Below, in pieces: positions 1-64,000 of a DNA stretch of 64,000 nucleotides. The position numbers and the translations under genes are program-made. How positions within the stretch are numbered: position 1 is the first letter of the stretch; each line of letters opens with the position of its first letter. Source of the stretch: an uncultured Gammaproteobacteria bacterium (GTDB taxonomy: Bacteria; Pseudomonadota; Gammaproteobacteria; Pseudomonadales; Pseudohongiellaceae); NCBI GenBank assembly GCA_913060975.1, contig CAJXVC010000004.1, positions 186,001-250,000 on the forward strand. Reading direction: 5' to 3'. The notes beneath the pieces are model-generated. The model had not been told where the DNA came from. It did not search any database and saw only the letters and a program-made list of their open reading frames with translations.

Positions 1-252
1 TCATCGATTCTGAAAATTGTCGGGACCGAACTGTCGCAAAAGCTTGATGAGATGTTTGTTGAACTGGCGGCGTATCACAGTTTGCCGTTCGTACCGGAGC
101 AGTTTGAAGATGATTTTTCTGGTGAGCCTGTTGGCCCCGGCTCGGCAGCGTCGACAGCGTTAACTTACTTTAATAATCGCAAACTCTCCATTTTCGGCGG
201 ATCCAACGAGATCCAGCGCAACATTATTTGCAAGGCAGTGTTGGGGCTTTAG
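1..252 (+). CDS. Acyl-CoA dehydrogenase, C-terminal fragment (cut by window edge)
   Basis: The reading frame is open from the first base and ends at 252; the gene's 5' part lies outside the window. The visible 83 residues are the C-terminal helical domain of an acyl-CoA dehydrogenase, ending in the family signature GGSNEIQRNIICKAVLGL, which contacts FAD across the subunit interface. The residue just before GGS is Phe, where a related protein at 13464-14702 has Glu. A second acyl-CoA dehydrogenase follows 46 bases downstream, so the two probably form a heteromeric enzyme that oxidises an acyl-CoA side chain. The substrate cannot be read from this fragment. Confidence 0.9.
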   Translation, partial: SSILKIVGTELSQKLDEMFVELAAYHSLPFVPEQFEDDFSGEPVGPGSAASTALTYFNNRKLSIFGGSNEIQRNIICKAVLGL

Positions 253-298
253 TACAAGCCGCAACATTTTGACCCGATCAAGAATAAGAGGAAAGCCA

Positions 299-1438
299 GT
301 GGATTTTTCATATACCGAAGTGCAACAGATGCTGAAAGATCAAGTTCAGCGATTCGTGCAAAAAAGCTACGATTTCGATACTCGCAACAAAATCATCGCC
401 AGCGAGCAAGGCTTTAGCGCTGAGAATTGGGCTTTGTTTGCCGAGCTGGGTTGGTTGGCAGTTCCGTTCACCGAAGAGGATGGTGGGTTGGGAGGGTCGG
501 CTGTCGATCTGATCGTGTTAATGGAAGAGTTTGGCAAGGCCAATCTGGTTGAGCCGTTTTTGGCGACAGCTGTGTTGGGTGGTGGGCTTGTTGCCAGACT
601 TGCCGAAGGTGATCGCAAGGAGCAATTGCTTGGTGAGATCATGTCGGGCGAGTTGCAACTGGCTCTTGCCTTCTCTGAGGAGGGTAGTCGTTTTAACCTT
701 GCCAATGTGACGACCAGCGCCAAAGCAGACGGTGACAATGTTACGATTTCCGGCAAGAAAGTCGCCGCGTTGAACGGCACAGCAGCCCAACAACTAGTTG
801 TGGTAGCGCGGGAATCTGGCGAGCCAACCAGCCGTGATGGTGTCTCGGTGTTTCTGGTCGATGCTGCCAGCCCGGGTGTCAAACTACAGTCTTATCCAAC
901 AATTGATGGCAAGCGGGCGGCAGATATCACTTTTACTGACGTAACAGTGCCAGCCAGCAACCGACTTGGCGAGGCTGGTAAGGCGCTGGCGGTTCTCGAA
1001 GCAGTAATTGATATGGCGACTGTTGGTGTCAGTGCGGAAGCTGTTGGTGCGCTGGAAATGCTACTACACAAAACCGTTGAATACAGTAAAGCACGTACCC
1101 AGTTTGGCGTACCCATTGGAACCTTTCAGGCATTGCAGCATCGCATGGCAGATATGTTTGTTGAATGCCAATTGGCACGTTCCATTGTGTTGATGGCAGC
1201 GATGCAGATCGATAGTAGCGAGCCGGAACAGGAAAAAAACCGTGCAGTGTCGGCGGCAAAGAGTCGAGTGGGCAAAGCGATCCGCAAAGTTGGTCAGGAA
1301 GCCATTCAGATTCATGGCGGTATCGGTACAACAGAAGAACTAGATGTAGGGCACTTCTTCAAACGTGTGACAGCACTTGAAGTATTGTTCGGCAACACTG
1401 ACTTTCACACAGATCGATTCGCGCAACTTTCTGACTAG
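299..1438 (+). CDS. Acyl-CoA dehydrogenase, second (small-subunit-like) member of a pair
   Basis: This FAD-dependent acyl-CoA dehydrogenase (379 aa) should introduce the alpha-beta double bond into an acyl-CoA thioester in the cytoplasm. The N-terminal helical domain, the middle beta domain and the C-terminal domain with IQIHGGIGTTEE and HFFKRVTALE are all recognisable. The C-terminus ends in a FGNTDFHTDRF tail rather than the EGTSxIQ motif, the pattern of the smaller partner in two-gene acyl-CoA dehydrogenases. I chose the GTG at 299 because AGAGGAAAG lies just before it; an upstream TTG at 269 has no such site. It follows the fragment at 1-252 and precedes the phosphatase gene by 11 bases, so all are probably one operon. 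Confidence 0.88.
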   Translation: MDFSYTEVQQMLKDQVQRFVQKSYDFDTRNKIIASEQGFSAENWALFAELGWLAVPFTEEDGGLGGSAVDLIVLMEEFGKANLVEPFLATAVLGGGLVARLAEGDRKEQLLGEIMSGELQLALAFSEEGSRFNLANVTTSAKADGDNVTISGKKVAALNGTAAQQLVVVARESGEPTSRDGVSVFLVDAASPGVKLQSYPTIDGKRAADITFTDVTVPASNRLGEAGKALAVLEAVIDMATVGVSAEAVGALEMLLHKTVEYSKARTQFGVPIGTFQALQHRMADMFVECQLARSIVLMAAMQIDSSEPEQEKNRAVSAAKSRVGKAIRKVGQEAIQIHGGIGTTEELDVGHFFKRVTALEVLFGNTDFHTDRFAQLSD

Positions 1439-1449
1439 CAGGTTTAGGC

Positions 1450-2160
1450 ATGAGTGAATTGATCCTGGTCCGGCACGGGCAGGCTTCGTTCGGAGCTGAT
1501 TCCTATGACAAGCTAAGCCAGCGTGGCGTCGAACAGGTCAAGGTGCTTTGCCAGCATTGGCAGGCGATGGGCGAGCAATTCGATCATCTTTATTGCGGTA
1601 CCTTGCTACGCCAGCAAGAGACTGCTGCTGAGTTGTTGCCAATGCTCAGCGACAAGCAGCAAGACCCCGTCCAACATTCATCCCTGAATGAATACAATGG
1701 CGATCCGCTGATTCAGATTTTTCTGCGTGACCATGCGCTAGGTGCAGGATTTACGGATGACATCGACTGGCCAATCAAGGAAGAGCGCTTGTTTCAACGG
1801 GTGTTTGAAGCAGCTACTGCACGTTGGATAGCTGATGAACTCAGCCCAGGCCCGGCAGATCAACACTACGAATCCTGGCTTGATTTTAAAACTCGTGTGC
1901 AAGCTGTGGTTGCCGAGATCATGGCCAAACATCAGCGTGGTAGCAAGGTAGTTTTATCGACCTCTGGCGGTGTTATTGCGATGGTGTTACAAAGCGTATT
2001 GAACTTTCCCGATGATCAGGTCATCAATACTAATTGGATGGTGCATAACAGCTCGGTGACCCGGATAAAATATGGCGGTGGCAGGGTATCGCTGGCGCAA
2101 TTCAATAGTCTGGCACATTTGGAGAACAGTCAGTATCAACACCTGATTACCTATCGCTAG
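1450..2160 (+). CDS. Histidine phosphatase superfamily protein (phosphoglycerate-mutase-like)
   Basis: This 236-aa cytoplasmic protein starts with the catalytic LVRHGQ motif (His at about residue 9), the phospho-accepting histidine of the histidine phosphatase clan, and carries a later STSGGV segment typical of the second half of the fold. Members dephosphorylate sugar phosphates, nucleotides or small acids; the substrate cannot be inferred here. It sits between the acyl-CoA dehydrogenase pair and an APH-like kinase gene. Such phosphatase-kinase-SDR sets recur beside acyl-CoA dehydrogenases in environmental Proteobacteria as I recall, but their joint role is not established. Confidence 0.85.
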   Translation: MSELILVRHGQASFGADSYDKLSQRGVEQVKVLCQHWQAMGEQFDHLYCGTLLRQQETAAELLPMLSDKQQDPVQHSSLNEYNGDPLIQIFLRDHALGAGFTDDIDWPIKEERLFQRVFEAATARWIADELSPGPADQHYESWLDFKTRVQAVVAEIMAKHQRGSKVVLSTSGGVIAMVLQSVLNFPDDQVINTNWMVHNSSVTRIKYGGGRVSLAQFNSLAHLENSQYQHLITYR

Positions 2161-2272
2161 GTTCGGATGCATAGTACGGACGTATAGCTCAGACTCATGG
2201 TTCAGGCGTAAAGTTCAGGAATCAAGTGCAAGCCTAAAATTCGAATCCCGGCGTTAATAACAGGAATAACAA

Positions 2273-3352
2273 GTGACGACAGCAGATCTCATCGATCGAC
2301 CCGGCGCTATTCGGCCTGGCGAGGAGCTCGATCTAGATGCCCTGAAGCAACACCTTGAACCCGTGCTGGGTAGTGCAGCCAATGCATTGAGTATCAAACA
2401 ATTTCCCGGCGGCCATTCCAATCTCACCTATTTGCTGACGTCAGGCAATGAACGCTGGGTCCTGCGCCGTCCTCCATTTGGCAGTACCGTAAAATCTGCC
2501 CATGATATGTCGCGGGAGTTTCGCATTCTTTCGGCGCTGAAAGACGTTTTTCCTTACGGCCCAGTGCCCGTGCATTTTTGCGCTGATCACGACGTGATTG
2601 GTTGTGATTTTTATTTGATGAACTACATCGAAGGGCTGGTCATTCGTCGCGATTACCCCACCGAGTTGGGTCTCAGTCCGGATCAGATCAGGCAACAACT
2701 CATGAACTTCTTTGATGTGCTAGGTGACCTGCATTCGGTTGATCTGCAGGCTGCTGGCCTGCATGACTTTGGTCGTCCGGCTGGTTATGTGCAGCGTCAA
2801 GTTGATGGCTGGAGTCGCCGTTGGGCAGACGCAGTGACACCAGATACGGTGAATTGCGATGAAATTATCACGTGGTTGCATGACAACATGCCTGCTGAAA
2901 GTGGTAAGGCCAGCGTCATCCATAATGATTACAAGCTGGACAATGTCATCTTTGCTCCGGATAACCCACTACAGGTCATCGGCGTATTGGATTGGGAAAT
3001 GTCGACTGTGGGCGACCCACTAATGGATCTTGGCTGCACGCTGGGTTATTGGGTCCAGGCATCGGATCCGGATTTTTTTCGCCAGTCTCGCACCATGCCT
3101 TCGGATATTGATGGCGCGCCAACCAGAGCAGAGATTGTGCAGCGCTTTCAGGAGCGCACCGGGTTATCGGTTGCCAGTTTTCCGTTCTACTTTTGTTTTG
3201 GGTTGTTTCGGCTGACTGTGATCGGTCAGCAAATTTATTACCGGTATTACCATGGACATACCAAAGATGAACGCTTTGCCGGCTTTCTGAAAAAAGCCTA
3301 TACCCTGCAGAAAATGTGCGACCTGATCATTAAAGGCGAAGTCATAAACTAG
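2273..3352 (+). CDS. Phosphotransferase family protein (APH/ACAD10-11-like kinase domain)
   Basis: This 359-aa protein has the aminoglycoside-phosphotransferase/choline-kinase fold: GGHSNLTYLL for the nucleotide loop, HNDYKLDNVIF as the catalytic loop (Asp base, Asn metal ligand) and VLDWEMSTVGDPLMDLG for the metal-binding Asp. The closest known relatives are the kinase-like N-terminal domains of animal ACAD10/ACAD11, which phosphorylate 4-hydroxy acyl-CoAs so that an acyl-CoA dehydrogenase can process them. Its position beside an acyl-CoA dehydrogenase pair fits that role. The start is the GTG at 2273, after ACAGGAATAACAA. Antibiotic resistance is unlikely in this context. The substrate assignment is an inference. 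Confidence 0.85.
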   Translation: MTTADLIDRPGAIRPGEELDLDALKQHLEPVLGSAANALSIKQFPGGHSNLTYLLTSGNERWVLRRPPFGSTVKSAHDMSREFRILSALKDVFPYGPVPVHFCADHDVIGCDFYLMNYIEGLVIRRDYPTELGLSPDQIRQQLMNFFDVLGDLHSVDLQAAGLHDFGRPAGYVQRQVDGWSRRWADAVTPDTVNCDEIITWLHDNMPAESGKASVIHNDYKLDNVIFAPDNPLQVIGVLDWEMSTVGDPLMDLGCTLGYWVQASDPDFFRQSRTMPSDIDGAPTRAEIVQRFQERTGLSVASFPFYFCFGLFRLTVIGQQIYYRYYHGHTKDERFAGFLKKAYTLQKMCDLIIKGEVIN

Positions 3353-3361
3353 GATTCGGCG

Positions 3362-4153
3362 ATGACTAATTCAATCAATGATTTGTTCAGTATCACCGGT
3401 AAGACAGCAGTCGTGACTGGTGGTTCTCGTGGCATTGGCAGGATGATTGCCGATGCTTTTGTCAGCAATGGCGTGAAGACCTATATCACCGCGCGCAAAG
3501 TTGCGGCTTGTCAGACCACTGCTGATGAACTGAGCGCCAAGGGTGACTGCATCGCATTGCCAGCTGATCTGTCGACCACTGAGGGCCGGGCGGCATTTGT
3601 CGAGGAAATTAAACAGCGTGAACAAAGCCTGGATATTCTGGTAAACAATGCCGGCGCCGCATGGGGCGCTGCTTTTGATGACTATCCGGAAGATGGTTAC
3701 GACAAAGTCATGAACATCAATGTCAAAGCGGTGTTTATGTTGACCCGGGACCTGCTCCCGCTGTTGCTTGCACAAGCTTCCACAACCAATCCAGCCCGGG
3801 TGATCAATATTGGTTCTATCGATGGGTTGCGTGTATCAGCCACAGATAATTTTGCCTATGGGGCGTCAAAAGCGGCGGTGCATTTTCTGACCAAGAATCT
3901 GGCGCTACGCCTGGGGCAACGTGGCCTGACGATCAATGCTATCGCGCCAGGGCCATTCGAAAGTGAAATGATGAAACACATGCTTAGCCAGTATGGCGAA
4001 AAAATCAATGCCGAGAATCCACTGGGCCGCATAGGCAACCCTGTGGATATGGGCGGCCTCGCGGTCTATCTGGCCTCGCCAGCGGCGAGCTACGTCAATG
4101 GGCAGGTGATTGCTCTGGATGGCGGTCGTCATCTCGGCGCACGCGTGGACTGA
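3362..4153 (+). CDS. SDR family NAD(P)-dependent oxidoreductase, RhlG-like
   Basis: This is a classical short-chain dehydrogenase of 263 aa. It has the Rossmann motif TGGSRGIG, NNAG in strand 4, the catalytic Ser in NIGSIDG, and Tyr/Lys in YGASK. The PG motif and the C-terminal ALDGGRHLG are also present. From memory, sequence stretches such as PADLST and DILVNNAGAAWGAA most resemble RhlG, a beta-ketoacyl reductase-like protein, but the alcohol/ketone substrate is not determined. It starts 9 bases after the phosphotransferase stop and is probably the last gene of the operon. A 3-hydroxyacyl-CoA or hydroxy-acid substrate would fit the neighbourhood. Confidence 0.88.
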   Translation: MTNSINDLFSITGKTAVVTGGSRGIGRMIADAFVSNGVKTYITARKVAACQTTADELSAKGDCIALPADLSTTEGRAAFVEEIKQREQSLDILVNNAGAAWGAAFDDYPEDGYDKVMNINVKAVFMLTRDLLPLLLAQASTTNPARVINIGSIDGLRVSATDNFAYGASKAAVHFLTKNLALRLGQRGLTINAIAPGPFESEMMKHMLSQYGEKINAENPLGRIGNPVDMGGLAVYLASPAASYVNGQVIALDGGRHLGARVD

Positions 4154-4306
4154 TTACCGTTTTCACCGCTAAATGCGTTTAAATCTGGGTGAGGCAGTGT
4201 TACTTTAGCGCTCCCGACGATTCCGACCGCTACTGTAGCGTGTCTGGATTGCTATTTAAGGGATTAACACTGACCATCGATAAAACGTGAGCCAAGCTAT
4301 CCCACC

Positions 4307-4966
4307 GTGAAGCAACCACTAGCCTCTGTAATCCCCAATTTCGTTATCGCACCGATGGCTTTCATCAGTGGTGCCTGCGTGATGACTATTGAAATGCTGG
4401 GGGCGCGTATTCTGTCGCCGTACTTTGGTGGCAGCCTGTCCGTCTGGGGCAGTATTATCACGATCTTCATGCTGGCGTTGTCGGTGGGCTATCTGATTGG
4501 TGGTCGACTTTCATCGCGGAGTCCGAATCCGGTCACGTATGCCTGCTTTTTTATCGGGGCGGCGGTTTTCTCACTACCCGTGATTCTGCTGGCCGATGCC
4601 ATCATGGAACCGATATTCCTGACGATTATCGACCCTCGATACGGGTCGCTCGTCGCGTCAGTCCTGCTATTTTTTATTCCCACCGCTATTCTTGGCATGA
4701 TTTCGCCGTACTCGGTGCGCTTGATGGTGAGCAGCGAAGAGGACAGTGGCCGGATGGCCGGGCTGTTGTTCTTTGTGTCTACCGTGGGTAGTGCGTTGGG
4801 TACGCTTGGCACCAGTTTCTATTTCGTACTCTGGTGGGAAGTCAATGAGATTCTCTGGGGAGCCACGGCGTCATTAATTCTCGCAGCTGGCATCATCCTC
4901 GTGACCAACTATCTGGTGAACGGACCGAATTTAAAGCGTACACAACGCCATGAGAAACAAGCTTAA
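4307..4966 (+). CDS. Membrane half of a fused-MFS/spermidine-synthase-like system
   Basis: This 219-aa polytopic membrane protein begins at a GTG and has about six hydrophobic segments. The opening GACVMTIEMLGARILSPYFG and the later LGMISPYSVRLM are typical of the transporter-like N-terminal domain that precedes a spermidine-synthase-like domain in many bacterial fusion proteins. Here that domain is a separate gene whose end overlaps the next gene (4950-5858) by 17 bases, so translation is probably coupled and the products probably interact. The substrate is unknown; true polyamine synthesis is not supported. Confidence 0.8.
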   Translation: MKQPLASVIPNFVIAPMAFISGACVMTIEMLGARILSPYFGGSLSVWGSIITIFMLALSVGYLIGGRLSSRSPNPVTYACFFIGAAVFSLPVILLADAIMEPIFLTIIDPRYGSLVASVLLFFIPTAILGMISPYSVRLMVSSEEDSGRMAGLLFFVSTVGSALGTLGTSFYFVLWWEVNEILWGATASLILAAGIILVTNYLVNGPNLKRTQRHEKQA

Positions 4967-5858
4967 GCTTTTAATCGCACAGTTCACATTACTATTATTG
5001 GTAGCTCTGACAGGCGCCGGTTTGGTATCTGCTGAAACTATTCACGAAGAAAAATCCAAATACCGCGACATCACTGTCACGCAAGTCGGTGATCGTCGCT
5101 GCCTGCTATTCAATGTGCATCGTGGCGATCGTAATCAAACCTGCATGCTGGTCAATGATCGCGACAATCTGGTGTTTGATTATACGCGTATGAGTTTTGC
5201 TGGTTTACTGCTCAATGGTGATCCGCAAAATATACTCGTCATTGGTCTCGGTGGCGGATCGATACCTATGGCATTTAGCGACTTGTATCCGCAAGCAAAA
5301 ATCGATGTCATCGAAGTTGATGAAGCGGTTGTCCGAGTCGCCAAGGAATTCTTCTATTTCGAAGAGACGGACAACATGACGGCTATCGTCGATGACGGTC
5401 GCCCCTTCATCAAGCGTGCCGGACTACGCGGTATCAAGTATGACTATATTGTTCTGGATGCCTTCAGTGGGGACTATATTCCCGAGCATATGCTGACGCG
5501 AGAATTTCTCGAAGAAGTGAAGAAAATCATGACCGATGATTCAGTGCTGGTCGCCAATACATTTTCTACCAGCCGGCTTTATGATCACGAATCGGTGACG
5601 TACCAGCGTGCGTTCAACGAATTTTTTAACTTCAAACTACCATCTTCGGGCAACCGCATTATCATTACCCAGCTTGATCCACTACCTCCGCGCGGAGAGT
5701 TGGTGACAGAGGCGCGCCGTTTGGCAGAGAGTTTGGGTAAGTATGGTGTGCCGCTGCTGGATTACACGCGCCGACTCTCAACCACCGTAGATTGGGATAT
5801 GAGTCGACGCGAACTCACTGATCAATACTCGCCGGGCAATTTGTTGCAAGCCCAGTAG
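4950..5858 (+). CDS. Spermidine-synthase-like protein with N-terminal signal/anchor
   Basis: This 302-aa protein opens with a hydrophobic signal or anchor (about residues 5-27, ending near LVSAET) and continues into a class I methyltransferase/spermidine-synthase fold: VIGLGGGSIPMAF (nucleotide loop), DVIEVDEAVV (acidic ribose-binding residue), IVDDGRPFI, and LDAFSGDYIPEHMLT. The last motif is the version found in fused MFS/SpeE-like proteins, not the one in true aminopropyltransferases, so the reaction is unknown. The N-terminal export signal suggests the catalytic domain sits outside the cytoplasmic membrane or is held against it. It overlaps the membrane partner gene. Confidence 0.8.
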   Translation: MRNKLKLLIAQFTLLLLVALTGAGLVSAETIHEEKSKYRDITVTQVGDRRCLLFNVHRGDRNQTCMLVNDRDNLVFDYTRMSFAGLLLNGDPQNILVIGLGGGSIPMAFSDLYPQAKIDVIEVDEAVVRVAKEFFYFEETDNMTAIVDDGRPFIKRAGLRGIKYDYIVLDAFSGDYIPEHMLTREFLEEVKKIMTDDSVLVANTFSTSRLYDHESVTYQRAFNEFFNFKLPSSGNRIIITQLDPLPPRGELVTEARRLAESLGKYGVPLLDYTRRLSTTVDWDMSRRELTDQYSPGNLLQAQ

Positions 5859-5889
5859 CTTCTTATTCGCAGTTGGATGAGTAAGCAAA

Positions 5890-6675
5890 CTATTTGTGAC
5901 TGATAATGTCACGCAGCCCTGCCAAATTCAGCAACTCAATCTCGCGATTGGCCACCGAAATCAGCTCTTTGCGTTGCAGAGAGGTCATGATCCGGCTCAC
6001 GGTCTCTACTGTTAAGCCCAGATACTCGCCAATATCACCTCTGGTCATCGGCAGCAAAAACCGGCTGGGGGAGAGTGCCACTCGGGAATAGCGGCTGGAC
6101 AGCCCAAGCAGAAATGAAGCCATGCGTTGCTCAGCTGTGTAGCTGCTGAGAAGCGTATGAATTTGTTGATCTTTGGCGATCTCATTGCCCATGATGGCAA
6201 AGAAATGATGCTGCAGATTTGGCAGTTGGTGGCTGAGACTTTCCAGTTGTGAGAACGGTATTTCACAAATGGATGAATGTTCCAGAGCCTGTAGCGAATT
6301 GGCGTAGTGTTTGCTGGCAATCCCATCCATGCCAATGATTTCCCCTGGCAGGAAAAATCCAGTGACTCGGCCCTGTCCGCTATCGCTCAGAAAGTAAGAT
6401 TTGAAACTGCCTGCACGTACCGCATAAACAGAATTAAACGGATCATTCTGGCGATAAAGGTGGTCACCTTTCTTATAGGGGCGATTGCGTTCGACAATCT
6501 CATCCAGCTGATGAATCTCCGACTTGTTCAGCGCGATAGGCAAGCATAATTCATTGAGCCTGCAGCTGGCGCATGAGATGCGCGTGTTGTGCGGGCACAT
6601 CTTGCGCGGTGGCGCATGATTGAGAATAGACTCGGCCAGATTGGTAGATTTATCGTTGGCATCAGCGGGGTTCAT
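5890..6675 (-). CDS. fnr: FNR/ANR-type oxygen-sensing transcriptional regulator
   Basis: This 261-aa Crp/Fnr-family regulator carries the full set of [4Fe-4S] ligands: Cys35, Cys38 and Cys44 (CASCRLNELC) and Cys137 (SSICEIPF). A cyclic-nucleotide-binding-like beta roll (about 55-150) precedes a C-terminal helix-turn-helix whose recognition helix reads VETVSR, the E-xx-S-R pattern of FNR that reads TTGAT half sites. The protein dimerises when oxygen is low and activates anaerobic genes. The ATG at 6675 follows GGAAG by five bases and gives the normal family length; a longer 282-aa reading exists. The adjacent usp gene has a matching FNR box upstream. Confidence 0.95.
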   Translation of the reverse strand: MNPADANDKSTNLAESILNHAPPRKMCPHNTRISCASCRLNELCLPIALNKSEIHQLDEIVERNRPYKKGDHLYRQNDPFNSVYAVRAGSFKSYFLSDSGQGRVTGFFLPGEIIGMDGIASKHYANSLQALEHSSICEIPFSQLESLSHQLPNLQHHFFAIMGNEIAKDQQIHTLLSSYTAEQRMASFLLGLSSRYSRVALSPSRFLLPMTRGDIGEYLGLTVETVSRIMTSLQRKELISVANREIELLNLAGLRDIISHK

Positions 6676-6988
6676 GTTTTCTTCCAGAGTCTTTTGAGAG
6701 CCAGTTTGCCACTGTTTATGTTTCAGTACAAACCCCATTGGTTTGGCTGGAAGGCGAATCTATTGACTGCTCGTAAACCTGGGCGACTTTAAGCAAATCA
6801 CACTGTGATGCGTTATGGATGTTTGATAGATGGCTCAGCAGATGAGCTCGAGAAATTGGCGCGGTAAGTATGGTTCGGTGCTGGCGGTGACAGGCTAAAA
6901 CAGACGGGCAAGTGTACTAAAAATCAGCATGCTCAGAGAGTAAGCCGCTGGCGCAGTTTGATCTGCGCCAGTCCGAGCAAGCATCCCA
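6676..6988. other. Intergenic region upstream of fnr
   Basis: This 313-base stretch separates fnr from the universal stress gene, both read leftwards. It holds a perfect 13-base palindrome, ATCACACTGTGAT (6797-6809), which could be an operator for fnr expression, and the hairpin at 6948-6971. No convincing FNR box or coding sequence is visible here. Confidence 0.6.
6948..6971 (-). terminator. Hairpin downstream of usp, probable terminator
   Basis: CTGGCGCAG-TTTGAT-CTGCGCCAG is a perfect 9-bp stem with a six-base loop, 17 bases after the usp stop in the direction of transcription. The bases that follow on that strand are only moderately T-rich, so termination may be weak or partly Rho-dependent. 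Confidence 0.55.
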
Positions 6989-7426
6989 TCAATCGTCTTT
7001 TTGGCCAACCAGTACAGTGAGGACGTCACAGGTAGCGCCATGTAGTACTTTATTGGCTGTTGAGCCGAGTAGAATTTTCCAACCCGAATGGCCGTGGCTT
7101 CCGATAACTATCGCATCAGCACCGATCTCACTGGCCAAATTGCGGACTTCTGGAGCAGGTGCGCCGAGCAGGGTGTGTACTCTGGTTTCGTCGATCGATA
7201 AATCTTTGCCAACCTTGGCCAGCCGCTCTTCGGCAAAGTTAATAGCCTCTTGCTGTAACTCGCTTATGTTGACGGCATAGATGTCCATGCTGTAGGCCGC
7301 AGCAACGGGCTCCACGACATGCACCAAATGAAGTTTCCCTGTGTCGCCGGCGAGTTTCGCTGCAGTCTCAATGACTTTTTTCGAATCGTTCGACAGGTCT
7401 ATGGCAACCAGTATTTTCTTGTACAT
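6989..7426 (-). CDS. Universal stress protein, UspA family
   Basis: This is a single-domain 145-aa universal stress protein. It begins KKILVAIDLS and carries the ATP-binding signature GSHG-x9-GST near residues 108-123, so it probably belongs to the ATP-binding subgroup. A strong AAGGAGG lies before the ATG. Such proteins help survival under starvation or oxygen limitation. The FNR box at 7588-7601 and the adjacent fnr gene suggest low-oxygen induction, as is known for several Pseudomonas usp genes controlled by Anr. Confidence 0.93.
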   Translation of the reverse strand: MYKKILVAIDLSNDSKKVIETAAKLAGDTGKLHLVHVVEPVAAAYSMDIYAVNISELQQEAINFAEERLAKVGKDLSIDETRVHTLLGAPAPEVRNLASEIGADAIVIGSHGHSGWKILLGSTANKVLHGATCDVLTVLVGQKDD

Positions 7427-7587
7427 GTTCAGCCTCCTTACTTGGCCGATCCTATCCGATAGTTCAAATTCACTTTGAATCTTTTTCGTTCTGAAACTCT
7501 TGTTTTGAAACTACCGTGATCGTTTACGATGAGGCGGTATGTCTGCAACCGCTGGAAGTAACGTACCGCCTATCGTCGGGCAGGGTC

Positions 7588-7601
7588 TTGATCTCTGTCA
7601 A
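7588..7601 (-). promoter_or_regulatory. FNR/ANR box upstream of usp
   Basis: Read on the minus strand the site is TTGACAGAGATCAA; on the plus strand it is TTGATCTCTGTCAA. It matches nine of the ten specified positions of the FNR/ANR consensus TTGAT-N4-ATCAA. It lies about 160 bases upstream of the usp ATG and in the tail-side spacer of the acyl-CoA dehydrogenase gene, so usp is the likely target. The distance implies a leader of roughly 100 bases if the site is at the usual -41.5. Confidence 0.6.
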
Positions 7602-7625
7602 GGGTATAATCGTCAGGTTGAGTGT

Positions 7626-8774
7626 CTAGCTGGCTTCCTTGATCATATTGCGAGCGATAATGATCTGCTGTATCTGGCTGGTGCCCTCATAGAGTCTGAA
7701 AAGCCGGACATCGCGGTAAAAGCGTTCAACTGCATATTCCGACATATAGCCAGCGCCACCATGAATCTGAACTGCACGGTCTGCAACACGGCCAACCATT
7801 TCGGTGGCGAACAATTTACTGGCCGATGACTCAGTGCTGACATTCTCGCCGTTGTCTCGCTTGCGTGCGGTTTCCATGACCATGCACTGCGCTGCGTAGG
7901 ATTCGGTTTTGGAATCTGCCAGCATTGCTTGAATCAATTGTTGTTCGGCAATTGGTTTGCCGAATTGCTTGCGTTGAATGGCGTAGTCCAATGAGTCGCG
8001 AATAAGCCGTTCGGCAACACCGCAACTGACCCCGGCAATATGCAGTCGGCCTCGGTCCAGGACCTTCATCGCGGTGATGAAACCGTCACCTTCCTTGCCG
8101 ATGATATTTTCTGCTGGGACTCGGCAATCTTCGAAAATGACATCGCAAGTCATGGAGCCCGACTGGCCCATCTTCTTATCGATCGTACCCAGCGTAATAC
8201 CAGGGGTATCTTTCTCAACAATAAACGAGGAGATGCCACGCGCACCTTTATTGTCGGGGTCGGTGCGGGCCATAACATTGAAGGTGTCAGCGACGTAGGC
8301 ATTGGTGATGTAGCGTTTCGTGCCGTTGATAACATAGTGGTCACCATCGCGCACCGCTGTGGTTTTCAGTGCGGCCGCATCAGAACCGGCGTCCGGTTCG
8401 GTCAGGCAAAAACAGCTGATGAATTCGCCGCTGGCATACTTGGGCAGGTATTTCTGTTTCTGTTCTTCGGTGCCGTCGAATACGATCGCGGCAGAGCCGA
8501 TACCGTTGTTGGTGCCCATGATTGAGCGAAACGCCGGAGAAGTCTTTCCCAGAGCCATAGCCACCAGGATTTCTTCTTCCATAGTCAAACCCAGACCACC
8601 ATATTCTTCTGGGATAGTCAGACCAAACAGGCCGAGCTCCTTCATCTCCTGAAGTAGGTCATTTGGTAGCTTGCCTTCCTCGGCCAGCTGGTTCTCTGCG
8701 GGTATCAACCGCTCCCGCACAAAGCGCTCAATCAGGTCGACGAGCTGGTTTATGGTCTCTTGATCTCTAATCAT
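7626..8774 (-). CDS. Acyl-CoA dehydrogenase, complete single-subunit type
   Basis: This 382-aa flavoprotein shows the classic acyl-CoA dehydrogenase layout: N-terminal helices with GLFGLTIPEEYGG, the FAD/substrate motif CFCLTEPDAGSDAA, the middle domain with GTKRYITNA, and the C-terminal IQIHGGAGYMSE followed by YEGTSQIQQIIIARNM. The Glu of YEGTSQIQ is the usual catalytic-base position, so unlike the paired subunits in this window it should work alone as a homotetramer. Short or branched acyl-CoA is the likely substrate class. It is divergent from the thiolase gene at 9006, with about 230 bases between them. Confidence 0.93.
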   Translation of the reverse strand: MIRDQETINQLVDLIERFVRERLIPAENQLAEEGKLPNDLLQEMKELGLFGLTIPEEYGGLGLTMEEEILVAMALGKTSPAFRSIMGTNNGIGSAAIVFDGTEEQKQKYLPKYASGEFISCFCLTEPDAGSDAAALKTTAVRDGDHYVINGTKRYITNAYVADTFNVMARTDPDNKGARGISSFIVEKDTPGITLGTIDKKMGQSGSMTCDVIFEDCRVPAENIIGKEGDGFITAMKVLDRGRLHIAGVSCGVAERLIRDSLDYAIQRKQFGKPIAEQQLIQAMLADSKTESYAAQCMVMETARKRDNGENVSTESSASKLFATEMVGRVADRAVQIHGGAGYMSEYAVERFYRDVRLFRLYEGTSQIQQIIIARNMIKEAS

Positions 8775-9005
8775 TTCAGTCCCCCCCGAAATTGAGCGGC
8801 TAAGCTATCACAAGCATTACCCTAAAGCGACTACAGGTGGCGTGGTTGCTGGGCTCGCCGACTATTCAGGCGCTGTGCTAGAATGTTTGATCTCGCCTGT
8901 ACCCCGCTACTACAGGCATATACACCAGCTTGTTTTCAAAGGATTTGAAAGCTCACTGGTTACTGAAAAAACAACGAACTCAGAGACCTGTCCGGGAACT
9001 ATACA

Positions 9006-10226
9006 ATGTCCAGTCAAACACTCACTGAAGCTTTCATTTACGACGGTGGTCGTTCCGCATTTGGCCGCCACGCAGGCGCCCTTGCCCCGGTCCGGCCAGA
9101 CGATCTTCTGGCCCATATCATCAAGTCTGTGGTGGAGCGCAATGCGTTCAGCCTGGAGGCTTATGAAGACGTGATTATGGGCAATACCAATCAGGCGGGT
9201 GAGGACTGTCGTAACGTGGCCCGATTTGCTGCGCTACGTGCGGGAATGCCTGTTGAAGTGGCAGGGCTGACGGTAAACCGGCTGTGTGCGTCGGGCCTTG
9301 CTGCCGCATTGACTGCCGCCAATGGCGTCAAAGTCGGTGAGGGCAATCTCTTTGTTGCCGGTGGTGTCGAATCCATGAGCCGCGCACCGCTGGTGTTGTC
9401 CAAGGCGCAGTCGCCTTTTGATCGCGGTCAGGAGATCGCTGACAGCACTCTCGGGGCGCGTTTCACCAATCCTGAATTCGCCAAGGCGTTCGGCAACGAC
9501 AGCATGCCCCAGACTGCTGACAATATTGCGGCTGATCTGGGCATTAGTCGGGCTGACAGCGATGCTTATGCTGCGGGTTCGCAAGCCAAATATGAAGCCG
9601 CACGCGCTGACGGGTTCTATAAAGATGAAATTATTCCAATCGACGTGACGCAAGGTCGCAAGAAACCGCCGGTCACAGTCGATGCTGATGAGCATCCGCG
9701 ACCGGCATCCGATCTCGACGCGCTGTCGGGACTTCGTACGCTCTTTGAAGGTGGTGTGGTGACGGCGGGGAATGCGTCCGGTATTAATGATGGTGCGGCG
9801 GCACTGATCATTGGCAATCGGGAAATCGGTGAAAAATTTGGCGTTAAACCCAGAGCACGAATCATTGCCGGCGCTGCTGCCGGTGTAGAGCCTCGCGTCA
9901 TGGGGCTCGGCCCGGTGTTTGCAATTCGCAAAGCCTTGCAGCGGGCTAATCTCAGTTTGTCCGATATGGACATTATCGAAATCAATGAAGCGTTTGCGAC
10001 CCAGGTGCTGGGCTGTTTGCAGCTACTGGACATCGACTTCAATGATTCCCGTGTTAATCCCAATGGGGGGGCGATCGCGGTTGGCCATCCACTCGGAGCG
10101 TCCGGTGCACGAATTGCCATGACTACTCTGCGCCAGTTAGAGCGCAGCGGTGGTCGGTATGCGGCAATCAGTCTGTGTATTGGTATTGGTCAGGGTTTGG
10201 CGGCCATTATCGAACGTGTAGAGTAA
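9006..10226 (+). CDS. Thiolase (acetyl-CoA acyltransferase / 3-oxoadipyl-CoA thiolase-like)
   Basis: This 406-aa thiolase catalyses CoA-dependent cleavage of 3-oxoacyl-CoA, the last step of beta-oxidation. Visible motifs are NRLCASGLAA with the nucleophilic Cys near residue 98, GGVESMSRAPLV, NEAFATQVLG, NPNGGAIAVGHPLGASG with the catalytic His, and the C-terminal CIGIGQGLA with the second Cys. PcaF-like features such as the GRHAGALAPVRPDDL start make 3-oxoadipyl-CoA possible, but the neighbours favour general beta-oxidation. It is 27 bases ahead of the bifunctional hydratase/dehydrogenase gene, in one operon. Confidence 0.93.
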   Translation: MSSQTLTEAFIYDGGRSAFGRHAGALAPVRPDDLLAHIIKSVVERNAFSLEAYEDVIMGNTNQAGEDCRNVARFAALRAGMPVEVAGLTVNRLCASGLAAALTAANGVKVGEGNLFVAGGVESMSRAPLVLSKAQSPFDRGQEIADSTLGARFTNPEFAKAFGNDSMPQTADNIAADLGISRADSDAYAAGSQAKYEAARADGFYKDEIIPIDVTQGRKKPPVTVDADEHPRPASDLDALSGLRTLFEGGVVTAGNASGINDGAAALIIGNREIGEKFGVKPRARIIAGAAAGVEPRVMGLGPVFAIRKALQRANLSLSDMDIIEINEAFATQVLGCLQLLDIDFNDSRVNPNGGAIAVGHPLGASGARIAMTTLRQLERSGGRYAAISLCIGIGQGLAAIIERVE

Positions 10227-10253
10227 AAATTAATCGAAGAAAAGGAATTAACA

Positions 10254-12356
10254 ATGTCAGAAGTGGTCAGCTACCAGCTTAAAGATAATATCGGCGTAAT
10301 CACGGTCAATAACCCGCCAGTCAATGCGCTGGCGCAAGTGGTGCGGGAAGGTATTCTCAATGCCATCAATACAGCTCAGGATGACGCATCCGAAGCCATC
10401 GTGTTGCGTTGCGCAGGGCGCACATTCATTGCCGGCGCTGACATCACGGAATTTGGCAAGCCACCCAAAGAGCCGGCGCTTCCCGATGTTTTGTCGGTGT
10501 TGGAAAATTCCAGCAAGCTGGTTGTGGCAGCAATTCACGGCACTGCGCTGGGCGGTGGTTTTGAAACCACACTGGCCTGTCATTATCGCTGTGCTATTGC
10601 TTCGGCGAAGGTCGGCCTCCCGGAAGTAAAGCTCGGCATTCTACCCGGTGCAGGCGGCACGCAACGCGTACCACGTATCGCTGGCGTCAAAGCGGCGCTG
10701 GACATGATAACCAGTGGTAATCCCGTTGCAGCCAGCAAGGCCAAAGACATGGGGCTAGTTGACGAGCTCGTCTCTGGTGATGATCTTGAGGCGGCGGCCA
10801 TAAGCTATGCCAAAGAACTGGTCGCCTCTGGTGCACCACTCAAGAGAATTCGCGACATTGCGATTGATCCGGCAACCATCGAGCCAGGCTTCTTTGAGAG
10901 TTCTCGCAAGCAGGTTGCGCGGCGCGCCCGCGGTCAGATCGCGCCAGATCGTATTGTCTCGGCGATTCAAGCCGCAGTTGAACTGCCTTTCGATGATGGT
11001 TTGAAGAAGGAGCGCGAGCTGTTTCTGGAATTGGTCAGCTCATCAGAATCAGCGGCCATGCGACACATCTTTTTCGCTGAGCGTCAGGCGGCCAAGATCA
11101 AAGACTTGCCGAAAGACACACCCACCCGTGCGATCAAGAAAGTCGCGATTATTGGTGGCGGCACCATGGGTGGTGGTATCGCCATGTGTTTTGCCAATGT
11201 CGATATTCCAGTGGTCATGGTTGAAGTCAACGATGAGGCTCTGCAACGCGGTCTGAGTATCATCAACAAGAATTACGGCATTACCGTCAAGAAAGGCAAG
11301 ATGAGTGAAGAGCGTATGCAAACGCGCCTCGAACTCATTTCCGGTACCACCGATTATGCTGATATCGCCGATGTCGATCTCGTCATCGAAGCCGTATTCG
11401 AGAATCTCGACCTGAAGAAAGAGATCTTCAGCAAGCTCGATGCCACTTGCAAGCAAGGTGCTATTCTGGCAACCAATACGTCTTATCAGGATGTGAATGC
11501 TATTGCTGACGCCACTTCAAGGCCGCAAGATGTGGTCGGCATGCATTTCTTCTCGCCGGCCAATGTCATGAAGCTGTTGGAAGTTGTGCGTGGCGACAAG
11601 ACTGCCGACGACGTGCTGGCCACCGCCATGAAAACAGGCAAGCAGATCGGCAAGATTTGTGCGTTATCACGTGTGTGCTATGGCTTTATTGGCAATCGCA
11701 TGCTGAGCGGTTATGGCCGCGAAGCACAGGGTTTATTGCTGGACGGCTGCACGCCGGCGCAAGTGGATTCCGCGCTGGAGAATTTCGGCATGGCGATGGG
11801 TCCGCTTGCGATGGGTGACCTGGCTGGTCTGGACGTGGGCTACAAGGCGCGCCAGTCGCGTACTGATCTGCCTGATGATCCTCGTTTGTATCGCATGGGG
11901 ACTGTGCTGGTTGAAATGGACCGGCTCGGACAGAAAACCGGCGCCGGTTACTACAAGTATGACCCGGAAACCCGTGCCCGCATGTCTGACCCGGAAGTTG
12001 AAGCCCTAATCAAGAAAGAAGCCGAGGCTTTGGGTGTCGAACAACGCGACATCTCTGATGAAGAAATTCTGCAGCGCTGTTTCTATCCGCTGATTAACGA
12101 AGGCGCATTGATTCTTGAAGAAGGCATCGCTCAGCGACCCAGCGACATCGATGTGGTTTACGTCTATGGCTATGCGTTCCCGGCTGCCAAAGGCGGGCCT
12201 ATGTTCTATGCGGATCAAATTGGCTTGAAGAACGTCTATGACAAGATCTGCGAATTCCGCGATCGTTATGGAGAGGACTACTGGAAGCCGGCGCCACTGT
12301 TGAAGGAATTGGCAGAGAAGGGCAGCAGTTTTGCCGAATGGGCCGAGCAGCAGTAA
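10254..12356 (+). CDS. Bifunctional enoyl-CoA hydratase / 3-hydroxyacyl-CoA dehydrogenase
   Basis: This 700-aa fusion does two beta-oxidation steps. Residues about 1-190 form a crotonase domain (AGADITEFG, GTALGGGFE oxyanion-hole region, PEVKLGILPGAGGTQR). Residues about 295-480 form the NAD-binding 3-hydroxyacyl-CoA dehydrogenase domain (VAIIGGGTMGGGIA, VIEAVFENLDLK, GMHFFSPANVM). The C-terminal part holds the two helical dehydrogenase domains (GFIGNRML). The length and order match peroxisomal-type and FadB-like enzymes. An AAAGGAATTAACA site precedes the ATG. With the thiolase upstream it completes a beta-oxidation module. Confidence 0.95.
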   Translation: MSEVVSYQLKDNIGVITVNNPPVNALAQVVREGILNAINTAQDDASEAIVLRCAGRTFIAGADITEFGKPPKEPALPDVLSVLENSSKLVVAAIHGTALGGGFETTLACHYRCAIASAKVGLPEVKLGILPGAGGTQRVPRIAGVKAALDMITSGNPVAASKAKDMGLVDELVSGDDLEAAAISYAKELVASGAPLKRIRDIAIDPATIEPGFFESSRKQVARRARGQIAPDRIVSAIQAAVELPFDDGLKKERELFLELVSSSESAAMRHIFFAERQAAKIKDLPKDTPTRAIKKVAIIGGGTMGGGIAMCFANVDIPVVMVEVNDEALQRGLSIINKNYGITVKKGKMSEERMQTRLELISGTTDYADIADVDLVIEAVFENLDLKKEIFSKLDATCKQGAILATNTSYQDVNAIADATSRPQDVVGMHFFSPANVMKLLEVVRGDKTADDVLATAMKTGKQIGKICALSRVCYGFIGNRMLSGYGREAQGLLLDGCTPAQVDSALENFGMAMGPLAMGDLAGLDVGYKARQSRTDLPDDPRLYRMGTVLVEMDRLGQKTGAGYYKYDPETRARMSDPEVEALIKKEAEALGVEQRDISDEEILQRCFYPLINEGALILEEGIAQRPSDIDVVYVYGYAFPAAKGGPMFYADQIGLKNVYDKICEFRDRYGEDYWKPAPLLKELAEKGSSFAEWAEQQ

Positions 12357-12398
12357 GCACCGCATTAACATGCGTCAGCAACCGGAACAGGATAAGCC

Positions 12399-13436
12399 AT
12401 GATTTCCTATCAAACAGCAGCCCCCGGCGCGCCTCTGACCAGAGTCGAGTCGGACACACCAGTACCGACCGGCAGTGAGGTGCTAATGAAAGTGCTCGCT
12501 TGCGGAGTCTGTCATTCTGACATTCATCTGCATGATGGCGTATTCAATCTAGGGGGCGGTAAAGCCCTCGAGGTTGGCCGCGCAGGCATGACACTCGGGC
12601 ATGAGATTTTTGCCGAAGTGGTGGCAATGGGGCCTGAGGCAACGGGAGTAAACCTTGGTGACCGCCGTGTGGTTTATCCCTGGATTGGTTGTGGTGAATG
12701 TGCTGTGTGCCAACGCGGTGAAGAACAACTCTGCACGCCCGGCCGCGCGCTGGGCATCATGGCCAGCGGTGGATTTGCTGATCATGTATTGGTACCTGAT
12801 GCCCGCTACTTGTTTGATAAAGGCGATGCCCCGGATTCGCTGGCGGCGACCTATGCCTGTTCCGGTCTCACTGCGTACAGTGCTATCAAGAAGGTCGGTG
12901 ACCTGGCTGCTGGTGATGAGATCGTCATCATCGGCGCCGGTGGTGTTGGCATGATGGCAATTCAAATTGCCCGAGCCAAAAATATCGATCCGATCGTCGT
13001 CGATATTGATGATGGCAAACTGGCAGCAGTACAAGCGTTAGGGGTGACCCGTGTGTTTAATTCGGGCGATCCCCAGACTGCCAAGGCTATTAAAAAGATG
13101 ACTGGTGGGGCCTATGCAGCGTTGGATTTTGTCGGTGCCGAAGCCAGTGTCAATTACGGGCTGGGTTGTCTGCGCAAGGGTGGTGCATTGATTATTGTCG
13201 GCCTTTATGGCGGCGCACTGACTATACCGATTCCCTTTCTGCCAATGAATGCGCGGGTTATTCAGGGCAGTTATGTAGGCACACCACAAGATATGGCGGA
13301 GCTGATGGCGCTGGTTCGTGAAGGCAAGATCGCCGCAATTGATATTCAGGAGCGACCACTGGAAGAAGCCAGTGCCGCGTTGGCCGACCTCAAGGCCGGC
13401 AAGGTCCGTGGCCGACAGGTATTGGTGAGTTCATAG
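12399..13436 (+). CDS. Zinc-dependent alcohol dehydrogenase family protein
   Basis: This 345-aa medium-chain dehydrogenase has the catalytic zinc site (CGVCHSDIHLHDG, GHEIFAEV), the structural zinc Cys cluster (GCGECAVCQRGEEQLC), and the Rossmann motif IGAGGVGMMAIQIA near residues 176-190. It should oxidise a secondary or primary alcohol with NAD(P). It looks closest to the alcohol dehydrogenases acting on acyl-CoA-linked alcohols, such as 6-hydroxycyclohexenecarbonyl-CoA dehydrogenase, but that is only a family impression. It lies between the FadB-like gene and the acyl-CoA dehydrogenase pair, transcribed with them. Confidence 0.88.
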   Translation: MISYQTAAPGAPLTRVESDTPVPTGSEVLMKVLACGVCHSDIHLHDGVFNLGGGKALEVGRAGMTLGHEIFAEVVAMGPEATGVNLGDRRVVYPWIGCGECAVCQRGEEQLCTPGRALGIMASGGFADHVLVPDARYLFDKGDAPDSLAATYACSGLTAYSAIKKVGDLAAGDEIVIIGAGGVGMMAIQIARAKNIDPIVVDIDDGKLAAVQALGVTRVFNSGDPQTAKAIKKMTGGAYAALDFVGAEASVNYGLGCLRKGGALIIVGLYGGALTIPIPFLPMNARVIQGSYVGTPQDMAELMALVREGKIAAIDIQERPLEEASAALADLKAGKVRGRQVLVSS

Positions 13437-13463
13437 CTACAAGATTTTCGGGGGGATTAATCG

Positions 13464-14702
13464 TTGAGTAGTCTGCAAATATTTCGCGATAACACGCGGG
13501 CCTGGCTGGAAGAGAATTGCCCGGCATCGATGCGCACACCGATGGTTCAGGAAGAAATCGTCTGGGGTGGGCGGCATGCCACTTTCAAAAACCCCGACAG
13601 CAAAATCTGGCTGGAGCGCATGGCTGAGCGGGGCTGGACTTGCCCAACCTGGCCACAAGAATATGGCGGTGGTGGCTTGTCCAAGGATGAGGCGATTATC
13701 CTGCAGCAGGAACTACAACGCATTGATGCCAGACCAGCGCTGACCAGCTTCGGCATTAGTATGTTGGGGCCGGTGTTGCTGGAATACGGAACTCACGAAC
13801 AAAAAGCACGTTATATACCACCGATTGTGCGCGGCGAAATTCGTTGGTGTCAGGGCTACTCCGAACCCGGCTCGGGATCCGATCTGGCCAGCTTGAGCAC
13901 CAAAGCCGAGCTGCAAGGCGATCACTATATTATTAACGGATCCAAAGTCTGGACATCCTATGCTGACAAAGCGGACTGGATATTCTGTCTGGTGCGCACG
14001 GATTTTGAAGTGCCCAAGCATTCCGGTATCAGTTTTATTCTGTTCGATATGGAAACGGAAGGGGTGTCCACCAAGCCTATTTCGCTCATTAGTGGCGCTT
14101 CGCCGTTTTGCGAGACTTTTTTCGATGATGTCAAAGTGCCAGCAGAAAACCTGATCGGTCAGGTTAATGACGGCTGGACTATTGCCAAGCGCCTGCTACA
14201 ACACGAGCGCACGATGATCTCCAGTTTTGGGTTAAGCAAAGGCCAGTCTGACCGTGGTGGCACAACGTCATCCATGGCCACAGTAGAAGGTGCCGCAAAG
14301 GCTTATCGGGGTGATACAGGAACACTGTCAGATCCAGTGTTACGGGATCAAATCGCACAGTTCAATATCGACAGCGAAGCGTTTGCACTGACCTCGCAAC
14401 GCTCAGTACAGGAATCCAAACATGGCCAGGGGCCTAACGCGACGTCTTCCATGCTCAAATACTACGGTTGTGAGCTGAACAAGCGGCGTTACGAATTGCT
14501 TTTGCAAAGTATTGGTAGTCAGAGTCTGGGCTGGGAAGGAGACGGCTTTGCAAATGAAGAGTTGCTAGTGACCCGGGAATGGCTGCGTTCCAAGGCCAAT
14601 TCTATCGAAGGGGGTACATTGGAAGTCCAACTCAATATTATCGCCAAGCGTGTATTGGGTTTGCCTGACATGCTAAGCATGGCTAACAAGACGCGTTCAT
14701 AG
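13464..14702 (+). CDS. Acyl-CoA dehydrogenase, large (catalytic) subunit of a pair
   Basis: This is a 412-aa acyl-CoA dehydrogenase of the large-subunit type: RGWTCPTWPQEYGGGG near the N-terminus, CQGYSEPGSGSDLAS for the FAD/substrate loop, GSKVWTSYA, and C-terminal SIEGGTLEVQLNIIAKRVLGLP. The Glu in IEGGT is present here, whereas the partner encoded next lacks an equivalent. I take the TTG at 13464, preceded by GGGGGGATT. The gene downstream (14732) is the small-subunit type, so the product is probably half of a heterotetramer as in steroid or isoprenoid side-chain oxidation. The actual substrate is not readable. Confidence 0.9.
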   Translation: MSSLQIFRDNTRAWLEENCPASMRTPMVQEEIVWGGRHATFKNPDSKIWLERMAERGWTCPTWPQEYGGGGLSKDEAIILQQELQRIDARPALTSFGISMLGPVLLEYGTHEQKARYIPPIVRGEIRWCQGYSEPGSGSDLASLSTKAELQGDHYIINGSKVWTSYADKADWIFCLVRTDFEVPKHSGISFILFDMETEGVSTKPISLISGASPFCETFFDDVKVPAENLIGQVNDGWTIAKRLLQHERTMISSFGLSKGQSDRGGTTSSMATVEGAAKAYRGDTGTLSDPVLRDQIAQFNIDSEAFALTSQRSVQESKHGQGPNATSSMLKYYGCELNKRRYELLLQSIGSQSLGWEGDGFANEELLVTREWLRSKANSIEGGTLEVQLNIIAKRVLGLPDMLSMANKTRS

Positions 14703-14731
14703 AGACGAGTATTAGCGAAGGAAGAAAAGCG

Positions 14732-15886
14732 ATGACGTTGAATCTCGTACTTAGCGAAGATCAGGAAATGCTGCGCGATGCCGCGCGCAACTTCTGCCAG
14801 AAACACACCCCAATCAAACAGCTTCGCCAATTGCGTGACAGCAGAGATGCTACGGGATTCGATCGCGAATCCTGGCGGCAGATGGTGGAGTTGGGCTGGA
14901 CCGGCATGGCTATCCCTGAGGCTTATGGTGGTTATGAATTTGGCTACGGTGGACTGGGTGTGGTCTTGCAGGAAACCGGGCGCACATTGACCTGTTCGCC
15001 GCTGATAGCCTCTGTGTTACTGGCAGCAACTGCCATCAACAAGATGGGTAACGAATCCCAGAAAGCTGAATTACTGCCTAAACTGGTGTCAGGCGAGTTG
15101 CTTGCGACGCTGGCGCTGGATGAGACGCCGTTCCACAGACCAACTCAAATCGCGACCACAGCTGTACTTGACAATGGTCGGTATCGGCTCAATGGTCACA
15201 AGACGTTTGTGCTGGATGCCCATGTCGCAGACTTGCTAATCGTTATCGCGCGAACCTCGGGCAATGACATCGAGACACCAGGAGTCAGTGCCTTTCTGGT
15301 GGATGCCAATACGAAGGGTGTCACTATTACCCGCACTAGCATGGTGGACAGCCGCAACTGCGGCAATGTGCAATTGGATAATGTCGTATTATCTGCAGAC
15401 AGTGTGCTCGGTGAGCCAGGTCAAGCGTTTCCACTATTGGATCAGGTGCTGGATATTGGCCGCATCGGTCTGGCGGCGGAAATGCTTGGTAGTATCGAAG
15501 AAGCATTCAAGCACACCGTGGAATATTTGAACCAACGCCAGCAATTTGGTGTGCTGATTGGTTCGTTTCAGGGACTGCAGCATCGGGCAGCGGTCATGTA
15601 TAGCGAAATAGAGCTATGTAAATCAGCCGTAGTCGCCGCCCTGGCAGCATTGGATGATCCGAAGCAAACAGCAACTCAGATTGCCATGCTGGCCAGCTTG
15701 GCCAAGGCCAAGCTATCCGATGTGTTTTTTTTGGTCAGCAACGAAGCGATTCAAATGCATGGTGGTATTGGTATGACCGACGAGTTTGATATTGGCTTTT
15801 TTATCAAGCGTGCCCGGGTGGCACAGCAAATGCTTGGCGACGCCACGTTTCACCGCGACCGCTTCGCAACATTGCAAGGTTTCTGA
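14732..15886 (+). CDS. Acyl-CoA dehydrogenase, small-subunit-like partner
   Basis: This 384-aa protein is a divergent acyl-CoA dehydrogenase. The middle domain is present (TLALDETPFHRPTQ region, RLNGHKTFVLDA), and the C-terminus shows IQMHGGIGMTDE then a GDATFHRDRFA tail in place of EGTSxIQ. It is similar in style to the protein at 299-1438. A GAAGGAAGAAAAGCG leader precedes the ATG. It follows the large subunit by 29 bases and abuts the hydroxylase-like gene at 15887, so all three are probably co-transcribed. Its role is likely to complete the substrate or FAD site of the heteromeric enzyme. Confidence 0.88.
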   Translation: MTLNLVLSEDQEMLRDAARNFCQKHTPIKQLRQLRDSRDATGFDRESWRQMVELGWTGMAIPEAYGGYEFGYGGLGVVLQETGRTLTCSPLIASVLLAATAINKMGNESQKAELLPKLVSGELLATLALDETPFHRPTQIATTAVLDNGRYRLNGHKTFVLDAHVADLLIVIARTSGNDIETPGVSAFLVDANTKGVTITRTSMVDSRNCGNVQLDNVVLSADSVLGEPGQAFPLLDQVLDIGRIGLAAEMLGSIEEAFKHTVEYLNQRQQFGVLIGSFQGLQHRAAVMYSEIELCKSAVVAALAALDDPKQTATQIAMLASLAKAKLSDVFFLVSNEAIQMHGGIGMTDEFDIGFFIKRARVAQQMLGDATFHRDRFATLQGF

Positions 15887-16570
15887 ATGAATTTAAGGCA
15901 ACAATATGAGTCAGGTAATCAGGTTAATGATGAACCGCTGGTAGTGGTCTTTGAAGAGTTTTTGACCGATGATGAAATAGCCGAACTACTGGCTGCGGCG
16001 CGACCAAAGTTACAACAGGCTCTGGTGAGTGATGTGAACGCCGGTGTGAAAAGCTCAGGGCGAACGGGTAGCAACTGCTGGATTCCACATGCCTACAACG
16101 ATGTGATTGCCAACCTGTCGATACGGGTTTCGGAGCTGGTCGGCGTGCCGCTCGACTGTGCAGAGTCATTGCAGGTCGTACACTACGGTGAACAGCAGGA
16201 GTATGCGCCTCACTACGATGCCTGGGAGGCCGGGACGGAACGCGGCGATCGCTGTATGGCCCGCGGCGGTCAACGACTGGTTACGTGTTTGATGTATCTC
16301 AATGAACCCGAGCGCGGCGGCGGTACATCATTTCCACGGTTGGACATGGAAGTGCGAGCCCGTCGCGGCCGGATGGTGTTGTTTCATAATTGTGAGCCGG
16401 GTAGCAATGTTCGTCATAGCGACAGCCTGCATGGCGGAATGCCCGTCGAGCAGGGCGAAAAATGGGCCTGCAATTTCTGGTTTCGGGAAACTACTTATCA
16501 GACGACTGGTAGTGTGCCGGGGCAGTCACAAACTTCGAATCAGGTACGTAAATATAAACGCGTGATCTAG
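15887..16570 (+). CDS. 2-oxoglutarate/Fe(II) dioxygenase, prolyl-4-hydroxylase type
   Basis: The 227-aa product fits the prolyl 4-hydroxylase alpha-subunit-like family: YAPHYDAWE supplies the HxD iron ligands, SLHGGMPVEQGEKW supplies the distal His and a 2-oxoglutarate-binding Lys, and RLVTCLMYLNEPERGGGTSF is the conserved core strand. It should hydroxylate a protein or small-molecule substrate using O2 and 2-oxoglutarate. Its ATG starts directly after the stop of the acyl-CoA dehydrogenase gene, implying coupled translation, though a biochemical link is not obvious. The conserved SSGRTGSNCWI stretch is also typical. Confidence 0.88.
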   Translation: MNLRQQYESGNQVNDEPLVVVFEEFLTDDEIAELLAAARPKLQQALVSDVNAGVKSSGRTGSNCWIPHAYNDVIANLSIRVSELVGVPLDCAESLQVVHYGEQQEYAPHYDAWEAGTERGDRCMARGGQRLVTCLMYLNEPERGGGTSFPRLDMEVRARRGRMVLFHNCEPGSNVRHSDSLHGGMPVEQGEKWACNFWFRETTYQTTGSVPGQSQTSNQVRKYKRVI

Positions 16571-16609
16571 TCGTATCAGTCGGCTGGCAGGTTGTATAGC
16601 GGAGTTACT

Positions 16610-16981
16610 ATGGATGATTCACTCAACGTGTTCGAAGAACCTTTGGAGCCCTGTAGCGATGATCCGGTAACGGGTTTTTTCCGCGATGGCTGTTGTAATA
16701 CCTCCGATGCCGATTTCGGTTCTCATACAGTGTGTTGTCAAATGACAAAGGAGTTTCTCGAGTATTCGCGATTCCGTGGCAACGACCTGTCCACGCCAAT
16801 GCCGGATTTCGGTTTCCCTGGCCTGAATCCCGGCGACAGCTGGTGTCTGTGTGCCAATCGCTGGTTGGAAGCGTATGAGCAGGGTATGGCACCCAAGGTG
16901 TACCTGACTCGCACGCACAAGCGAGCGCTGGAAATCGTATCTCTGCGTAAACTTAAAGAGCTGGCCGTCGACATCAATTAG
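16610..16981 (+). CDS. DUF2237 family protein
   Basis: This is a small, Cys- and Asp-rich cytoplasmic protein (123 aa). Segments VFEEPLEPCS, GFFRDGCCNTS, VCCQMTKEFLEYS and NPGDSWCLCANRWLEA identify the DUF2237 family, which has no known function. The ATG at 16610 follows GGAG by five bases; a reading from 16592 is less likely. It ends eight bases before the eda stop on the other strand, so the two genes converge. The Cys pattern (CC, CC, CLC) might bind metal, but that is speculation. Confidence 0.85.
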   Translation: MDDSLNVFEEPLEPCSDDPVTGFFRDGCCNTSDADFGSHTVCCQMTKEFLEYSRFRGNDLSTPMPDFGFPGLNPGDSWCLCANRWLEAYEQGMAPKVYLTRTHKRALEIVSLRKLKELAVDIN

Positions 16982-16988
16982 TCTACTC

Positions 16989-17627
16989 TTAGTAAAGCTG
17001 GTCTTGGCCACCCGACATACATTGCCTGCTTAGTTCACTGATCTTGTCCCATTGGGCGTTTTCGATGAGCTCGCGACTCACCATCCATGATCCTCCCACG
17101 CACAAAACGTTAGCTAGTCGCAGATAGGACTGATAATTATCAGGGCTGATTCCACCGGTTGGGCAAAAGCAAGCTTCAGCAAAGGGAGCAGCCAGGGATT
17201 TCAACAAGGCAATGCCGCCAACGGCTTGGGCCGGAAATAACTTGAAGCAACGCCGACCATCAGCGAGCCCGCGCATAAGTTCTGATGCAGTGGCAATTCC
17301 TGGCAGCCAATTCATCTCGAGTGCGGCGGCGCAGTCATTCAATTCGGCGGTGTAACCGGGGCTAACGGCGAATGCCGCGCCCAAGTTGGCAAGTTTTTCC
17401 AGATCGGACGGCGTTTTTATAGTACCAGCGCCAACATCAAAATTTTGCAACTCGGCATTAACGGCAGCGATGGCATCGAAGCCAGCGGTGGTGCGCAAAG
17501 TGATTTCCACAGTCTTGATACCGCCAGCTTGCAAGGCTTTGCATACTGATACAGCTTCATTGCTAGATTCCACAGTTAGCACCGGAATAATGCGATAGCT
17601 TCGTAGCTGTTGGGCAAAGTCAGTCAC
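16989..17627 (-). CDS. eda: KDPG aldolase (2-dehydro-3-deoxyphosphogluconate aldolase)
   Basis: Eda cleaves 2-keto-3-deoxy-6-phosphogluconate to pyruvate and glyceraldehyde 3-phosphate, the last step of the Entner-Doudoroff pathway. The 212-aa TIM-barrel protein shows the catalytic Glu in VEITLRT, GAGTIKTPSD, the Schiff-base Lys in CFKLFPAQ and the phosphate-binding PTGGI. It is the last gene of the zwf-pgl-edd-eda transcription unit, 36 bases after edd. Confidence 0.96.
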   Translation of the reverse strand: MTDFAQQLRSYRIIPVLTVESSNEAVSVCKALQAGGIKTVEITLRTTAGFDAIAAVNAELQNFDVGAGTIKTPSDLEKLANLGAAFAVSPGYTAELNDCAAALEMNWLPGIATASELMRGLADGRRCFKLFPAQAVGGIALLKSLAAPFAEACFCPTGGISPDNYQSYLRLANVLCVGGSWMVSRELIENAQWDKISELSRQCMSGGQDQLY

Positions 17628-17663
17628 TGTTAGCTCCTGCCAAATAGTTTTCAGGTCAGTAAA

Positions 17664-19478
17664 TTATTTAAAGCGAAAGGTGGAAGCGCCACGCTCTGAT
17701 GCCTCGACGGTAGCACGAAAACTGGTGAACAGATTGCGCCCCAGCGTGTCGTTGGCATGCTCGTGTTGTGTGATGTTTCTTGCCTGCCATCTTGCCTCAT
17801 CGACATGGGCTGTGAGCTCGCCAGTGTTTGCATTCAATTCCACAACGTCGCCGTCACGCAGGCGGGCCAGTGGGCCGGCATCCAGTGCTTCTGGGGACAT
17901 ATGTATGGCCGCTGGCACCTTGCCCGAAGCTCCAGACATCCGCCCGTCTGTTACCAGTGCCACCCTGAAACCCCGGTCCTGCAAAACGCCTAAATAGGGT
18001 GTCAGCTGGTGTAATTCAGGCATGCCGCAGGCCTTGGGTCCCTGAAAGCTGACTACTGCAATCAGGTCCTTATCCAGTTCGCCTTTGTCAAAGGCTGACT
18101 TGAATGCTTCCTGATCATGAAAGATGCGACATGGCGCTTTAATGTGGCGGTGTTCTTCCTTAACCGCTGAAATTTTAACTATACCTGTGCCAAGATTGCC
18201 GCGGATAGTGCGCAGACCGCCTTCTGTATCGAACGGCTCGGTAACTGGACGAAGCACTTCTGGCCAGGCGGATTCCTTAATCGGAGCTTGCCAGGTAACG
18301 GCGCCATCGCCAGAAAGAGCAGGAGGGTGTTCGTAGGCAGCCAGACCTGGCCCTATGAGAGTCTCGACATTGTCGTTCAATAAGCCAGCGCTGCGTAGTT
18401 CCCGGAACAGGAAAGCGGTACCGCCGGCTTTCTGAAAGGCGTTCACGTCTTCTGAGCCATTGGGATAAACGCGGACCAGCAGTGGGACCACTTTCGACAC
18501 CTTGTCAAAATCATCCCAGGTCAATTGAATGCCAGCAGCACGGGCAATGGCCACCAGATGCAGTGTGTGATTGGTGGAACCACCAGTGGCCAGCAAGGCA
18601 ACTAATGCGTTCATTATGGCCGCTGGGGATACCATGTCGCCTAATCCCGGTTTATTGGGCTGAGCGGCAGCGATCAGGCGTTGTGTGGTTTCTTGTAATA
18701 ACGCTTTTCGTAATGGGTCGGCGGGATTAATGAAAGAAGCGCCGGGCAGTTGTATGCCCATGACTTCCACCAGAATCTGGTTGGTGTTGGCTGTGCCGTA
18801 GAACGTGCAGGTACCGGGGCTGTGATAGGACGCCGATTCAGCCTCCAGCAGCTCATCGCGGGAGGCTTTACCTTCTGCATAGCGCTGTCGCACAGTCGCT
18901 TTTTTCTTGTTCGAGATGCCCGATGGCATGGGTCCGGCGGGGTAGAACGCCACGGGTATATGGCCAAATTGCAGGGCGCCGATTAGCAATCCGGGCACTA
19001 TCTTGTCGCATACGCCCAAACACAGGGCAGCATCAAACAGGTTGTGGGTCAGGCTAACTGCTGTTGCCAGTGCAATGACGTCGCGGCTGAACAGACTCAG
19101 CTCCATGCCGACGCGCCCCTGAGTGACGCCATCACACATGGCAGGCACACCGCCCGCCACCTGAGCCGATGAACCCAGTTCATTGGCAAATTCCCTGATG
19201 TACTGCGGGTAGGCCGCCAATGGTTGGTGGGCGGACAGGACATCGTTGTATGCATTGACGATGCCGATGTTGGCGCTCTGCATTAAGCGGATTTTCTGTT
19301 TGTCCGGTGCCGAGCAACCTGCGTAGCCGTGGGCAAGATTGCCGCAGGACAGGCTTTGGCGCGGCGGGTCCTGATCACGTGTCGCTTTCAGCATGTCCAG
19401 ATAGTGCTGGCGCGATTGCTGGCTGCGCTTTTCAAGATCGGCTGTCACCTCTTCCAGTACTGGATTCAGTGTGGTCAC
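17664..19478 (-). CDS. edd: Phosphogluconate dehydratase
   Basis: Edd dehydrates 6-phosphogluconate to KDPG and needs an iron-sulfur cluster. The 604-aa length is normal. Diagnostic stretches include GYAGCSAPDKQKIRL near residue 50, NIGIVNAYNDVLSAHQP, MCDGVTQG, GGSTNHTLHLVAIARAAG and TDGRMSGASGKVPAAIH near the C-terminus; Cys residues in these blocks are the expected cluster ligands. A GGAGGAA-like site precedes the ATG. It is 21 bases after pgl in the same operon. Confidence 0.97.
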   Translation of the reverse strand: MTTLNPVLEEVTADLEKRSQQSRQHYLDMLKATRDQDPPRQSLSCGNLAHGYAGCSAPDKQKIRLMQSANIGIVNAYNDVLSAHQPLAAYPQYIREFANELGSSAQVAGGVPAMCDGVTQGRVGMELSLFSRDVIALATAVSLTHNLFDAALCLGVCDKIVPGLLIGALQFGHIPVAFYPAGPMPSGISNKKKATVRQRYAEGKASRDELLEAESASYHSPGTCTFYGTANTNQILVEVMGIQLPGASFINPADPLRKALLQETTQRLIAAAQPNKPGLGDMVSPAAIMNALVALLATGGSTNHTLHLVAIARAAGIQLTWDDFDKVSKVVPLLVRVYPNGSEDVNAFQKAGGTAFLFRELRSAGLLNDNVETLIGPGLAAYEHPPALSGDGAVTWQAPIKESAWPEVLRPVTEPFDTEGGLRTIRGNLGTGIVKISAVKEEHRHIKAPCRIFHDQEAFKSAFDKGELDKDLIAVVSFQGPKACGMPELHQLTPYLGVLQDRGFRVALVTDGRMSGASGKVPAAIHMSPEALDAGPLARLRDGDVVELNANTGELTAHVDEARWQARNITQHEHANDTLGRNLFTSFRATVEASERGASTFRFK

Positions 19479-19499
19479 AGAGTTCCTCCATTAATCGAG

Positions 19500-20219
19500 T
19501 CAGTCTTCAGTTAAATAGATTTCAATGGCTTGCTTTTTTTGGTGTAAAAAGGCGCGAATCGGGTATTCGTCGATTGCACCCAATTGCATGGCCTGTTCCA
19601 ATACCTGCTTCTTTTTATAGCCCTGAATATGAAGATAGAGTGCGCGTGTGTCCATGAGGGCCGGCCAGGTCAGCGTCATACGTTGTTGCGGAACAGTGAG
19701 TGGTTGCACGGCACAGCAGCGGGAATTGATGGCGCTGTTTTCTGCCTGTGTACCGATTAGCGCTTGTTGCAATTGACTGCTGCCGGGAAACAGCGAGGCT
19801 GTGTGTCCATCGCTACCCATGCCCAGAATAACTGCGCTGGCAGGCCAGGGAAATTCAGCAAGACGCTGATCTATGGCTGACTCGGCTGAAAACGGCGAGT
19901 CCATGCCATTGTACAAGTCGATGTAGTGGCTGGCTGCGGCGCGATTCTGCAACAAGTGTCTGGCGACCAGTGCGGCATTGGAGTCTGGATCGTCATCATC
20001 TACCCAGCGTTCATCAGCCAGTGTTATTTGCACGCGTGACCAGTCTAGGTCACGACTGGAAAGGGTTTCAAAAAGCGGTACCGGTGTGCTGCCGCCAGAG
20101 ACAATCAACCCAGCTGCGCCGCGCGCAGCAATATCCTGTTGTAAATCTGAGCAGAGTCGGTCCGCCAGTTCAGTAACCAGCGTAGCACTTGTCGCAAATT
20201 TATGAAGATTCCACGTCAT
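19500..20219 (-). CDS. pgl: 6-phosphogluconolactonase
   Basis: This 239-aa enzyme hydrolyses 6-phosphogluconolactone, linking Zwf to Edd. It belongs to the DevB/NagB-like type: SGGSTPVPLFETL for sugar-phosphate binding, ITLADERWVDDDDPDSNAAL, and GMGSDGHTASLFP with the catalytic His. The gene starts 12 bases after the zwf stop, consistent with tight co-expression of both steps. Confidence 0.95.
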   Translation of the reverse strand: MTWNLHKFATSATLVTELADRLCSDLQQDIAARGAAGLIVSGGSTPVPLFETLSSRDLDWSRVQITLADERWVDDDDPDSNAALVARHLLQNRAAASHYIDLYNGMDSPFSAESAIDQRLAEFPWPASAVILGMGSDGHTASLFPGSSQLQQALIGTQAENSAINSRCCAVQPLTVPQQRMTLTWPALMDTRALYLHIQGYKKKQVLEQAMQLGAIDEYPIRAFLHQKKQAIEIYLTED

Positions 20220-20231
20220 CTTGCTGAGTGC

Positions 20232-21686
20232 TTAACCTTCGTCCCAGGTGCGATCATCGCGCGCGATCAGGGCTATGCTGTCAGAAGGTCCCCAGCTGCC
20301 AGCCGTGTAGCCCACGGCACGCTGATTGGTTTTCTGCCAGCCATCAATGATTCCGTCCACCCATTTCCACGCCGCTTCCAATTGATCTGCGCGCATGAAC
20401 AAGGTGGAGTCAGCGCGCATGACATCCAATAACAGCCGTTCATAAGCATCCGGAACCCGTTGACCTGTGAATGCATCGGACAGTGACAGGTTAAGCGAGA
20501 CTGGCGCCAGATCCATCGGATCATTCAGGCCGGGCATCTTGTTCATCAGCAGCAGTTCGATTCCCTCATTGGGTTGCAAGCGAATAACCAGTTTGTTCGG
20601 GGTAGTGTTGCCCTCGGTGTCACCAAAGACTCGATGCGGTACGCTTTTGAACTGAATGACAATTTCCGACACCTTTTCCAACAGGCGTTTGCCGGTGCGC
20701 AAATAGAAGGGCACCCCTGACCAGCGCCAGTTGCTAATCTCAGCCTTTAATGCGACGAAGGTTTCAGTATTGGAACCCGGGCGAGCGCCCTCCTCATCAA
20801 GATAGGCCGGGACTGCTTTGCCGCTAACGGCGCCACTCTGGTATTGCCCCCTCACAGTTTTCTGTTTGATCTCGGAACGCAATATCGGTCTCAAAGCGCG
20901 CAATACTTTCAGTTTTTCATCCTGTACGGATTGGGCATCGAGGCGATTCGGTGGCTCCATGGCCACCAGGCACAGCAGCTGGAGCAAGTGATTCTGAACC
21001 ATATCGCGCAGCGCTCCTGCGTCATCATAAAACTGCCAGCGACCTTCGATGCCGACAGTCTCGGCAACGGTAATCTGCACATGGTCGATATAATTGCTAT
21101 TCCACAGCGGCTCAAACAGCGCATTGGCGAAGCGCATGGCCAGCAGATTCTGGACAGTCTCTTTGCCAAGATAGTGGTCGATGCGATACACCTGCTCCTC
21201 TTTGAAAATTGCCGTCAGGCTGGCGTTAATGTCCTTGAAGGACTTCAGGCTTTCACCTAATGGCTTCTCGACCACAATACGTGTGTTAGAGCGCACGAGA
21301 CCGACTGCCCATAGCGATTGGCAGATCGGTGCGAAAATAGAAGGAGGAGTGGCGAGATAGACAATCAGGTCTCTGCTCTTATCGGCAAACTGATTTTCGC
21401 GTAATTTGCGTAAATCTTTTTCCGAGGTGGCATCAGTGGCGACATACTCGATGCGAGCAATGAATTTTTCCCAGAGCGCCTCATCGGGCACTTCGTTCTG
21501 ATCTTCTGCAAAACGTTGGCGGATTTTGGTTGCCATATCCGCCTGGGAAATCTGGCTGCGAGCTACGGTCACGATCTTAAGGCACGCTGGCAGGCATTGC
21601 GAGCACTCGAGGTGGTATAGCGCCGGGTATAGCTTGCGCAGCGCCAGATCACCGTCACCACCAATCAGCAGTAGATCACATATCAT
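20232..21686 (-). CDS. zwf: Glucose-6-phosphate 1-dehydrogenase
   Basis: Zwf oxidises glucose 6-phosphate to the lactone, producing NAD(P)H, and begins the pathway encoded downstream. The 484-aa protein has the nucleotide-binding GGDGDLALRKLYPALY near residues 8-24, EKPLGESLKS, the active-site RIDHYLGKE with catalytic His and the VPFYLRTGKRL region. In GGDGDLA an Asp stands where the family usually has GASGDLA, a minor variation. AGGTG precedes the ATG by five bases. It is the promoter-proximal gene of the operon; no HexR-like site was evident upstream. Confidence 0.97.
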   Translation of the reverse strand: MICDLLLIGGDGDLALRKLYPALYHLECSQCLPACLKIVTVARSQISQADMATKIRQRFAEDQNEVPDEALWEKFIARIEYVATDATSEKDLRKLRENQFADKSRDLIVYLATPPSIFAPICQSLWAVGLVRSNTRIVVEKPLGESLKSFKDINASLTAIFKEEQVYRIDHYLGKETVQNLLAMRFANALFEPLWNSNYIDHVQITVAETVGIEGRWQFYDDAGALRDMVQNHLLQLLCLVAMEPPNRLDAQSVQDEKLKVLRALRPILRSEIKQKTVRGQYQSGAVSGKAVPAYLDEEGARPGSNTETFVALKAEISNWRWSGVPFYLRTGKRLLEKVSEIVIQFKSVPHRVFGDTEGNTTPNKLVIRLQPNEGIELLLMNKMPGLNDPMDLAPVSLNLSLSDAFTGQRVPDAYERLLLDVMRADSTLFMRADQLEAAWKWVDGIIDGWQKTNQRAVGYTAGSWGPSDSIALIARDDRTWDEG

Positions 21687-22062
21687 TTTTGCACCTGTTG
21701 CTCACTGTGGAATGCTCCCGAGGGTAGTTTGCGGTGTGATTGTGTGTGCTGACAACTGCTATCAGTACACTCTCAATTGCTGATAGATGCAAATCCCTTG
21801 CCAGACTCTTACAAAAGCGGCATTCACGAGGACTATAGCAGGGCAAGCGAAGCCAATTGAATAGCGGATGCGACTATCCCCACAAAGCTACAGGCAGTGT
21901 GAAAACACTGTAGCCAGCTAATGTAGCGTGGCAAAAATTAGTACAGGGAGTCTGTGCAGGAAGTTCGCGCAGACAGCTAAGGTGCAGCGAGCTTGCGTTG
22001 TCGCAGGCCCGGGAAGTAAAGCCCCAGTCAAGTAAGCAAGTGACTAATAGTGAATTGAATTG
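21687..22062. other. Intergenic region between the MATE gene and zwf, with a nested hairpin
   Basis: This 376-base stretch lies after the MATE stop and before zwf, both on the minus strand, so it should hold the zwf operon promoter. At 21895-21910 CAGTGT-GAAA-ACACTG makes a 6-bp stem with a GNRA-type loop; a second, mutually exclusive 7-bp pairing joins GCTACAG (21887-21893) with CTGTAGC (21908-21914). No coding sequence is visible. The hairpin may end the MATE transcript or act as an operator. Confidence 0.5.
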
Positions 22063-23484
22063 CTAAGGCTGTGGCGCTTGTGTTGAATCGGCAACAGTGT
22101 CTAATGGGCTGGTTGGGTTCGACTGCGCTGCTTCGGAATCAGCCAGAGGCTGTGTCAAACGCAATTTAAACTCGCGCCGCACCAGATAAATACTGAAACA
22201 GGCTTGTATTACCACCGATGCCACTGACGCATACCAGACATGTTCGATGGCAAAGTCATCCCGGGAGTTGAAATACACACACAGGGGAACGAACACGGAG
22301 ATGCGCAAACAGGAACTGAACAGCGCTGGCCTCGTATTGCCGAGCCCCTGAAAGACGCCGGATGCGGTAAAGACTATGCCCTGTGTAATAAAGTTCCAGC
22401 TCACTATTTGTAAAAATACAGCCGCGAATCGAATGATGTCAGCATCGTCGGTAAACACGCCAACGACCAGTTCGGCACGCCATTGCATAACCACGGTGAC
22501 TGTCAGCATGACTGCGGCACTGAGCATGATGCCTTTGTAGAAGGTTTCGCGTACGCGAGCGATCTGTCCGGCGCCGAAATTCTGGCCGACGATAGGTCCA
22601 ACGGCAAAGGCGATGGCCATGGTGGGCATGAAGATAGATTGCATGACACGGCCGCCAATACTAAAGCCAGCTTGAGCCGTCGCACCAAAATCCTGGATGA
22701 GCCAGTAGACAACAAAGAAGTAGACGAAAAGCAGTAGCATTTCACCGCCGGCTGGCAAGCCAATATTCAACATCTTCAGCCACAGCTTGAAGTCCGGTGA
22801 CCATTGCTGCCGCACGAACGCCACGTACTTCTCCAGCTTGATGAAATAGGCAATCAGCAAGCAGGCGCCAAAGCAGGAGGAGATAGTGGTGGCCAATGCC
22901 GCGCCCATCACGCCGAGGGCAGGGAAGGGGCCGAGCCCCGTAATCAGCGTCGGTGCCAGAATTATATTCAATATGACAGTGATGATTTGCACCAGCATCG
23001 CCGGCTTCACAATGCCCGTAGCGCGCAAGGACGATGCCATGGCGATGATCGGGAATTGCATGGCCATGCCAGGCAAGAACCAGAATAAAAAGGTTACGCC
23101 CTGTGCCTGTGCGCCGGGATCAGCGGTAATGCCTGCCATGAAGCTCTGCCCGGCACTATAGCCGAAGGCGATAGTTGCTACTGTGCAAAACGTCGATAAC
23201 ACCATAGACTGGTTGAAGACGAGATTGGCATAGGTCTTGTCTTTGCGCCCAACAGCCTGTGATATCAATGCCACGGAGCTGACGCCGAGAACCTGGGTGA
23301 TCGCCATGATCATGAACATTAAAGTGCTGGCAGCGCCAACACCAGCGACCGCGTCCTCGCCCAAGGTGGCGACGAAATACAAATCAATCAGTAAATAAAG
23401 AGTTTGAAACAGCATGCTGGCGGCAACAGGAATTGCCATGGCAAGAATGGTTCTGACCACAGAACCTTGCGTAAGGTCTTTCAT
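22063..23484 (-). CDS. MATE family efflux transporter
   Basis: This 473-aa inner-membrane protein has about 12 hydrophobic segments and the two-half MATE architecture. It begins MKDLTQGSVVRTILAMAIP and contains LYLLIDLYFVATLGEDAVAG, the typical helix 1-2 region of the NorM/DinF-like group, with PxGGEMLLL at the start of the second half. It likely exports cationic or small organic compounds using a Na+ or H+ gradient. I take the ATG at 23484, preceded by CAGGAA; a TTG eight codons upstream is also open. It is not linked to the zwf operon by spacing. Confidence 0.9.
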   Translation of the reverse strand: MKDLTQGSVVRTILAMAIPVAASMLFQTLYLLIDLYFVATLGEDAVAGVGAASTLMFMIMAITQVLGVSSVALISQAVGRKDKTYANLVFNQSMVLSTFCTVATIAFGYSAGQSFMAGITADPGAQAQGVTFLFWFLPGMAMQFPIIAMASSLRATGIVKPAMLVQIITVILNIILAPTLITGLGPFPALGVMGAALATTISSCFGACLLIAYFIKLEKYVAFVRQQWSPDFKLWLKMLNIGLPAGGEMLLLFVYFFVVYWLIQDFGATAQAGFSIGGRVMQSIFMPTMAIAFAVGPIVGQNFGAGQIARVRETFYKGIMLSAAVMLTVTVVMQWRAELVVGVFTDDADIIRFAAVFLQIVSWNFITQGIVFTASGVFQGLGNTRPALFSSCLRISVFVPLCVYFNSRDDFAIEHVWYASVASVVIQACFSIYLVRREFKLRLTQPLADSEAAQSNPTSPLDTVADSTQAPQP

Positions 23485-23590
23485 TTGATGTTCCTGGTTA
23501 CTGGCCAATGCTGGCTCGGGGAAGCGTCAATCTCTGGGGGGAGGCTGACGCGGAAGGGAGGGAGATTCTAGCAGAAAAATAAAAAGCTGT

Positions 23591-23887
23591 GTGTCTGTGT
23601 TTGCAACCACCTGGGAGAGTTTTCTTGCTAGTCAGTTGGTATGGCCAGTCTGGAATTGGGGCGGTCTGGAATCGATTGGTCTGGCTTCAGAAAGGGCAGC
23701 GGTATTTAACGCTCAGATACGACTGCAGCGAAGCATGGCATTGCCCACTTGTTTATTTGAGTTGTTGGGCTATTCGCCAGAACAGCGCGTCATTCGTGCC
23801 GGTAAGGCCGGCAGCGGCGACCAGGCAGCCACAGGCTTGGTTCTGGCAGGCCTTTGCCAGCTAAATCATGAGCTTAGCCAGAGGTAA
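23591..23887 (+). CDS. Hypothetical small protein
   Basis: An open frame of 98 codons runs from a GTG at 23591 to a TAA that overlaps an ATG in the next frame. Codon use in the frame (many CTG, GGC, GCC, CAG) looks like real coding sequence, and the protein has a Trp-rich start (TWESFLASQLVWPVWNW) followed by a basic, helical region. I do not recognise a family. The Trp-rich start loosely recalls phasin-like granule proteins, but the match is too thin to name. A good ribosome-binding site is lacking, and another frame is open over part of the span. Confidence 0.4.
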   Translation: MSVFATTWESFLASQLVWPVWNWGGLESIGLASERAAVFNAQIRLQRSMALPTCLFELLGYSPEQRVIRAGKAGSGDQAATGLVLAGLCQLNHELSQR

Positions 23888-23982
23888 TGCTAGCATTCAT
23901 AGCAAAATTAGCCTTCATGTTTGGCGCCAAGCATATTACTCTGTGCGTTCGTTTGAATGTCAAAAAATTGCGAGACATCAAT

Positions 23983-24855
23983 ATGCTTTGCCCGAATACT
24001 GTCAAAAGCTCACTCTTGGCAATGCTTGCCCTGTTCGCTCTGATTCCGAGTGCTTTTGCGGACAGTGAAGTGCGCCTGGACGCGGCGCCCTCGGAATTGC
24101 TCGATAGAGAGTTTGTATTCAATATCTATCTGCCTGATGGCTATACTGAATCAGATGCGGACTATCCCGTGCTATATCTATTGCACGGCAACAGGGGTAC
24201 AGAAAACAGCTGGATGCGTGGTGCCGATTTGCAGGCACAGGCCGATGCGCTGATAGCCAGCGGCGATATCAAGCCACTGCTGATAGTTACCCCGGCCGAT
24301 CCTCGCTATTGGTGGGCAGATGGCTACGATGAGCCGGTGCTAACTGCCTTTGTTGAAGACTTGCTACCTTATGTGGAAAGCCAGTACCGGGCGGAAACCA
24401 GCCGTGCAGGCCGAGCCATTGGTGGTTATTCGGCAGGTGGATTTGGGGCGGTCAATATTGCCCTGCAGTATCCGCAACTGTTTGCCGCGGCGGCACCTTT
24501 GAGTCCTGCCGTTTACACGCCACAGCCGCCGGCAGACTCTTCGGCTACCGAGCAGGATACTTTCCTGGTCGATGGCGAGTTCGACCGCGACCGCTGGGCA
24601 TCATTGAATTGGGTGTCGTTTATCGGCGACTACCAGCGTAGCGGAATCATTGTGCCTTTTTATATTAATACCGGTGATCATGACCGTTTCGATATCGCTT
24701 ACCACGCCGCGGTGTTTTATCAGGCCCTGCGAGAACATCAGCCTGAACTGGTTGAGTTTCGTGTCTTTGGCGGTGATCATGATTTTGACGCCTGGGGTGG
24801 TAGTATCGCTGATGCCATGATTTATATGGATCAGTTTATTATGCCGGCAGAGTAG
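23983..24855 (+). CDS. Secreted esterase of the esterase D / antigen 85 fold
   Basis: The 290-aa product has a clear signal peptide (LLAMLALFALIPSAFA before DSEVRLD), so it is exported. The mature part is an alpha/beta hydrolase of the putative-esterase family: YLLHGNRG for the oxyanion region, GGYSAGGFGAVNIAL with nucleophile Ser, and GGDHDFDAW with the catalytic His near the C-terminus. I chose the ATG at 23983 because the signal peptide begins there; an upstream ATG at 23887 would add 32 residues in front of it. Substrates in this family are carboxylic esters such as S-formylglutathione, feruloyl or enterobactin esters; the one here is unknown. Confidence 0.85.
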   Translation: MLCPNTVKSSLLAMLALFALIPSAFADSEVRLDAAPSELLDREFVFNIYLPDGYTESDADYPVLYLLHGNRGTENSWMRGADLQAQADALIASGDIKPLLIVTPADPRYWWADGYDEPVLTAFVEDLLPYVESQYRAETSRAGRAIGGYSAGGFGAVNIALQYPQLFAAAAPLSPAVYTPQPPADSSATEQDTFLVDGEFDRDRWASLNWVSFIGDYQRSGIIVPFYINTGDHDRFDIAYHAAVFYQALREHQPELVEFRVFGGDHDFDAWGGSIADAMIYMDQFIMPAE

Positions 24856-24940
24856 GCCACGTACCGCTGGCTCTGTTGATTCAGCGTGAATAGTCAAACG
24901 AGCAATAATTTCCGAAAACAACAGTAAAAGAGGAATTGAA

Positions 24941-25657
24941 ATGACAATAACTAACAAATGGTTTATGGCAAAGACGCTGGCTTTTATTGTACTGCTTGTG
25001 CTGGCGTTACCAGGACAGGCGCAACGGGAGATCGACCCGACCCGTTGGGAAGAAACCATGCAGCGTTTCGATGAGCAGGACAGAATGAGCCCGCCACCTG
25101 AGAACGCTATTGTCCTGACTGGTAGCTCAAGTATTGCTCGTTGGAATGATCAGGCGGCAGCCGCACTGGCACCGCTAACTGTGATTGCTCGCGGCTTCGG
25201 TGGCAGTGTCATGGAAGATGTGGCCTATCATCTGGATCGTGTCGCCTTGCGTTACAATCCCCGTGCGATCCTCATTTACGAAGGTGATAACGATACAGCG
25301 TTCGGCATTCCCGAAGAGAAGATACTTGGTCAGTTAGAATCCATCATTGCCCGTATTCATGATGCGCTTCCCGAGACTCGAGTTTATGTCCTGTCGGTTA
25401 AACCCAGTGTGTCACGCCTTAATGTGTGGGACACAGCGCAGCGCGTCAATGCTGGCTATCAAGCAATCGCCAAGGCAGATCCGTTAGTACACTATGTTGA
25501 CGTGGCGAATCCGTTTCTCTGGGCCGATGGTTCGGTGATGGATGATATTTTTGTTGATGATGATCTGCATTTGAACGACATGGGCAACCTGATCTGGGGT
25601 TCCAGCATTCGTGCAGCATTAATGCCTCTCGAGGCACGTCACGAATCCGGCAAGTAG
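24941..25657 (+). CDS. Exported SGNH/GDSL-type hydrolase
   Basis: This 238-aa protein has an N-terminal signal peptide (TLAFIVLLVLALPGQAQ) and SGNH blocks: block I TGSSSIARW with the nucleophile Ser, block II Gly in GFGGS, block III GDNDTAFG with the oxyanion Asn, and block V DDLHLNDMG with Asp and His. It resembles the GDSL-like lipase/acylhydrolase group with platelet-activating-factor acetylhydrolase-like folds. An AGAGGAATTGAA site precedes the ATG. Together with the esterase before it, it suggests extracytoplasmic ester hydrolysis. Confidence 0.88.
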   Translation: MTITNKWFMAKTLAFIVLLVLALPGQAQREIDPTRWEETMQRFDEQDRMSPPPENAIVLTGSSSIARWNDQAAAALAPLTVIARGFGGSVMEDVAYHLDRVALRYNPRAILIYEGDNDTAFGIPEEKILGQLESIIARIHDALPETRVYVLSVKPSVSRLNVWDTAQRVNAGYQAIAKADPLVHYVDVANPFLWADGSVMDDIFVDDDLHLNDMGNLIWGSSIRAALMPLEARHESGK

Positions 25658-25696
25658 TTATATAGACGCAAAGCGCGATTGGAACAGGAGTACGGT

Positions 25697-26248
25697 GTGT
25701 CAATGGATCTCGCTCTCGACTTGATGTCGGCCGCCGTATTACTTGGCTTGCCCATGTTGCTCTTTAGCTGGGCTTTGTTTTTACGTCTCTTTCAATCCGG
25801 CGATCTGGGCCGCGATCTCAACCGCAAAATGCTCAACGCCGAACTAAAGAAGTACGGCAAGAAGGCATCGAAAAACAAACAAAGCAGGTCGCGGTTTTTC
25901 TATGACAAGTGGATGTGGTTTGGTGGCGGGTTTTATGGGCTTGCAGGCCTGTGGACATTTGCGGTCATCGAAACCCAGCAGCTAATTGCCTTTGTGCTGG
26001 ATTTTCCAGGGCTGGGGTCATTGATAGACAATGGCCTGATCAGCTTCATCGTGAACTTTTTATTGAACCAACTCGGTAACTTGCTGCAAGGATTGCTCTG
26101 GTTCAGCTGGTGGCCGGCAGAGTCAATACCAATCTGGATCGGTATAGCGTATCTGGGCTATTGGGTGGGCATTGAACTGGCCAGACGCCAGATCGCTATC
26201 CGCGTGTTGTGGCAGCGAGGCCCAAAACAGGAAGCTGCCGGAGACTGA
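25697..26248 (+). CDS. Integral membrane protein of unknown function
   Basis: This 183-aa protein has about four hydrophobic segments: around residues 8-28, 75-98, 112-135 and 145-165, with a positively charged stretch rich in Lys and Arg (KKYGKKASKNKQSRSRFF) between the first and second. I do not recognise the family. The start is GTG at 25697, six bases after AGGAG; an ATG two codons later is equally in frame. It follows the SGNH hydrolase gene by 39 bases, so the two may be co-expressed. Its stop codon lies inside a hairpin. Confidence 0.75.
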   Translation: MSMDLALDLMSAAVLLGLPMLLFSWALFLRLFQSGDLGRDLNRKMLNAELKKYGKKASKNKQSRSRFFYDKWMWFGGGFYGLAGLWTFAVIETQQLIAFVLDFPGLGSLIDNGLISFIVNFLLNQLGNLLQGLLWFSWWPAESIPIWIGIAYLGYWVGIELARRQIAIRVLWQRGPKQEAAGD

Positions 26249-26271
26249 GCACCGATCAGTTAGTGCTCAGT
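26244..26271. terminator. Bidirectional hairpin between convergent genes
   Basis: ACTGAGCAC and GTGCTCAGT form a perfect 9-bp stem around a ten-base loop. The stem includes the stop codons of both converging genes, the membrane protein on the plus strand and the VOC protein on the minus strand. A long T run is missing, so it may stabilise 3' ends rather than be a strong intrinsic terminator. Confidence 0.6.
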
Positions 26272-27067
26272 AGTCATCCAGCCCTTCGGTGAATTCGATA
26301 CGCACACCGGCAGGGTCAGTGATAAAGGCTATGGCCAGACCGATCGCCGGAATCTCCCGGTAAGGCACATCAAACTCGATACCTTGCGCCGCCAGTCTTG
26401 TGCAAAACGCTTCCAGATCATCCACTTCAAAACCAATGTGATCCACCGCACTACCTTGGGTAGGTGCGCGTGCGGCATCTGTCCCGGCGAAACTGAGATT
26501 CATGCCGGGGATGTTGGTAGTTGTCGTGATGCGCCCGCGCGGTCGGGTTTCCAGATTAAAGACAGTGGTATACCAATCCAGTAGCGCCTCGTGTTCCTGT
26601 GTGTAGTAGTGAACATGATAGCCGGTGACTTCTTCATGGAGGCCCTGATCTTCCTGCATTTCCACATACACGCCATCAGGCATCATAATGTAGGCATTGG
26701 TTTGCCCTTCGGCGCCAGTGAATACGCGTCCTACTTCCAGGCCATCGGCTTGCCATTTTTCCAAAAACGCATCCATATCCCGGACTTTAAAGCCGAAATG
26801 GTCCATGACAGTATCCCGTGAACCCATGGTGGGTTCCCGTTCACTAAACAGGGCGACCATGTTAGGCAGGGTGACAGCTGTGAGGGAGCCACGCTGTACT
26901 ACAGTCCCGCCAAAATGATCTTCCCAGATGCGCGTGTGCTCTTCGATGTTGCTGACGTTGAAATGAACGTGACCGAAGGTAATGCCGTCTTCATTCGGTG
27001 TGGCGAGTTGCGCCAATCCTGACGTACTCACCAGTAATGTAATCAGGAATGCATAGATTCTGGTCAT
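26267..27067 (-). CDS. Exported VOC (glyoxalase/dioxygenase-fold) protein with two modules
   Basis: This 266-aa protein has a signal peptide (RIYAFLITLLVSTSGLAQ) and two vicinal-oxygen-chelate repeats, at about 35-145 and 150-262. Module features include GHVHFNVSNIEEHTRIWEDH with a metal-binding His, DHFGFKVRDMDAFL, YHVHYYTQEHEALLDWY and DHIGFEVDDLEAF; final Glu in VRIEFTEGLDD is also a typical ligand. The ATG at 27067 follows GGAGAC by five bases. The family includes glyoxalases, extradiol dioxygenases and resistance proteins. Periplasmic location is unusual and the substrate is not identified. Confidence 0.85.
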   Translation of the reverse strand: MTRIYAFLITLLVSTSGLAQLATPNEDGITFGHVHFNVSNIEEHTRIWEDHFGGTVVQRGSLTAVTLPNMVALFSEREPTMGSRDTVMDHFGFKVRDMDAFLEKWQADGLEVGRVFTGAEGQTNAYIMMPDGVYVEMQEDQGLHEEVTGYHVHYYTQEHEALLDWYTTVFNLETRPRGRITTTTNIPGMNLSFAGTDAARAPTQGSAVDHIGFEVDDLEAFCTRLAAQGIEFDVPYREIPAIGLAIAFITDPAGVRIEFTEGLDDY

Positions 27068-27402
27068 TGTTAGTCTCCAATTCCGGTTCAGACGCAATCA
27101 ATCAATAATAGCCTGATAAACAGCGCTACGCAGCTTGCTGTAGTCGTCTAGATCATCAACATGGCGACCCATTGTAGCGCTTGTTTGCCTGTCAGGGCCA
27201 AATGTCATTCTGGATATTTTCCGGATATTCCCTACAGCTCTTCACGCGTCTATAGAGGTAGCTTCTGTGATAAGTCAGGCACTAACAGCATAACAACACA
27301 GCCAGACAATTCTCGGGGGCAAACAGCCGCCAACAGGCGGGAAGTGGTTGCCGCGGAATATTAATCCGCAGCTACCTTGGGAACCGGGAAGGAGAAATAA
27401 TA
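27068..27402. other. Divergent intergenic region with structured leader
   Basis: This 335-base region lies between the divergent VOC and DUF4329 genes. Near the DUF4329 start two hairpins follow one another: CCGCC-AACA-GGCGG (27327-27340), and a longer imperfect one at 27346-27376 in which GGT/ACC, GC/GC and GCGGA/TCCGC pair with two mismatches. No gene was found. The hairpins could be part of the 5' leader of the DUF4329 mRNA, but I recognise no known riboswitch. Confidence 0.4.
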
Positions 27403-28005
27403 ATGAATCATTTTCGCTCGCTAGTTGTTTTTGTCTCACAATTTTCACATAGATTACATGTTTTGGTTGTTATGCTGTGCGTTGGCACGCTGTCGAATTT
27501 GTCTTTTGCCAACACGACAAATAATGGTGCATACGATTCTGAATTGGCCGCTGTGCGGGCCGCGACCGATTTATACAATCCGATTTCGCTACGTGAAGAC
27601 AGAGAGTTCATGGGTGCTATCGTGCGTCAGGGGTCACATTACAGCTACACCGTATTACCTGGAAAGCTGGGTGGCGATAGTGTCAGTCTGACTTTTTCAG
27701 GTGAGGATTGGCAAAACGTCGTCGCGCTCTGGCATACCCATGGAGATGCGTCGCCGCTGCGACAATTCTTCTCGCACTTTGACACTAAGCTCGTGCAACA
27801 AACAGGCAAGCGCTTTTATCTGGCCGACTACACTGGTGTATTGAAAGTGTTCAGCCCCGAACACCGTACTCTGTCCTCCTTTGCTGCAAGTCGGCTGGGT
27901 TTGCCTTCAGGCCGTGGCTTTGCCACCGGTGAGCCAGTGACCGACCGTAATAAGCAACCTATTCTGGTGCAGACTTCGGACGCGGAGCTGAAAGCATATT
28001 GTTAG
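27403..28005 (+). CDS. DUF4329 domain protein, exported
   Basis: This 200-aa protein opens with a long hydrophobic signal (about residues 18-36, ending SFANT). Its mature part shows the DUF4329 pattern: SLREDREFMGAIV, VVALWHTHG, and FFSHFDTKLVQQTGKRFYLA followed by a short GVLKVF strand. The HTHG and SxxD residues resemble a JAB/MPN-like or deaminase-like active site, and the domain often occurs at the C-terminal end of secreted toxins as I recall. Here it stands alone with a signal peptide, and there is no immunity-like neighbour. A GGGAAGGAGAAATAAT site precedes the ATG. Confidence 0.75.
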   Translation: MNHFRSLVVFVSQFSHRLHVLVVMLCVGTLSNLSFANTTNNGAYDSELAAVRAATDLYNPISLREDREFMGAIVRQGSHYSYTVLPGKLGGDSVSLTFSGEDWQNVVALWHTHGDASPLRQFFSHFDTKLVQQTGKRFYLADYTGVLKVFSPEHRTLSSFAASRLGLPSGRGFATGEPVTDRNKQPILVQTSDAELKAYC

Positions 28006-28115
28006 GCTGGTGAGGTTGCCAGGTCCATTTGTCAGTGCACTGGGTGTGACTGGCGGCACCTGATGCTAACACTGGGTCTGCTATCATTGGATCAGCTATA
28101 CAGCGATTGACAGGG

Positions 28116-28144
28116 TTGACACCGGTCCTGAGCTGGCGCATTAT
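28116..28144 (+). promoter_or_regulatory. Probable sigma-70 promoter of the trpL-trpE(G) leader
   Basis: A perfect -35 hexamer TTGACA (28116-28121) is followed by 17 bases and CATTAT (28139-28144), four of six matches to the -10 consensus. Transcription would start around 28151-28154, at or next to the ATG of the leader peptide, so the leader would be essentially leaderless. A second TTGACA lies nine bases upstream. Confidence 0.55.
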
Positions 28145-28153
28145 CGCGTCGCT

Positions 28154-28228
28154 ATGACTAATCAACCCCAATATCGCACTTTTTTCTGGTGGCACTCACT
28201 CAAGGGCTGCCAGGAGACAATACTCTAA
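28154..28228 (+). CDS. trpL: Tryptophan leader peptide
   Basis: This is a 24-codon frame, ATG to TAA, with two adjacent Trp codons (28187-28192) in the context RTFFWWHSL. No ribosome-binding site precedes it, and the predicted transcription start is at about its own ATG, so leaderless translation is likely. It lies 107 bases before trpE(G). Tandem Trp codons in a short frame ahead of an anthranilate synthase gene are the hallmark of a Trp attenuator: ribosome stalling at these codons when charged tRNA-Trp is scarce changes folding of the following RNA. It is too short for usual gene callers. Confidence 0.8.
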   Translation: MTNQPQYRTFFWWHSLKGCQETIL

Positions 28229-28262
28229 TCTCCCCATCTGGCTGCCCGGGGTTGTGGCGGCC
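28190..28262 (+). promoter_or_regulatory. Trp attenuator with alternative hairpins
   Basis: Four segments can pair. Segment 1, TGGCA (28190-28194), overlaps the second Trp codon and pairs with TGCCA in segment 2. Segment 2, GGGCTGCCAG (28204-28213), pairs with segment 3, CTGGCTGCCC (28238-28247), in 9 of 10 positions: the antiterminator. Segment 3 (GGCTGCC, 28240-28246) also pairs with segment 4, GGCGGCC (28256-28262), with one wobble: the terminator, followed by a moderately T-rich TGTTGTATTAAAT. A ribosome at the leader stop codon would cover segment 2 and allow termination; one stalled on Trp codons would free it. Confidence 0.72.
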
Positions 28263-28335
28263 TGTTGTATTAAATCTTTGATTCATTTCGTTCGTCGCGG
28301 CTCCAGGTAACCAGCAAGGTGACAGGAATCGCATC

Positions 28336-30525
28336 ATGACTAATCAATCTCAAATTCACTATCGTTGCGCCAATGGTATGGGTGTTCGTCGTTCTGTGGT
28401 CGAACTGGACTATGCCACTGCCAGTCAGACTCTTGCCCGGCAATTGAACAGCCAGCTTGGTGTTTTGCTTGCATCAGGGTTCGAATACCCGGGGCGATAC
28501 ACACGCTGGGACATCGGTTTTGTTAACCCGCCGATTGTTATTGAGGCGCGCTCACGCGAGATCCGGATTAATGCGCTGAATCAGCGCGGCTGCATAATGC
28601 TTCCGGAAATATTTCATGCCTTGCGTGACAATGGTGCCATTGCGCATATCGAACATTCGCAACAACAAATCAGTCTCAGTGTTAATGAGCCAGACGAAGA
28701 GCTAAGTGAAGAGCTGCGCAGTCGTCGTCCCGGCGTATTCACAATCGTTCGTGCCCTATTGGCTGGGTTTCGTAGCGAGGCAGATAGTTACCTGGGTCTG
28801 TACGGCGCGTTCGGCTATGACCTGACTTTTCAGTTTGAAGATGTGCAGCGGTTTCAGAACCGCGATGCGAGCCAGCGCGATCTTGTGTTGTATATACCCG
28901 ACCAGATTCTTGTTGCAGATCACCGAACTGGTCGAACTGAACAATACAATTATGAGTTTCAATGCCGCAATTGGGAGTCTGAGTCACGGCAGGAAACCAC
29001 CGGTGGATTTCGTCGCACAGGCAAGAAGCTGCCGTACACGCCTGCCATCAAATCTCAGCAATTCTGCGACCATAGCCCCGGCGAGTTCGCCCAACAAGTT
29101 AAAAATGCCCAAGACTATTTCCGCCGCGGCGATCTATTTGAGGTGGTGCCAGGCCAGTCCTTTTTTGAGCCTTGCAGTGATTCGCCTGCTGATGTGTTTG
29201 CCCGCTTGCAAGTGAGTAACCCGGCTCCTTATGGCGCATTGATTAATCTTGGTGAACAGGAGTATCTGGTTGCCGCCTCTCCTGAGATGTTTGTGCGTGT
29301 CGAGGGCAGGGAAATAGAAACCTGCCCGATCTCCGGCACGATCAAACGCGGCACCGACCCATTGGGTGATGCGGAACAGATCAGGACACTTTTGAATTCC
29401 AGCAAGGACGAGTCCGAGTTATCGATGTGCACAGACGTTGATCGCAATGACAAGGCCCGAGTTTGTGAGCCCGGTAGTGTCCGTGTTGTCGGGCGCCGCC
29501 AGATCGAGATGTATTCGCGACTGATACATACTGTTGACCATGTGAAAGGCACGCTTAAGCAGGAGTTTGATGCTCTGGATGCGTTCCTCGCGCATACCTG
29601 GGCAGTAACTGTAACCGGAGCACCGAAACTGGCTGCCATGCAATTTATAGAGCGTTATGAGAAATCACCGCGCCGCTGGTATGGTGGCGCGATGGGCTGC
29701 ATCGGTTTCAATGGTGACATGAACACTGGTCTAACTTTGCGTACTGTGCGCATCAAAGATGGAATCGCCGAAATCCGCGCTGGGGCAACATTGCTGGCTG
29801 ATTCTGTCCCTGAAGCCGAGGAGCAGGAAACGCGTTTGAAAGCCTCGGCACTGATTGCGGCGTTGCGGAACGAGACAGGACAAGCCGATTCTATTGGCGA
29901 GGTGCATAGCGAAGTCGGTAAAGGACTACAGGCATTGATGGTCGATCATCAGGATTCGTTCGTGCACAATCTGGCGGCTTACTTTCGTCAGTGTGGTGTA
30001 GAGTTGATTACTTTGCGACCGGAACCTGCGCGGCGCTATCTAGCGCAATACAATGTTGATCTGATGATATTGTCCCCGGGCCCCTCGCGACCTGGAGATT
30101 TTGGCATGGCCGATACCATTGCCTGCGCGCTGGCCAAGCAGACACCAATCTTCGGTGTGTGTCTGGGACTGCAAGGTATCGTTGAGTACTTCGGAGGTTC
30201 TCTGGCTACGCTTGACTATCCCATGCATGGCAAGCCATCAGTAGTACGGCATTCAGGATCGGCGCTTTTCAATGGTGTGAGTCAGGAGTTTACGGCAGGC
30301 AGATATCATTCTTTGGTTGCCGAAACGGTACCCGACTGCCTGCAAGTCACAGCGCGAAGTGAAGATGGCAGTGTGATGGCTGTAGAACACACTACGCTAC
30401 CAGTCGCGGCGCTGCAGTTTCATCCGGAGTCGATCATGACATTGGCAGATCAGGCAGGTCAGCAATTGATTGCTAACGTGCTAGCAGAGTTAGTGTCGCG
30501 CAAGCTGGGTATGCAGGCCGGTTGA
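28336..30525 (+). CDS. trpE(G): Fused anthranilate synthase TrpE(G)
   Basis: This 729-aa fusion converts chorismate plus glutamine to anthranilate, the first step of Trp synthesis. The synthase part spans about residues 1-515, with FEYPGRYTRWDIGFVNPP near the start, RRGDLFEVVPGQSFFE, TCPISGTIKRG, SMCTDVDRNDKARVC and AVTVTGAPKLAAM. The glutaminase part (about 532-729) has the nucleophile Cys609 in FGVCLGLQG and His-Glu in LQFHPESIM. The sequence and fusion strongly recall the rhizobial TrpE(G), and a matching leader attenuator lies upstream. The fusion removes the need for a separate trpG. No other trp gene is adjacent. Confidence 0.95.
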   Translation: MTNQSQIHYRCANGMGVRRSVVELDYATASQTLARQLNSQLGVLLASGFEYPGRYTRWDIGFVNPPIVIEARSREIRINALNQRGCIMLPEIFHALRDNGAIAHIEHSQQQISLSVNEPDEELSEELRSRRPGVFTIVRALLAGFRSEADSYLGLYGAFGYDLTFQFEDVQRFQNRDASQRDLVLYIPDQILVADHRTGRTEQYNYEFQCRNWESESRQETTGGFRRTGKKLPYTPAIKSQQFCDHSPGEFAQQVKNAQDYFRRGDLFEVVPGQSFFEPCSDSPADVFARLQVSNPAPYGALINLGEQEYLVAASPEMFVRVEGREIETCPISGTIKRGTDPLGDAEQIRTLLNSSKDESELSMCTDVDRNDKARVCEPGSVRVVGRRQIEMYSRLIHTVDHVKGTLKQEFDALDAFLAHTWAVTVTGAPKLAAMQFIERYEKSPRRWYGGAMGCIGFNGDMNTGLTLRTVRIKDGIAEIRAGATLLADSVPEAEEQETRLKASALIAALRNETGQADSIGEVHSEVGKGLQALMVDHQDSFVHNLAAYFRQCGVELITLRPEPARRYLAQYNVDLMILSPGPSRPGDFGMADTIACALAKQTPIFGVCLGLQGIVEYFGGSLATLDYPMHGKPSVVRHSGSALFNGVSQEFTAGRYHSLVAETVPDCLQVTARSEDGSVMAVEHTTLPVAALQFHPESIMTLADQAGQQLIANVLAELVSRKLGMQAG

Positions 30526-30540
30526 TGATCCATGGTTGGA

Positions 30541-31533
30541 CTACTTGGCCAATACTTCCTGGAACCAGCCAGCCAGACGATAGCCAGATAATCCCAGACG
30601 GATACGTGAGATTCGCTCCATGGTCTGGCGGTATTCGTTGCCCAGAGCTTGTTCGGGCAGATCACTGTTCGCACGGTCAGCACTGAGAATGGCAGCACGC
30701 ATTGAGTCAGGGTAAACACTTGCATGCAGAATTTCACGAGACTCCTGCATCCACTGCGTCCAGTCTGCATTGCGACGGTTTTCAGGCAATGTCAGGTTAT
30801 CCAGGTCGTTCAGAATCGCTGGCAAGCTAGCCAAAAAGCCTTCCTGACGCATGGCCTGATCCCAGACTGCATGCAGGTTGGAACCGTCCACTGCGATCGC
30901 GTTGCCGCCACGGTCGCCGCTTGCAAAAACGTGTTCGGAAAACAGCGAGCCGGTATGCAGTGGCTGGTGAATATCGCCCATCAGGTGCAAGACCCAACAC
31001 AGCGCCACAGCACGATTAGTCCCAGCTTGGCTGGGATCGGCGAAAATGCGCGTGTTGTAGTCCAAAGCAGAAACCACATTGTCGACGTCATTCTCGCTAT
31101 CGATGCTGGTAGCTGCTGGACCGCTTACATCGGCGAATGGATCGATGCCAATATAGACATTACCTTGCTCATCGGCAGCACCTCGTACCCAGGCGCCGTC
31201 AATGTAGTGCCATGCGGGACGGTTGAATCGTTCGCGTTCTGCATCGGGCAATCCGCGGGCTATATCGGGCCAGTAGGCAGCCTGCCCGAGCAGCCACTGG
31301 GTAAGTTCTTCATTGTCTGAGCGGTCGATGAAGTTGGGAATGGCGTCGAGAAAGTCTTCCTGATAACGCGGGTGATTGCTGAGAATCGTAATTAATTCCT
31401 GACGCGTTTCATTGTCGAGAAAGTGCAGCGCAACCGCGGCAGTTAACCGGTGACCGGTGCCATCCCAGGCAAAACCAGTGCTGGTGCTCAGTACTAGTAA
31501 TAATGTGAAGAAACTGCGACTGGCAAATTTCAT
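30541..31533 (-). CDS. Secreted S1/P1-type nuclease
   Basis: This is a 330-aa zinc-dependent single-strand nuclease/3'-nucleotidase of the S1/P1 family. The signal peptide (SFFTLLLVLSTSTGFA) is followed directly by WDGTGH; after cleavage the N-terminal Trp is itself a zinc ligand. Other ligands are in WHYIDGAW, VLHLMGDIHQPLH and GGNAIAVDG/NLHAVWD. The ATG at 31533 has AGGAG five bases ahead; a start nine codons upstream would spoil the signal. Likely role: degrading external nucleic acids for phosphate or nucleosides. It is convergent with trpE(G). Confidence 0.92.
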   Translation of the reverse strand: MKFASRSFFTLLLVLSTSTGFAWDGTGHRLTAAVALHFLDNETRQELITILSNHPRYQEDFLDAIPNFIDRSDNEELTQWLLGQAAYWPDIARGLPDAERERFNRPAWHYIDGAWVRGAADEQGNVYIGIDPFADVSGPAATSIDSENDVDNVVSALDYNTRIFADPSQAGTNRAVALCWVLHLMGDIHQPLHTGSLFSEHVFASGDRGGNAIAVDGSNLHAVWDQAMRQEGFLASLPAILNDLDNLTLPENRRNADWTQWMQESREILHASVYPDSMRAAILSADRANSDLPEQALGNEYRQTMERISRIRLGLSGYRLAGWFQEVLAK

Positions 31534-31654
31534 AGTGGCTCCTGAGGTTGCTGCATGCAAAAAAGAATATTTGTGTCTGGCGTTGTGTTGGGCGGTTCAG
31601 GGGATAGGATTGTAAACAAGTTAGCGCAGGTTTGTGTGACCTGTTCGTGGCCAT

Positions 31655-32350
31655 TCAGACTTCGAGCCATTCGGCCCTGATGTCGTCAGCTTTTAACAAG
31701 CCAGCCGGAGTGCCTTCCCAGACTACCTGTCCATGCCCCATGACATAGACGCGTTTCGATATATTCATCGCAATTGTCAGTTTTTGCTCGACGAGAAGTA
31801 TGGCAACGCCACGCTTGGCGATCTCCTGAAGCAGATTACCCACTTGCTCAACAACTTTTGGTGCGAGCCCTTCAGTTGGCTCATCAATCATTATCATATC
31901 CGGATCGCCCATGAGTGTACGGCACATGCAAAGCATCTGCTGTTCGCCGCCACTGAGTACTCCGCCATGCACATCGGCTCGCTCAGCCAGATTGGGAAAC
32001 ATATCGAACAGCTCGTCTATCTCCCAGCGACTGCTGGTTTGACCGTTCTTGATGCCCAGCTCCAAATTTTGCCGGACGGTCAGAGTAGGGAAGATTTCCC
32101 GATTTTCTGGCACATAACCAAGCCCGAGATTGGCGATCTCAAAACTTTTCTTGCCGCTGATCTCCTGGCCTTTGAATTTCACCGAACCGGCAGGCGCCAC
32201 TTCACCCATGATTGCTTTAACTGATGTTGAGCGGCCGACGCCATTGCGTCCCAGTAAACTGACAATTTCACCTTCGGCGACATTGAATGTCACGCCTTGC
32301 AGGATATGGCTTTTGCCGTAGTAGGCGTGTAGGTCAGTCACTTCAAGCAT
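31655..32350 (-). CDS. livF: Branched-chain amino acid-type ABC transporter ATPase (LivF)
   Basis: This 231-aa ATPase has the LivF layout: GRNGVGRSTSVKAIMG as Walker A, LSGGEQQMLCMCRTLM as signature, MIMIDEPTEGLAPK as Walker B. The normally invariant Walker A Lys is Arg (codon CGC, residue 40), which is seen directly in the bases. It may still work with LivG as a heterodimer. The ATG at 32350 lies inside the end of livG (eight-base overlap), the usual arrangement; an upstream in-frame extension to 32470 is less plausible. It is the last gene of the five-gene importer operon. Confidence 0.93.
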   Translation of the reverse strand: MLEVTDLHAYYGKSHILQGVTFNVAEGEIVSLLGRNGVGRSTSVKAIMGEVAPAGSVKFKGQEISGKKSFEIANLGLGYVPENREIFPTLTVRQNLELGIKNGQTSSRWEIDELFDMFPNLAERADVHGGVLSGGEQQMLCMCRTLMGDPDMIMIDEPTEGLAPKVVEQVGNLLQEIAKRGVAILLVEQKLTIAMNISKRVYVMGHGQVVWEGTPAGLLKADDIRAEWLEV

Positions 32351-33095
32351 CGCTGACCACCTCGCCAAGATAGGCTTCTTGCACGCGGCTGTTGCCACGA
32401 ATATTTTCCGGTACGTCGGTGGCAATGACTTCGCCGTAAACCAGCACTGAAATACGGTCGGCCAGATCAAAGACGATACTCATATCGTGTTCAACCATGA
32501 TTAGCGTTTTACCCGCCGTGATCTTGCGAATCAATGCGACGGCATTTTCTGCCTCGCTATGGCTCATGCCGGCCACGGGTTCATCCAGCATAATCAGTTC
32601 CGCGCCACTGGCGACTGCAATGCCGAGTTCGAGCGCACGTTGTTGGGCATAAGCCAATTCACCAGCAGGATAGAAGGCGCGCTTTTCAAGACCGATCTGT
32701 GCAATGACTTGCTCGGTCTTCTCATTGAGTCGTTTCTGTCGATCCAGCAACTGCCAGAAAGAATATTTGTAGCCTTCCGACCAGAGCAAGGCGCAACGAA
32801 TATTCTCGAATACATTGAGGCGAGGGAAGATGTTGGTGACTTGAAAAGAGCGTGCCAGACCCAGACGATTAATTTCATAGGGCTGCTTGTTTTGTATTTG
32901 CTGGCCCTTGAACGCTATGCTGCCTTCGCTTACGCCATAACGGCCACTGATCAAGTGAAATAGCGTCGATTTGCCGGCGCCATTGGGGCCGATGATGGCA
33001 TGCTTTTCGCCTTCTTCCACATCAAGATCAATGCCGCGAATAATGGGTGTAATACCGAAATTCTTGTGGACGTTACGGAGGCTGAGAATACTCAT
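32343..33095 (-). CDS. livG: Branched-chain amino acid-type ABC transporter ATPase (LivG)
   Basis: This 250-aa nucleotide-binding subunit powers the importer. It has a normal Walker A (GPNGAGKSTLFHLISG), the LivG-type signature region AYAQQRALELGIAVAS in place of LSGGQ, Walker B ELIMLDEPVAGMSHSE and the switch His in MVEHDMSIVF. Family context suggests amino acids or related amides as cargo. The start overlaps the end of livM by four bases (ATGA), so translation is coupled. Confidence 0.94.
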   Translation of the reverse strand: MSILSLRNVHKNFGITPIIRGIDLDVEEGEKHAIIGPNGAGKSTLFHLISGRYGVSEGSIAFKGQQIQNKQPYEINRLGLARSFQVTNIFPRLNVFENIRCALLWSEGYKYSFWQLLDRQKRLNEKTEQVIAQIGLEKRAFYPAGELAYAQQRALELGIAVASGAELIMLDEPVAGMSHSEAENAVALIRKITAGKTLIMVEHDMSIVFDLADRISVLVYGEVIATDVPENIRGNSRVQEAYLGEVVSDA

Positions 33096-34321
33096 GAGCT
33101 CTCTCCCTCTTCTTCGCTTATGGTATTAGCGGTATCCCAGGCATCGCGTAATTGTGGCAGCGTGCGCCGAGTGGCGTAGAAGGCCGCGGTAGCGAGAATC
33201 AGACCGATACTCCAGCTTATGGCGCTCTCCGGGTTCAGTGGCATGCCGAGGAAGTGTAGTGTTTCTTCGGCATGGCTCAGTTCAATAAGCGCCACTGTAG
33301 CCAGCACGAAAACTCCGGCGGGTAATGCAGTAATCAAATAAGGCTTGAACAATTGATTGAGCGTGCCCTGGGTCCAGGCCAATTGATGCATCATGATGAA
33401 CCCGGCAAAACCGCGCGGTAGAAACATCACAGTCAGGACGAACATCACGCCGACATATAACAACCATAGTTCAGTGTAGTTGCTCAGCAAGGTATTCATT
33501 AACGTGAGCACGACCGCACCGATGATCGGACCGATGAAGTAGCCCAGCCCACCAATGTAAGCCATCAGTAAAACACGGCCTGATGTGACTGCGTTGAGAT
33601 TCTCAGAGGTCAGAAATTCATAGTTCAGAGCAAACAAACCACCGGCAATGCCAGCGAAGAAGCCGGATGCACAAAATGAGATAAACCGCACCCAGCGCGC
33701 GCTATAGCCGATGAACTCGGCACGCTCCGGGTTATCGCGCACGGCATTGGCCAGTCGACCAGCTGGGGTTTTGGTGAACAAGTACATAAAGAGCGTGGCG
33801 ATAAATACCCAAACCGCGGCGATATAGTAGATTTCCGAATCCTGAAAGAATTCGATGCCAAAGAATGGCGGGCCGTAGGTGCGGTCGCCACTGATGCCGG
33901 CCTCACCACCGAAAAAGCTCTCCAGAATCAGTGAGGATGCCGCCACCAGTTCGGCAATGCCCAGCGAGATCATGGCAAAGACGGTGCCGGCTTTATGAGT
34001 CGAGAAGCTACCGATGAAAAGTGCGGCAATAAGTCCGCTCAGGCCGCCAATGAAAGGGATGTAGATGATCGAAAAATACATTTCTTCGTATTCGATTTTG
34101 ATCAGCGCGTGCACGGCAAGAAAGCCGCCGAGACCGTAGTACACCGCGTGACCAAAGGACAGCATGCCGCCTTGGCCGAGCAGCATGTTGTAGCTCAATG
34201 CAAAAACAATTGCGATGGCCAGCTGATTGAGCAGGGAAATACCCAGCACAGAGTCGAAGAGCTGGGGCAGTATCAGTAAGGCGATGCCGTAGCCGATCCA
34301 GGGTGTGAGTTTCTTTATCAT
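33092..34321 (-). CDS. livM: Branched-chain amino acid-type ABC transporter permease (LivM)
   Basis: This inner-membrane permease has about ten transmembrane segments over 409 residues. LGQGGMLSFGHAVYYGLGGF is the characteristic LivM motif, followed by GRLANAVRDNPERAEFIGY, the loop contacting the ATPases. The ATG at 34321 overlaps the livH stop as ATGA; a 34-residue upstream extension looks non-native. The extra C-terminal segment after AWTQGTLNQLF, with two hydrophobic stretches (about 315-385), is longer than in E. coli-type LivM proteins. Confidence 0.92.
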   Translation of the reverse strand: MIKKLTPWIGYGIALLILPQLFDSVLGISLLNQLAIAIVFALSYNMLLGQGGMLSFGHAVYYGLGGFLAVHALIKIEYEEMYFSIIYIPFIGGLSGLIAALFIGSFSTHKAGTVFAMISLGIAELVAASSLILESFFGGEAGISGDRTYGPPFFGIEFFQDSEIYYIAAVWVFIATLFMYLFTKTPAGRLANAVRDNPERAEFIGYSARWVRFISFCASGFFAGIAGGLFALNYEFLTSENLNAVTSGRVLLMAYIGGLGYFIGPIIGAVVLTLMNTLLSNYTELWLLYVGVMFVLTVMFLPRGFAGFIMMHQLAWTQGTLNQLFKPYLITALPAGVFVLATVALIELSHAEETLHFLGMPLNPESAISWSIGLILATAAFYATRRTLPQLRDAWDTANTISEEEGESS

Positions 34322-35268
34322 TGCTCGCGTTTGCCCATAAGACCGGTTGGCCGGAAAATCAGTACCAGAACCAGCAGTAGGAATGGCAGCACCGGAGCGA
34401 TTTGCGGTAGCGTGATTGTCCACAAATCATGCAATGGGTGACTGCGTTCAAACTCAACACCAAGCAGGTTTAACAGGTCCGGCATGCCAAGGTCTGAAGC
34501 AATCGCATAGGACTGCAGCAAGCCGATTAACAATGACGCAATAAAGGCTCCAGCCAGCGACCCTAGGCCACCTATAACAACAATCACAAAAACGATACTG
34601 CCCAGCACGGCGGCCATGCCCGGAAAAGTAGTCAGTACCGGCCCGGCAATCACGCCAGCCAGTCCGGCCAGAGCCGTACCAACACCAAACACACACATGA
34701 AAATCATCGGCACGTTATGGCCAAGATTGGCGACAGTGTTTGGGTGCGTGATGGCAGCCTGAATAATGATGCCGATACGACTGCGAGTCAGCACATAATA
34801 CAGACCCATAAAGATAGAGATGGAGATAGCGATCATGAAGCCGCGATAGGCTGAGAATTCCTGGCCGAATAGCGTGAACAGCGGAAAGTTCAGCAACTCG
34901 GGCGTCTGGTAGCCCTTGGTATCCGGCCCCCAGAAAAATTGCACGGCCTCTTCGATCAGGAAGGCCAGGCCAAAGGTAAAGACCAGTTCGGCCACGTGCC
35001 CGGATTGGTGCACCTTGCGTAACCCGTAGCGTTCAATCACGGCACCAAGCACGCCAACAATAAGTGGGGCGAAGATGAGACCGGTCCAATAGCCGAATTG
35101 CAAACTGATGGAATACGCGAAGTAGGCGCCAAGCATGTAGAAGCTGGCATGGGCAAAGTTGAGCACGCCCATCATGCTGAAGATCAAAGTGAGGCCGCTT
35201 GCCAGCATGAACAACAGCAAGCCTGTGACCAGACCATTAAGAGTGGCAAAAATAAAAACTTCAATCAT
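34318..35268 (-). CDS. livH: Branched-chain amino acid-type ABC transporter permease (LivH)
   Basis: LivH partner permease, 316 aa, about eight hydrophobic segments. LASGLTLIFSMMGVLNFAHA near the N-terminus is the LivH signature, and the GIIIQAAITHPNTVANLGHN loop matches the ATPase-coupling helix. The start lies about 40 bases after the binding-protein gene. It forms the transmembrane channel with LivM. Confidence 0.94.
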   Translation of the reverse strand: MIEVFIFATLNGLVTGLLLFMLASGLTLIFSMMGVLNFAHASFYMLGAYFAYSISLQFGYWTGLIFAPLIVGVLGAVIERYGLRKVHQSGHVAELVFTFGLAFLIEEAVQFFWGPDTKGYQTPELLNFPLFTLFGQEFSAYRGFMIAISISIFMGLYYVLTRSRIGIIIQAAITHPNTVANLGHNVPMIFMCVFGVGTALAGLAGVIAGPVLTTFPGMAAVLGSIVFVIVVIGGLGSLAGAFIASLLIGLLQSYAIASDLGMPDLLNLLGVEFERSHPLHDLWTITLPQIAPVLPFLLLVLVLIFRPTGLMGKREQ

Positions 35269-35309
35269 GTCACGGGCCGTACAATCTGATCAGAGAGTCG
35301 AGTTGTCAC

Positions 35310-36569
35310 CTAGCGTCGTGGTCGTCGCATGCGGCAACTGGTTTCGACTATCGTATCTTCAGCCGCGACGTGGTACTCACTATACAGACCCAATCCGGAA
35401 TTGTCGGCATCGAATTCGATACCCTGGTCGGTATGTACTGAGATGTGCAGCGATTGGAAGGCTTGATGGTCGTCAGCTCGCATCCAGATTTCTTCGCCAC
35501 TGAAGTTGGTAAAACGCATGTCCTCCAACGCCAGAGCGATGTCGTAGGGATCTGCGCTCTGCGACTCTTCAATGGCTGCTACTACCATGCGCAAGGCATT
35601 GATGATGCGCGGCTGGGTAACATCACTATTTGGCGATTCGGCCTTATAGGCGCGAATGAATTCTTTGCGTTCCTCGGTTGGAATTGGATTGGAAATTTCG
35701 TTGTGTACCAAATAGATTTGGTCAATGCCGTCCTCACCCAGAGTTGCAGTGATGCCATCGTAGGCAGCATAGAAAGTATAGATTGGCATCTCCAAACCCG
35801 AATCCATAATCGAGCGTGCCAGAGACACCATGTCCGCACCAAAGTTACCGGTTAGTACCGCGTCTGCACCCGACGAGCCAATCTTTGTCACATAGGGCGT
35901 AAAGTCTTTGACCTGACCTATGGGATGGAATTCGTTTCCGACAATTTCGATGTCCGGGCGTTTTTTCGCCAGCAAATCGATGGTAGTTTCAGATACAACG
36001 TGTCCAAAGGAGTAGTCCTGCCCGATGATATAGAGCGATTCGATGTCGTCGTTCAAGGCGATATAGTCAGTCAACACATCCAGCTTCATGTTGACGTGGG
36101 CGTCGAATCGAAAATGCCAAAAGCTGCAATTCTCATTGGTTAGCACTGGGTCGACAGCAGAATAATTGATCTGCAGAATTTCCGCGCCGGGATTGCGGCG
36201 ATTGTGCCGGGTAATGGCATCGTTGAGGGTGTTAGCGACAGCCGAGCTGTTGCCTTGGAAAATGATGCGGATGTCTTCGCTTATTGCCCGGCGAAATTGC
36301 ACCTGCGTTTCAGTAGGGCTTTGCTGATTATCCAGTGGCACGATTTCGATTTCACGGCCACCCAGCACACCACCTTTTGAATTGAAGTAATACTCTGCAG
36401 CAAACTCCAGCTGTCGAAGACCATTGCTGCCGATTGATGCGAATGTGCCCGATAAAGGATCAATAAATGCGATGCGGATAGGTTCCTGGGCATTGGTATA
36501 AGAGGTGATGCTCAACAGTACTGTCAGCAATGTGTAATTCAGGGACATAGGGATTCTAAAAATTCGCAT
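35310..36569 (-). CDS. Periplasmic substrate-binding protein of the Liv-type importer
   Basis: This 419-aa protein has an N-terminal signal (LNYTLLTVLLSITSYTNAQ) and the type I periplasmic binding fold of LivK-like proteins: IRIAFIDPLSGTFASIGSNG at the start of lobe 1, ILQINYSAVDPVLTNENCSFWH for the hinge region, and YIIGQDYSFGHVVSE in lobe 2. Amino acids, short amides or urea are bound by such proteins; specificity cannot be judged. It is first in the operon, with its ATG eight codons before a second possible ATG at 36548. Confidence 0.9.
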   Translation of the reverse strand: MRIFRIPMSLNYTLLTVLLSITSYTNAQEPIRIAFIDPLSGTFASIGSNGLRQLEFAAEYYFNSKGGVLGGREIEIVPLDNQQSPTETQVQFRRAISEDIRIIFQGNSSAVANTLNDAITRHNRRNPGAEILQINYSAVDPVLTNENCSFWHFRFDAHVNMKLDVLTDYIALNDDIESLYIIGQDYSFGHVVSETTIDLLAKKRPDIEIVGNEFHPIGQVKDFTPYVTKIGSSGADAVLTGNFGADMVSLARSIMDSGLEMPIYTFYAAYDGITATLGEDGIDQIYLVHNEISNPIPTEERKEFIRAYKAESPNSDVTQPRIINALRMVVAAIEESQSADPYDIALALEDMRFTNFSGEEIWMRADDHQAFQSLHISVHTDQGIEFDADNSGLGLYSEYHVAAEDTIVETSCRMRRPRR

Positions 36570-36820
36570 AGTCTTATTCTTCTAATTGATAGAGATTGGT
36601 ATTCGTCAGCGTTGACCTGGCGGCTGCTGGCTGCACATAGCTAATAACAGCTGTCTATAACTTCTTAATAAGGCTGCGATTTCCGGCGTCCTTACCGGGA
36701 AAACGATTGCTGACATTAACCCACTCGGTGCGGCGAATCAAGAACTGCGCCATGGTCTTGGTATGCGCAAAAATGGGCCAGTTTGCTGTAGCATTGGCAG
36801 TCTGCAAATCAGGGAAAATC

Positions 36821-37222
36821 ATGAGTCAATTCAAGATACGCGAAGCAGACCTTGAATTTCAGGCGATTCGGGCTAGTGGTCCCGGCGGCCAGAATGTCAA
36901 CAAGGTGGCCACGGCTATGGAGCTGCGTTTTGATATCCATAAATCGAGCCTGCCAGTCGAGGTAAAAGCTCGACTACTGGCACGTTCTGATCGGCGAATT
37001 AACTCCGACGGCGTCGTGGTGATCAAGGCGCAACGGTTTCGCAGTCAGGAAAAGAATCGGGAAGATGCTATCGAGCGCCTGCAAGGCATGGTGGATCGCG
37101 CAAGCGCACCGGCCAAGAAACGTATTGCTACCAGGCCTGGTCGCGGTGCCAAAGAGCGACGCTTGCGGGAGAAAAAGAAGACTGGCGACAAGAAGGCCGG
37201 GCGTGGGCCTGTTGATCTATAA
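36821..37222 (+). CDS. arfB: Ribosome rescue factor ArfB (GGQ peptidyl-tRNA hydrolase)
   Basis: This 133-aa protein hydrolyses peptidyl-tRNA on stalled ribosomes. The GGQ loop is in SGPGGQNVNK (Gly22-Gln24) and the C-terminus is a Lys/Arg-rich tail that enters the empty mRNA channel, as in ArfB (YaeJ). The ATG at 36821 follows AGGGAAAATC; a 38-residue upstream extension to 36707 is improbable. Its neighbours do not suggest an operon. Confidence 0.94.
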   Translation: MSQFKIREADLEFQAIRASGPGGQNVNKVATAMELRFDIHKSSLPVEVKARLLARSDRRINSDGVVVIKAQRFRSQEKNREDAIERLQGMVDRASAPAKKRIATRPGRGAKERRLREKKKTGDKKAGRGPVDL

Positions 37223-37384
37223 CCAGTTGCTATACGAATAGGGCAGAAGGCTGACCATGCATGGGGCCGATTTGCAAAAGGGGCTGGTTCAAAATGTGTA
37301 AAAAGGGAACGAAGAAAACCTGAAGCAAGACTTCGACGAAAGACCGCATGGAAAGACTTCATTGAAGGTCCTCGTTCGAAGCCC

Positions 37385-37434
37385 GGCAACTGCCGCTGAA
37401 TTCGCCCGTCCATAATGGACACAGGGCAGTTGCC
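37385..37434. terminator. Long inverted repeat between convergent arfB and thiolase genes
   Basis: GGCAACTGCC (37385-37394) and GGCAGTTGCC (37425-37434) are perfect 10-base complements; the loop between them contains a further hairpin, GTCCA-TAA-TGGAC (37408-37420). The structure sits 24 bases beyond the thiolase stop and about 160 bases past arfB. No T run follows in either direction, so it may be a 3'-end stabiliser rather than an intrinsic terminator. Confidence 0.5.
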
Positions 37435-37457
37435 AAAGCAATGCTGGTCTACTTCTA

Positions 37458-38642
37458 TTAGTAAACCTCGAACAGCCCTGCTGCGCCCATACCACCGCCG
37501 ACACACATGGTGCAAACCACGTACTTGGCACCACGGCGTTTACCTTCGATCAGCGCATGACCAACCATGCGCGCACCGCTCATACCGTAAGGGTGGCCAA
37601 TGGAGATGGCGCCACCGTTGACGTTCAACAGTTCGTTGGGAATGCCAAGGTAATCGCGGCAGTAAAGCACTTGCACAGCAAATGCTTCATTGAGTTCCCA
37701 CAAACCGATATCGTCCATGTTAAGGCCAAAGCGCTCGAGCAATTTGGGGATGGCCTTGATAGGCCCGATGCCCATTTCGTCGGCATCAACGCCGGCGGCG
37801 GCCATGCCACGATAAGCGCCAAGCGGATTGAGGTTCTTTTGTTCGGCCAGCTTGCTGTCCATCAGGACCGACGCTGAAGCGCCATCAGAAAGCTGGCTGG
37901 CGTTGCCGGCAGTGATCACACCGTCTTCAAAGACAGGCTTGAGACCGACAAGCCCTTCCAGTGTCGTAGAGGGGCGGTTGCCTTCATCCTTTTCCAGAGT
38001 GACTTCGTGAATACTCTGTTCCTTGGTAGCCTTGTCGACAACAATCATCTTGCTGGGCAAGGGAACGATTTCATCGTTAAACAAGCCGGCTTCCTGCGCT
38101 GCCGCAGTGCGTTGCTGGCTTTGCAGTGCGTATTCATCCTGAGCATCGCGGGAAATATTGTAGCGCTTGGACACCACTTCGGCAGTTTCCAGCATGGATA
38201 TATAGGCATGTTGAGATTGGGCGATCACATTGGGGTCTTTGGCGCGATAGCCATTACGGTGTTCGTTCTGCACAAGGCTGATGGATTCCAGTCCGCCACC
38301 AATCACAATAGGCATGTTGTCACAGACAATCTGTTTGGCCGCAGTGGCAATGGCCATCATGCCTGAGGCACATTGGCGATCAATGCTCATGCCGGAGACC
38401 GAGCTCGGCAAACCGGCTGCCACGCCCGCAGTACGGCCAATATTGAAACCACTGCTGCCCTGCTGCATCGCGCAGCCCATGATCACGTCGTCCACTTCGG
38501 AGGGGTCAATAGCAGCGCGCTTGACCGCCTCGGCAATCACATGGCCGCCCAGAGTAGGGGCGTCAGTGTCATTAAATGCGCCCCGATAGGCTTTACCGAT
38601 AGGCGTTCGGGCGGTGGCTACTATTACTGCTTCTTTGGTCAT
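37458..38642 (-). CDS. Acetyl-CoA C-acyltransferase (thiolase)
   Basis: This 394-aa degradative thiolase shows [16 protein letters not shown] with the nucleophilic Cys near residue 90, [43 protein letters not shown] with the catalytic His, and [18 protein letters not shown] at the C-terminus. It should release acetyl-CoA from 3-oxoacyl-CoA. It is the second thiolase in the window and sits downstream of the selenoprotein gene (108-base gap). Whether it shares the transcript is uncertain. AGAGTAAA lies before the ATG. Confidence 0.94.
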
Positions 38643-38750
38643 TTTACTCTCCGATTGTTTGGGTAACTGATCTGGGATTATCAGTCACCCAGTGTTGCGA
38701 TTTCATTGACATACTGTTGCGTCTGGTGCAGATCGGGGATTGAGCCAGAA

Positions 38751-39272
38751 TTACTCTTCCACAATCAGGCTGATAATATCCTTGATTGATTCTCGCGCCA
38801 GCGCGGCCATTTCCGCATCCGTTCGATCCTGAATAGGATGTGCTACAAACAGGCTTGCAGGATGAATGCCAAGCGAGCGGCCTTGAGCGGCAGCCGCCTG
38901 AATAAATTCGCTCGAAGCGATAAACCCGGATGGAAGTCCGCGGCTTTCCAGATCCATGATGTCATGCAAACTGCACGAGGTACATGAACCTCAGTCGGCC
39001 AAAGCTTCTATTACAGCATCGCATTCGGTGCTGATTTTCTGGTTTAGCTCAAGCGGTGCTATACGGGTAAATGTGGGCTTGTTATAGCGTTTCACCGCCG
39101 CGCCTTGATCGGTCAATTGCTGCTCGACTTCATCGAGGAATTCCTTGCCTCGTGGTTTTGAAATATCGAGTAGCCCGACTGTCGCGCCTGCCAAAGATTT
39201 AAGTCTTGGCAGCAATTGGCGCTCGGCCGGATTGACCTCAGCGGTGGGATCGAGAAGCAATATGCCTGACAT
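38751..39272 (-). CDS. UGSC-family selenoprotein (UGA read as selenocysteine)
   Basis: Two frames of 93 and 79 codons are joined in phase by a single TGA at 38991-38993; read as Sec the product is 173 aa. Sec94 falls in the sequence EALAD-U-GSCTSCSLHDIMDL, so the active-site string is U-G-S-C. UGSC-type proteins are known from marine metagenomes as a selenoprotein family without a proven reaction; Cys homologues have CGSC. A strong AAGGGGGAAG precedes the ATG. The hairpin at 38963-38977 is the likely SECIS. selC and selB are present elsewhere in the window. It follows the thioredoxin-domain gene by 32 bases, suggesting a redox pair. Confidence 0.85.
38963..38977 (-). promoter_or_regulatory. 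Probable bacterial SECIS element
   Basis: On the mRNA, CGUGCA and UGCAUG pair (five Watson-Crick pairs and one wobble) around the three-base loop GUU. The loop begins with G, 20 bases after the UGA. These features match what is known for bacterial SECIS hairpins: a small apical loop with an early G, about 16-37 bases downstream of the UGA, recognised by SelB. The element lies within the coding sequence. Confidence 0.65.
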
Positions 39273-39304
39273 GATCTTCCCCCTTGTTTGCTATTGCATG
39301 GTTC

Positions 39305-40741
39305 TTATTGAATAAGTTCTGATACTAACTGACTACCGCGCTCACCGGAAGCGACCCAGCCGCTGATGATGGCGGAGAATTTTCCCGCGGTGCCGCCGGT
39401 TGTTACTATGTGCAAACCATCATCCCGAAACTTGTTGAGCTGCTTGTCTTTTAGTCGTTCCGGCATGCCTTCGGCCATACCATCAACACCTTCCAGTAAT
39501 TTGGCGCCAGGTATCATTAGTTCATCGAAAATAGCCTGTTTCAACTGCTTTTTTTCCCATCCAGCCTCGCGCAGCAGTTTTCGATGCTCAGGGCAGACCA
39601 GCAGGATGGCATCAGCCATGCCGAAGCGTTTGACATGTGCCACGCTGCGCAAGCTGCTGGCCATGCTCTTGGCCAAAGACTCCGGTGTGCGCGAGAGTTG
39701 ATCCATGATGGGTTGCAGGCCTTCACCTGCGAACAGACTAATTACTGATTCCTCACGGGAGTAACCGCGGTCCATAGCCAAAGTGGGCCAATCAGAATCT
39801 GTTTCATCCTCGGCGAAGCAATAGGTGTATTTGCCAGGGTTGCCCATGGTGGCGCGATCAATACCGCCAGGTATGCCGCCACCGATATTGCGAATCAATA
39901 ATTGCAGAGCACGCCCAATAGTAGCGTTGGCGCGATTACCCTGACCCAGTGCATTGATGCCCGAGTTCATACCAATGGCGCGGCACGCCGGGCCGCTGAC
40001 AATCATCACCGGTGCAGAAAAGTAGGTCGTGCAAAGCAGGCCATGCATACAGAACTTGTCTTGCAGAGCGGCCCGCACAGAAGCGAGTACGGCAGTGAAG
40101 TAATCCGGTTTGCAGCCTGCCATGACCGCGTTTATGGCTACTTTTTCGACAGTGCAAGGGTTGTTATCCGGTGGGATATAGCCAATTACATGCTGTGCAT
40201 CGAGCCGACTGGCGCGTAACATCTTCAATACTCGTAGCGGCGTCGGCGGCACAACTGGCAGACCGTCGGTCCAGCCGCGTTCGTAGCAGGCTTCCATCTC
40301 ATCTTCGGCGTCTGCAGTTGCTATCTCCCGTGCGCTCAGATTGGCCTTGCCAAAGCGCAGTAACAACTGCTCTTCCATACCGGGGTCTAAAGTCATGGAG
40401 CCACAGCCGGGCTTGAACGCTGGTAAGTCACTACCCAGATTGGCAATTTCTGTCAGCTCGATCCAGGCCTGTTGATCCCAACCATAGGTACGAGACATCT
40501 CGTCTCCTGCACCATTGTGTCGAATGAGAGTAGGCACGACTTCGATTTGATTCTGGAAGGAGGAGGCCAGCGAGGTATCGTCAATACGCTGCTCGGCAAC
40601 GCTCGGGAATGCCGGATCATCCTGCACAAACACCTGAACCTGACCGGGGTATTGTTGCTGCAACTGTTGCACAACAGGCTCTATAAGCGCGCAAGTCGGG
40701 CAAGCCTGCTTAACGAAGAGAGTGAACTGGGTTGTAGTCAA
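39305..40741 (-). CDS. Thioredoxin-like domain fused to UGSC-partner domain
   Basis: This 478-aa protein begins with a thioredoxin-like fold (about 5-80) bearing a CPTC redox motif at residues 14-17 and the cis-Pro in VVPTLIRHN. A linker with PGCGSMTLDPG leads into a large C-terminal domain (about 140-478: RGWTDGLPVVPPTP, GNRANATIGRALQLL, GGIPGGIDRATMG, VTTGGTAGKFSAI). This C-terminal domain accompanies UGSC selenoproteins in other genomes as I recall; no reaction is known. I prefer the TTG at 40741, eight bases after AGGGAG; the frame stays open to an ATG at 40879. It probably supplies electrons to, or works on the same substrate as, the selenoprotein. Confidence 0.8.
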   Translation of the reverse strand: MTTTQFTLFVKQACPTCALIEPVVQQLQQQYPGQVQVFVQDDPAFPSVAEQRIDDTSLASSFQNQIEVVPTLIRHNGAGDEMSRTYGWDQQAWIELTEIANLGSDLPAFKPGCGSMTLDPGMEEQLLLRFGKANLSAREIATADAEDEMEACYERGWTDGLPVVPPTPLRVLKMLRASRLDAQHVIGYIPPDNNPCTVEKVAINAVMAGCKPDYFTAVLASVRAALQDKFCMHGLLCTTYFSAPVMIVSGPACRAIGMNSGINALGQGNRANATIGRALQLLIRNIGGGIPGGIDRATMGNPGKYTYCFAEDETDSDWPTLAMDRGYSREESVISLFAGEGLQPIMDQLSRTPESLAKSMASSLRSVAHVKRFGMADAILLVCPEHRKLLREAGWEKKQLKQAIFDELMIPGAKLLEGVDGMAEGMPERLKDKQLNKFRDDGLHIVTTGGTAGKFSAIISGWVASGERGSQLVSELIQ

Positions 40742-40893
40742 ACTGTCGGACTCCCTGACGCAGTAGGGTCTTTTCTTATTATCGCAGGGGCAGTGTAGCG
40801 TAAGCAGATGCGGAGGCGAAGTGATGGGTACACTTAAACAACGGGGGGATCTTGCCAGCTGTTGGATCAGGCCCGTCAATCTGGTCTGAGAGA

Positions 40894-41259
40894 CTAGTAG
40901 ATAAAGCCCAGAGTAGAGATGCCTACGAGGATGTTAATAATCATGAAAACAGATGAAGTACGTGACATCACTTTCCACATCTGCGGGCCCTTGTAAGCGG
41001 CTCGGACACCAACAACAAGAATGAACGTGTAGCCGAGCATGACTGCGACCATGGTTAAGTATTGTATCCAGTTTTCGTTGTCCACGGCGCGGCTGCCGAA
41101 AATAAAAAAAGCGCCAGCACCGGCGAAATACAATAGCCAATAAGTAGTTGCGAGCCCATAGTCACCAGCCACTAGCTTAGCCAGAAACGAGCGCCCATCG
41201 ATTGCATCAGGATTTGAAGAATGTGCCATGGTAATAACTGCTCGGGTTTTTAACAGCAT
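40894..41259 (-). CDS. Small membrane protein of unknown function
   Basis: The 121-aa product has three hydrophobic segments (about 38-56, 65-88, 98-118) and ends LVGISTLGFIY. I do not recognise the family. Two starts are possible: the ATG at 41259, after AAGGT, and an ATG ten codons later at 41229 with a weaker site. The next gene downstream, for the thioredoxin-fusion protein, begins about 150 bases on, so shared transcription is possible but unproven. Confidence 0.65.
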   Translation of the reverse strand: MLLKTRAVITMAHSSNPDAIDGRSFLAKLVAGDYGLATTYWLLYFAGAGAFFIFGSRAVDNENWIQYLTMVAVMLGYTFILVVGVRAAYKGPQMWKVMSRTSSVFMIINILVGISTLGFIY

Positions 41260-41606
41260 CGTAGTTTACCTTAGCCAGCGGCGATGCAAAAATATTAATT
41301 TGGTGGGAGGGCAGTAATCATAAGCTCACCAAGACAAGAGCTGCCTGCCGAGGCGAGTGCATAGAAGGTCTGGAAGTCCTGTAGGACTCATGTAGGGCAC
41401 GCAGCGGGCGCGAATCGCTATGATATTGATTCGTCAGACAAAAACTTCGACACATTCGTAGGAAAGTTCTATGATAGGTAACGATGTTGGTGGCACTGCT
41501 GGACTTTGCGCCGCGGCGTAGAGGCAAGCCTCGAATCACCATCTTTCACCAGTAAGCTGGTCACAATGCAGCCAGCGCTTTAAATCGCATAGACGGGCCA
41601 TATTTC
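41260..41606. other. Divergent intergenic region
   Basis: About 350 bases lie between the small membrane protein and the BRCT protein, which are divergent, so promoters for both should be here. The only structure I see is a perfect inverted repeat AGTCCT-GT-AGGACT (41375-41388), a candidate operator. No gene, RNA or clear promoter pair was found. Confidence 0.5.
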
Positions 41607-42494
41607 TTGGAAATCGGTAAACAGATTGACAGTCAGCCTCTCAGTCAGGCCTTTAGCTTTTCCAAAGAAAAGGAACGTGCGCTACATGGCTTGCGCGGTA
41701 TTCTGGCTGGCGTCGTCGCTGACAAAAAGCTCAATGAAAAAGAAATGCTGTTTCTCGACAGCTGGTTACAGTCGCAGCAATATCTGTCTGCGGATCGCGA
41801 CGTGCTGCGTATCCTGACCCAGGTCGGTGAAATCAAAGCACAAGGGCAAATCAGCCCGCAGTCGCTCCAGCAAATGCAGGCTACCCTTGAACACTTTATC
41901 TCTCTTGGCGACGAGGCTGCTGGTACTGGAGTCGGCGAGGTCGATGAATTAATGGGTTTTCTGACGGGCGTGGCATCTGATGGCGTGTTGAACGATCAGG
42001 AAATTGCTGCACTCTCCATATGGCTTGATAAACACAACGCGATTCGAGACACCTGGCCAGCCAGCGTCATCATTGAGCGCCTCGCTTTTATTCTGGAAGA
42101 TGGTGTAGTCACGGAAGAAGAGCGTGCCGATTTATTGAAATCCCTGCAACATATTACCTCTGCCAATTCCAGTACTGTGCGCTTTGATAGCGCTACAGAA
42201 ATATGGGAAGACAAGGTTGACCAGGTGAACCTGCCGGATTCGATATTCTGCCTGACGGGTGACTTTGTCTCCGGTGACCGCAATACAGTGGAATCAATGC
42301 TAAAATTGCGTGGGGCGTCGATTTCAACCAACGTCAATAAAACAGTCGATTTTCTGATTATTGGCACATTAGCGAGCCGTGACTGGCTTTACACCAGCCA
42401 TGGTCGCAAGATTGAAAAAGCTTTATTGCTCAAGCGAGATGGCTCAGAAATTTCCGTTATCACCGAGCGCACCTTACTACGTTTTCTACGTTAA
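41607..42494 (+). CDS. BRCT-domain protein with TerB-like helical N-terminus
   Basis: This is a 295-aa cytoplasmic protein. Residues about 25-190 are two helical repeats resembling TerB/tellurite-resistance-like modules (GILAGVVADKKLNEKEMLFL and GFLTGVASDGVLNDQEIAAL; both with acidic GV-DKLNE-type turns). Residues about 210-295 form a BRCT domain (FCLTGDFVSGDRNTVESML, GASISTNVNKTVDFLIIG, ERTLLRFLR), as at the C-terminus of NAD-dependent DNA ligase. The start is the TTG at 41607 with no clear binding site. Likely role: protein-protein contact in DNA metabolism; a precise job is unknown. Confidence 0.75.
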   Translation: MEIGKQIDSQPLSQAFSFSKEKERALHGLRGILAGVVADKKLNEKEMLFLDSWLQSQQYLSADRDVLRILTQVGEIKAQGQISPQSLQQMQATLEHFISLGDEAAGTGVGEVDELMGFLTGVASDGVLNDQEIAALSIWLDKHNAIRDTWPASVIIERLAFILEDGVVTEEERADLLKSLQHITSANSSTVRFDSATEIWEDKVDQVNLPDSIFCLTGDFVSGDRNTVESMLKLRGASISTNVNKTVDFLIIGTLASRDWLYTSHGRKIEKALLLKRDGSEISVITERTLLRFLR

Positions 42495-42530
42495 ATTCTT
42501 TCCTGCATAACATTTATCAGCCGCTGGCTG

Positions 42531-43367
42531 ATGTTCATCATGGCTCATCTAGAAAATTCAATTCCACAACTTGAGCTGGGCGGCGCTGGTTCACGTTTAC
42601 ATTTCTCCCATGCCAATGGCTATCCGCCCGAGGTTTATAGTCAACTCCTTGAGCCATTGACAGAGCATTTCTCAGTCACAGCGAGCATTCATCGACCGCT
42701 CTGGGCCAAGTCGTTTCGCGAAATGCCTTCCTGGCGCACGTTAAGCGAAGACTTACTGCAACTGTTGGGCAATGATGATGGAGAGATCATCGGGGTGGGC
42801 CATTCCATGGGTGCTGCCGCACTGGTCATGGCAGCTATTTGCCAACCTGAACTATTTTCCCATCTTGTGTTGGTTGAGCCGGTGATGGTCTCGCGCCGCA
42901 GTTCCTGGTTATTGCGCACCCTGAAACCGTTGGCGCGGCGCCGGCTGCCAATGGTCACTCGCACTCTTGCGCGAGTAGAACGCTGGCCCAGCCAACAGGC
43001 GGTGTTCGAGCATTTCCGGCCAAAGTCAGTGTTTAGCCGGCTATCGGATAGCGCACTTTGGGATTATGTGAACTATGGGACCGTTGCGACTGAGCAAGGC
43101 GATTACCGATTGCGTTATGACAAGTATTGGGAGGCGCATTGCTATTTGTTGCTCAGCAGCCTCTGGCATTTGCTACCCCGACTGTCTATGCCGGTGCTGA
43201 TTATTCGTGGTGAGCATTCCCATACTGTGTCGGATAATGCCTGGCAGCGCTTGCAGGCTGAATTGCCGCACTTTGACTGCATCGAGATCGCGCAGGCCGG
43301 GCACCTCTTGCCCTTTGAGCAGCCTGATCAGGTGGTTGCTTCACTCAGGTCATGGATACAGCGTTGA
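42531..43367 (+). CDS. Alpha/beta hydrolase family protein
   Basis: This 278-aa protein has an alpha/beta hydrolase fold with the oxyanion HANGYPP loop, nucleophile GVGHSMGAAALV, and final catalytic His in QAGHLLPFEQP. The acid is probably Asp or Glu near VLIIRGEHSHTV. The substrate is unknown. It starts 36 bases after the BRCT gene; a second start at 42540 (MAHLENS) is possible. A short hairpin, CAGCC-GCT-GGCTG, directly precedes the ATG, covering where a binding site would be. Confidence 0.85.
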   Translation: MFIMAHLENSIPQLELGGAGSRLHFSHANGYPPEVYSQLLEPLTEHFSVTASIHRPLWAKSFREMPSWRTLSEDLLQLLGNDDGEIIGVGHSMGAAALVMAAICQPELFSHLVLVEPVMVSRRSSWLLRTLKPLARRRLPMVTRTLARVERWPSQQAVFEHFRPKSVFSRLSDSALWDYVNYGTVATEQGDYRLRYDKYWEAHCYLLLSSLWHLLPRLSMPVLIIRGEHSHTVSDNAWQRLQAELPHFDCIEIAQAGHLLPFEQPDQVVASLRSWIQR

Positions 43368-43594
43368 TCTTGTTTGGGTCTGTTAGCACTAAGTGTTGGT
43401 TAATTGCTGGTCGCAGATCTTGCTAAATTCGTGGGTTGGGGCGCAAATCATGCCTTGTCGTGGGTGTTTGCCTGCCGTAGCCGGTCAAAATAAAGAACAA
43501 GCAGAAATATCCTGCCGGGTTGTTAACCCTTCTGGCCGATACAGCCTCTAATACCTAAACAAGACAAAAACGATACTGCAGAAGGAAGCAGCCT

Positions 43595-44155
43595 TTGTTA
43601 CAGGAAATTGAGCTGGAGCTGGTGCGATCAGCACAAAACGGCAATGTGGCAGCCTTTGAGCGACTGCTGCGTCAGAGTGAACGGCAAATGCTGGCAGTGG
43701 CTGCCGGTTTTGCGCACACGCCAGATGATGCCAATGATATTTATCAGGATGCCATGCTGGCTGCCTACAAGGCGCTGCCCAATTTTAAGTTGGAGGCCAA
43801 ATTCAGTACCTGGCTGCATCGGATTGTAGTGAACACAGCACTATCCAATCGCCGCAAACTCACCAGAGTCTGGAAGAAAATGGCAGCGGTGCAACAGGAA
43901 TATGAGCGGGATGAGCAGTATGTTGAGCCGCATTCTCCAGAATCAGCAGTAATGGATGAAGAGCTTAGCGGAGAAATTAGCAAGGCCATGCGTAAATTAT
44001 CAGATCAAGAGCGTATGGCTTTTGTGTTGTGCCATCAACAGGGCTTCAAGCTGCGCGAAGCGGCAGAGATCATGTCCTGTACTGAGAATGCGATCAAGGT
44101 GATGCTGTTTCGCGGTAGAAACAAACTGAAGCAGCAATTAGCCAATTATAACTGA
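43595..44155 (+). CDS. ECF-type RNA polymerase sigma factor
   Basis: The 186-aa protein has the two ECF sigma domains: sigma-2 (ERLLRQSERQMLAVAAGFA, DANDIYQDAMLAAYKAL, LHRIVVNTALSNRRK) at about 20-90 and sigma-4 (LSDQERMAFVLCHQQGFKLREAAEI with NAIKVMLFRGRNKLKQ) at about 130-182. It reads like an RpoE-class factor. The start is the TTG at 43595, six bases after AAGGAAG. The next gene looks like its anti-sigma partner, so a signal at the membrane likely controls it. Confidence 0.93.
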   Translation: MLQEIELELVRSAQNGNVAAFERLLRQSERQMLAVAAGFAHTPDDANDIYQDAMLAAYKALPNFKLEAKFSTWLHRIVVNTALSNRRKLTRVWKKMAAVQQEYERDEQYVEPHSPESAVMDEELSGEISKAMRKLSDQERMAFVLCHQQGFKLREAAEIMSCTENAIKVMLFRGRNKLKQQLANYN

Positions 44156-44247
44156 CTATCCAATTCACCAGTTGGCTCCCAATGCGGTTTTGGCAGACCA
44201 CCTGAGAATCAGGCCACAACGACTGGCCACGATCTGAATAGATAAGG

Positions 44248-45213
44248 ATGAATACGCAAATGTCGAACGAACACTTACAACAACGCGTCATTGAATATCT
44301 TTACGGCGATCTCACAGCAGACGCGCGGCAGCAGTTTGAGTCGGCGCTACAAGCTGATCCGCAACTGCAGGCGCTGCTTGATGAGGAGTTGCAGTTCAAT
44401 AGCACGGTCGTGCCAGGCATGCAGCCAGCTATCGATGATGAGCGTCTGCAGGGTAATCGTTGGGTTCTGCGACAAAAGTTACAACGCGCCTCGCAACCAC
44501 ACTTTTTTCTGAGCCGGTGGTGGCAGGAATTACGTGCTCGCCCGCTGGCATTTGCTTTTCAGGGTGCGGCGATGGCCATGACTTTCGTGCTTGGTCTGTT
44601 CGTTGCTTCCACTGGCGAGATTACCCAGCTACCAAATACTGGCGATCTGGTCGCTGCTAATTCATCGCCACTGGCTTTGGTCAACGACGATGATTTTGAA
44701 ATTTTCCAGTTGCGCGTCAATGAGTACGATCCGAACACTGGCGCGATTGATCTGTCTTTTTCGCTGTCATCGGAGACCCGGCTGACCGGGAACGTTGCGG
44801 ACAATCAGATTCATCAGTTGATGGCGGTTGCCCTGCAGGATGATATTGATAGCGGCGCAAGACTGGACACAATCAATGCGCTGCAGCAAGTCAGTTCGGG
44901 TGACGAAGTCTACGAAGCGCTCATTTATGTGTTGAGCAACGATGAAAACCCAGGTGTGCGCTATCAGGCAGTGCGGGCACTGGTCGACTTGGCGGATCAG
45001 GAGCGCGTGCGTGATGCGCTGCGCCTGGCACTGCGCCGGGACATGAATCAGGGTGTGCGGGTTGAGGCATTTAATGCGCTAATGAATTATCCGGATGAAC
45101 AAACAATGGATTTGTTCAGAGAACAAATGCAATCAGATGGCAATGAATACATCAGAGCCCAGTCCCGCTCGATCGTGGAAGGGACAGCGGGACCAGACAA
45201 TGCGATCTTCTAG
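44248..45213 (+). CDS. Putative anti-sigma factor with TM segment and HEAT-like repeats
   Basis: This 321-aa protein has an anti-sigma-like N-terminus (VIEYLYGDLTADARQQFE and DEELQFNS; no zinc HxxxCxxC motif), a single transmembrane helix near residues 98-119 (QGAAMAMTFVLGLFVAS), then a periplasmic part containing at least two HEAT-like repeats (NPGVRYQAVRALVDL and NQGVRVEAFNALMNY). Its position directly after the sigma gene supports the anti-sigma role. A second ATG at 44260 (SNEHLQQ) is a possible start. HEAT repeats suggest that protein contact outside the membrane transmits the signal; this is inference. Confidence 0.75.
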   Translation: MNTQMSNEHLQQRVIEYLYGDLTADARQQFESALQADPQLQALLDEELQFNSTVVPGMQPAIDDERLQGNRWVLRQKLQRASQPHFFLSRWWQELRARPLAFAFQGAAMAMTFVLGLFVASTGEITQLPNTGDLVAANSSPLALVNDDDFEIFQLRVNEYDPNTGAIDLSFSLSSETRLTGNVADNQIHQLMAVALQDDIDSGARLDTINALQQVSSGDEVYEALIYVLSNDENPGVRYQAVRALVDLADQERVRDALRLALRRDMNQGVRVEAFNALMNYPDEQTMDLFREQMQSDGNEYIRAQSRSIVEGTAGPDNAIF

Positions 45214-45249
45214 TGAAGATCCAATCGCGAAATTCAAGAGGGTGAAACT

Positions 45250-46461
45250 ATGAATAGTTTAAGGTTGGGCAGGATTCGCTGGCTCACCGTATCGTTGGCC
45301 AGCTGTTTCTTGTTAATAACGGCAACAGCTCAGGCTCAGTCGGGTGATGACATTGACCAGGAGTTCAACGTACAGCCGGGCGGCACACTGAATATTGAGA
45401 GTGATGCAGGACCAATTGAAGTGCGAACCTGGGATCAGAATGTTGTTCGTGTGAGAATCACGAATACTGACAATTTCGATATCAGCATTGAGCGGCGCGG
45501 TAACGATATCTGGGTTGCCGCGGATTCAGATGGGGGGTTTTTCTTTAACCGCTCTGGCAATATTCGCTTTGAAGTGGATGTGCCGACTGAATTCAATGTC
45601 GACCTTGATACTGGTGGTGGCAATATTGAAATAGCGGCAATCACCGGCCACGTTATTGCGGACACCAGCGGCGGGCGCATTGAGGTCGGTGATGTGACAC
45701 GTGGCTCTGTTGAGGTTGATACGTCCGGCGGGCGCATCGAAATCGGTAATGTGGATGGTGATGTGATTGCTGATACTTCCGGGGGCAGTATTACTATCGG
45801 TAATGTCAGCGGTGATGTAGCGGCGGATACGTCAGGCGGTACCATCCGCATCGGTGATGTGGAAGGCAATATACTTGCTGATACTTCCGGCGGCAACATT
45901 GATGTAGGCAGCGGTGGTGGACGTGTAGAGCTGGATACATCAGGCGGAACAATTCGCGCGGCATTTGCACAAGGACCAATTATAGCGGACACCTCCGGAG
46001 GCAATATTTATCTGGAAGGCAGCGCTGTGAGTGTCGAGGCGGACACCTCAGGCGGCAATATAGAGATCAGTCGTAGTGGTGGCTCGGTATACGCCGACAC
46101 TTCAGGCGGCAGTATTACTATCCGTCAGAGTGTCGGTCCGATCAGAGCCGATACTGCCGGTGGTCGCATCGATGCTGAGTTGATTGCTTCTAGCAACCGG
46201 GCGAGTGGTTCGGTCGAATTGGAAAGCAGTGGTGGGGATGTGACTCTACGGATTCCCAGCAATCATGCCGCGTCTATTGTGGCTGATCTGGAATCCAGAC
46301 GAGGCCGCAGCCGCTACGAGATTCTGTCTGATTTTCCGATCGAGATTCGTGAAGATGATGATGGCAATGTGTTGGGAAGAGGCGACATCAATGGTGGTGG
46401 TGATCTGATTTACCTCGAGACTACCAACAGTGATATACGAATTATCAGCGTTGCTAACTAA
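45250..46461 (+). CDS. Exported DUF4097-type beta-solenoid protein with DTSGG repeats
   Basis: This 403-aa protein has a signal peptide (LASCFLLITATAQAQ) followed by the DUF4097 fold (EVRTWDQNVVRVRI). From about residue 122 to 310 short units of about 18-22 residues recur; nine contain DTSGG exactly, with variants DTGGG and DTAGG at the ends. Such units stack as a right-handed beta-solenoid. The GGGTGAAACT leader gives a normal start. As the third gene of the ECF operon it may be a main target or a sensor of cell-envelope stress. It is not adhesin-sized, and ends with a well-defined terminator. Confidence 0.85.
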   Translation: MNSLRLGRIRWLTVSLASCFLLITATAQAQSGDDIDQEFNVQPGGTLNIESDAGPIEVRTWDQNVVRVRITNTDNFDISIERRGNDIWVAADSDGGFFFNRSGNIRFEVDVPTEFNVDLDTGGGNIEIAAITGHVIADTSGGRIEVGDVTRGSVEVDTSGGRIEIGNVDGDVIADTSGGSITIGNVSGDVAADTSGGTIRIGDVEGNILADTSGGNIDVGSGGGRVELDTSGGTIRAAFAQGPIIADTSGGNIYLEGSAVSVEADTSGGNIEISRSGGSVYADTSGGSITIRQSVGPIRADTAGGRIDAELIASSNRASGSVELESSGGDVTLRIPSNHAASIVADLESRRGRSRYEILSDFPIEIREDDDGNVLGRGDINGGGDLIYLETTNSDIRIISVAN

Positions 46462-46499
46462 TAATGTACTGAATTAGCCGTTAGCATTATACGAAACTC

Positions 46500-46532
46500 A
46501 AAAGGCCGGTGACCAAGTCACTGGCCTTTTTT
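46500..46532. terminator. Intrinsic terminator after the ECF operon
   Basis: AAAGGCCGGTGAC-CAA-GTCACTGGCCTTT is a GC-rich hairpin (one G-U wobble) followed by T6 on the plus strand, and A-rich on the other side, so it may work in both directions for the convergent cupin gene as well. Confidence 0.9.
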
Positions 46533-46541
46533 GTCAGCCTT

Positions 46542-47147
46542 TTAAAGCGCGCTTTCCCGGTCCTCCAGATAGCGGGCCGAATCTTCAGCGTTCATCAAGG
46601 GAACGACTTTGTCCGGGTCCACGCGCACCATCAGGTAAGTGATGTGATCATCGATGTGAGTAAATTCGTGGCCGGTGCCTGCAGGTATAACAAAGACATC
46701 GCCAACAGCTAATTCGTGAATAGCAGGATCAGCGACATCTGCGGCGTTTTGCCCTGGGCCATTGAGGCGCATGACAGCCGGGTTATCCGCTGGCCGGCGC
46801 TGGGCGTCGATTAGTTCGGCGCCTGTGAGAATCGTGCCACCGCCGCTGAGTACAACATAGACTTCGGTCACCAGATCATGTTCGGCCACTCGCCCGCGTC
46901 GTTCAGGTAGCGCATTACGGCGAGCCAGAGCCACCTGCACATTGCTCCTGCCGATATCGATTGAGCGTACTTGCTGATCGATGGCACCAGTCGCAATAGC
47001 AATGTCTTCATAACGTTCCAGCTCAGCGGCAGGCACAAGATCGGCGGCACAGAGCAGGCAACTGGGCTCAATTTCCTGGGCCGTGAGCCGACCTAGAGTA
47101 AAAGCAATAACGGATGCAAAAACCGCAACCTGGATTAATCGGGACAT
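46542..47147 (-). CDS. Exported cupin-domain protein
   Basis: This 201-aa protein has an N-terminal signal or anchor (VAVFASVIAFTLGRLTAQ) and a C-terminal cupin domain with HDLVTEVYVVLSGGG in the first motif and GDVFVIPAGTGHEFTH in the second, which supply His and Glu metal ligands. The N-terminal mature part contains CLLC, a possible disulfide. The ATG at 47147 has AGGAG seven bases ahead. It diverges from the TetR gene and lies about 120 bases from operator 1, so TetR may control it too. Function is unknown. Confidence 0.8.
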   Translation of the reverse strand: MSRLIQVAVFASVIAFTLGRLTAQEIEPSCLLCAADLVPAAELERYEDIAIATGAIDQQVRSIDIGRSNVQVALARRNALPERRGRVAEHDLVTEVYVVLSGGGTILTGAELIDAQRRPADNPAVMRLNGPGQNAADVADPAIHELAVGDVFVIPAGTGHEFTHIDDHITYLMVRVDPDKVVPLMNAEDSARYLEDRESAL

Positions 47148-47266
47148 GGAGGTTCTCCTTGTTGTTCTTATTCTGTCTGTCTTGTTGCCCATCAAACACT
47201 GCGGCTATGGCAGCAGTCAATGACTCTGTATTGATCTTTATCAGCGAACACAGCCTGATTGAACAT

Positions 47267-47283
47267 ACCGACTAGTCAGTCTA
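47267..47283. promoter_or_regulatory. TetR operator, copy 1
   Basis: The 17-base sequence ACCGACTAGTCAGTCTA lies 11 bases before the tetR start. Its core ACCGACTAGTC-A-GT is a palindrome with one mismatch and contains the perfect GACTAGTC. An identical copy lies after the gene at 47946-47962. Its position suggests autoregulation. Confidence 0.75.
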
Positions 47284-47294
47284 GTATTTACTGG

Positions 47295-47885
47295 ATGGCT
47301 AAAACCCCCACTAAAGACAAGATTATTGCCGCTGCCCAGGAACTCATGCGCAGCCAGGGCTATAGTGCGACTACGGTGGATAGTATCGTCAAGTTCGCAG
47401 GTGTATCCAAGGGCAGCTTTTACCACGCTTTTGTGTCCAAGCAAGCGCTAGCCGAAGCTGCGCTGGAGGATTGGGCGGTGCGCGGTTGGTGGGAGATCGC
47501 CTCAGGACCCTATCGGCAAGTCTACGACCCGGTCGAACGGGCACTGCAATTCATTGATTATATTGAAGAAAAAAGCGATACGCTGTGGGCGCGGGGAAGC
47601 CTGCTGGGCACCGTTGCAGTGGAGGTGGCCGAGAGCTATCCGGCTATGCAAGCCCACATTGCCGCCTTGTATGGACAATTGGAAGATGAATTTGTGGCCA
47701 TACTCGAGCCGGCTTTAGCGAGCGCAGAAGTCAGTCAATTCAGTGCGCGTGATGTTGCCGCACAGTTATTGGCCAGCATTGAAGGCGCTATTATCTGCGC
47801 GCGAACCCAGGGGGATGCGCAATATGTACGGCGATGCATAGCCCAATTTCGCCACTATCTAACACTCCTGCTCAAGTCCGCATAA
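47295..47885 (+). CDS. TetR/AcrR family transcriptional repressor
   Basis: This 196-aa regulator has a typical TetR N-terminus: KDKIIAAAQELMRSQGYSATTVDSIVKFAGVSKGSFYHAF, of which the VDSIVKFAGVSKGSFYHAF part is the helix-turn-helix and recognition helix. The C-terminal ligand and dimer domain is divergent, so the effector is unknown. The ATG at 47295 gives a normal length. Identical operator-like sequences before and after the gene point to control of itself and of the downstream transporter. Confidence 0.93.
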   Translation: MAKTPTKDKIIAAAQELMRSQGYSATTVDSIVKFAGVSKGSFYHAFVSKQALAEAALEDWAVRGWWEIASGPYRQVYDPVERALQFIDYIEEKSDTLWARGSLLGTVAVEVAESYPAMQAHIAALYGQLEDEFVAILEPALASAEVSQFSARDVAAQLLASIEGAIICARTQGDAQYVRRCIAQFRHYLTLLLKSA

Positions 47886-47945
47886 CACCACAAGCTCGCT
47901 CTTATCCCGCATTTCATTAGCACAAAGGCGCATCTTCTAAATAAA

Positions 47946-47962
47946 ACCGACTAGTCAGTCTA
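47946..47962. promoter_or_regulatory. TetR operator, copy 2
   Basis: An exact copy of the 17-base operator at 47267-47283. It lies 60 bases after the tetR stop and 112 bases before the MATE start, in the right place to repress the transporter's promoter. Confidence 0.75.
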
Positions 47963-48074
47963 ATTTTGCAGCTAATGCTTGCTATGGCTGCTCAGAGTCG
48001 GTCATGGTTAGTCAAAGCAGGGCAGGTGAATCCGGTGCCCTGAGTCCACTACGCTAGGGTAGAATGCGCCTCCC

Positions 48075-49409
48075 ATGACATTGCCTGACAACATCACCTA
48101 CCGCTACTTGCTGGAGAAAGCCTGGCCAATAGTGCTGGCCAATGCAGCAGTTCCCTTATTGGGATTGGTGGATACGGCGGTAATAGGTAACGTGGGTAGC
48201 GTGGAAGATCTGGGTGCCATCGCCTTCGGCGCGCTGATTTTCAGTTTTGTGTACTGGAGCTTCGGTTTCCTGCGCATGGGCACTACCGGATTTGTGGCAC
48301 AGGCAGCAGGCGCTGGCGATGAAGTGGAAATCAGGGCCATTCTCGGTCGGGTCTGGTTACTGGCCGTGATGCTGGGTTTGTTGTTGATTGTCTTGCAATG
48401 GCCCATCGGACAACTTGCTCTGCTGCTTCTCGATGGCAGTGCCAGTGTCGAGGCAACGACTGCAGAGTATTTCTATTTACGTATTTGGGGCGCGCCAGCA
48501 ACGCTGACCGGCTTTGTCTTGATGGGCGTTCTGGTCGGGCTTGGTGACAGTAAGCAACTACTCTACGTGCAATTGTTTCTCAACGGCCTGAATATCGTGT
48601 TGGATGTGACTTTCGCAGGGTACTTGAACCTCGGTGCGCGGGGAATTGCTTTAGGTACTGTGATAGCCGAGTGGAGTACGGTCGTTTTCGCCAGCTGGTT
48701 GATTATACGCGGACTGCAGCGTCGCAACGTCAGTGGTGAGCCGTTCTGGCCCTGGTCACGCATTCTGGACCGGCAGGCAATGTTACGCGCGGCTGCTGCC
48801 AACTCTGACATTATGATCCGCACGCTGCTGATGATTTTCTCATTTGCGTTTTTTATCAATCAAAGCGCGCAGTTTGGCGATGTGGCATTGGCTGCAACCC
48901 ACTTGCTGTTGCAACTGATTTCTTTTTCGGCATTTTTCCTCGATGGCTATGCCTTTGTTATTGAATCGCTGGTAGGCACCGCCAAAGGCAAGCGGGATCG
49001 CATTGCGTTTGACGTCGCAGTGCGACGTTCGACCATTCTGGCACTGGTGACTGCTATCGCTCTGGCGCTGGTTATCGTGTTGTTGGGTGAGACTCTGATA
49101 AGGATGTTGACCGATATACCGCAAGTGCGGCAGGCGGCAGGGAGTATGCGCTATATGGCGGCCGCCTACGTGCTGATGTCATTTGCGGCATTTCAATTGG
49201 ATGGAATCTTTATAGGTGTGTCGAGCACTAGGCAGATGCGTCATGCTGCTTTTATCGCCATCGCCTGTTTTCTGTTGTTATGGAGTGTATTGGTCGGCCC
49301 GTTTGGCTTTACCGGGCTGTGGCTGGCGATGATCTTTTATGTCGTAGCGCGTGCCGGGGCTTTGTTGTTGTTTTATCCGCAATTGCGCAACTCAATCGGC
49401 GCTCAATAG
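48075..49409 (+). CDS. DinF-type MATE efflux transporter
   Basis: This 444-aa inner-membrane protein has about 12 hydrophobic segments. LEKAWPIVLANAAVPLLGLVDTA at the N-terminus and LRMGTTGFVAQAAGAGDEVE are the signature of the DinF subgroup, and the second half contains LLMIFSFAFFINQSAQFG. It probably exports small organic compounds with a cation gradient. Operator copy 2 lies just upstream, so the TetR regulator should derepress it when its ligand, possibly a substrate, appears. It is the second MATE protein of the window and not closely similar to the first. Confidence 0.9.
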   Translation: MTLPDNITYRYLLEKAWPIVLANAAVPLLGLVDTAVIGNVGSVEDLGAIAFGALIFSFVYWSFGFLRMGTTGFVAQAAGAGDEVEIRAILGRVWLLAVMLGLLLIVLQWPIGQLALLLLDGSASVEATTAEYFYLRIWGAPATLTGFVLMGVLVGLGDSKQLLYVQLFLNGLNIVLDVTFAGYLNLGARGIALGTVIAEWSTVVFASWLIIRGLQRRNVSGEPFWPWSRILDRQAMLRAAAANSDIMIRTLLMIFSFAFFINQSAQFGDVALAATHLLLQLISFSAFFLDGYAFVIESLVGTAKGKRDRIAFDVAVRRSTILALVTAIALALVIVLLGETLIRMLTDIPQVRQAAGSMRYMAAAYVLMSFAAFQLDGIFIGVSSTRQMRHAAFIAIACFLLLWSVLVGPFGFTGLWLAMIFYVVARAGALLLFYPQLRNSIGAQ

Positions 49410-49433
49410 TAATCAGTTTTAACAAACCCTATG

Positions 49434-49772
49434 CTAGTTGAGTAGGTCGTTGTTGTCAGGCATCAGGTGTGGTTCCAGCTCAATTCCCTGCAGCTTTCTG
49501 CCTATGGCTTCCACGGTGCCGCGATAGCGCTGTTCGCCGGTCGAGGTGAACTCGAACTGATAGCGTCGCAACAGGCCCAGCAGGCCAAGCTCGGTCCGCC
49601 TGATCGCCAGCCCTTTCAATACCATGCTTTGATCGAGAAACTGCACATGATGCTGTCGGCAGTAGACCAGTACTTGCCCCATCAAATTGTTCTTGATCTT
49701 GTCGCTCTGCCACCAGTAACTAAGTAGTGCGCCGACTACCGTTGCCCAGGCCAGCATATTGAGTGTGAGCAT
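49434..49772 (-). CDS. DUF3301 family protein
   Basis: This 112-aa protein begins with a transmembrane helix (about 3-20) followed by a soluble part with VLKGLAIRRTELGLLGLLRRYQFEFTSTG and RYRGTVEAIGRKL, which identify DUF3301, found in gammaproteobacteria. No function is known. It is convergent with the MATE gene and separated by 115 bases from the KAS III-like gene upstream. Confidence 0.82.
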   Translation of the reverse strand: MLTLNMLAWATVVGALLSYWWQSDKIKNNLMGQVLVYCRQHHVQFLDQSMVLKGLAIRRTELGLLGLLRRYQFEFTSTGEQRYRGTVEAIGRKLQGIELEPHLMPDNNDLLN

Positions 49773-49887
49773 TAATTCTCCAAGGTGAAATGAGAGTGGT
49801 TTAGTAGCAGATCAGGGCGTGTCAGGCAGATTTCAATGGCTGCCTTTACACGGCTACTTCTGAACGTAACCAGGTTCGCAATAACTA

Positions 49888-50970
49888 TCAGGCAGGCTGG
49901 CGCTCAGTATAGCGTTTGATGTGCGGAGCAAGAATTTCCAGCGCGGTTTTATCGCAAGGCGGCAAAGTGGCATCGGACAGGCTCAAAGGTTGTGTGCGCT
50001 CACCCCATTTCATCAGACCAGCGCCCCAGGTTAGCCCAGCACCGAAGGAAGCACTCAAGACATAGTCGCCAGCAGCAATTCGGCCTTCTTCCAAAGCTTC
50101 GGTCAGGGCAACGGGGATAGTGCCGGCAGAAGTATTGCCATACTTGTGCACGTTGACGAAGACCTTGTTCTCGTCGATACCAACGCGTTTGGCCAGCGCG
50201 TCCAGAATGCGTTTGTTAGCCTGATGCGGCACAACCAGATTGACATCAGCAACACTCAGTCCGGTTTGTGCCAATACATCAACACAGGCCTGCGACATGG
50301 CTTTGACAGCACGTTTGAATACTTCCTGGCCTTCAAAATTCCAATCGATGTATAGAAAGTCTTCCGACAAGCGCGAATAGGATGAGCCGAGATTGGTGAT
50401 CTGGATGGCGTATTTGGCATCAGCCTCGCAGCCAATCTTGGCGGCTAGCAGTCCGGTTTCTTTCTCGCTGGCCTCAAGAACTACAGCGCCACAAGCATCG
50501 CCAAACAATACCGCAACATCACGGCGAGCCCAATTCATGTAGTGAGAAATAAATTCGCCGCCGATGACAAGTATTTTTTTGTGCGCACCAGTTTTGATCA
50601 AATTCGTGCCGATGTGCAGGCCATAGAGAAAGCCGGTACAGGCTGAGTTGATATCAATTGAAGCGGCGTTGGTTGCGCCAATAGCGTCTTGAACCAGAGA
50701 AGCAGTGTTGGGGCAGTAGCTGTCATTGGTGAGACTGCCGAGTAAGATCAGATCGATGTCGGTTGCTTCAAGATCTGCTGCGGCCAAGGCGCGCTGAGCA
50801 GCCACGATGGCCATATCGGAAAAGTTGCAATGACAAATGCGCCGCTCCTTGATACCGGTCCGGCTGGTAATCCATTCATCGGAGGTATCCATGAACGTTG
50901 TTAAATCTTCGTTGCTCAGGACAGCAGGGGGAAGACACTTTCCCCATCCGGTAATTTCCGCGTACAGCAT
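49888..50970 (-). CDS. 3-oxoacyl-ACP synthase III-like enzyme (KAS III / FabH family)
   Basis: This 360-aa condensing enzyme has a triad that fits FabH: Cys in INSACTGFLYGLH, His in VVPHQANKRI, and Asn in HKYGNTSAGTIP. FabH-like proteins start fatty acid synthesis or make beta-ketone or quinolone-type products; the stand-alone location here, away from fab genes, hints at a secondary role. I take the ATG at 50970 after GGAGAGATCAA; the frame is open 12 codons further. Its length is slightly above that of E. coli FabH. Confidence 0.9.
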   Translation of the reverse strand: MLYAEITGWGKCLPPAVLSNEDLTTFMDTSDEWITSRTGIKERRICHCNFSDMAIVAAQRALAAADLEATDIDLILLGSLTNDSYCPNTASLVQDAIGATNAASIDINSACTGFLYGLHIGTNLIKTGAHKKILVIGGEFISHYMNWARRDVAVLFGDACGAVVLEASEKETGLLAAKIGCEADAKYAIQITNLGSSYSRLSEDFLYIDWNFEGQEVFKRAVKAMSQACVDVLAQTGLSVADVNLVVPHQANKRILDALAKRVGIDENKVFVNVHKYGNTSAGTIPVALTEALEEGRIAAGDYVLSASFGAGLTWGAGLMKWGERTQPLSLSDATLPPCDKTALEILAPHIKRYTERQPA

Positions 50971-51405
50971 TTGATCTCTCCGGGGTACCGACGTCAATTC
51001 GCTCAAGGAGGAATTCAGGTAGTGTGTAGATTCGGTATTGTAATTATAGTGTTTGCCGCTTTTATTGACCGGGTGCGTGTCTATCCAGTTTGTACCGTTC
51101 CATGTGGCACCGCTTATGTTCCGACTAAGTCCTTGATTTTCATGGCATCAGGTCTCAGCAGCAAGGTATTTAGGATACTGCATTTTCAGGACACTGGATA
51201 GCGGCTGAAACTATTTCCCAGTTTGCAGGGTCTACTTCATTAGCTGGCCGATGCCTTGCTCCGGAATTGGCCTGACATGTAACTCAATGCACAGATTCGG
51301 CAGCGGCACAGCAATCGTTCCATGAGAATTCCGGGCATCCAGAATTTTTCAATGGACGTAGTCACAGGGAAGCCATCAAATGCTTGATCGATACGGAATG
51401 ACTAG
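50971..51405. other. Divergent intergenic region
   Basis: This 435-base stretch separates the KAS III-like and DUF547 genes, which are divergent. It should hold both promoters, but I saw no clear -35/-10 pair, operator, RNA gene or coding sequence. Confidence 0.5.
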
Positions 51406-52209
51406 GTGAAAATCAGGTTCTTCACAGCGCTGGTGCTGCTTCTCTGGCAAACCGCTGCACAAGCACAATTTGATCACAGTCGCTGGGACGCTTTATTGCG
51501 CAGCCATGTTGTGGCCAGTACCGGTGGGCAACAAACCGCTGTCGATTATGCGGCTCTCGATTCCGAGCGCGGGAAATTGCACGCTTATCTGGAGCAATTG
51601 GCCGCAGTCGATAAAATGACTTTCGAGCGTTGGGATGAATCCGAGCAGCTCGCTTTCTTGATCAATACCTACAATGCCTGGACTGTCGAGTTGATATTGC
51701 GGCATTGGCCCGATATTGATTCCATTCGCGAGATCGGCTTCTTGCCCGGAGCGGCATGGCGACAGAGAATTGTCTCGTTGTTTGGGGAGCAGGTCTCACT
51801 CGATGCGGTGGAGCACGACATGATTCGCGGCTGGGGCAGATACAACGAACCCCGAATTCACTTCGCCGTCAATTGCGCCGCGATTGGCTGCCCGGCATTA
51901 CGAGCAGAAGCCTATACCGGGGACAAACTGGCGCAGCAACTGGATAACAATACAGCGCTATTTCTTGCGGACCACTCACGCAACTATATCGATGGCGAAA
52001 CGGTGTATCTGTCACGCATTTTTGACTGGTATGAAGAGGATTTCGAACAAGACTGGCAGGGTTTCGATTCGGTGCTGGAATTTATCCGCCACTATGCAGA
52101 TGCAATTGCCAATAATGCCTCGCAAGAATCGCGGCTGAACACAAATGAGCTGCGCATTCGCTATCTGGACTATGACTGGGGCTTGAACAAGCTCGATGAG
52201 CAGCTGTGA
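51406..52209 (+). CDS. Exported DUF547 protein
   Basis: This 267-aa protein has a signal peptide (FFTALVLLLWQTAAQAQ) and the DUF547 domain: LAFLINTYNAWTVELIL, DAVEHDMIRGWG, RIHFAVNCAAIGCPALR and VYLSRIFDWYEEDF. The conserved NCAAIGCP Cys pair, with Glu and His residues, resembles a thiol hydrolase site; the family appears near redox and membrane genes, without an assigned reaction. The GTG at 51406 gives the signal peptide. It lies 85 bases before the tRNA-Sec gene. Confidence 0.88.
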   Translation: MKIRFFTALVLLLWQTAAQAQFDHSRWDALLRSHVVASTGGQQTAVDYAALDSERGKLHAYLEQLAAVDKMTFERWDESEQLAFLINTYNAWTVELILRHWPDIDSIREIGFLPGAAWRQRIVSLFGEQVSLDAVEHDMIRGWGRYNEPRIHFAVNCAAIGCPALRAEAYTGDKLAQQLDNNTALFLADHSRNYIDGETVYLSRIFDWYEEDFEQDWQGFDSVLEFIRHYADAIANNASQESRLNTNELRIRYLDYDWGLNKLDEQL

Positions 52210-52294
52210 GCAAACAGAGTTAGTGCCAAGTGTCATGGCGTTGATCCAGATACCGGGCAATATCGTTAACAATGACTGTGCTAGACTTCTCCAC

Positions 52295-52390
52295 GGAAGA
52301 GTATCGCCCCCGGTGGGGTGCCCGGACTTCAAACCCGGTGAGGCCTGTTAACGACAGGCCTGGTGGGTTCGACTCCTGCCTCTTCCGCCA
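52295..52390 (+). tRNA. selC: tRNA-Sec (selenocysteine, anticodon TCA)
   Basis: This 96-base tRNA with encoded CCA closely matches the bacterial tRNA-Sec layout. The acceptor stem begins GGAAGAG and ends CTCTTCCGCCA; the anticodon loop CTTCAAA (52327-52333) has TCA, which reads UGA; the variable arm is long (GGCCTGTT-AACGACAGGCC region); the T loop is TTCGACT as in E. coli. The extra-long variable arm and long acceptor/T stack distinguish it from tRNA-Ser. One A-C mismatch lies in the anticodon stem. It supports true Sec insertion at the UGA in the selenoprotein gene 13 kb away. Confidence 0.97.
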
Positions 52391-52425
52391 TTTTTCCTCA
52401 GTAATTCAATCCTTAATTAGCTGGT

Positions 52426-53700
52426 TTAACTCTTGGCAATGGCCACCTCACTGCTATAGGAGCGTTCCTCTATCGGCCAGTGTAATGCCGCAGCAGCCAG
52501 CGCCAGAATAATGCCTGCATACCAAATGCCATCGTAGTTGCCAAAGCGTTCATAGAGCCAGCCGCCCAACCAGACACCGCTGAAACTGCCGACTTGATGA
52601 CTGAAGAATACGATGCCGTAGAGAAATGTCATGTAGCGGGTGCCGAAAAACAGGGCAACCAGGCCTGAGGTAGGTGGCACGGTTGCCAACCACAACACAC
52701 CCATCGCCGCACTGAAGGTGAGAATGCTGCCAATGGTGACCGGCAGTACTAAAAAGCCGGTGATGACTACCGCTCGGGCCAAGTAGATATAGGCGAGCAA
52801 TTTGCGCATGGAATACTTGCCACACAGGGTGCCGGAAAAATAGGAACCAAAGATATTGCACAGGCCAATCAGGCTGATACTCCAGGCGCCGACACTGGCT
52901 GAAAAGCCCAGATCGACCACATAGCCAGGCATATGAACAGTGATGAATGCGACGTGAAAACCGCAAACAAAGAATCCAGTGGCTAGCAACGTATAGGATT
53001 TAACTTTGAATGCCTGGCCGGCGATGTGTGACAGCGAGCTATTGTCCGGATTAATTGTTGCTTCGGAATTTATGTCAGTATTTATGTCAGAAACTACGTC
53101 GGGAGTTACATCCGACGTTGCATCGGCCCCACCAAAACGTGCCAGCGGAATAGCCAGAAAAGCCATAAGCAGTGCAGAGAGCCCCAGATACTGGAGTGCG
53201 GAATACCAGCCGACTGCATCGACCAGAACCTGCATGAAGGGCACAACGAGGAATTGGCCAAAGCTTCCCGCTGCCGTGCCTAAACCCAATGCCCAGCCGC
53301 GCTTTTCTTCAGGGACTGCCCTGGCCATCGCTGGTAGCACGATGCCAAATGAAGTGCCTGCCACGCCGGCGCCAACCATGATCCCGGCTGTTGAGATGAT
53401 CGCCAGTTCACTGACCGAGTTGGCCATCAGAAACATGCCCACGGCATACAAGGCGACGCCGCTCAACAACACTTTCAAATTGCCGTATTTATCCGCCAGG
53501 CCACCGGCGATGATGGCGCAGATACCCCAGGACAGGTTCTGCACCGCCAATGCCATCGCCAGCACATCGCGCCCCCATTCTCTGGCCTCTGTCATGGGTT
53601 GCATGAACAGACCAAAGCCGGCGCGATAACCAAAGCTGAGCATCAGCAGCAGGCAGGCGCTGAGCAAAACGGGGACATAGGGGCGCACGGATGAGGGCAT
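52426..53700 (-). CDS. MFS transporter (OFA/monocarboxylate-like)
   Basis: This is a 424-aa transporter with 12 hydrophobic segments. GFGLFMQPMTEAREWGRDVLA and the GGLADKYGNLKVLLSG loop (MFS motif A style) are typical of monocarboxylate/oxalate-formate-type MFS proteins. The central loop (about 195-225) is unusually rich in Asp, Asn and Ser with a repeated VxxDxxTD pattern (TSDVTPDVVSDINTD), a low-complexity linker. I choose the ATG at 53700; a TTG four codons upstream is possible. Substrate unknown, possibly an organic acid. Confidence 0.88.
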   Translation of the reverse strand: MPSSVRPYVPVLLSACLLLMLSFGYRAGFGLFMQPMTEAREWGRDVLAMALAVQNLSWGICAIIAGGLADKYGNLKVLLSGVALYAVGMFLMANSVSELAIISTAGIMVGAGVAGTSFGIVLPAMARAVPEEKRGWALGLGTAAGSFGQFLVVPFMQVLVDAVGWYSALQYLGLSALLMAFLAIPLARFGGADATSDVTPDVVSDINTDINSEATINPDNSSLSHIAGQAFKVKSYTLLATGFFVCGFHVAFITVHMPGYVVDLGFSASVGAWSISLIGLCNIFGSYFSGTLCGKYSMRKLLAYIYLARAVVITGFLVLPVTIGSILTFSAAMGVLWLATVPPTSGLVALFFGTRYMTFLYGIVFFSHQVGSFSGVWLGGWLYERFGNYDGIWYAGIILALAAAALHWPIEERSYSSEVAIAKS

Positions 53701-53790
53701 GAAGATGACCAACCTGTTTGAGCAAGTAAGCCGACATCATGACCTGACAGTGCTGAGTGTCAGTTAGTAAGAGTGGGCAGTTTTTGAAAA

Positions 53791-55065
53791 CTAGCCGAAG
53801 ATGCCGGTGAATATAGTGAAGAAGATAATGGACAAGAATGCGCCAATGGGCAAGGTCACGACCCAGGAGACGAAGATTTTGCCAACCATGCTGAGGTTGA
53901 GTGCACCGATTCCTCGCGCCAGCCCGACTCCCAGAACGGCGCCGACCAGCGTGTGGGTTGTTGACACAGGAATACCGGTTCCTGAAGCGATGACTACCGT
54001 GGTCGCGGCTGCGAGCTCTGCGGCAAAGCCGCGGCTGGGTGTGAGTTCGGTAATGTTACGGCCTATGGTAGCGATGACTCTGTGTCCCCACATCGCCAGA
54101 CCTGCGACTATTCCCCCACCGCCGAGCAAGAGAATCCACATCGGCAGAGCTGATTGGGTATCAAAGACGCCGCCGCTGGCGATGACACTGTTGACGGCGG
54201 CCAAAGGACCAATGGCATTGGCGACGTCATTGGAGCCATGCGCAAAAGCCATGGAGCAGGCGGTGAAGATCATTAACACGCCAAACACCCGCTCTACACT
54301 TTTGAAGCGCTCATCGAGATTGTCTTCGGGGACATTGTGAATCCTTTTAAGCATCGCTATGCCAACTGCCATCGCAACAGCGCCGATTAACAGAGAGACC
54401 AGCAGGCTTTGCATAAAGGTGATCTCAAGGCCGACGTGGCTGAGTCCCTTGACGAGTGTCACCATGCCGATGATGAAGCCAACCAGGAAAATATAGTAGG
54501 GCACATATTTTTTGGCATTGGCGAAGGGATCGTCAGTCGATAGAACTAACTTCTGCACTGTCATAAACAGCACAAAGGCGATGGTGCCTGAAAAGACCGG
54601 AGAGATGACCCAGCTCGCCACAATAGAACCGACCTGACCCCACATCACGGCGTCGACGGAAATGCCCACTACGGCAAAACCTACAATGGCACCGATAATT
54701 GAATGCGTAGTCGAAACCGGCCAGCCAAACTTGGATGCCACTAACAGCCAAATGCCAGCAGCCAGGAGTGATGACAGCATGCCGAACACAAGTAATTCCG
54801 GTTGTTCGTCAAATCCTGCCGCCTCGGCATCGATGATGCCGCTGCGTATGGTTGAGGTGACTTCGCCTCCGGCTAACCAGGCGCCGGTAAATTCGAAGAT
54901 CATCGCAATGATGATTGCCTGCTTGATCGTAATCGCTTTGGCGCCAACGGACGTACCCATGGCATTGGCTACATCATTGGCACCCACGCCCCAGGCCATA
55001 AAGAAGCCAAACACACAGGCAAGAATAAGAAGCAGGAATCCGTACTGCGTTATAACATCTGACAT
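53791..55065 (-). CDS. PiT family inorganic phosphate transporter
   Basis: The 424-aa membrane protein shows the duplicated PiT domain: GANDVANAMGTSVGAKAIT near the N-terminus and GSNDVANAIGPLAAVNS in the second half, with SGTGIPVSTTHTLVGAVLG. About 10-11 hydrophobic segments are present. PiT proteins couple phosphate (as a metal complex) to H+ or Na+. The DUF47 gene upstream, 36 bases apart, is the usual partner, so the two form one operon. Confidence 0.95.
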   Translation of the reverse strand: MSDVITQYGFLLLILACVFGFFMAWGVGANDVANAMGTSVGAKAITIKQAIIIAMIFEFTGAWLAGGEVTSTIRSGIIDAEAAGFDEQPELLVFGMLSSLLAAGIWLLVASKFGWPVSTTHSIIGAIVGFAVVGISVDAVMWGQVGSIVASWVISPVFSGTIAFVLFMTVQKLVLSTDDPFANAKKYVPYYIFLVGFIIGMVTLVKGLSHVGLEITFMQSLLVSLLIGAVAMAVGIAMLKRIHNVPEDNLDERFKSVERVFGVLMIFTACSMAFAHGSNDVANAIGPLAAVNSVIASGGVFDTQSALPMWILLLGGGGIVAGLAMWGHRVIATIGRNITELTPSRGFAAELAAATTVVIASGTGIPVSTTHTLVGAVLGVGLARGIGALNLSMVGKIFVSWVVTLPIGAFLSIIFFTIFTGIFG

Positions 55066-55101
55066 TAGTTAGTGATCTCGTCCGCTTTGTTTTTCTTGTT
55101 A

Positions 55102-55779
55102 TTAGTAGTGCGCCATTAATAGCAAAAGGTGACCACCAACCCGATGTGAAGTAGTCATGATATTTCCTACCTTACTGATGATTTTATACAGGAACATGAC
55201 TTCAACTGCCGGGAGTGACTTTTCATGCTCAAATAACAGTTTGTTCAACGCAAATTCACGTTCAGCACACTGTTCTTCCATGTCATCCAGTTGACTGACC
55301 AGGCTATCAACCAGTTCGACTTCCTTGCCACGAAAGCCGGTTATGAGTAGTTCATCGAGTTCATTGATTGCCTTCTTGGCCTGAATGGACGTTTCCAGAT
55401 TGGCATGAAAATAATCCATGAAAGGCTGAACGAGAGGCTCGGGAATTTGTAACTTACGCATGATGACCAGATCCGCGATGTCCTTGGATGTGTTGGCCAT
55501 GCGATCCTGAATGCGTAATAGCTCAAGCAAATCGGATCTTGCGAAAGGTAGGAAAATGCTTCTTGGCAGATGGCAACGAATATCGCGCTTGATAGCGTCT
55601 GATTCGGCTTCGGCGACGACGATGAGATCACGAATTTCGTTGGCTTTGTCCCAGTCGTTTGCCAGGCAAGCCTGAAAAAACTCACCGAGTTTGCCAACGC
55701 TGCCCTGAGCGATTTTCATATGCTCTTCGATAGGCTTGATCGGGGAGCGACCAAACAGAGCGCCAATAGGGTTTGCCAT
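55102..55779 (-). CDS. DUF47 / PhoU-like (TIGR00153) phosphate-transport accessory protein
   Basis: This 225-aa helical protein of the DUF47 family is related to PhoU. It starts ANPIGALFGRSPIKPIEEHM and includes the RSIFLPFARSDLLELLRIQDRMAN block with acidic and His residues for metal binding. It is encoded immediately upstream of the PiT gene and probably controls its activity. The ATG at 55779 is used, after AGGGAATTC; a longer reading from 55839 is less likely. Confidence 0.92.
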   Translation of the reverse strand: MANPIGALFGRSPIKPIEEHMKIAQGSVGKLGEFFQACLANDWDKANEIRDLIVVAEAESDAIKRDIRCHLPRSIFLPFARSDLLELLRIQDRMANTSKDIADLVIMRKLQIPEPLVQPFMDYFHANLETSIQAKKAINELDELLITGFRGKEVELVDSLVSQLDDMEEQCAEREFALNKLLFEHEKSLPAVEVMFLYKIISKVGNIMTTSHRVGGHLLLLMAHY

Positions 55780-56475
<696 letters not shown>

Positions 56476-56565
56476 ATTTCTTGAATTCGTTTGATAAGTA
56501 ATATGCCTGCGCTGGCTTGGTAGCGTAGCTGCAATTCAGCATGAATGTCATATGAGGGAATTGTT

Positions 56566-57834
56566 ATGAGCGCTGCAGATAACCAGTCAGGCAATCAATC
56601 TCGCTGGAGCATGGTCGGCAAAGACCCATACAGTATTCCGCTTGATGAAATTGATTTGTCGCACCCTGGCATCTGGCAAGCTAATGAGTTTTTGCCTTTT
56701 CTCGCGCGGCTCCGCAAGGAAGCGCCAGTGCATTATTGCCGCCAGTCAGCAGTCGGGCCTTACTGGTCGATCATGAAGTACGCCGATATCATGACGGTCG
56801 ATACCTCACCTGATATCTATTCTTCTGAACCCACGGTTGGCATTGTGGATACCTTCGAAGAATTTACTTTGCCAATGTTTATCGCCATGGACCCACCCAA
56901 GCATGATGTGCAGCGCAAGATCGTGCAGCCTGTGGTGGCACCGGACAATCTGAAGCGCATGGAGTCCCTCATTCGGCAGCGCGTCTGTACAATTCTTGAT
57001 GAGTTGCCGGTCGGTGAAGAATTCGATTGGGTCAAGCATGTATCGATTGAGTTAACGACTCAGATGCTGGCGACGCTATTCGATTTTCCTTTCGAGGATC
57101 GCCACAAATTGACTTACTGGTCTGATGTGGCAACAGCCATTCCGGGCGGCGGTGTTGTTAATTCCCAGGAAGAACGTTGGGAGGCAGTACAGGAATGTCT
57201 GGGGTACTTCACACGACTTTGGAATGAGCGCGTAAATAGCGAGCCTGGCAATGATCTGATATCCATGCTGGCTCATGGCGATGCGACTCGCAACATGCCG
57301 CCTATGGAGTATCTGGGCAATATCATCCTGTTGATAGTAGGCGGCAATGACACAACGCGCAATTCCCTCACTGGCGGTGTGCTGGCACTGAATGAAACCC
57401 CTGCCGAATATGACAAGCTGCGCAATGATGTGAGCCTGATACCCAATATGGTCTCGGAGATCATTCGCTGGCAAACGCCATTGGCTTATATGCGGCGTAC
57501 CGCCAAAGTTGATACTGATCTGGGTGGTCAGCAGATCAAGGCCGGTGACAAGGTTGTGATGTGGTATGCCTCTGGTAATCGTGATGAAGAGGCTATAGAG
57601 AAGGCGGATGATTTTTTGATTGATCGACCGCGTGCGCGCCAGCATTTGTCGTTCGGTTTTGGCCTGCATCGTTGCATGGGCAATCGTCTGGCCGAGATGC
57701 AGCTGCGCATCGTCTGGGAAGAGATCATGCTGCGTTTTCAAGAAGTCGAAGTCGTGGGCGAGCCACAGCGGGTCTATTCGAGTTTCGTCAAGGGCTATAC
57801 GCACATGCCTGTGGTACTACACCCCAAGGCGTAA
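56566..57834 (+). CDS. Cytochrome P450, CYP153-like (alkane hydroxylase type)
   Basis: This soluble 422-aa P450 has the I-helix GGNDTTRNS (oxygen activation), the ExxR motif in EIIRW, the PLAYMRRTA region and the heme loop LSFGFGLHRCMGNRLAE with axial Cys370. From memory these match CYP153, which hydroxylates the terminal carbon of medium-chain alkanes or fatty acids. The ATG at 56566 follows GAGGGAATTG; an upstream start seven codons earlier is open. The upstream ferredoxin is the likely redox partner. Products would feed into the beta-oxidation genes elsewhere in the window. Confidence 0.93.
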   Translation: MSAADNQSGNQSRWSMVGKDPYSIPLDEIDLSHPGIWQANEFLPFLARLRKEAPVHYCRQSAVGPYWSIMKYADIMTVDTSPDIYSSEPTVGIVDTFEEFTLPMFIAMDPPKHDVQRKIVQPVVAPDNLKRMESLIRQRVCTILDELPVGEEFDWVKHVSIELTTQMLATLFDFPFEDRHKLTYWSDVATAIPGGGVVNSQEERWEAVQECLGYFTRLWNERVNSEPGNDLISMLAHGDATRNMPPMEYLGNIILLIVGGNDTTRNSLTGGVLALNETPAEYDKLRNDVSLIPNMVSEIIRWQTPLAYMRRTAKVDTDLGGQQIKAGDKVVMWYASGNRDEEAIEKADDFLIDRPRARQHLSFGFGLHRCMGNRLAEMQLRIVWEEIMLRFQEVEVVGEPQRVYSSFVKGYTHMPVVLHPKA

Positions 57835-57848
57835 TCTGAACTTATCTG

Positions 57849-58889
57849 CTAGTCAGCAGGCACCACATAGAACAAACAGTCGTTGCGCGCGATTTCCGGG
57901 TTAGTGGTGACCATGAACAATTTCAGTTTGCGCCGCGGGAACAAAGCTTCATCACGCAATTCAAAATACTCATGCAATTGTTGTTCGCCATCCTGATTAC
58001 GCAGTGTCAGGTTGCCCTTGAGTGTACCTGACACAAAACCCAGTTGATTTTCAGGTGTGACATAACCGAAGTTGTAGGATTCGATGCTGGGTAGCAAGGT
58101 CACTCCGTCGCGCAATAAATTCGTTTTTCCGTAGGCGATTGCGCTGGACTCGGTCAGCTCCATGCGTATCGGATGATGAAAAAACTCCAGTGTCAGGTCG
58201 CCATGGCGCTGGTTCAGAATGTCGGGCAGGGTCATATAGCGTGACAGTCCGGTAACAGCCACGCGGTTTGCTTCATCATCTTCTGCACCCCCGCATTCAA
58301 TAGTCACGGTTGGTAATAGCGTGTCGCTAATTTCCATCAATGCCCCGAGCGACAAGTCGGTCACGATCATGCGATGTGAAAACAGAGATACCAATGCATC
58401 ATGTTTTTCATCCATAAAAGTAGTCACGCCAAAGGACGGGCTGGAGCCCGATGTATTGTGGACGTCGATCAGGCATTCGGGGTCCAGTGACTTTATTTTA
58501 TTGAGCAGGGCCAGCGCCAGCTGATCCTGATGGGAATCATCATACGGAGGTTTGAAGCAGCGGTTAATGTCCTTGTGGTGCGGCAGCATGCGGTAGATAA
58601 ATCCGGGCCCCTGCTTGGCGGCATCAACACTGAGGATGAACAAGTGAATGTCCATTACCGGCTTGATATCTTGCGCCAGCAGGTGATGTATCGCAATTAA
58701 TCCGGAAGGCTCATTGCCGTGTAGCAGAGTGGCTACTGCGCGACAGCGATTGCTTTGCTGGCCTGATAGCTTGATGTGGGTCGGACCTTCGAGCAAGTCG
58801 AGAAACTCCCGGACGGTTTTGCCGACTGCTTCAGGCTCTGGGTCGGGCCAATAATGAAAAGCGTCAACGTGTCTTACAATGTTGTTCAT
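57849..58889 (-). CDS. Succinylglutamate desuccinylase/aspartoacylase family hydrolase
   Basis: This 346-aa zinc hydrolase is related to AstE and aspartoacylase (M14-like fold): LLHGNEPSG holds the first zinc ligands, LIDVHNTSGSSP the His/Asn, and TIECGGAEDDE the catalytic Glu. The ATG at 58889 overlaps the previous gene's stop as ATGA; a GTG two codons earlier is also open. The tight link with a glutamate-cysteine ligase-like gene suggests the substrate is an N-acyl amino acid or glutamyl compound. It is not part of a typical ast arginine-succinyl operon. Confidence 0.85.
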   Translation of the reverse strand: MNNIVRHVDAFHYWPDPEPEAVGKTVREFLDLLEGPTHIKLSGQQSNRCRAVATLLHGNEPSGLIAIHHLLAQDIKPVMDIHLFILSVDAAKQGPGFIYRMLPHHKDINRCFKPPYDDSHQDQLALALLNKIKSLDPECLIDVHNTSGSSPSFGVTTFMDEKHDALVSLFSHRMIVTDLSLGALMEISDTLLPTVTIECGGAEDDEANRVAVTGLSRYMTLPDILNQRHGDLTLEFFHHPIRMELTESSAIAYGKTNLLRDGVTLLPSIESYNFGYVTPENQLGFVSGTLKGNLTLRNQDGEQQLHEYFELRDEALFPRRKLKLFMVTTNPEIARNDCLFYVVPAD

Positions 58890-60361
58890 TGCCACTGCGC
58901 TACCGGAACATTATCGGCGCTATTTTTTTGATATTGCTGATACATGGCGATCAGGGCGTCCTGCTTATGCATGTTTTTGCGCAGTTCAGCCAGCTTGGTC
59001 AATTGCCATTGTGCGCCCGTTTGACGGGTGGTGAGTCGCTGCTTGAGTATATCGATGAGCGGTGCGAAATCTTCGCGGATAAACCCCATTGATTCAAGTT
59101 GGTCGGGAATCTCCGGCAGTAGTTTTTCGAGTATGTCTGCCACAGGAAAGTATTCCGGCTGACTCTGCTCCAATGAAGGCCAGAATAGTTCTGCGTCCAT
59201 GCCTTGTTGTGCAGCGCGATAGAAATTGGCCGTGCAATAAGTAAATGGCATGGCCGGCAACAGATCGCGCACTTTGCTTTGCATCAGTCTTGCCAGGCCG
59301 ATAGCCAAAGCTGCATTGGCGAGCATATCTTTCATTGTGGGGCCAGCAGGCAGCGCTCGCATTTCGATGCGCAAGTGACCACCATCGGCGGGATCGAAGA
59401 CAGGCCTGTTCCACCACCATATTGACCCCTGATGCATACGCAATTCCTTCAATTCCGGAGTGCCGCCAGCCTTGGCGACGGCCACAGGATCTTCTTCGTC
59501 GACGATTGGCAGGATAGGGCGGTATAGCAAGGTGGCTTCAGCGAACAATTCAAATGCACCATTACGAATCCAGTTGGTGCCGAAGTTGACGCGGGCTGGG
59601 ATCGGATGCAGTGAATCTTTTGGCCGGCAATCGATAGATTGTTTGAAAAGCGGGATACGCGTTTCCTGCCAAAGGCGATGACCGAACAGCGTTGGCGAAT
59701 TGGCAGCCATCGCTACTACAAGCGGTGTAACCAGCTGCACGGCGTTATAGAAGTCGGTGAACTCTTCCGGTGGTACCCGCAGGTGAATCTGGAACGATGT
59801 GTTTGCTCCTTCCAATGTCACATCATCCATTGCCAACTGCAGTATTTCTTCGCCTTCCAGAGCAATGGTAAAAGGTCCGCCCCGTATTTCAGTCAAAGCT
59901 TTGGTCAGTGCTTCAAAGCGATCGAGAGGGGTCATGGCATGATAGCCGGTATCTGATTGTTGTAATGTAGGCAGGATGCCGACGGGCACGACTTTGCCTT
60001 CCCATTGCGCCGCGCAGGCGTTGATTTTATTGATTGCTTTGAGGGCTTCTGCTTCAGTTTTTGCGAAGCAGTGATCCTTGATCATGCAGGGGCTGAAATT
60101 GTATTCCAGATTGTAGCGATTTAATTCCAGCGTTAGTTGCGGGTCGTTGAGTTGCTTCTGGATTTCCTGATTGACGTGTAGCGGTCTGCCTTGGCCATCC
60201 ACAATATACAATTCCAATTCAGCACCAAACGACAATTCCCCAGCACCAAAGCCAGGGCGGGCCAGAAGAATCTCCAGAGCTTCGAGATTGGCGCGCAGTT
60301 TTTGCGAAAAAGCCGTGAAATCGGCTTCACTGAAATCAAGCTGCTTAATGCTTTGCCCCAT
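58886..60361 (-). CDS. Glutamate-cysteine ligase family protein (GCS2-like)
   Basis: This 491-aa ATP-grasp-like ligase resembles the GCS2 family of glutamate-cysteine ligases: FGAELELYIVDGQG (Glu-rich metal site), LELNRYNLEYNFSP, ANTSFQIHLRVPPEEF, and GGHLRIEMRALPAGPT. It may join glutamate to cysteine or another amine. The coupled gene downstream encodes an amidohydrolase-like protein, and together they could make and recycle a gamma-glutamyl or acyl-amino compound. AAAGGAGACTGC precedes the ATG. Whether it is the organism's glutathione enzyme cannot be told. Confidence 0.82.
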   Translation of the reverse strand: MGQSIKQLDFSEADFTAFSQKLRANLEALEILLARPGFGAGELSFGAELELYIVDGQGRPLHVNQEIQKQLNDPQLTLELNRYNLEYNFSPCMIKDHCFAKTEAEALKAINKINACAAQWEGKVVPVGILPTLQQSDTGYHAMTPLDRFEALTKALTEIRGGPFTIALEGEEILQLAMDDVTLEGANTSFQIHLRVPPEEFTDFYNAVQLVTPLVVAMAANSPTLFGHRLWQETRIPLFKQSIDCRPKDSLHPIPARVNFGTNWIRNGAFELFAEATLLYRPILPIVDEEDPVAVAKAGGTPELKELRMHQGSIWWWNRPVFDPADGGHLRIEMRALPAGPTMKDMLANAALAIGLARLMQSKVRDLLPAMPFTYCTANFYRAAQQGMDAELFWPSLEQSQPEYFPVADILEKLLPEIPDQLESMGFIREDFAPLIDILKQRLTTRQTGAQWQLTKLAELRKNMHKQDALIAMYQQYQKNSADNVPVAQWQ

Positions 60362-60525
60362 GCAGTCTCCTTTGGCACTGAAATGACAGTCAGTAATTTA
60401 GAGTAGCAGTTTTAATTGAGCAGGGGAAAGTATTCGGGGGTGGGCAGTTGTAGCAAAGTGTGAGAGATCGATTGCTATTATTTCGATAATCAGGAATCTG
60501 TGGCGCTGAAAGATATTGATATGAA

Positions 60526-62505
60526 CTAAGCGCCAAATATATTTTCTTTGTCTGTGCGTACAAAGCGGCTATTACCATCCCGGCGCGTAAAACCTATACG
60601 ATCAAAATACTCAAGTAGATCGATACATAAATTGCGGCCGATACCGGTGGCGTCACGAAATTCGATGACAGAAAACCCTTCATTCTCTTCAGCTTGTGCG
60701 GCGAGTGACTCGGTAAATTCAGCCAGTTCGATAATGGTTTGTGGCAAATAATGTCGATTGTGAGCCACGCGGACAAGATGGCCTGAAAGCGTCAGTTCTT
60801 TCATTGAAGATTCCAGCTTCTCCAGAGGAATGTTGGTCAATGCCACCAGTTCTCGCGTACGAGGAGCTACCCGACCGGCGGCAAGTAAATGCGGTTCCAG
60901 CTCCTGGAAAAATTTCTCCTGCAGAATGCCGAGAGCGACCTGATGTTGTGGTAAATGCAGACTCGTTCCAGTGCGGATGATATCGGCATGTTTAAGCAGG
61001 TATTCGATGATGTACTGCAGAAAACCATGGGAGCCTTTGTAGGCAATGGTTCCGGCCAGTGACATGGTTGACATGCCCTGCTGTTCCGGGTGTGCGCTGT
61101 GATGCGTAGCGAGCGTATCGAGAATTTGCGTGCGCAATGCATCTAGATAGCCTCTCTGCAACGCCAGTTGATTATTGCCGGATTTGAGTAAGATTATGTC
61201 TGAAGTCTCCGGCGCCATGAGTTCGTCCAGACATTCTTGGACGGCGGAGTCAGTCAGATTGCGATTGGCCGCGAACAATTGCAGGTCGACGCCGGAAGAG
61301 GCCAGTGCTATCAGTTGGCCGAGGGCTTGCTCGGTGTCATTATCCTGCGCGCGCAGCCATTGCCGGCGCTGTTCAGAATCTCGGCCGCGCCGAGGAACTC
61401 GATTGTCCAGAACCAGACCGCCACCGAGCGTTTTACTCGCCGAAGGATCGCGAATAACAAAGCGGTCACCGTGATGCACCGTTAGTGGTTCGCCGCAATA
61501 AAGCTGATAAAGCGCTGGTGGCGTCGTATCGAGACAGCGAAGAATCGCAGTGCAATGTGTCGCTCCGATGTGCAAATGGTATTGTGCTGTTGATTTGATC
61601 GCATGCTCTTCCAGCCAGTGAATTTTGCTATCGAAGCGGCGTGTAGGCACAATCGCCGGACCTGCTGTTAGATAGTCACCACGCCATACAGTGCGCGACG
61701 GTAAAGTGATATTGAGCGCCGCGCGTTGCGAACGCCCCACCGATTGAATGTCGACCTCATGCAGACGCATGTTTTTGATGCGCAGCTTTTCGCCAGAGCG
61801 TGTGTGTCGCAGTTCTAATGTCGCTTCCAGATTGCCATCAATCATCGTCCCGGTCACGATAGTGCCGAGTCCTTTGGTGGAAAAACTTCGGTCTACCAAA
61901 AAACGCGGGTGTTTTTGTAAATCTTCGGCGCTGTTATTGCTATCGCTTTGTGTCAGAGCAAGCAGGGCGGTTTCTACATCGCCTATGCCACTACCGTTGA
62001 TGTTGGAAACAGCAATGATGTCAGCACTATCCAGAAAGCTTCCCTTGCATAGCGCAGTAATTGACGAGCGCACTTCGGCAACGCGCTCGGCGCTGCAGCG
62101 ATCGATCTTGGTCAGGACGACGAGGCCCGTTTCAATTCCCATTAGCTGCAAGATGGCGAGATGTTCCCGAGTCTGCGGCATAATGCCGTCATCAGCAGCA
62201 ATGACCAGCATGGCATAACGTACGGAACCAACACCAGAAACCATATTGGCAATAAAGTCCGCATGGCCGGGTACATCGACAAAGCCAAGTGTCATTGCCT
62301 CATCGGCAACAACATGTTGGGCATAGGCAAAGCCGGGATTGATGCTTAGTCCGCGCGCCTTTTCTTCGGCGAGTGTGTCGGTATCTTTGCCAGTGAGCTG
62401 TCTGACCAATGAGGTTTTGCCATGATCGACATGGCCAGCTGTGGCGATGATGGCCGCTTGTTGCGAGGGCAGCGGCTGTTCGTAGAGCGCGGGTTTCATG
62501 GGCAT
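60526..62505 (-). CDS. selB: Selenocysteine-specific elongation factor SelB
   Basis: SelB delivers Sec-tRNA to the ribosome at UGA codons bearing a SECIS. The 659-aa protein has the GTPase domain (TAGHVDHGKTSLV at about 22-34, DVPGHADFI, VLTKIDRC), two beta barrels, and four winged-helix repeats at the C-terminus ending FSVIEFRDATGIGRNLC, which bind the SECIS hairpin. Two starts, 62505 and 62499, are possible. It agrees with selC and the UGA-containing gene in this window. selA and selD are not seen here. Confidence 0.96.
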   Translation of the reverse strand: MPMKPALYEQPLPSQQAAIIATAGHVDHGKTSLVRQLTGKDTDTLAEEKARGLSINPGFAYAQHVVADEAMTLGFVDVPGHADFIANMVSGVGSVRYAMLVIAADDGIMPQTREHLAILQLMGIETGLVVLTKIDRCSAERVAEVRSSITALCKGSFLDSADIIAVSNINGSGIGDVETALLALTQSDSNNSAEDLQKHPRFLVDRSFSTKGLGTIVTGTMIDGNLEATLELRHTRSGEKLRIKNMRLHEVDIQSVGRSQRAALNITLPSRTVWRGDYLTAGPAIVPTRRFDSKIHWLEEHAIKSTAQYHLHIGATHCTAILRCLDTTPPALYQLYCGEPLTVHHGDRFVIRDPSASKTLGGGLVLDNRVPRRGRDSEQRRQWLRAQDNDTEQALGQLIALASSGVDLQLFAANRNLTDSAVQECLDELMAPETSDIILLKSGNNQLALQRGYLDALRTQILDTLATHHSAHPEQQGMSTMSLAGTIAYKGSHGFLQYIIEYLLKHADIIRTGTSLHLPQHQVALGILQEKFFQELEPHLLAAGRVAPRTRELVALTNIPLEKLESSMKELTLSGHLVRVAHNRHYLPQTIIELAEFTESLAAQAEENEGFSVIEFRDATGIGRNLCIDLLEYFDRIGFTRRDGNSRFVRTDKENIFGA

Positions 62506-62542
62506 CGCTAGTTGACTGTGGGAAGTTGCAGTGTAGCGAAGC

Positions 62543-64000
62543 TCAGGCGTAGGCGCGAGAGTTGAACTTGACTATAAAAAATACAAAGGCCAAGACAATG
62601 GCGCTGGCTACAAAGAAGCCTGCATTGAACAGACCGCCACCAAGATTGGCTGCGGTATAACCCAAGGCGCCAGTAAACGCGGCGTAGTAAAGAAAAGGTA
62701 AAAGCGTTTTACGAATTACCGCCCCTTCCTTGCCAACAAGACCCGCGACGGCAGATGCAGCAACCACATTGTGTACGCAAATGATGTTGCCCGAAGCACC
62801 GCCGACAGCTTGCATGGCAACAATCCAGGTGGGGTCGGCCATGATGCGTTCGCCCACGCCAAACTGGAACAGTGAGAACATCATATTGCTGACTGTATTG
62901 CTGCCAGCGACAAAGGCGCCAAGGCCGCCAATGAACGTGGAAAAGAAAGGCCAGGCTGTGCCTGTCAATTGGGCAACGCCTTCAGCCAATGCTATCGGCA
63001 TTTGTTCATAACCGGCACTGCCACCGCTGGAGTTAATAAACACCTGCACCATCGGTACGGTGAAGATCAAGGCTGCAGAAGCAGGCACTAGTGTTTTGAA
63101 TGAGCTGCGCACGGCGACATTGAATTCACTTGCCTTGAGACGGTGCAAAGCGATCGTGATGACGGACACGATGATGAAAATCGTACCCGGCGACCACAAG
63201 GGTTGAAACGAAGCGGAGATGTTGCTGCCGAAGATTTCTGACCAGGACCATGTGATCAAAGGATGGTCTGCCCGCAGAAAACCTTCCAGATTAACTGAGC
63301 GTAATCGCGTAATAACCAATAGTCCGGCGACAAACAAATACGGCGACCACGCTCGTAGCAAGCTCATGTTGTCAGGTTTGCTTGGGGGTTCGGCCTGAAT
63401 TTGGCCAGTCCATTCACTATCCCACTGCGAGCGTTCCGGAAATTGCCACAGCGCGTCGGTCGCAGGCATCAGAAAGCCGGCACGCGCCGCACTGATGACA
63501 ATGGCCAGGCCGATTAATCCGCCAAACATGGAGGGAAACTCAGGCCCGAGAAAAGTGGCGACCAATAGATAAGGAATCGTCATGGCGAAAGCCGCAAACA
63601 AGGCAAATTTCCATACAGCAAAGCCCTCGGCAAAAGAGCGTTTCTCGCCGAAGAAACGCGTCATGATGCTGGTGACAAGCAGCGGAATAAACGTGCCAGC
63701 GATAGCATGCAGTATGGCAACTTTGGTGGCGATGTAGGCCAGAAACTGGTCCCATTCCGGGTAGCCCCGACTTGCGGCATAGGCGGCCATATCCGGGTCG
63801 GCAGACAAACCAGTGCTAATGCCAACGAGTATGGGCGTGCCCATGGCGCCAAAGGAGACAGGTGTGCTCTGGATAATCATGCCAGCCACAACGGCTGCCA
63901 TGGCTGGAAAGCCAAGGCCTACCATGAGTGGCACGGCGACAGCGGCGGGTGTACCGAAACCGGCAGAGCCTTCGATAAACGACCCGAAGAGCCAGGCTAT
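62543..64000 (-). CDS. L-lactate permease (LctP/LldP family), N-terminus cut by window edge
   Basis: The frame runs through the end of the window, so the first part is missing. The visible 485 residues are the lactate permease family: [18 protein letters not shown] just inside the edge is its strongest signature, followed by [20 protein letters not shown] and [18 protein letters not shown]. About ten hydrophobic segments remain. It imports lactate, glycolate or similar hydroxy acids with protons. It starts upstream of, and reads toward, selB, 37 bases apart, but functional connection to selB is unlikely. Confidence 0.92.

Follow-up and report, generated by a model that had tools for sequence, protein, structure and literature searches.

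The window analyzed here, a stretch of 64,000 nucleotides from contig CAJXVC010000004.1 of an uncultured gammaproteobacterium (Pseudomonadales, Pseudohongiellaceae), carries on its minus strand a gene that appears to be broken by a stop codon. Read from 39272 to 38751, it consists of 93 codons, an in-frame TGA (38993 to 38991, codon 94), 79 further codons, and a stop; the bases directly 5' of its ATG are AAGGGGGAAGATC. Translated through the UGA, the product has 173 residues and contains the string D-U-G-S-C-T-S-C, with selenocysteine (Sec) as residue 94 (U94). The two frames of 93 and 79 codons around this TGA and the total of 173 residues had been correctly described in an earlier note on this DNA, which gave no strand; the gene lies on the minus strand, and a plus-strand reading of 38751 to 39272 was rejected because of the further stops found there.

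The protein belongs to the UGSC family, as the earlier note had proposed. It scored 137.9 bits against NCBIfam NF041046 (curated cutoff, 125; profile positions 2 to 145 of 147) and 137.8 bits against Pfam PF24696 (curated cutoff, 25; positions 2 to 170 of 172), and it has the [U/C]GSC motif at the aligned position. Taken separately, the 5' half matched positions 2 to 92 of PF24696 with 62.9 bits and the 3' half positions 94 to 170 with 54.1 bits, and these consecutive parts of one model are the pattern given by a single gene with a sense UGA inside. The window gene itself is no different from the known family (NF041046, PF24696, and the UGSC-containing selenoprotein of the GOS survey), passing the same cutoffs and sharing the motif and the occurrence of both Sec and Cys members. 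The expectation that standard gene calling would hide such a gene held only in part: the copy on the Acidovorax plasmid p2-T1 (L154) is annotated only as far as the UGA (CDS 8640-8930, where the UGA is codon 97), whereas databases already carry the name “UGSC family (seleno)protein.”

All the genes expected of a bacterium that makes selenoproteins (selA, selB, selC, and selD) are present in this genome. The presence of selC and selB in the window, pointed out in the earlier note, was confirmed: tRNA-Sec is encoded at 52295 to 52386 on the plus strand (69.5 bits with Rfam RF01852, also detected by ARAGORN), and the Sec-specific elongation factor SelB at 60526 to 62505 on the minus strand (GTP_EFTU, Beta-barrel_SelB, and SelB-wing domains), while selA and selD are located on the same contig outside the window. 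A scan of the window for UGA codons with at least 45 codons open on each side gave 69 candidates. Among the 20 of these that were listed, two were clear of any long ordinary frame (≥180 codons), namely the UGSC gene and 56115 to 56465 on the minus strand, the latter antisense to a frame of 106 amino acids that resembles a ferredoxin by eye. The comparison with family libraries was made for the UGSC gene only.

Were the UGA an ordinary stop, the locus would hold either the remains of a gene or two small proteins made separately, a reading that can appeal to the interruption itself and to a TTG start at 38969 in the second half. Conservation speaks strongly against it. A scan of GTDB contigs yielded 186 relatives among 292 candidate stretches, and the best 80 of the 186, which match most or all of the length of UGSC, were kept. 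The UGA and the frame are preserved in all of them: the motif D-TGA-GSCTSC was found at 81 of 81 loci (the 80 retained relatives and the window), and the frame after the UGA stays open for 70 codons in 80/80 relatives, compared with 12/80 and 0/80 for the other two frames. On both sides of the UGA dN is far below dS, with medians of 0.188 and 1.623 in the 30 codons before it (32 usable of 79 pairs) and of 0.118 and 1.964 in the 60 codons after it (61 usable of 79 pairs). Natural homologues with Cys at the Sec position also exist, among them L085 (46% identity; E, 5e-48; motif DCGSCTSC), L096, L093, and 11 of 13 plasmid copies. The check suggested in the earlier note, that Cys or Sec should align at residue 94, thus turned out as predicted, and the outcomes named there as refuting, homologues that end at the UGA or the lack of any covering both halves, did not occur among the best 80 of the 186 relatives. 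On a tree built from 55 proteins, 41 with Sec and 14 with Cys, the Sec and Cys labels must change seven times, and two of these changes are forced by well-supported branches.

Directly downstream of the UGA, the minus strand folds into a bacterial SECIS-like hairpin (38948 to 38993, starting at the UGA itself) with an apical stem at 38962 to 38978 (TCGTGCA-GTT-TGCATGA) and a minimum free energy of -18.4 kcal/mol in 60 nt. Statistics were computed on distinct 48-base windows only. The 48 bases starting at the UGA had a mean folding energy of -17.4 kcal/mol over 82 distinct UGA windows, against -11.8 kcal/mol for other stretches of the same genes, and the hairpin was the strongest fold of its own gene in only 31 of the 82. 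In the apical stem, 559 of 574 cells were paired, a number that fell to between 11 and 328 when the stem was slid by 1 to 3 bases; in four Cys windows, one of them from a decayed-looking copy, the count was 19 of 28. Codon choice follows the stem closely. Where residue 99 is Ser, it is encoded by TCG in 77/77 UGA genes, and where residue 101 is Ser, by AGT in 73/73, although AGT accounts for 13% of the Ser codons in the rest of these genes; the codons seen in the Cys genes are TCA, TCC, or TCG. A shuffle of synonymous codons could not discriminate, since the stem is nearly invariant: the mean of the shuffles was 558.0 paired cells, and 15 of 1,000 reached the observed 559. The argument for the hairpin therefore rests on codon choice relative to the background and on its loss in the four Cys windows. 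The in-frame UGA is followed directly by a selected hairpin, and this conservation at the codon level also counts against an ordinary stop, as does a structural model in which both halves form one compact domain (see below). We regard an ordinary stop as extremely improbable.

The conserved frame, the hairpin, the Cys homologues, and the full Sec machinery support decoding of the UGA as Sec, and the apparently stop-broken gene very probably encodes a genuine selenium-containing protein, from a family that is known but still unexplained; it is then a selenoprotein gene with an in-frame UGA as the earlier note had it. One copy in another genome (L084/L087/L119) carries Cys in place of Sec, with a later TGA and a second fragment in a different frame; judged by its sequence, it looks decayed. 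Sec-type UGSC genes also occur on plasmids, those of Acidovorax sp. T1 (p2-T1, L154) and Paracoccus versutus (pTAV4, L159), the former with IS1071-like and IS91-like transposase genes upstream of UGSC. In the order to which genome G139 belongs, UGSC matches were found in 75 of 76 genomes, with one to six in each and three to five in 67, and every match listed contained one TGA.

The gene lies in a stretch of minus-strand genes, several of which recur beside its relatives. Directly downstream is a thiolase of the acetyl-CoA C-acyltransferase type (37458 to 38642; found in 64/80 relatives), with a LivK-type periplasmic binding protein (35310 to 36569; 40/80) and two permeases of the branched-chain ABC type (33092 to 35268), LivH at 34318 to 35268 (39/80) and LivM at 33092 to 34423 (38/80). 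On the other side, at 39305 to 40741, is a gene for a protein that we call GW, preceded by a small protein that looks membrane-like by eye and has no Pfam match (40894 to 41259; 61/80). A protein with a C-terminal BRCT domain, encoded on the plus strand at 41607 to 42494, was near the module in 21/80 relatives. In a second gammaproteobacterial group (L067 to L081), the other neighbors of the window accompany GW and UGSC at 0 of 15 loci, and in many of these the pair lies between genes resembling kdsB and murB by eye. At the plasmid loci, the neighbors include CoA transferases, TRAP/TAXI or tricarboxylate binding proteins, and acyl-CoA enzymes. These catabolic neighbors, the thiolase and ABC transporter of the window and the CoA transferases and others elsewhere, suggest that the substrate is an amino acid or a small organic acid. 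The one hint of a role in stress that we saw came from three haloarchaeal copies, which have universal stress protein genes nearby.

GW is the constant partner of UGSC. In the window it consists of an N-terminal thioredoxin (Trx)-like domain and an unnamed core (AlphaFold2 pLDDT, 88.9); its start codon is uncertain, the frame being open to 40879, and the TTG at 40741 was chosen. GW adjoins UGSC in 80/80 retained relatives and, more broadly, at 136 of 136 loci, a number that includes re-fetched copies (123 distinct UGSC segments). At these loci the two genes always share a strand, the gap between their domains is at most 400 nt, and GW is upstream in 130 cases and downstream in 6. GW is also present at 13 of 13 plasmid loci from haloarchaea, actinobacteria, and alpha- and betaproteobacteria (13 of 15 hits found; H7 and H8 were left out). 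In a single draw of 398 genomes of the phylum, UGSC was present in five, including the genome of the window, and GW in the same five, scored on at most five candidates per genome. The pairing of UGSC with GW is thus constant. The two are joined into one open frame in Acidovorax sp. T1 (L154), where the Sec UGA is the only internal stop; the C terminus of this GW diverges and runs on into other sequence, and therefore the copy may not be intact. A second fusion flagged by a script (L161) was rejected, as the annotation has two separate genes there. At four of seven haloarchaeal plasmid loci (L161 to L164), a Cys-type UGSC gene is flanked by GW genes on both sides, suggesting two different GW subunits. 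In the UGSC passages of the GOS paper (PMC2398784), UGSC is among the most abundant selenoprotein families of this ocean survey, with 255 genes in 37 samples, and is described as fused to “Unknown_1,” which may be GW.

Beyond the Trx part and scattered hits at chance level, the GW core had no match at an E value of ≤1 in Pfam or NCBIfam, and GW matched none of the pyruvoyl-subunit families in these libraries. Foldseek provided no convincing template for the core (the best was a class I fumarase, at a TM score of 0.25), only the Trx domain being well matched. Two Cys residues of the core, C210 and C308 in the 478-residue numbering, are invariant.

A thioredoxin-type function often accompanies GW, as a fused domain, as a Cys tail, or, at a few loci, as trxB or trxA nearby. 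The CPTC motif of the fused Trx-like domain lies at 40691 to 40702 on the minus strand in the window, and CPTC, CETC, CATC, or CSTC (that is, CxTC) was found in 74 of 79 GW sequences from the lineage of the window (L002 to L081). A pattern search recognized C-terminal Cys tails, such as ACVDCE or CVDGACA, in 33 of 152 GW sequences, and 54 of the 152 had neither Trx motif nor tail, a figure to be read knowing that the patterns miss many (compare the 74/79). On plasmids, the gene order is trxB-trxA-GW-UGSC in Arthrobacter and GW-UGSC-trxB in Roseovarius, and in Variovorax trxB is three genes upstream of GW. Genes resembling trxB (45 to 58% identity) were within about 4 kb at L120, L163, and L164; at a threshold of at least 44% identity, they were found at only six of 104 loci of at least 10 kb (re-fetched ones included), three of the six being the sources of the queries.

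The fold predicted for UGSC is Rossmann-like. The AlphaFold2 model, built from 42 sequences (pLDDT, 92.9), alternates strands and helices (E31-36, H42-55, E59-64, H74-83, E86-92, H95-110, E115-120, H121-134, E139-143, and H152-167), and U94 would sit between strand 86-92 and helix 95-110. The UGSC passages of PMC2398784 and PMC13188914 suggest a Trx-like fold; on the strength of the predicted strand-helix repeats at pLDDT 92.9 we rejected it. In a Foldseek search the best matches were to lumazine synthase, all of them weak, and there was no thioredoxin among the best 50 of 1,856.

Profile comparisons point instead to the Sec-containing subunits of glycine and D-proline reductases. From 48 nonredundant UGSC proteins we aligned 42 (L038, L008, L014, L005, L052, and L035 were left out). 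Of these members, 24 matched TIGR01917 (best E value, 3e-4) and 18 did not, with further matches to GrdF (18), TIGR01918 (8), and GrdH (7); TIGR04483 was not among the matches listed. The matches are weak and cover the Sec region, and UGSC remains hundreds of bits under the curated cutoffs of GrdB, GrdF, and GrdH, the window protein scoring 13.8 bits with TIGR01917 against a cutoff of 602.2. In the opposite direction, one of three full PrdB-like proteins matched the UGSC_fam model (E value, 0.013). A first PrdB-like alignment comprised 11 of 12 proteins (L145, which ran on, was left out); for the better comparison by hhalign, 17 of 31 PrdB-like segments were kept by a motif pattern. In the latter, UGSC and PrdB-like proteins aligned Sec on Sec with probabilities of 78.5 and 84.5% (E values, 1.7e-5 and 6.9e-6, each for a single template), whereas an earlier run with smaller alignments had given 5.7% (E value, 0.0066). 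The score of 39.6 is higher than any obtained from 200 column shuffles (maximum, 19.1), from the reversed profile (15.7), or from 69 control clusters (maximum, 29.6; best probability, 29.4%), which are clusters of neighboring open frames and in some cases shadow frames rather than real proteins. A sequence search of solved structures with the UGSC, PrdB-like, and GW profiles gave a best E value of 0.077 and otherwise nothing. Loci L137 to L148, from the order of G139, include short PrdB-like proteins (PF07355) whose reading frames are likewise interrupted by a UGA, as in ...VDAALLVPV-UGA-PxC. Because the PF07355 model reaches only to about the Sec position, the part beyond it can escape Pfam, which may explain why UGSC has no PF07355 hit; the genome of the window has no match to this model.

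By these profile similarities, UGSC is remotely related to the Sec-bearing domain of PrdB and GrdB, sharing with them a homologous domain with a UxxC motif. We take it as a relative and not as a member of GrdB or PrdB because the curated cutoffs are not reached and the pyruvoyl-forming partner is missing: the neighbor of UGSC is GW, which occupies the place where PrdA would stand, in lieu of GrdE or PrdA. PF09338 (GrdE type) was found in 0 of 41 genomes, in a search run without a positive control, and the names GrdA, GrdC, and GrdE do not occur in the plasmid annotation tables examined, which are incomplete. A further difference from the PrdB-like proteins is one additional residue between the DA strand and the Sec. 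The taxa that carry UGSC here are also unlike the anaerobic fermenters of the published work on PrdB.

This kinship bears on what the selenoproteome literature suggests for UGSC, a generic thiol or selenol oxidoreductase resembling the thioredoxin fold, that is, a peroxidase or disulfide reductase acting in defense against oxidative stress. The UxxC motif and a partner with a Trx domain would suit such an enzyme, the universal stress protein genes near the three haloarchaeal copies would as well, and GrdB itself is reported to have a peroxidase activity. Its weak points are the high-confidence model, which is Rossmann-like and has no Trx fold, the profile similarity to GrdB and PrdB, and the named neighbors, mostly catabolic, transport, or regulatory genes. 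On balance we find this function unlikely.

We favor instead the view that UGSC is a genuine selenoprotein that serves as the selenol-bearing subunit of a two-subunit, thioredoxin-fed reductase of the PrdB/GrdB kind, with GW as the other subunit, and give it a probability of a little under 60%. In the passages concerned of PMC3091704 and PMC10298544, the substrate of D-proline reductase is bound by PrdA and attacked by the selenolate of PrdB, a PrdB Cys then releases a mixed Se-S bond, and regeneration is left to an electron donor; in glycine reductase the electron chain runs through thioredoxin reductase and thioredoxin. This published cycle is matched by UGSC with its selenol and UxxC motif, by GW as the presumed substrate-binding subunit, and by the Trx attached to GW. 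GW would bind the substrate, and attack by the selenolate of U94 would displace a C-N, C-O, or C-halogen bond; a Cys of the UxxC motif would then resolve the Se intermediate to a selenenyl sulfide, which the Trx domain of GW (or Trx/TrxB) would reduce for the next cycle, by analogy with the glycine and D-proline reductases. What is shared with PrdB would thus be a UxxC selenol on a remotely homologous domain, and with the PrdB/PrdA scheme, as far as the published passages describe it, the two-subunit logic and the recycling of an Se-S bond. For glycine reductase (GrdB, GrdF, or GrdH with GrdE), whose cycle is fed by thioredoxin and thioredoxin reductase according to the same kind of passages, the trxA and trxB genes near some UGSC loci suggest a similar supply. 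Another parallel is the GrdB-like monofluoroacetate operon of Cloacibacillus, for which an action of GrdB-type proteins on another leaving group has been proposed; that system is anaerobic.

The same parts could also be assembled differently, with Sec or Cys of the UGSC-GW pair acting as a covalent nucleophile in a nonreductive reaction (as a lyase, transferase, or hydrolase) and the Trx parts only keeping it reduced. Cys forms in many lineages, haloarchaea included, would agree with such chemistry, as would the invariant C210 and C308 of the GW core with its weak predicted structural echo of class I fumarase and the occurrence of isocitrate lyase/PEP mutase and CoA-ester lyase families among the neighbors. 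Against this, if indirectly, Sec has been kept with few changes to Cys (the seven on the tree of 55), and, also indirectly, Trx domains fused to GW are a better fit for reduction linked to turnover. We consider a nonreductive enzyme improbable and retain the thioredoxin-fed reductase as the preferred reading.

A wider generalization, which we put forward tentatively and would not bet on at even odds, is that UGSC-GW represents a widely distributed enzyme class, selenol (or thiol) reductases driven by thioredoxin, as a counterpart of the glycine and D-proline reductases outside the anaerobic amino acid fermenters. Such enzymes would have in GW a new substrate-binding subunit unrelated to the pyruvoyl subunits and would serve haloarchaea as well as bacteria of sea and soil by breaking a C-N or C-heteroatom bond in small organic acids.

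Our comparison with earlier work covers the open-access literature, with subscription journals outside its scope. The UGSC passages of PMC2398784, PMC13188914, and PMC9312934 agree with the statement of the earlier note that the family has no proven reaction; they make no link to GrdB or PrdB, name no partner other than “Unknown_1,” and do not mention a Rossmann-like fold, and the term UGSC does not occur in PMC1088965 (Sargasso Sea). Relative to the UGSC passages of the first three papers, the constant GW neighbor, the Rossmann-like model, and the remote kinship with PrdB and GrdB are new. The move from “Trx-like” towards the PrdB/GrdB kind, together with a constant partner, turns a family without an assigned function into a concrete candidate complex. 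If the proposed reading is true, the selenol chemistry of anaerobes would also operate in bacteria of oxic waters.
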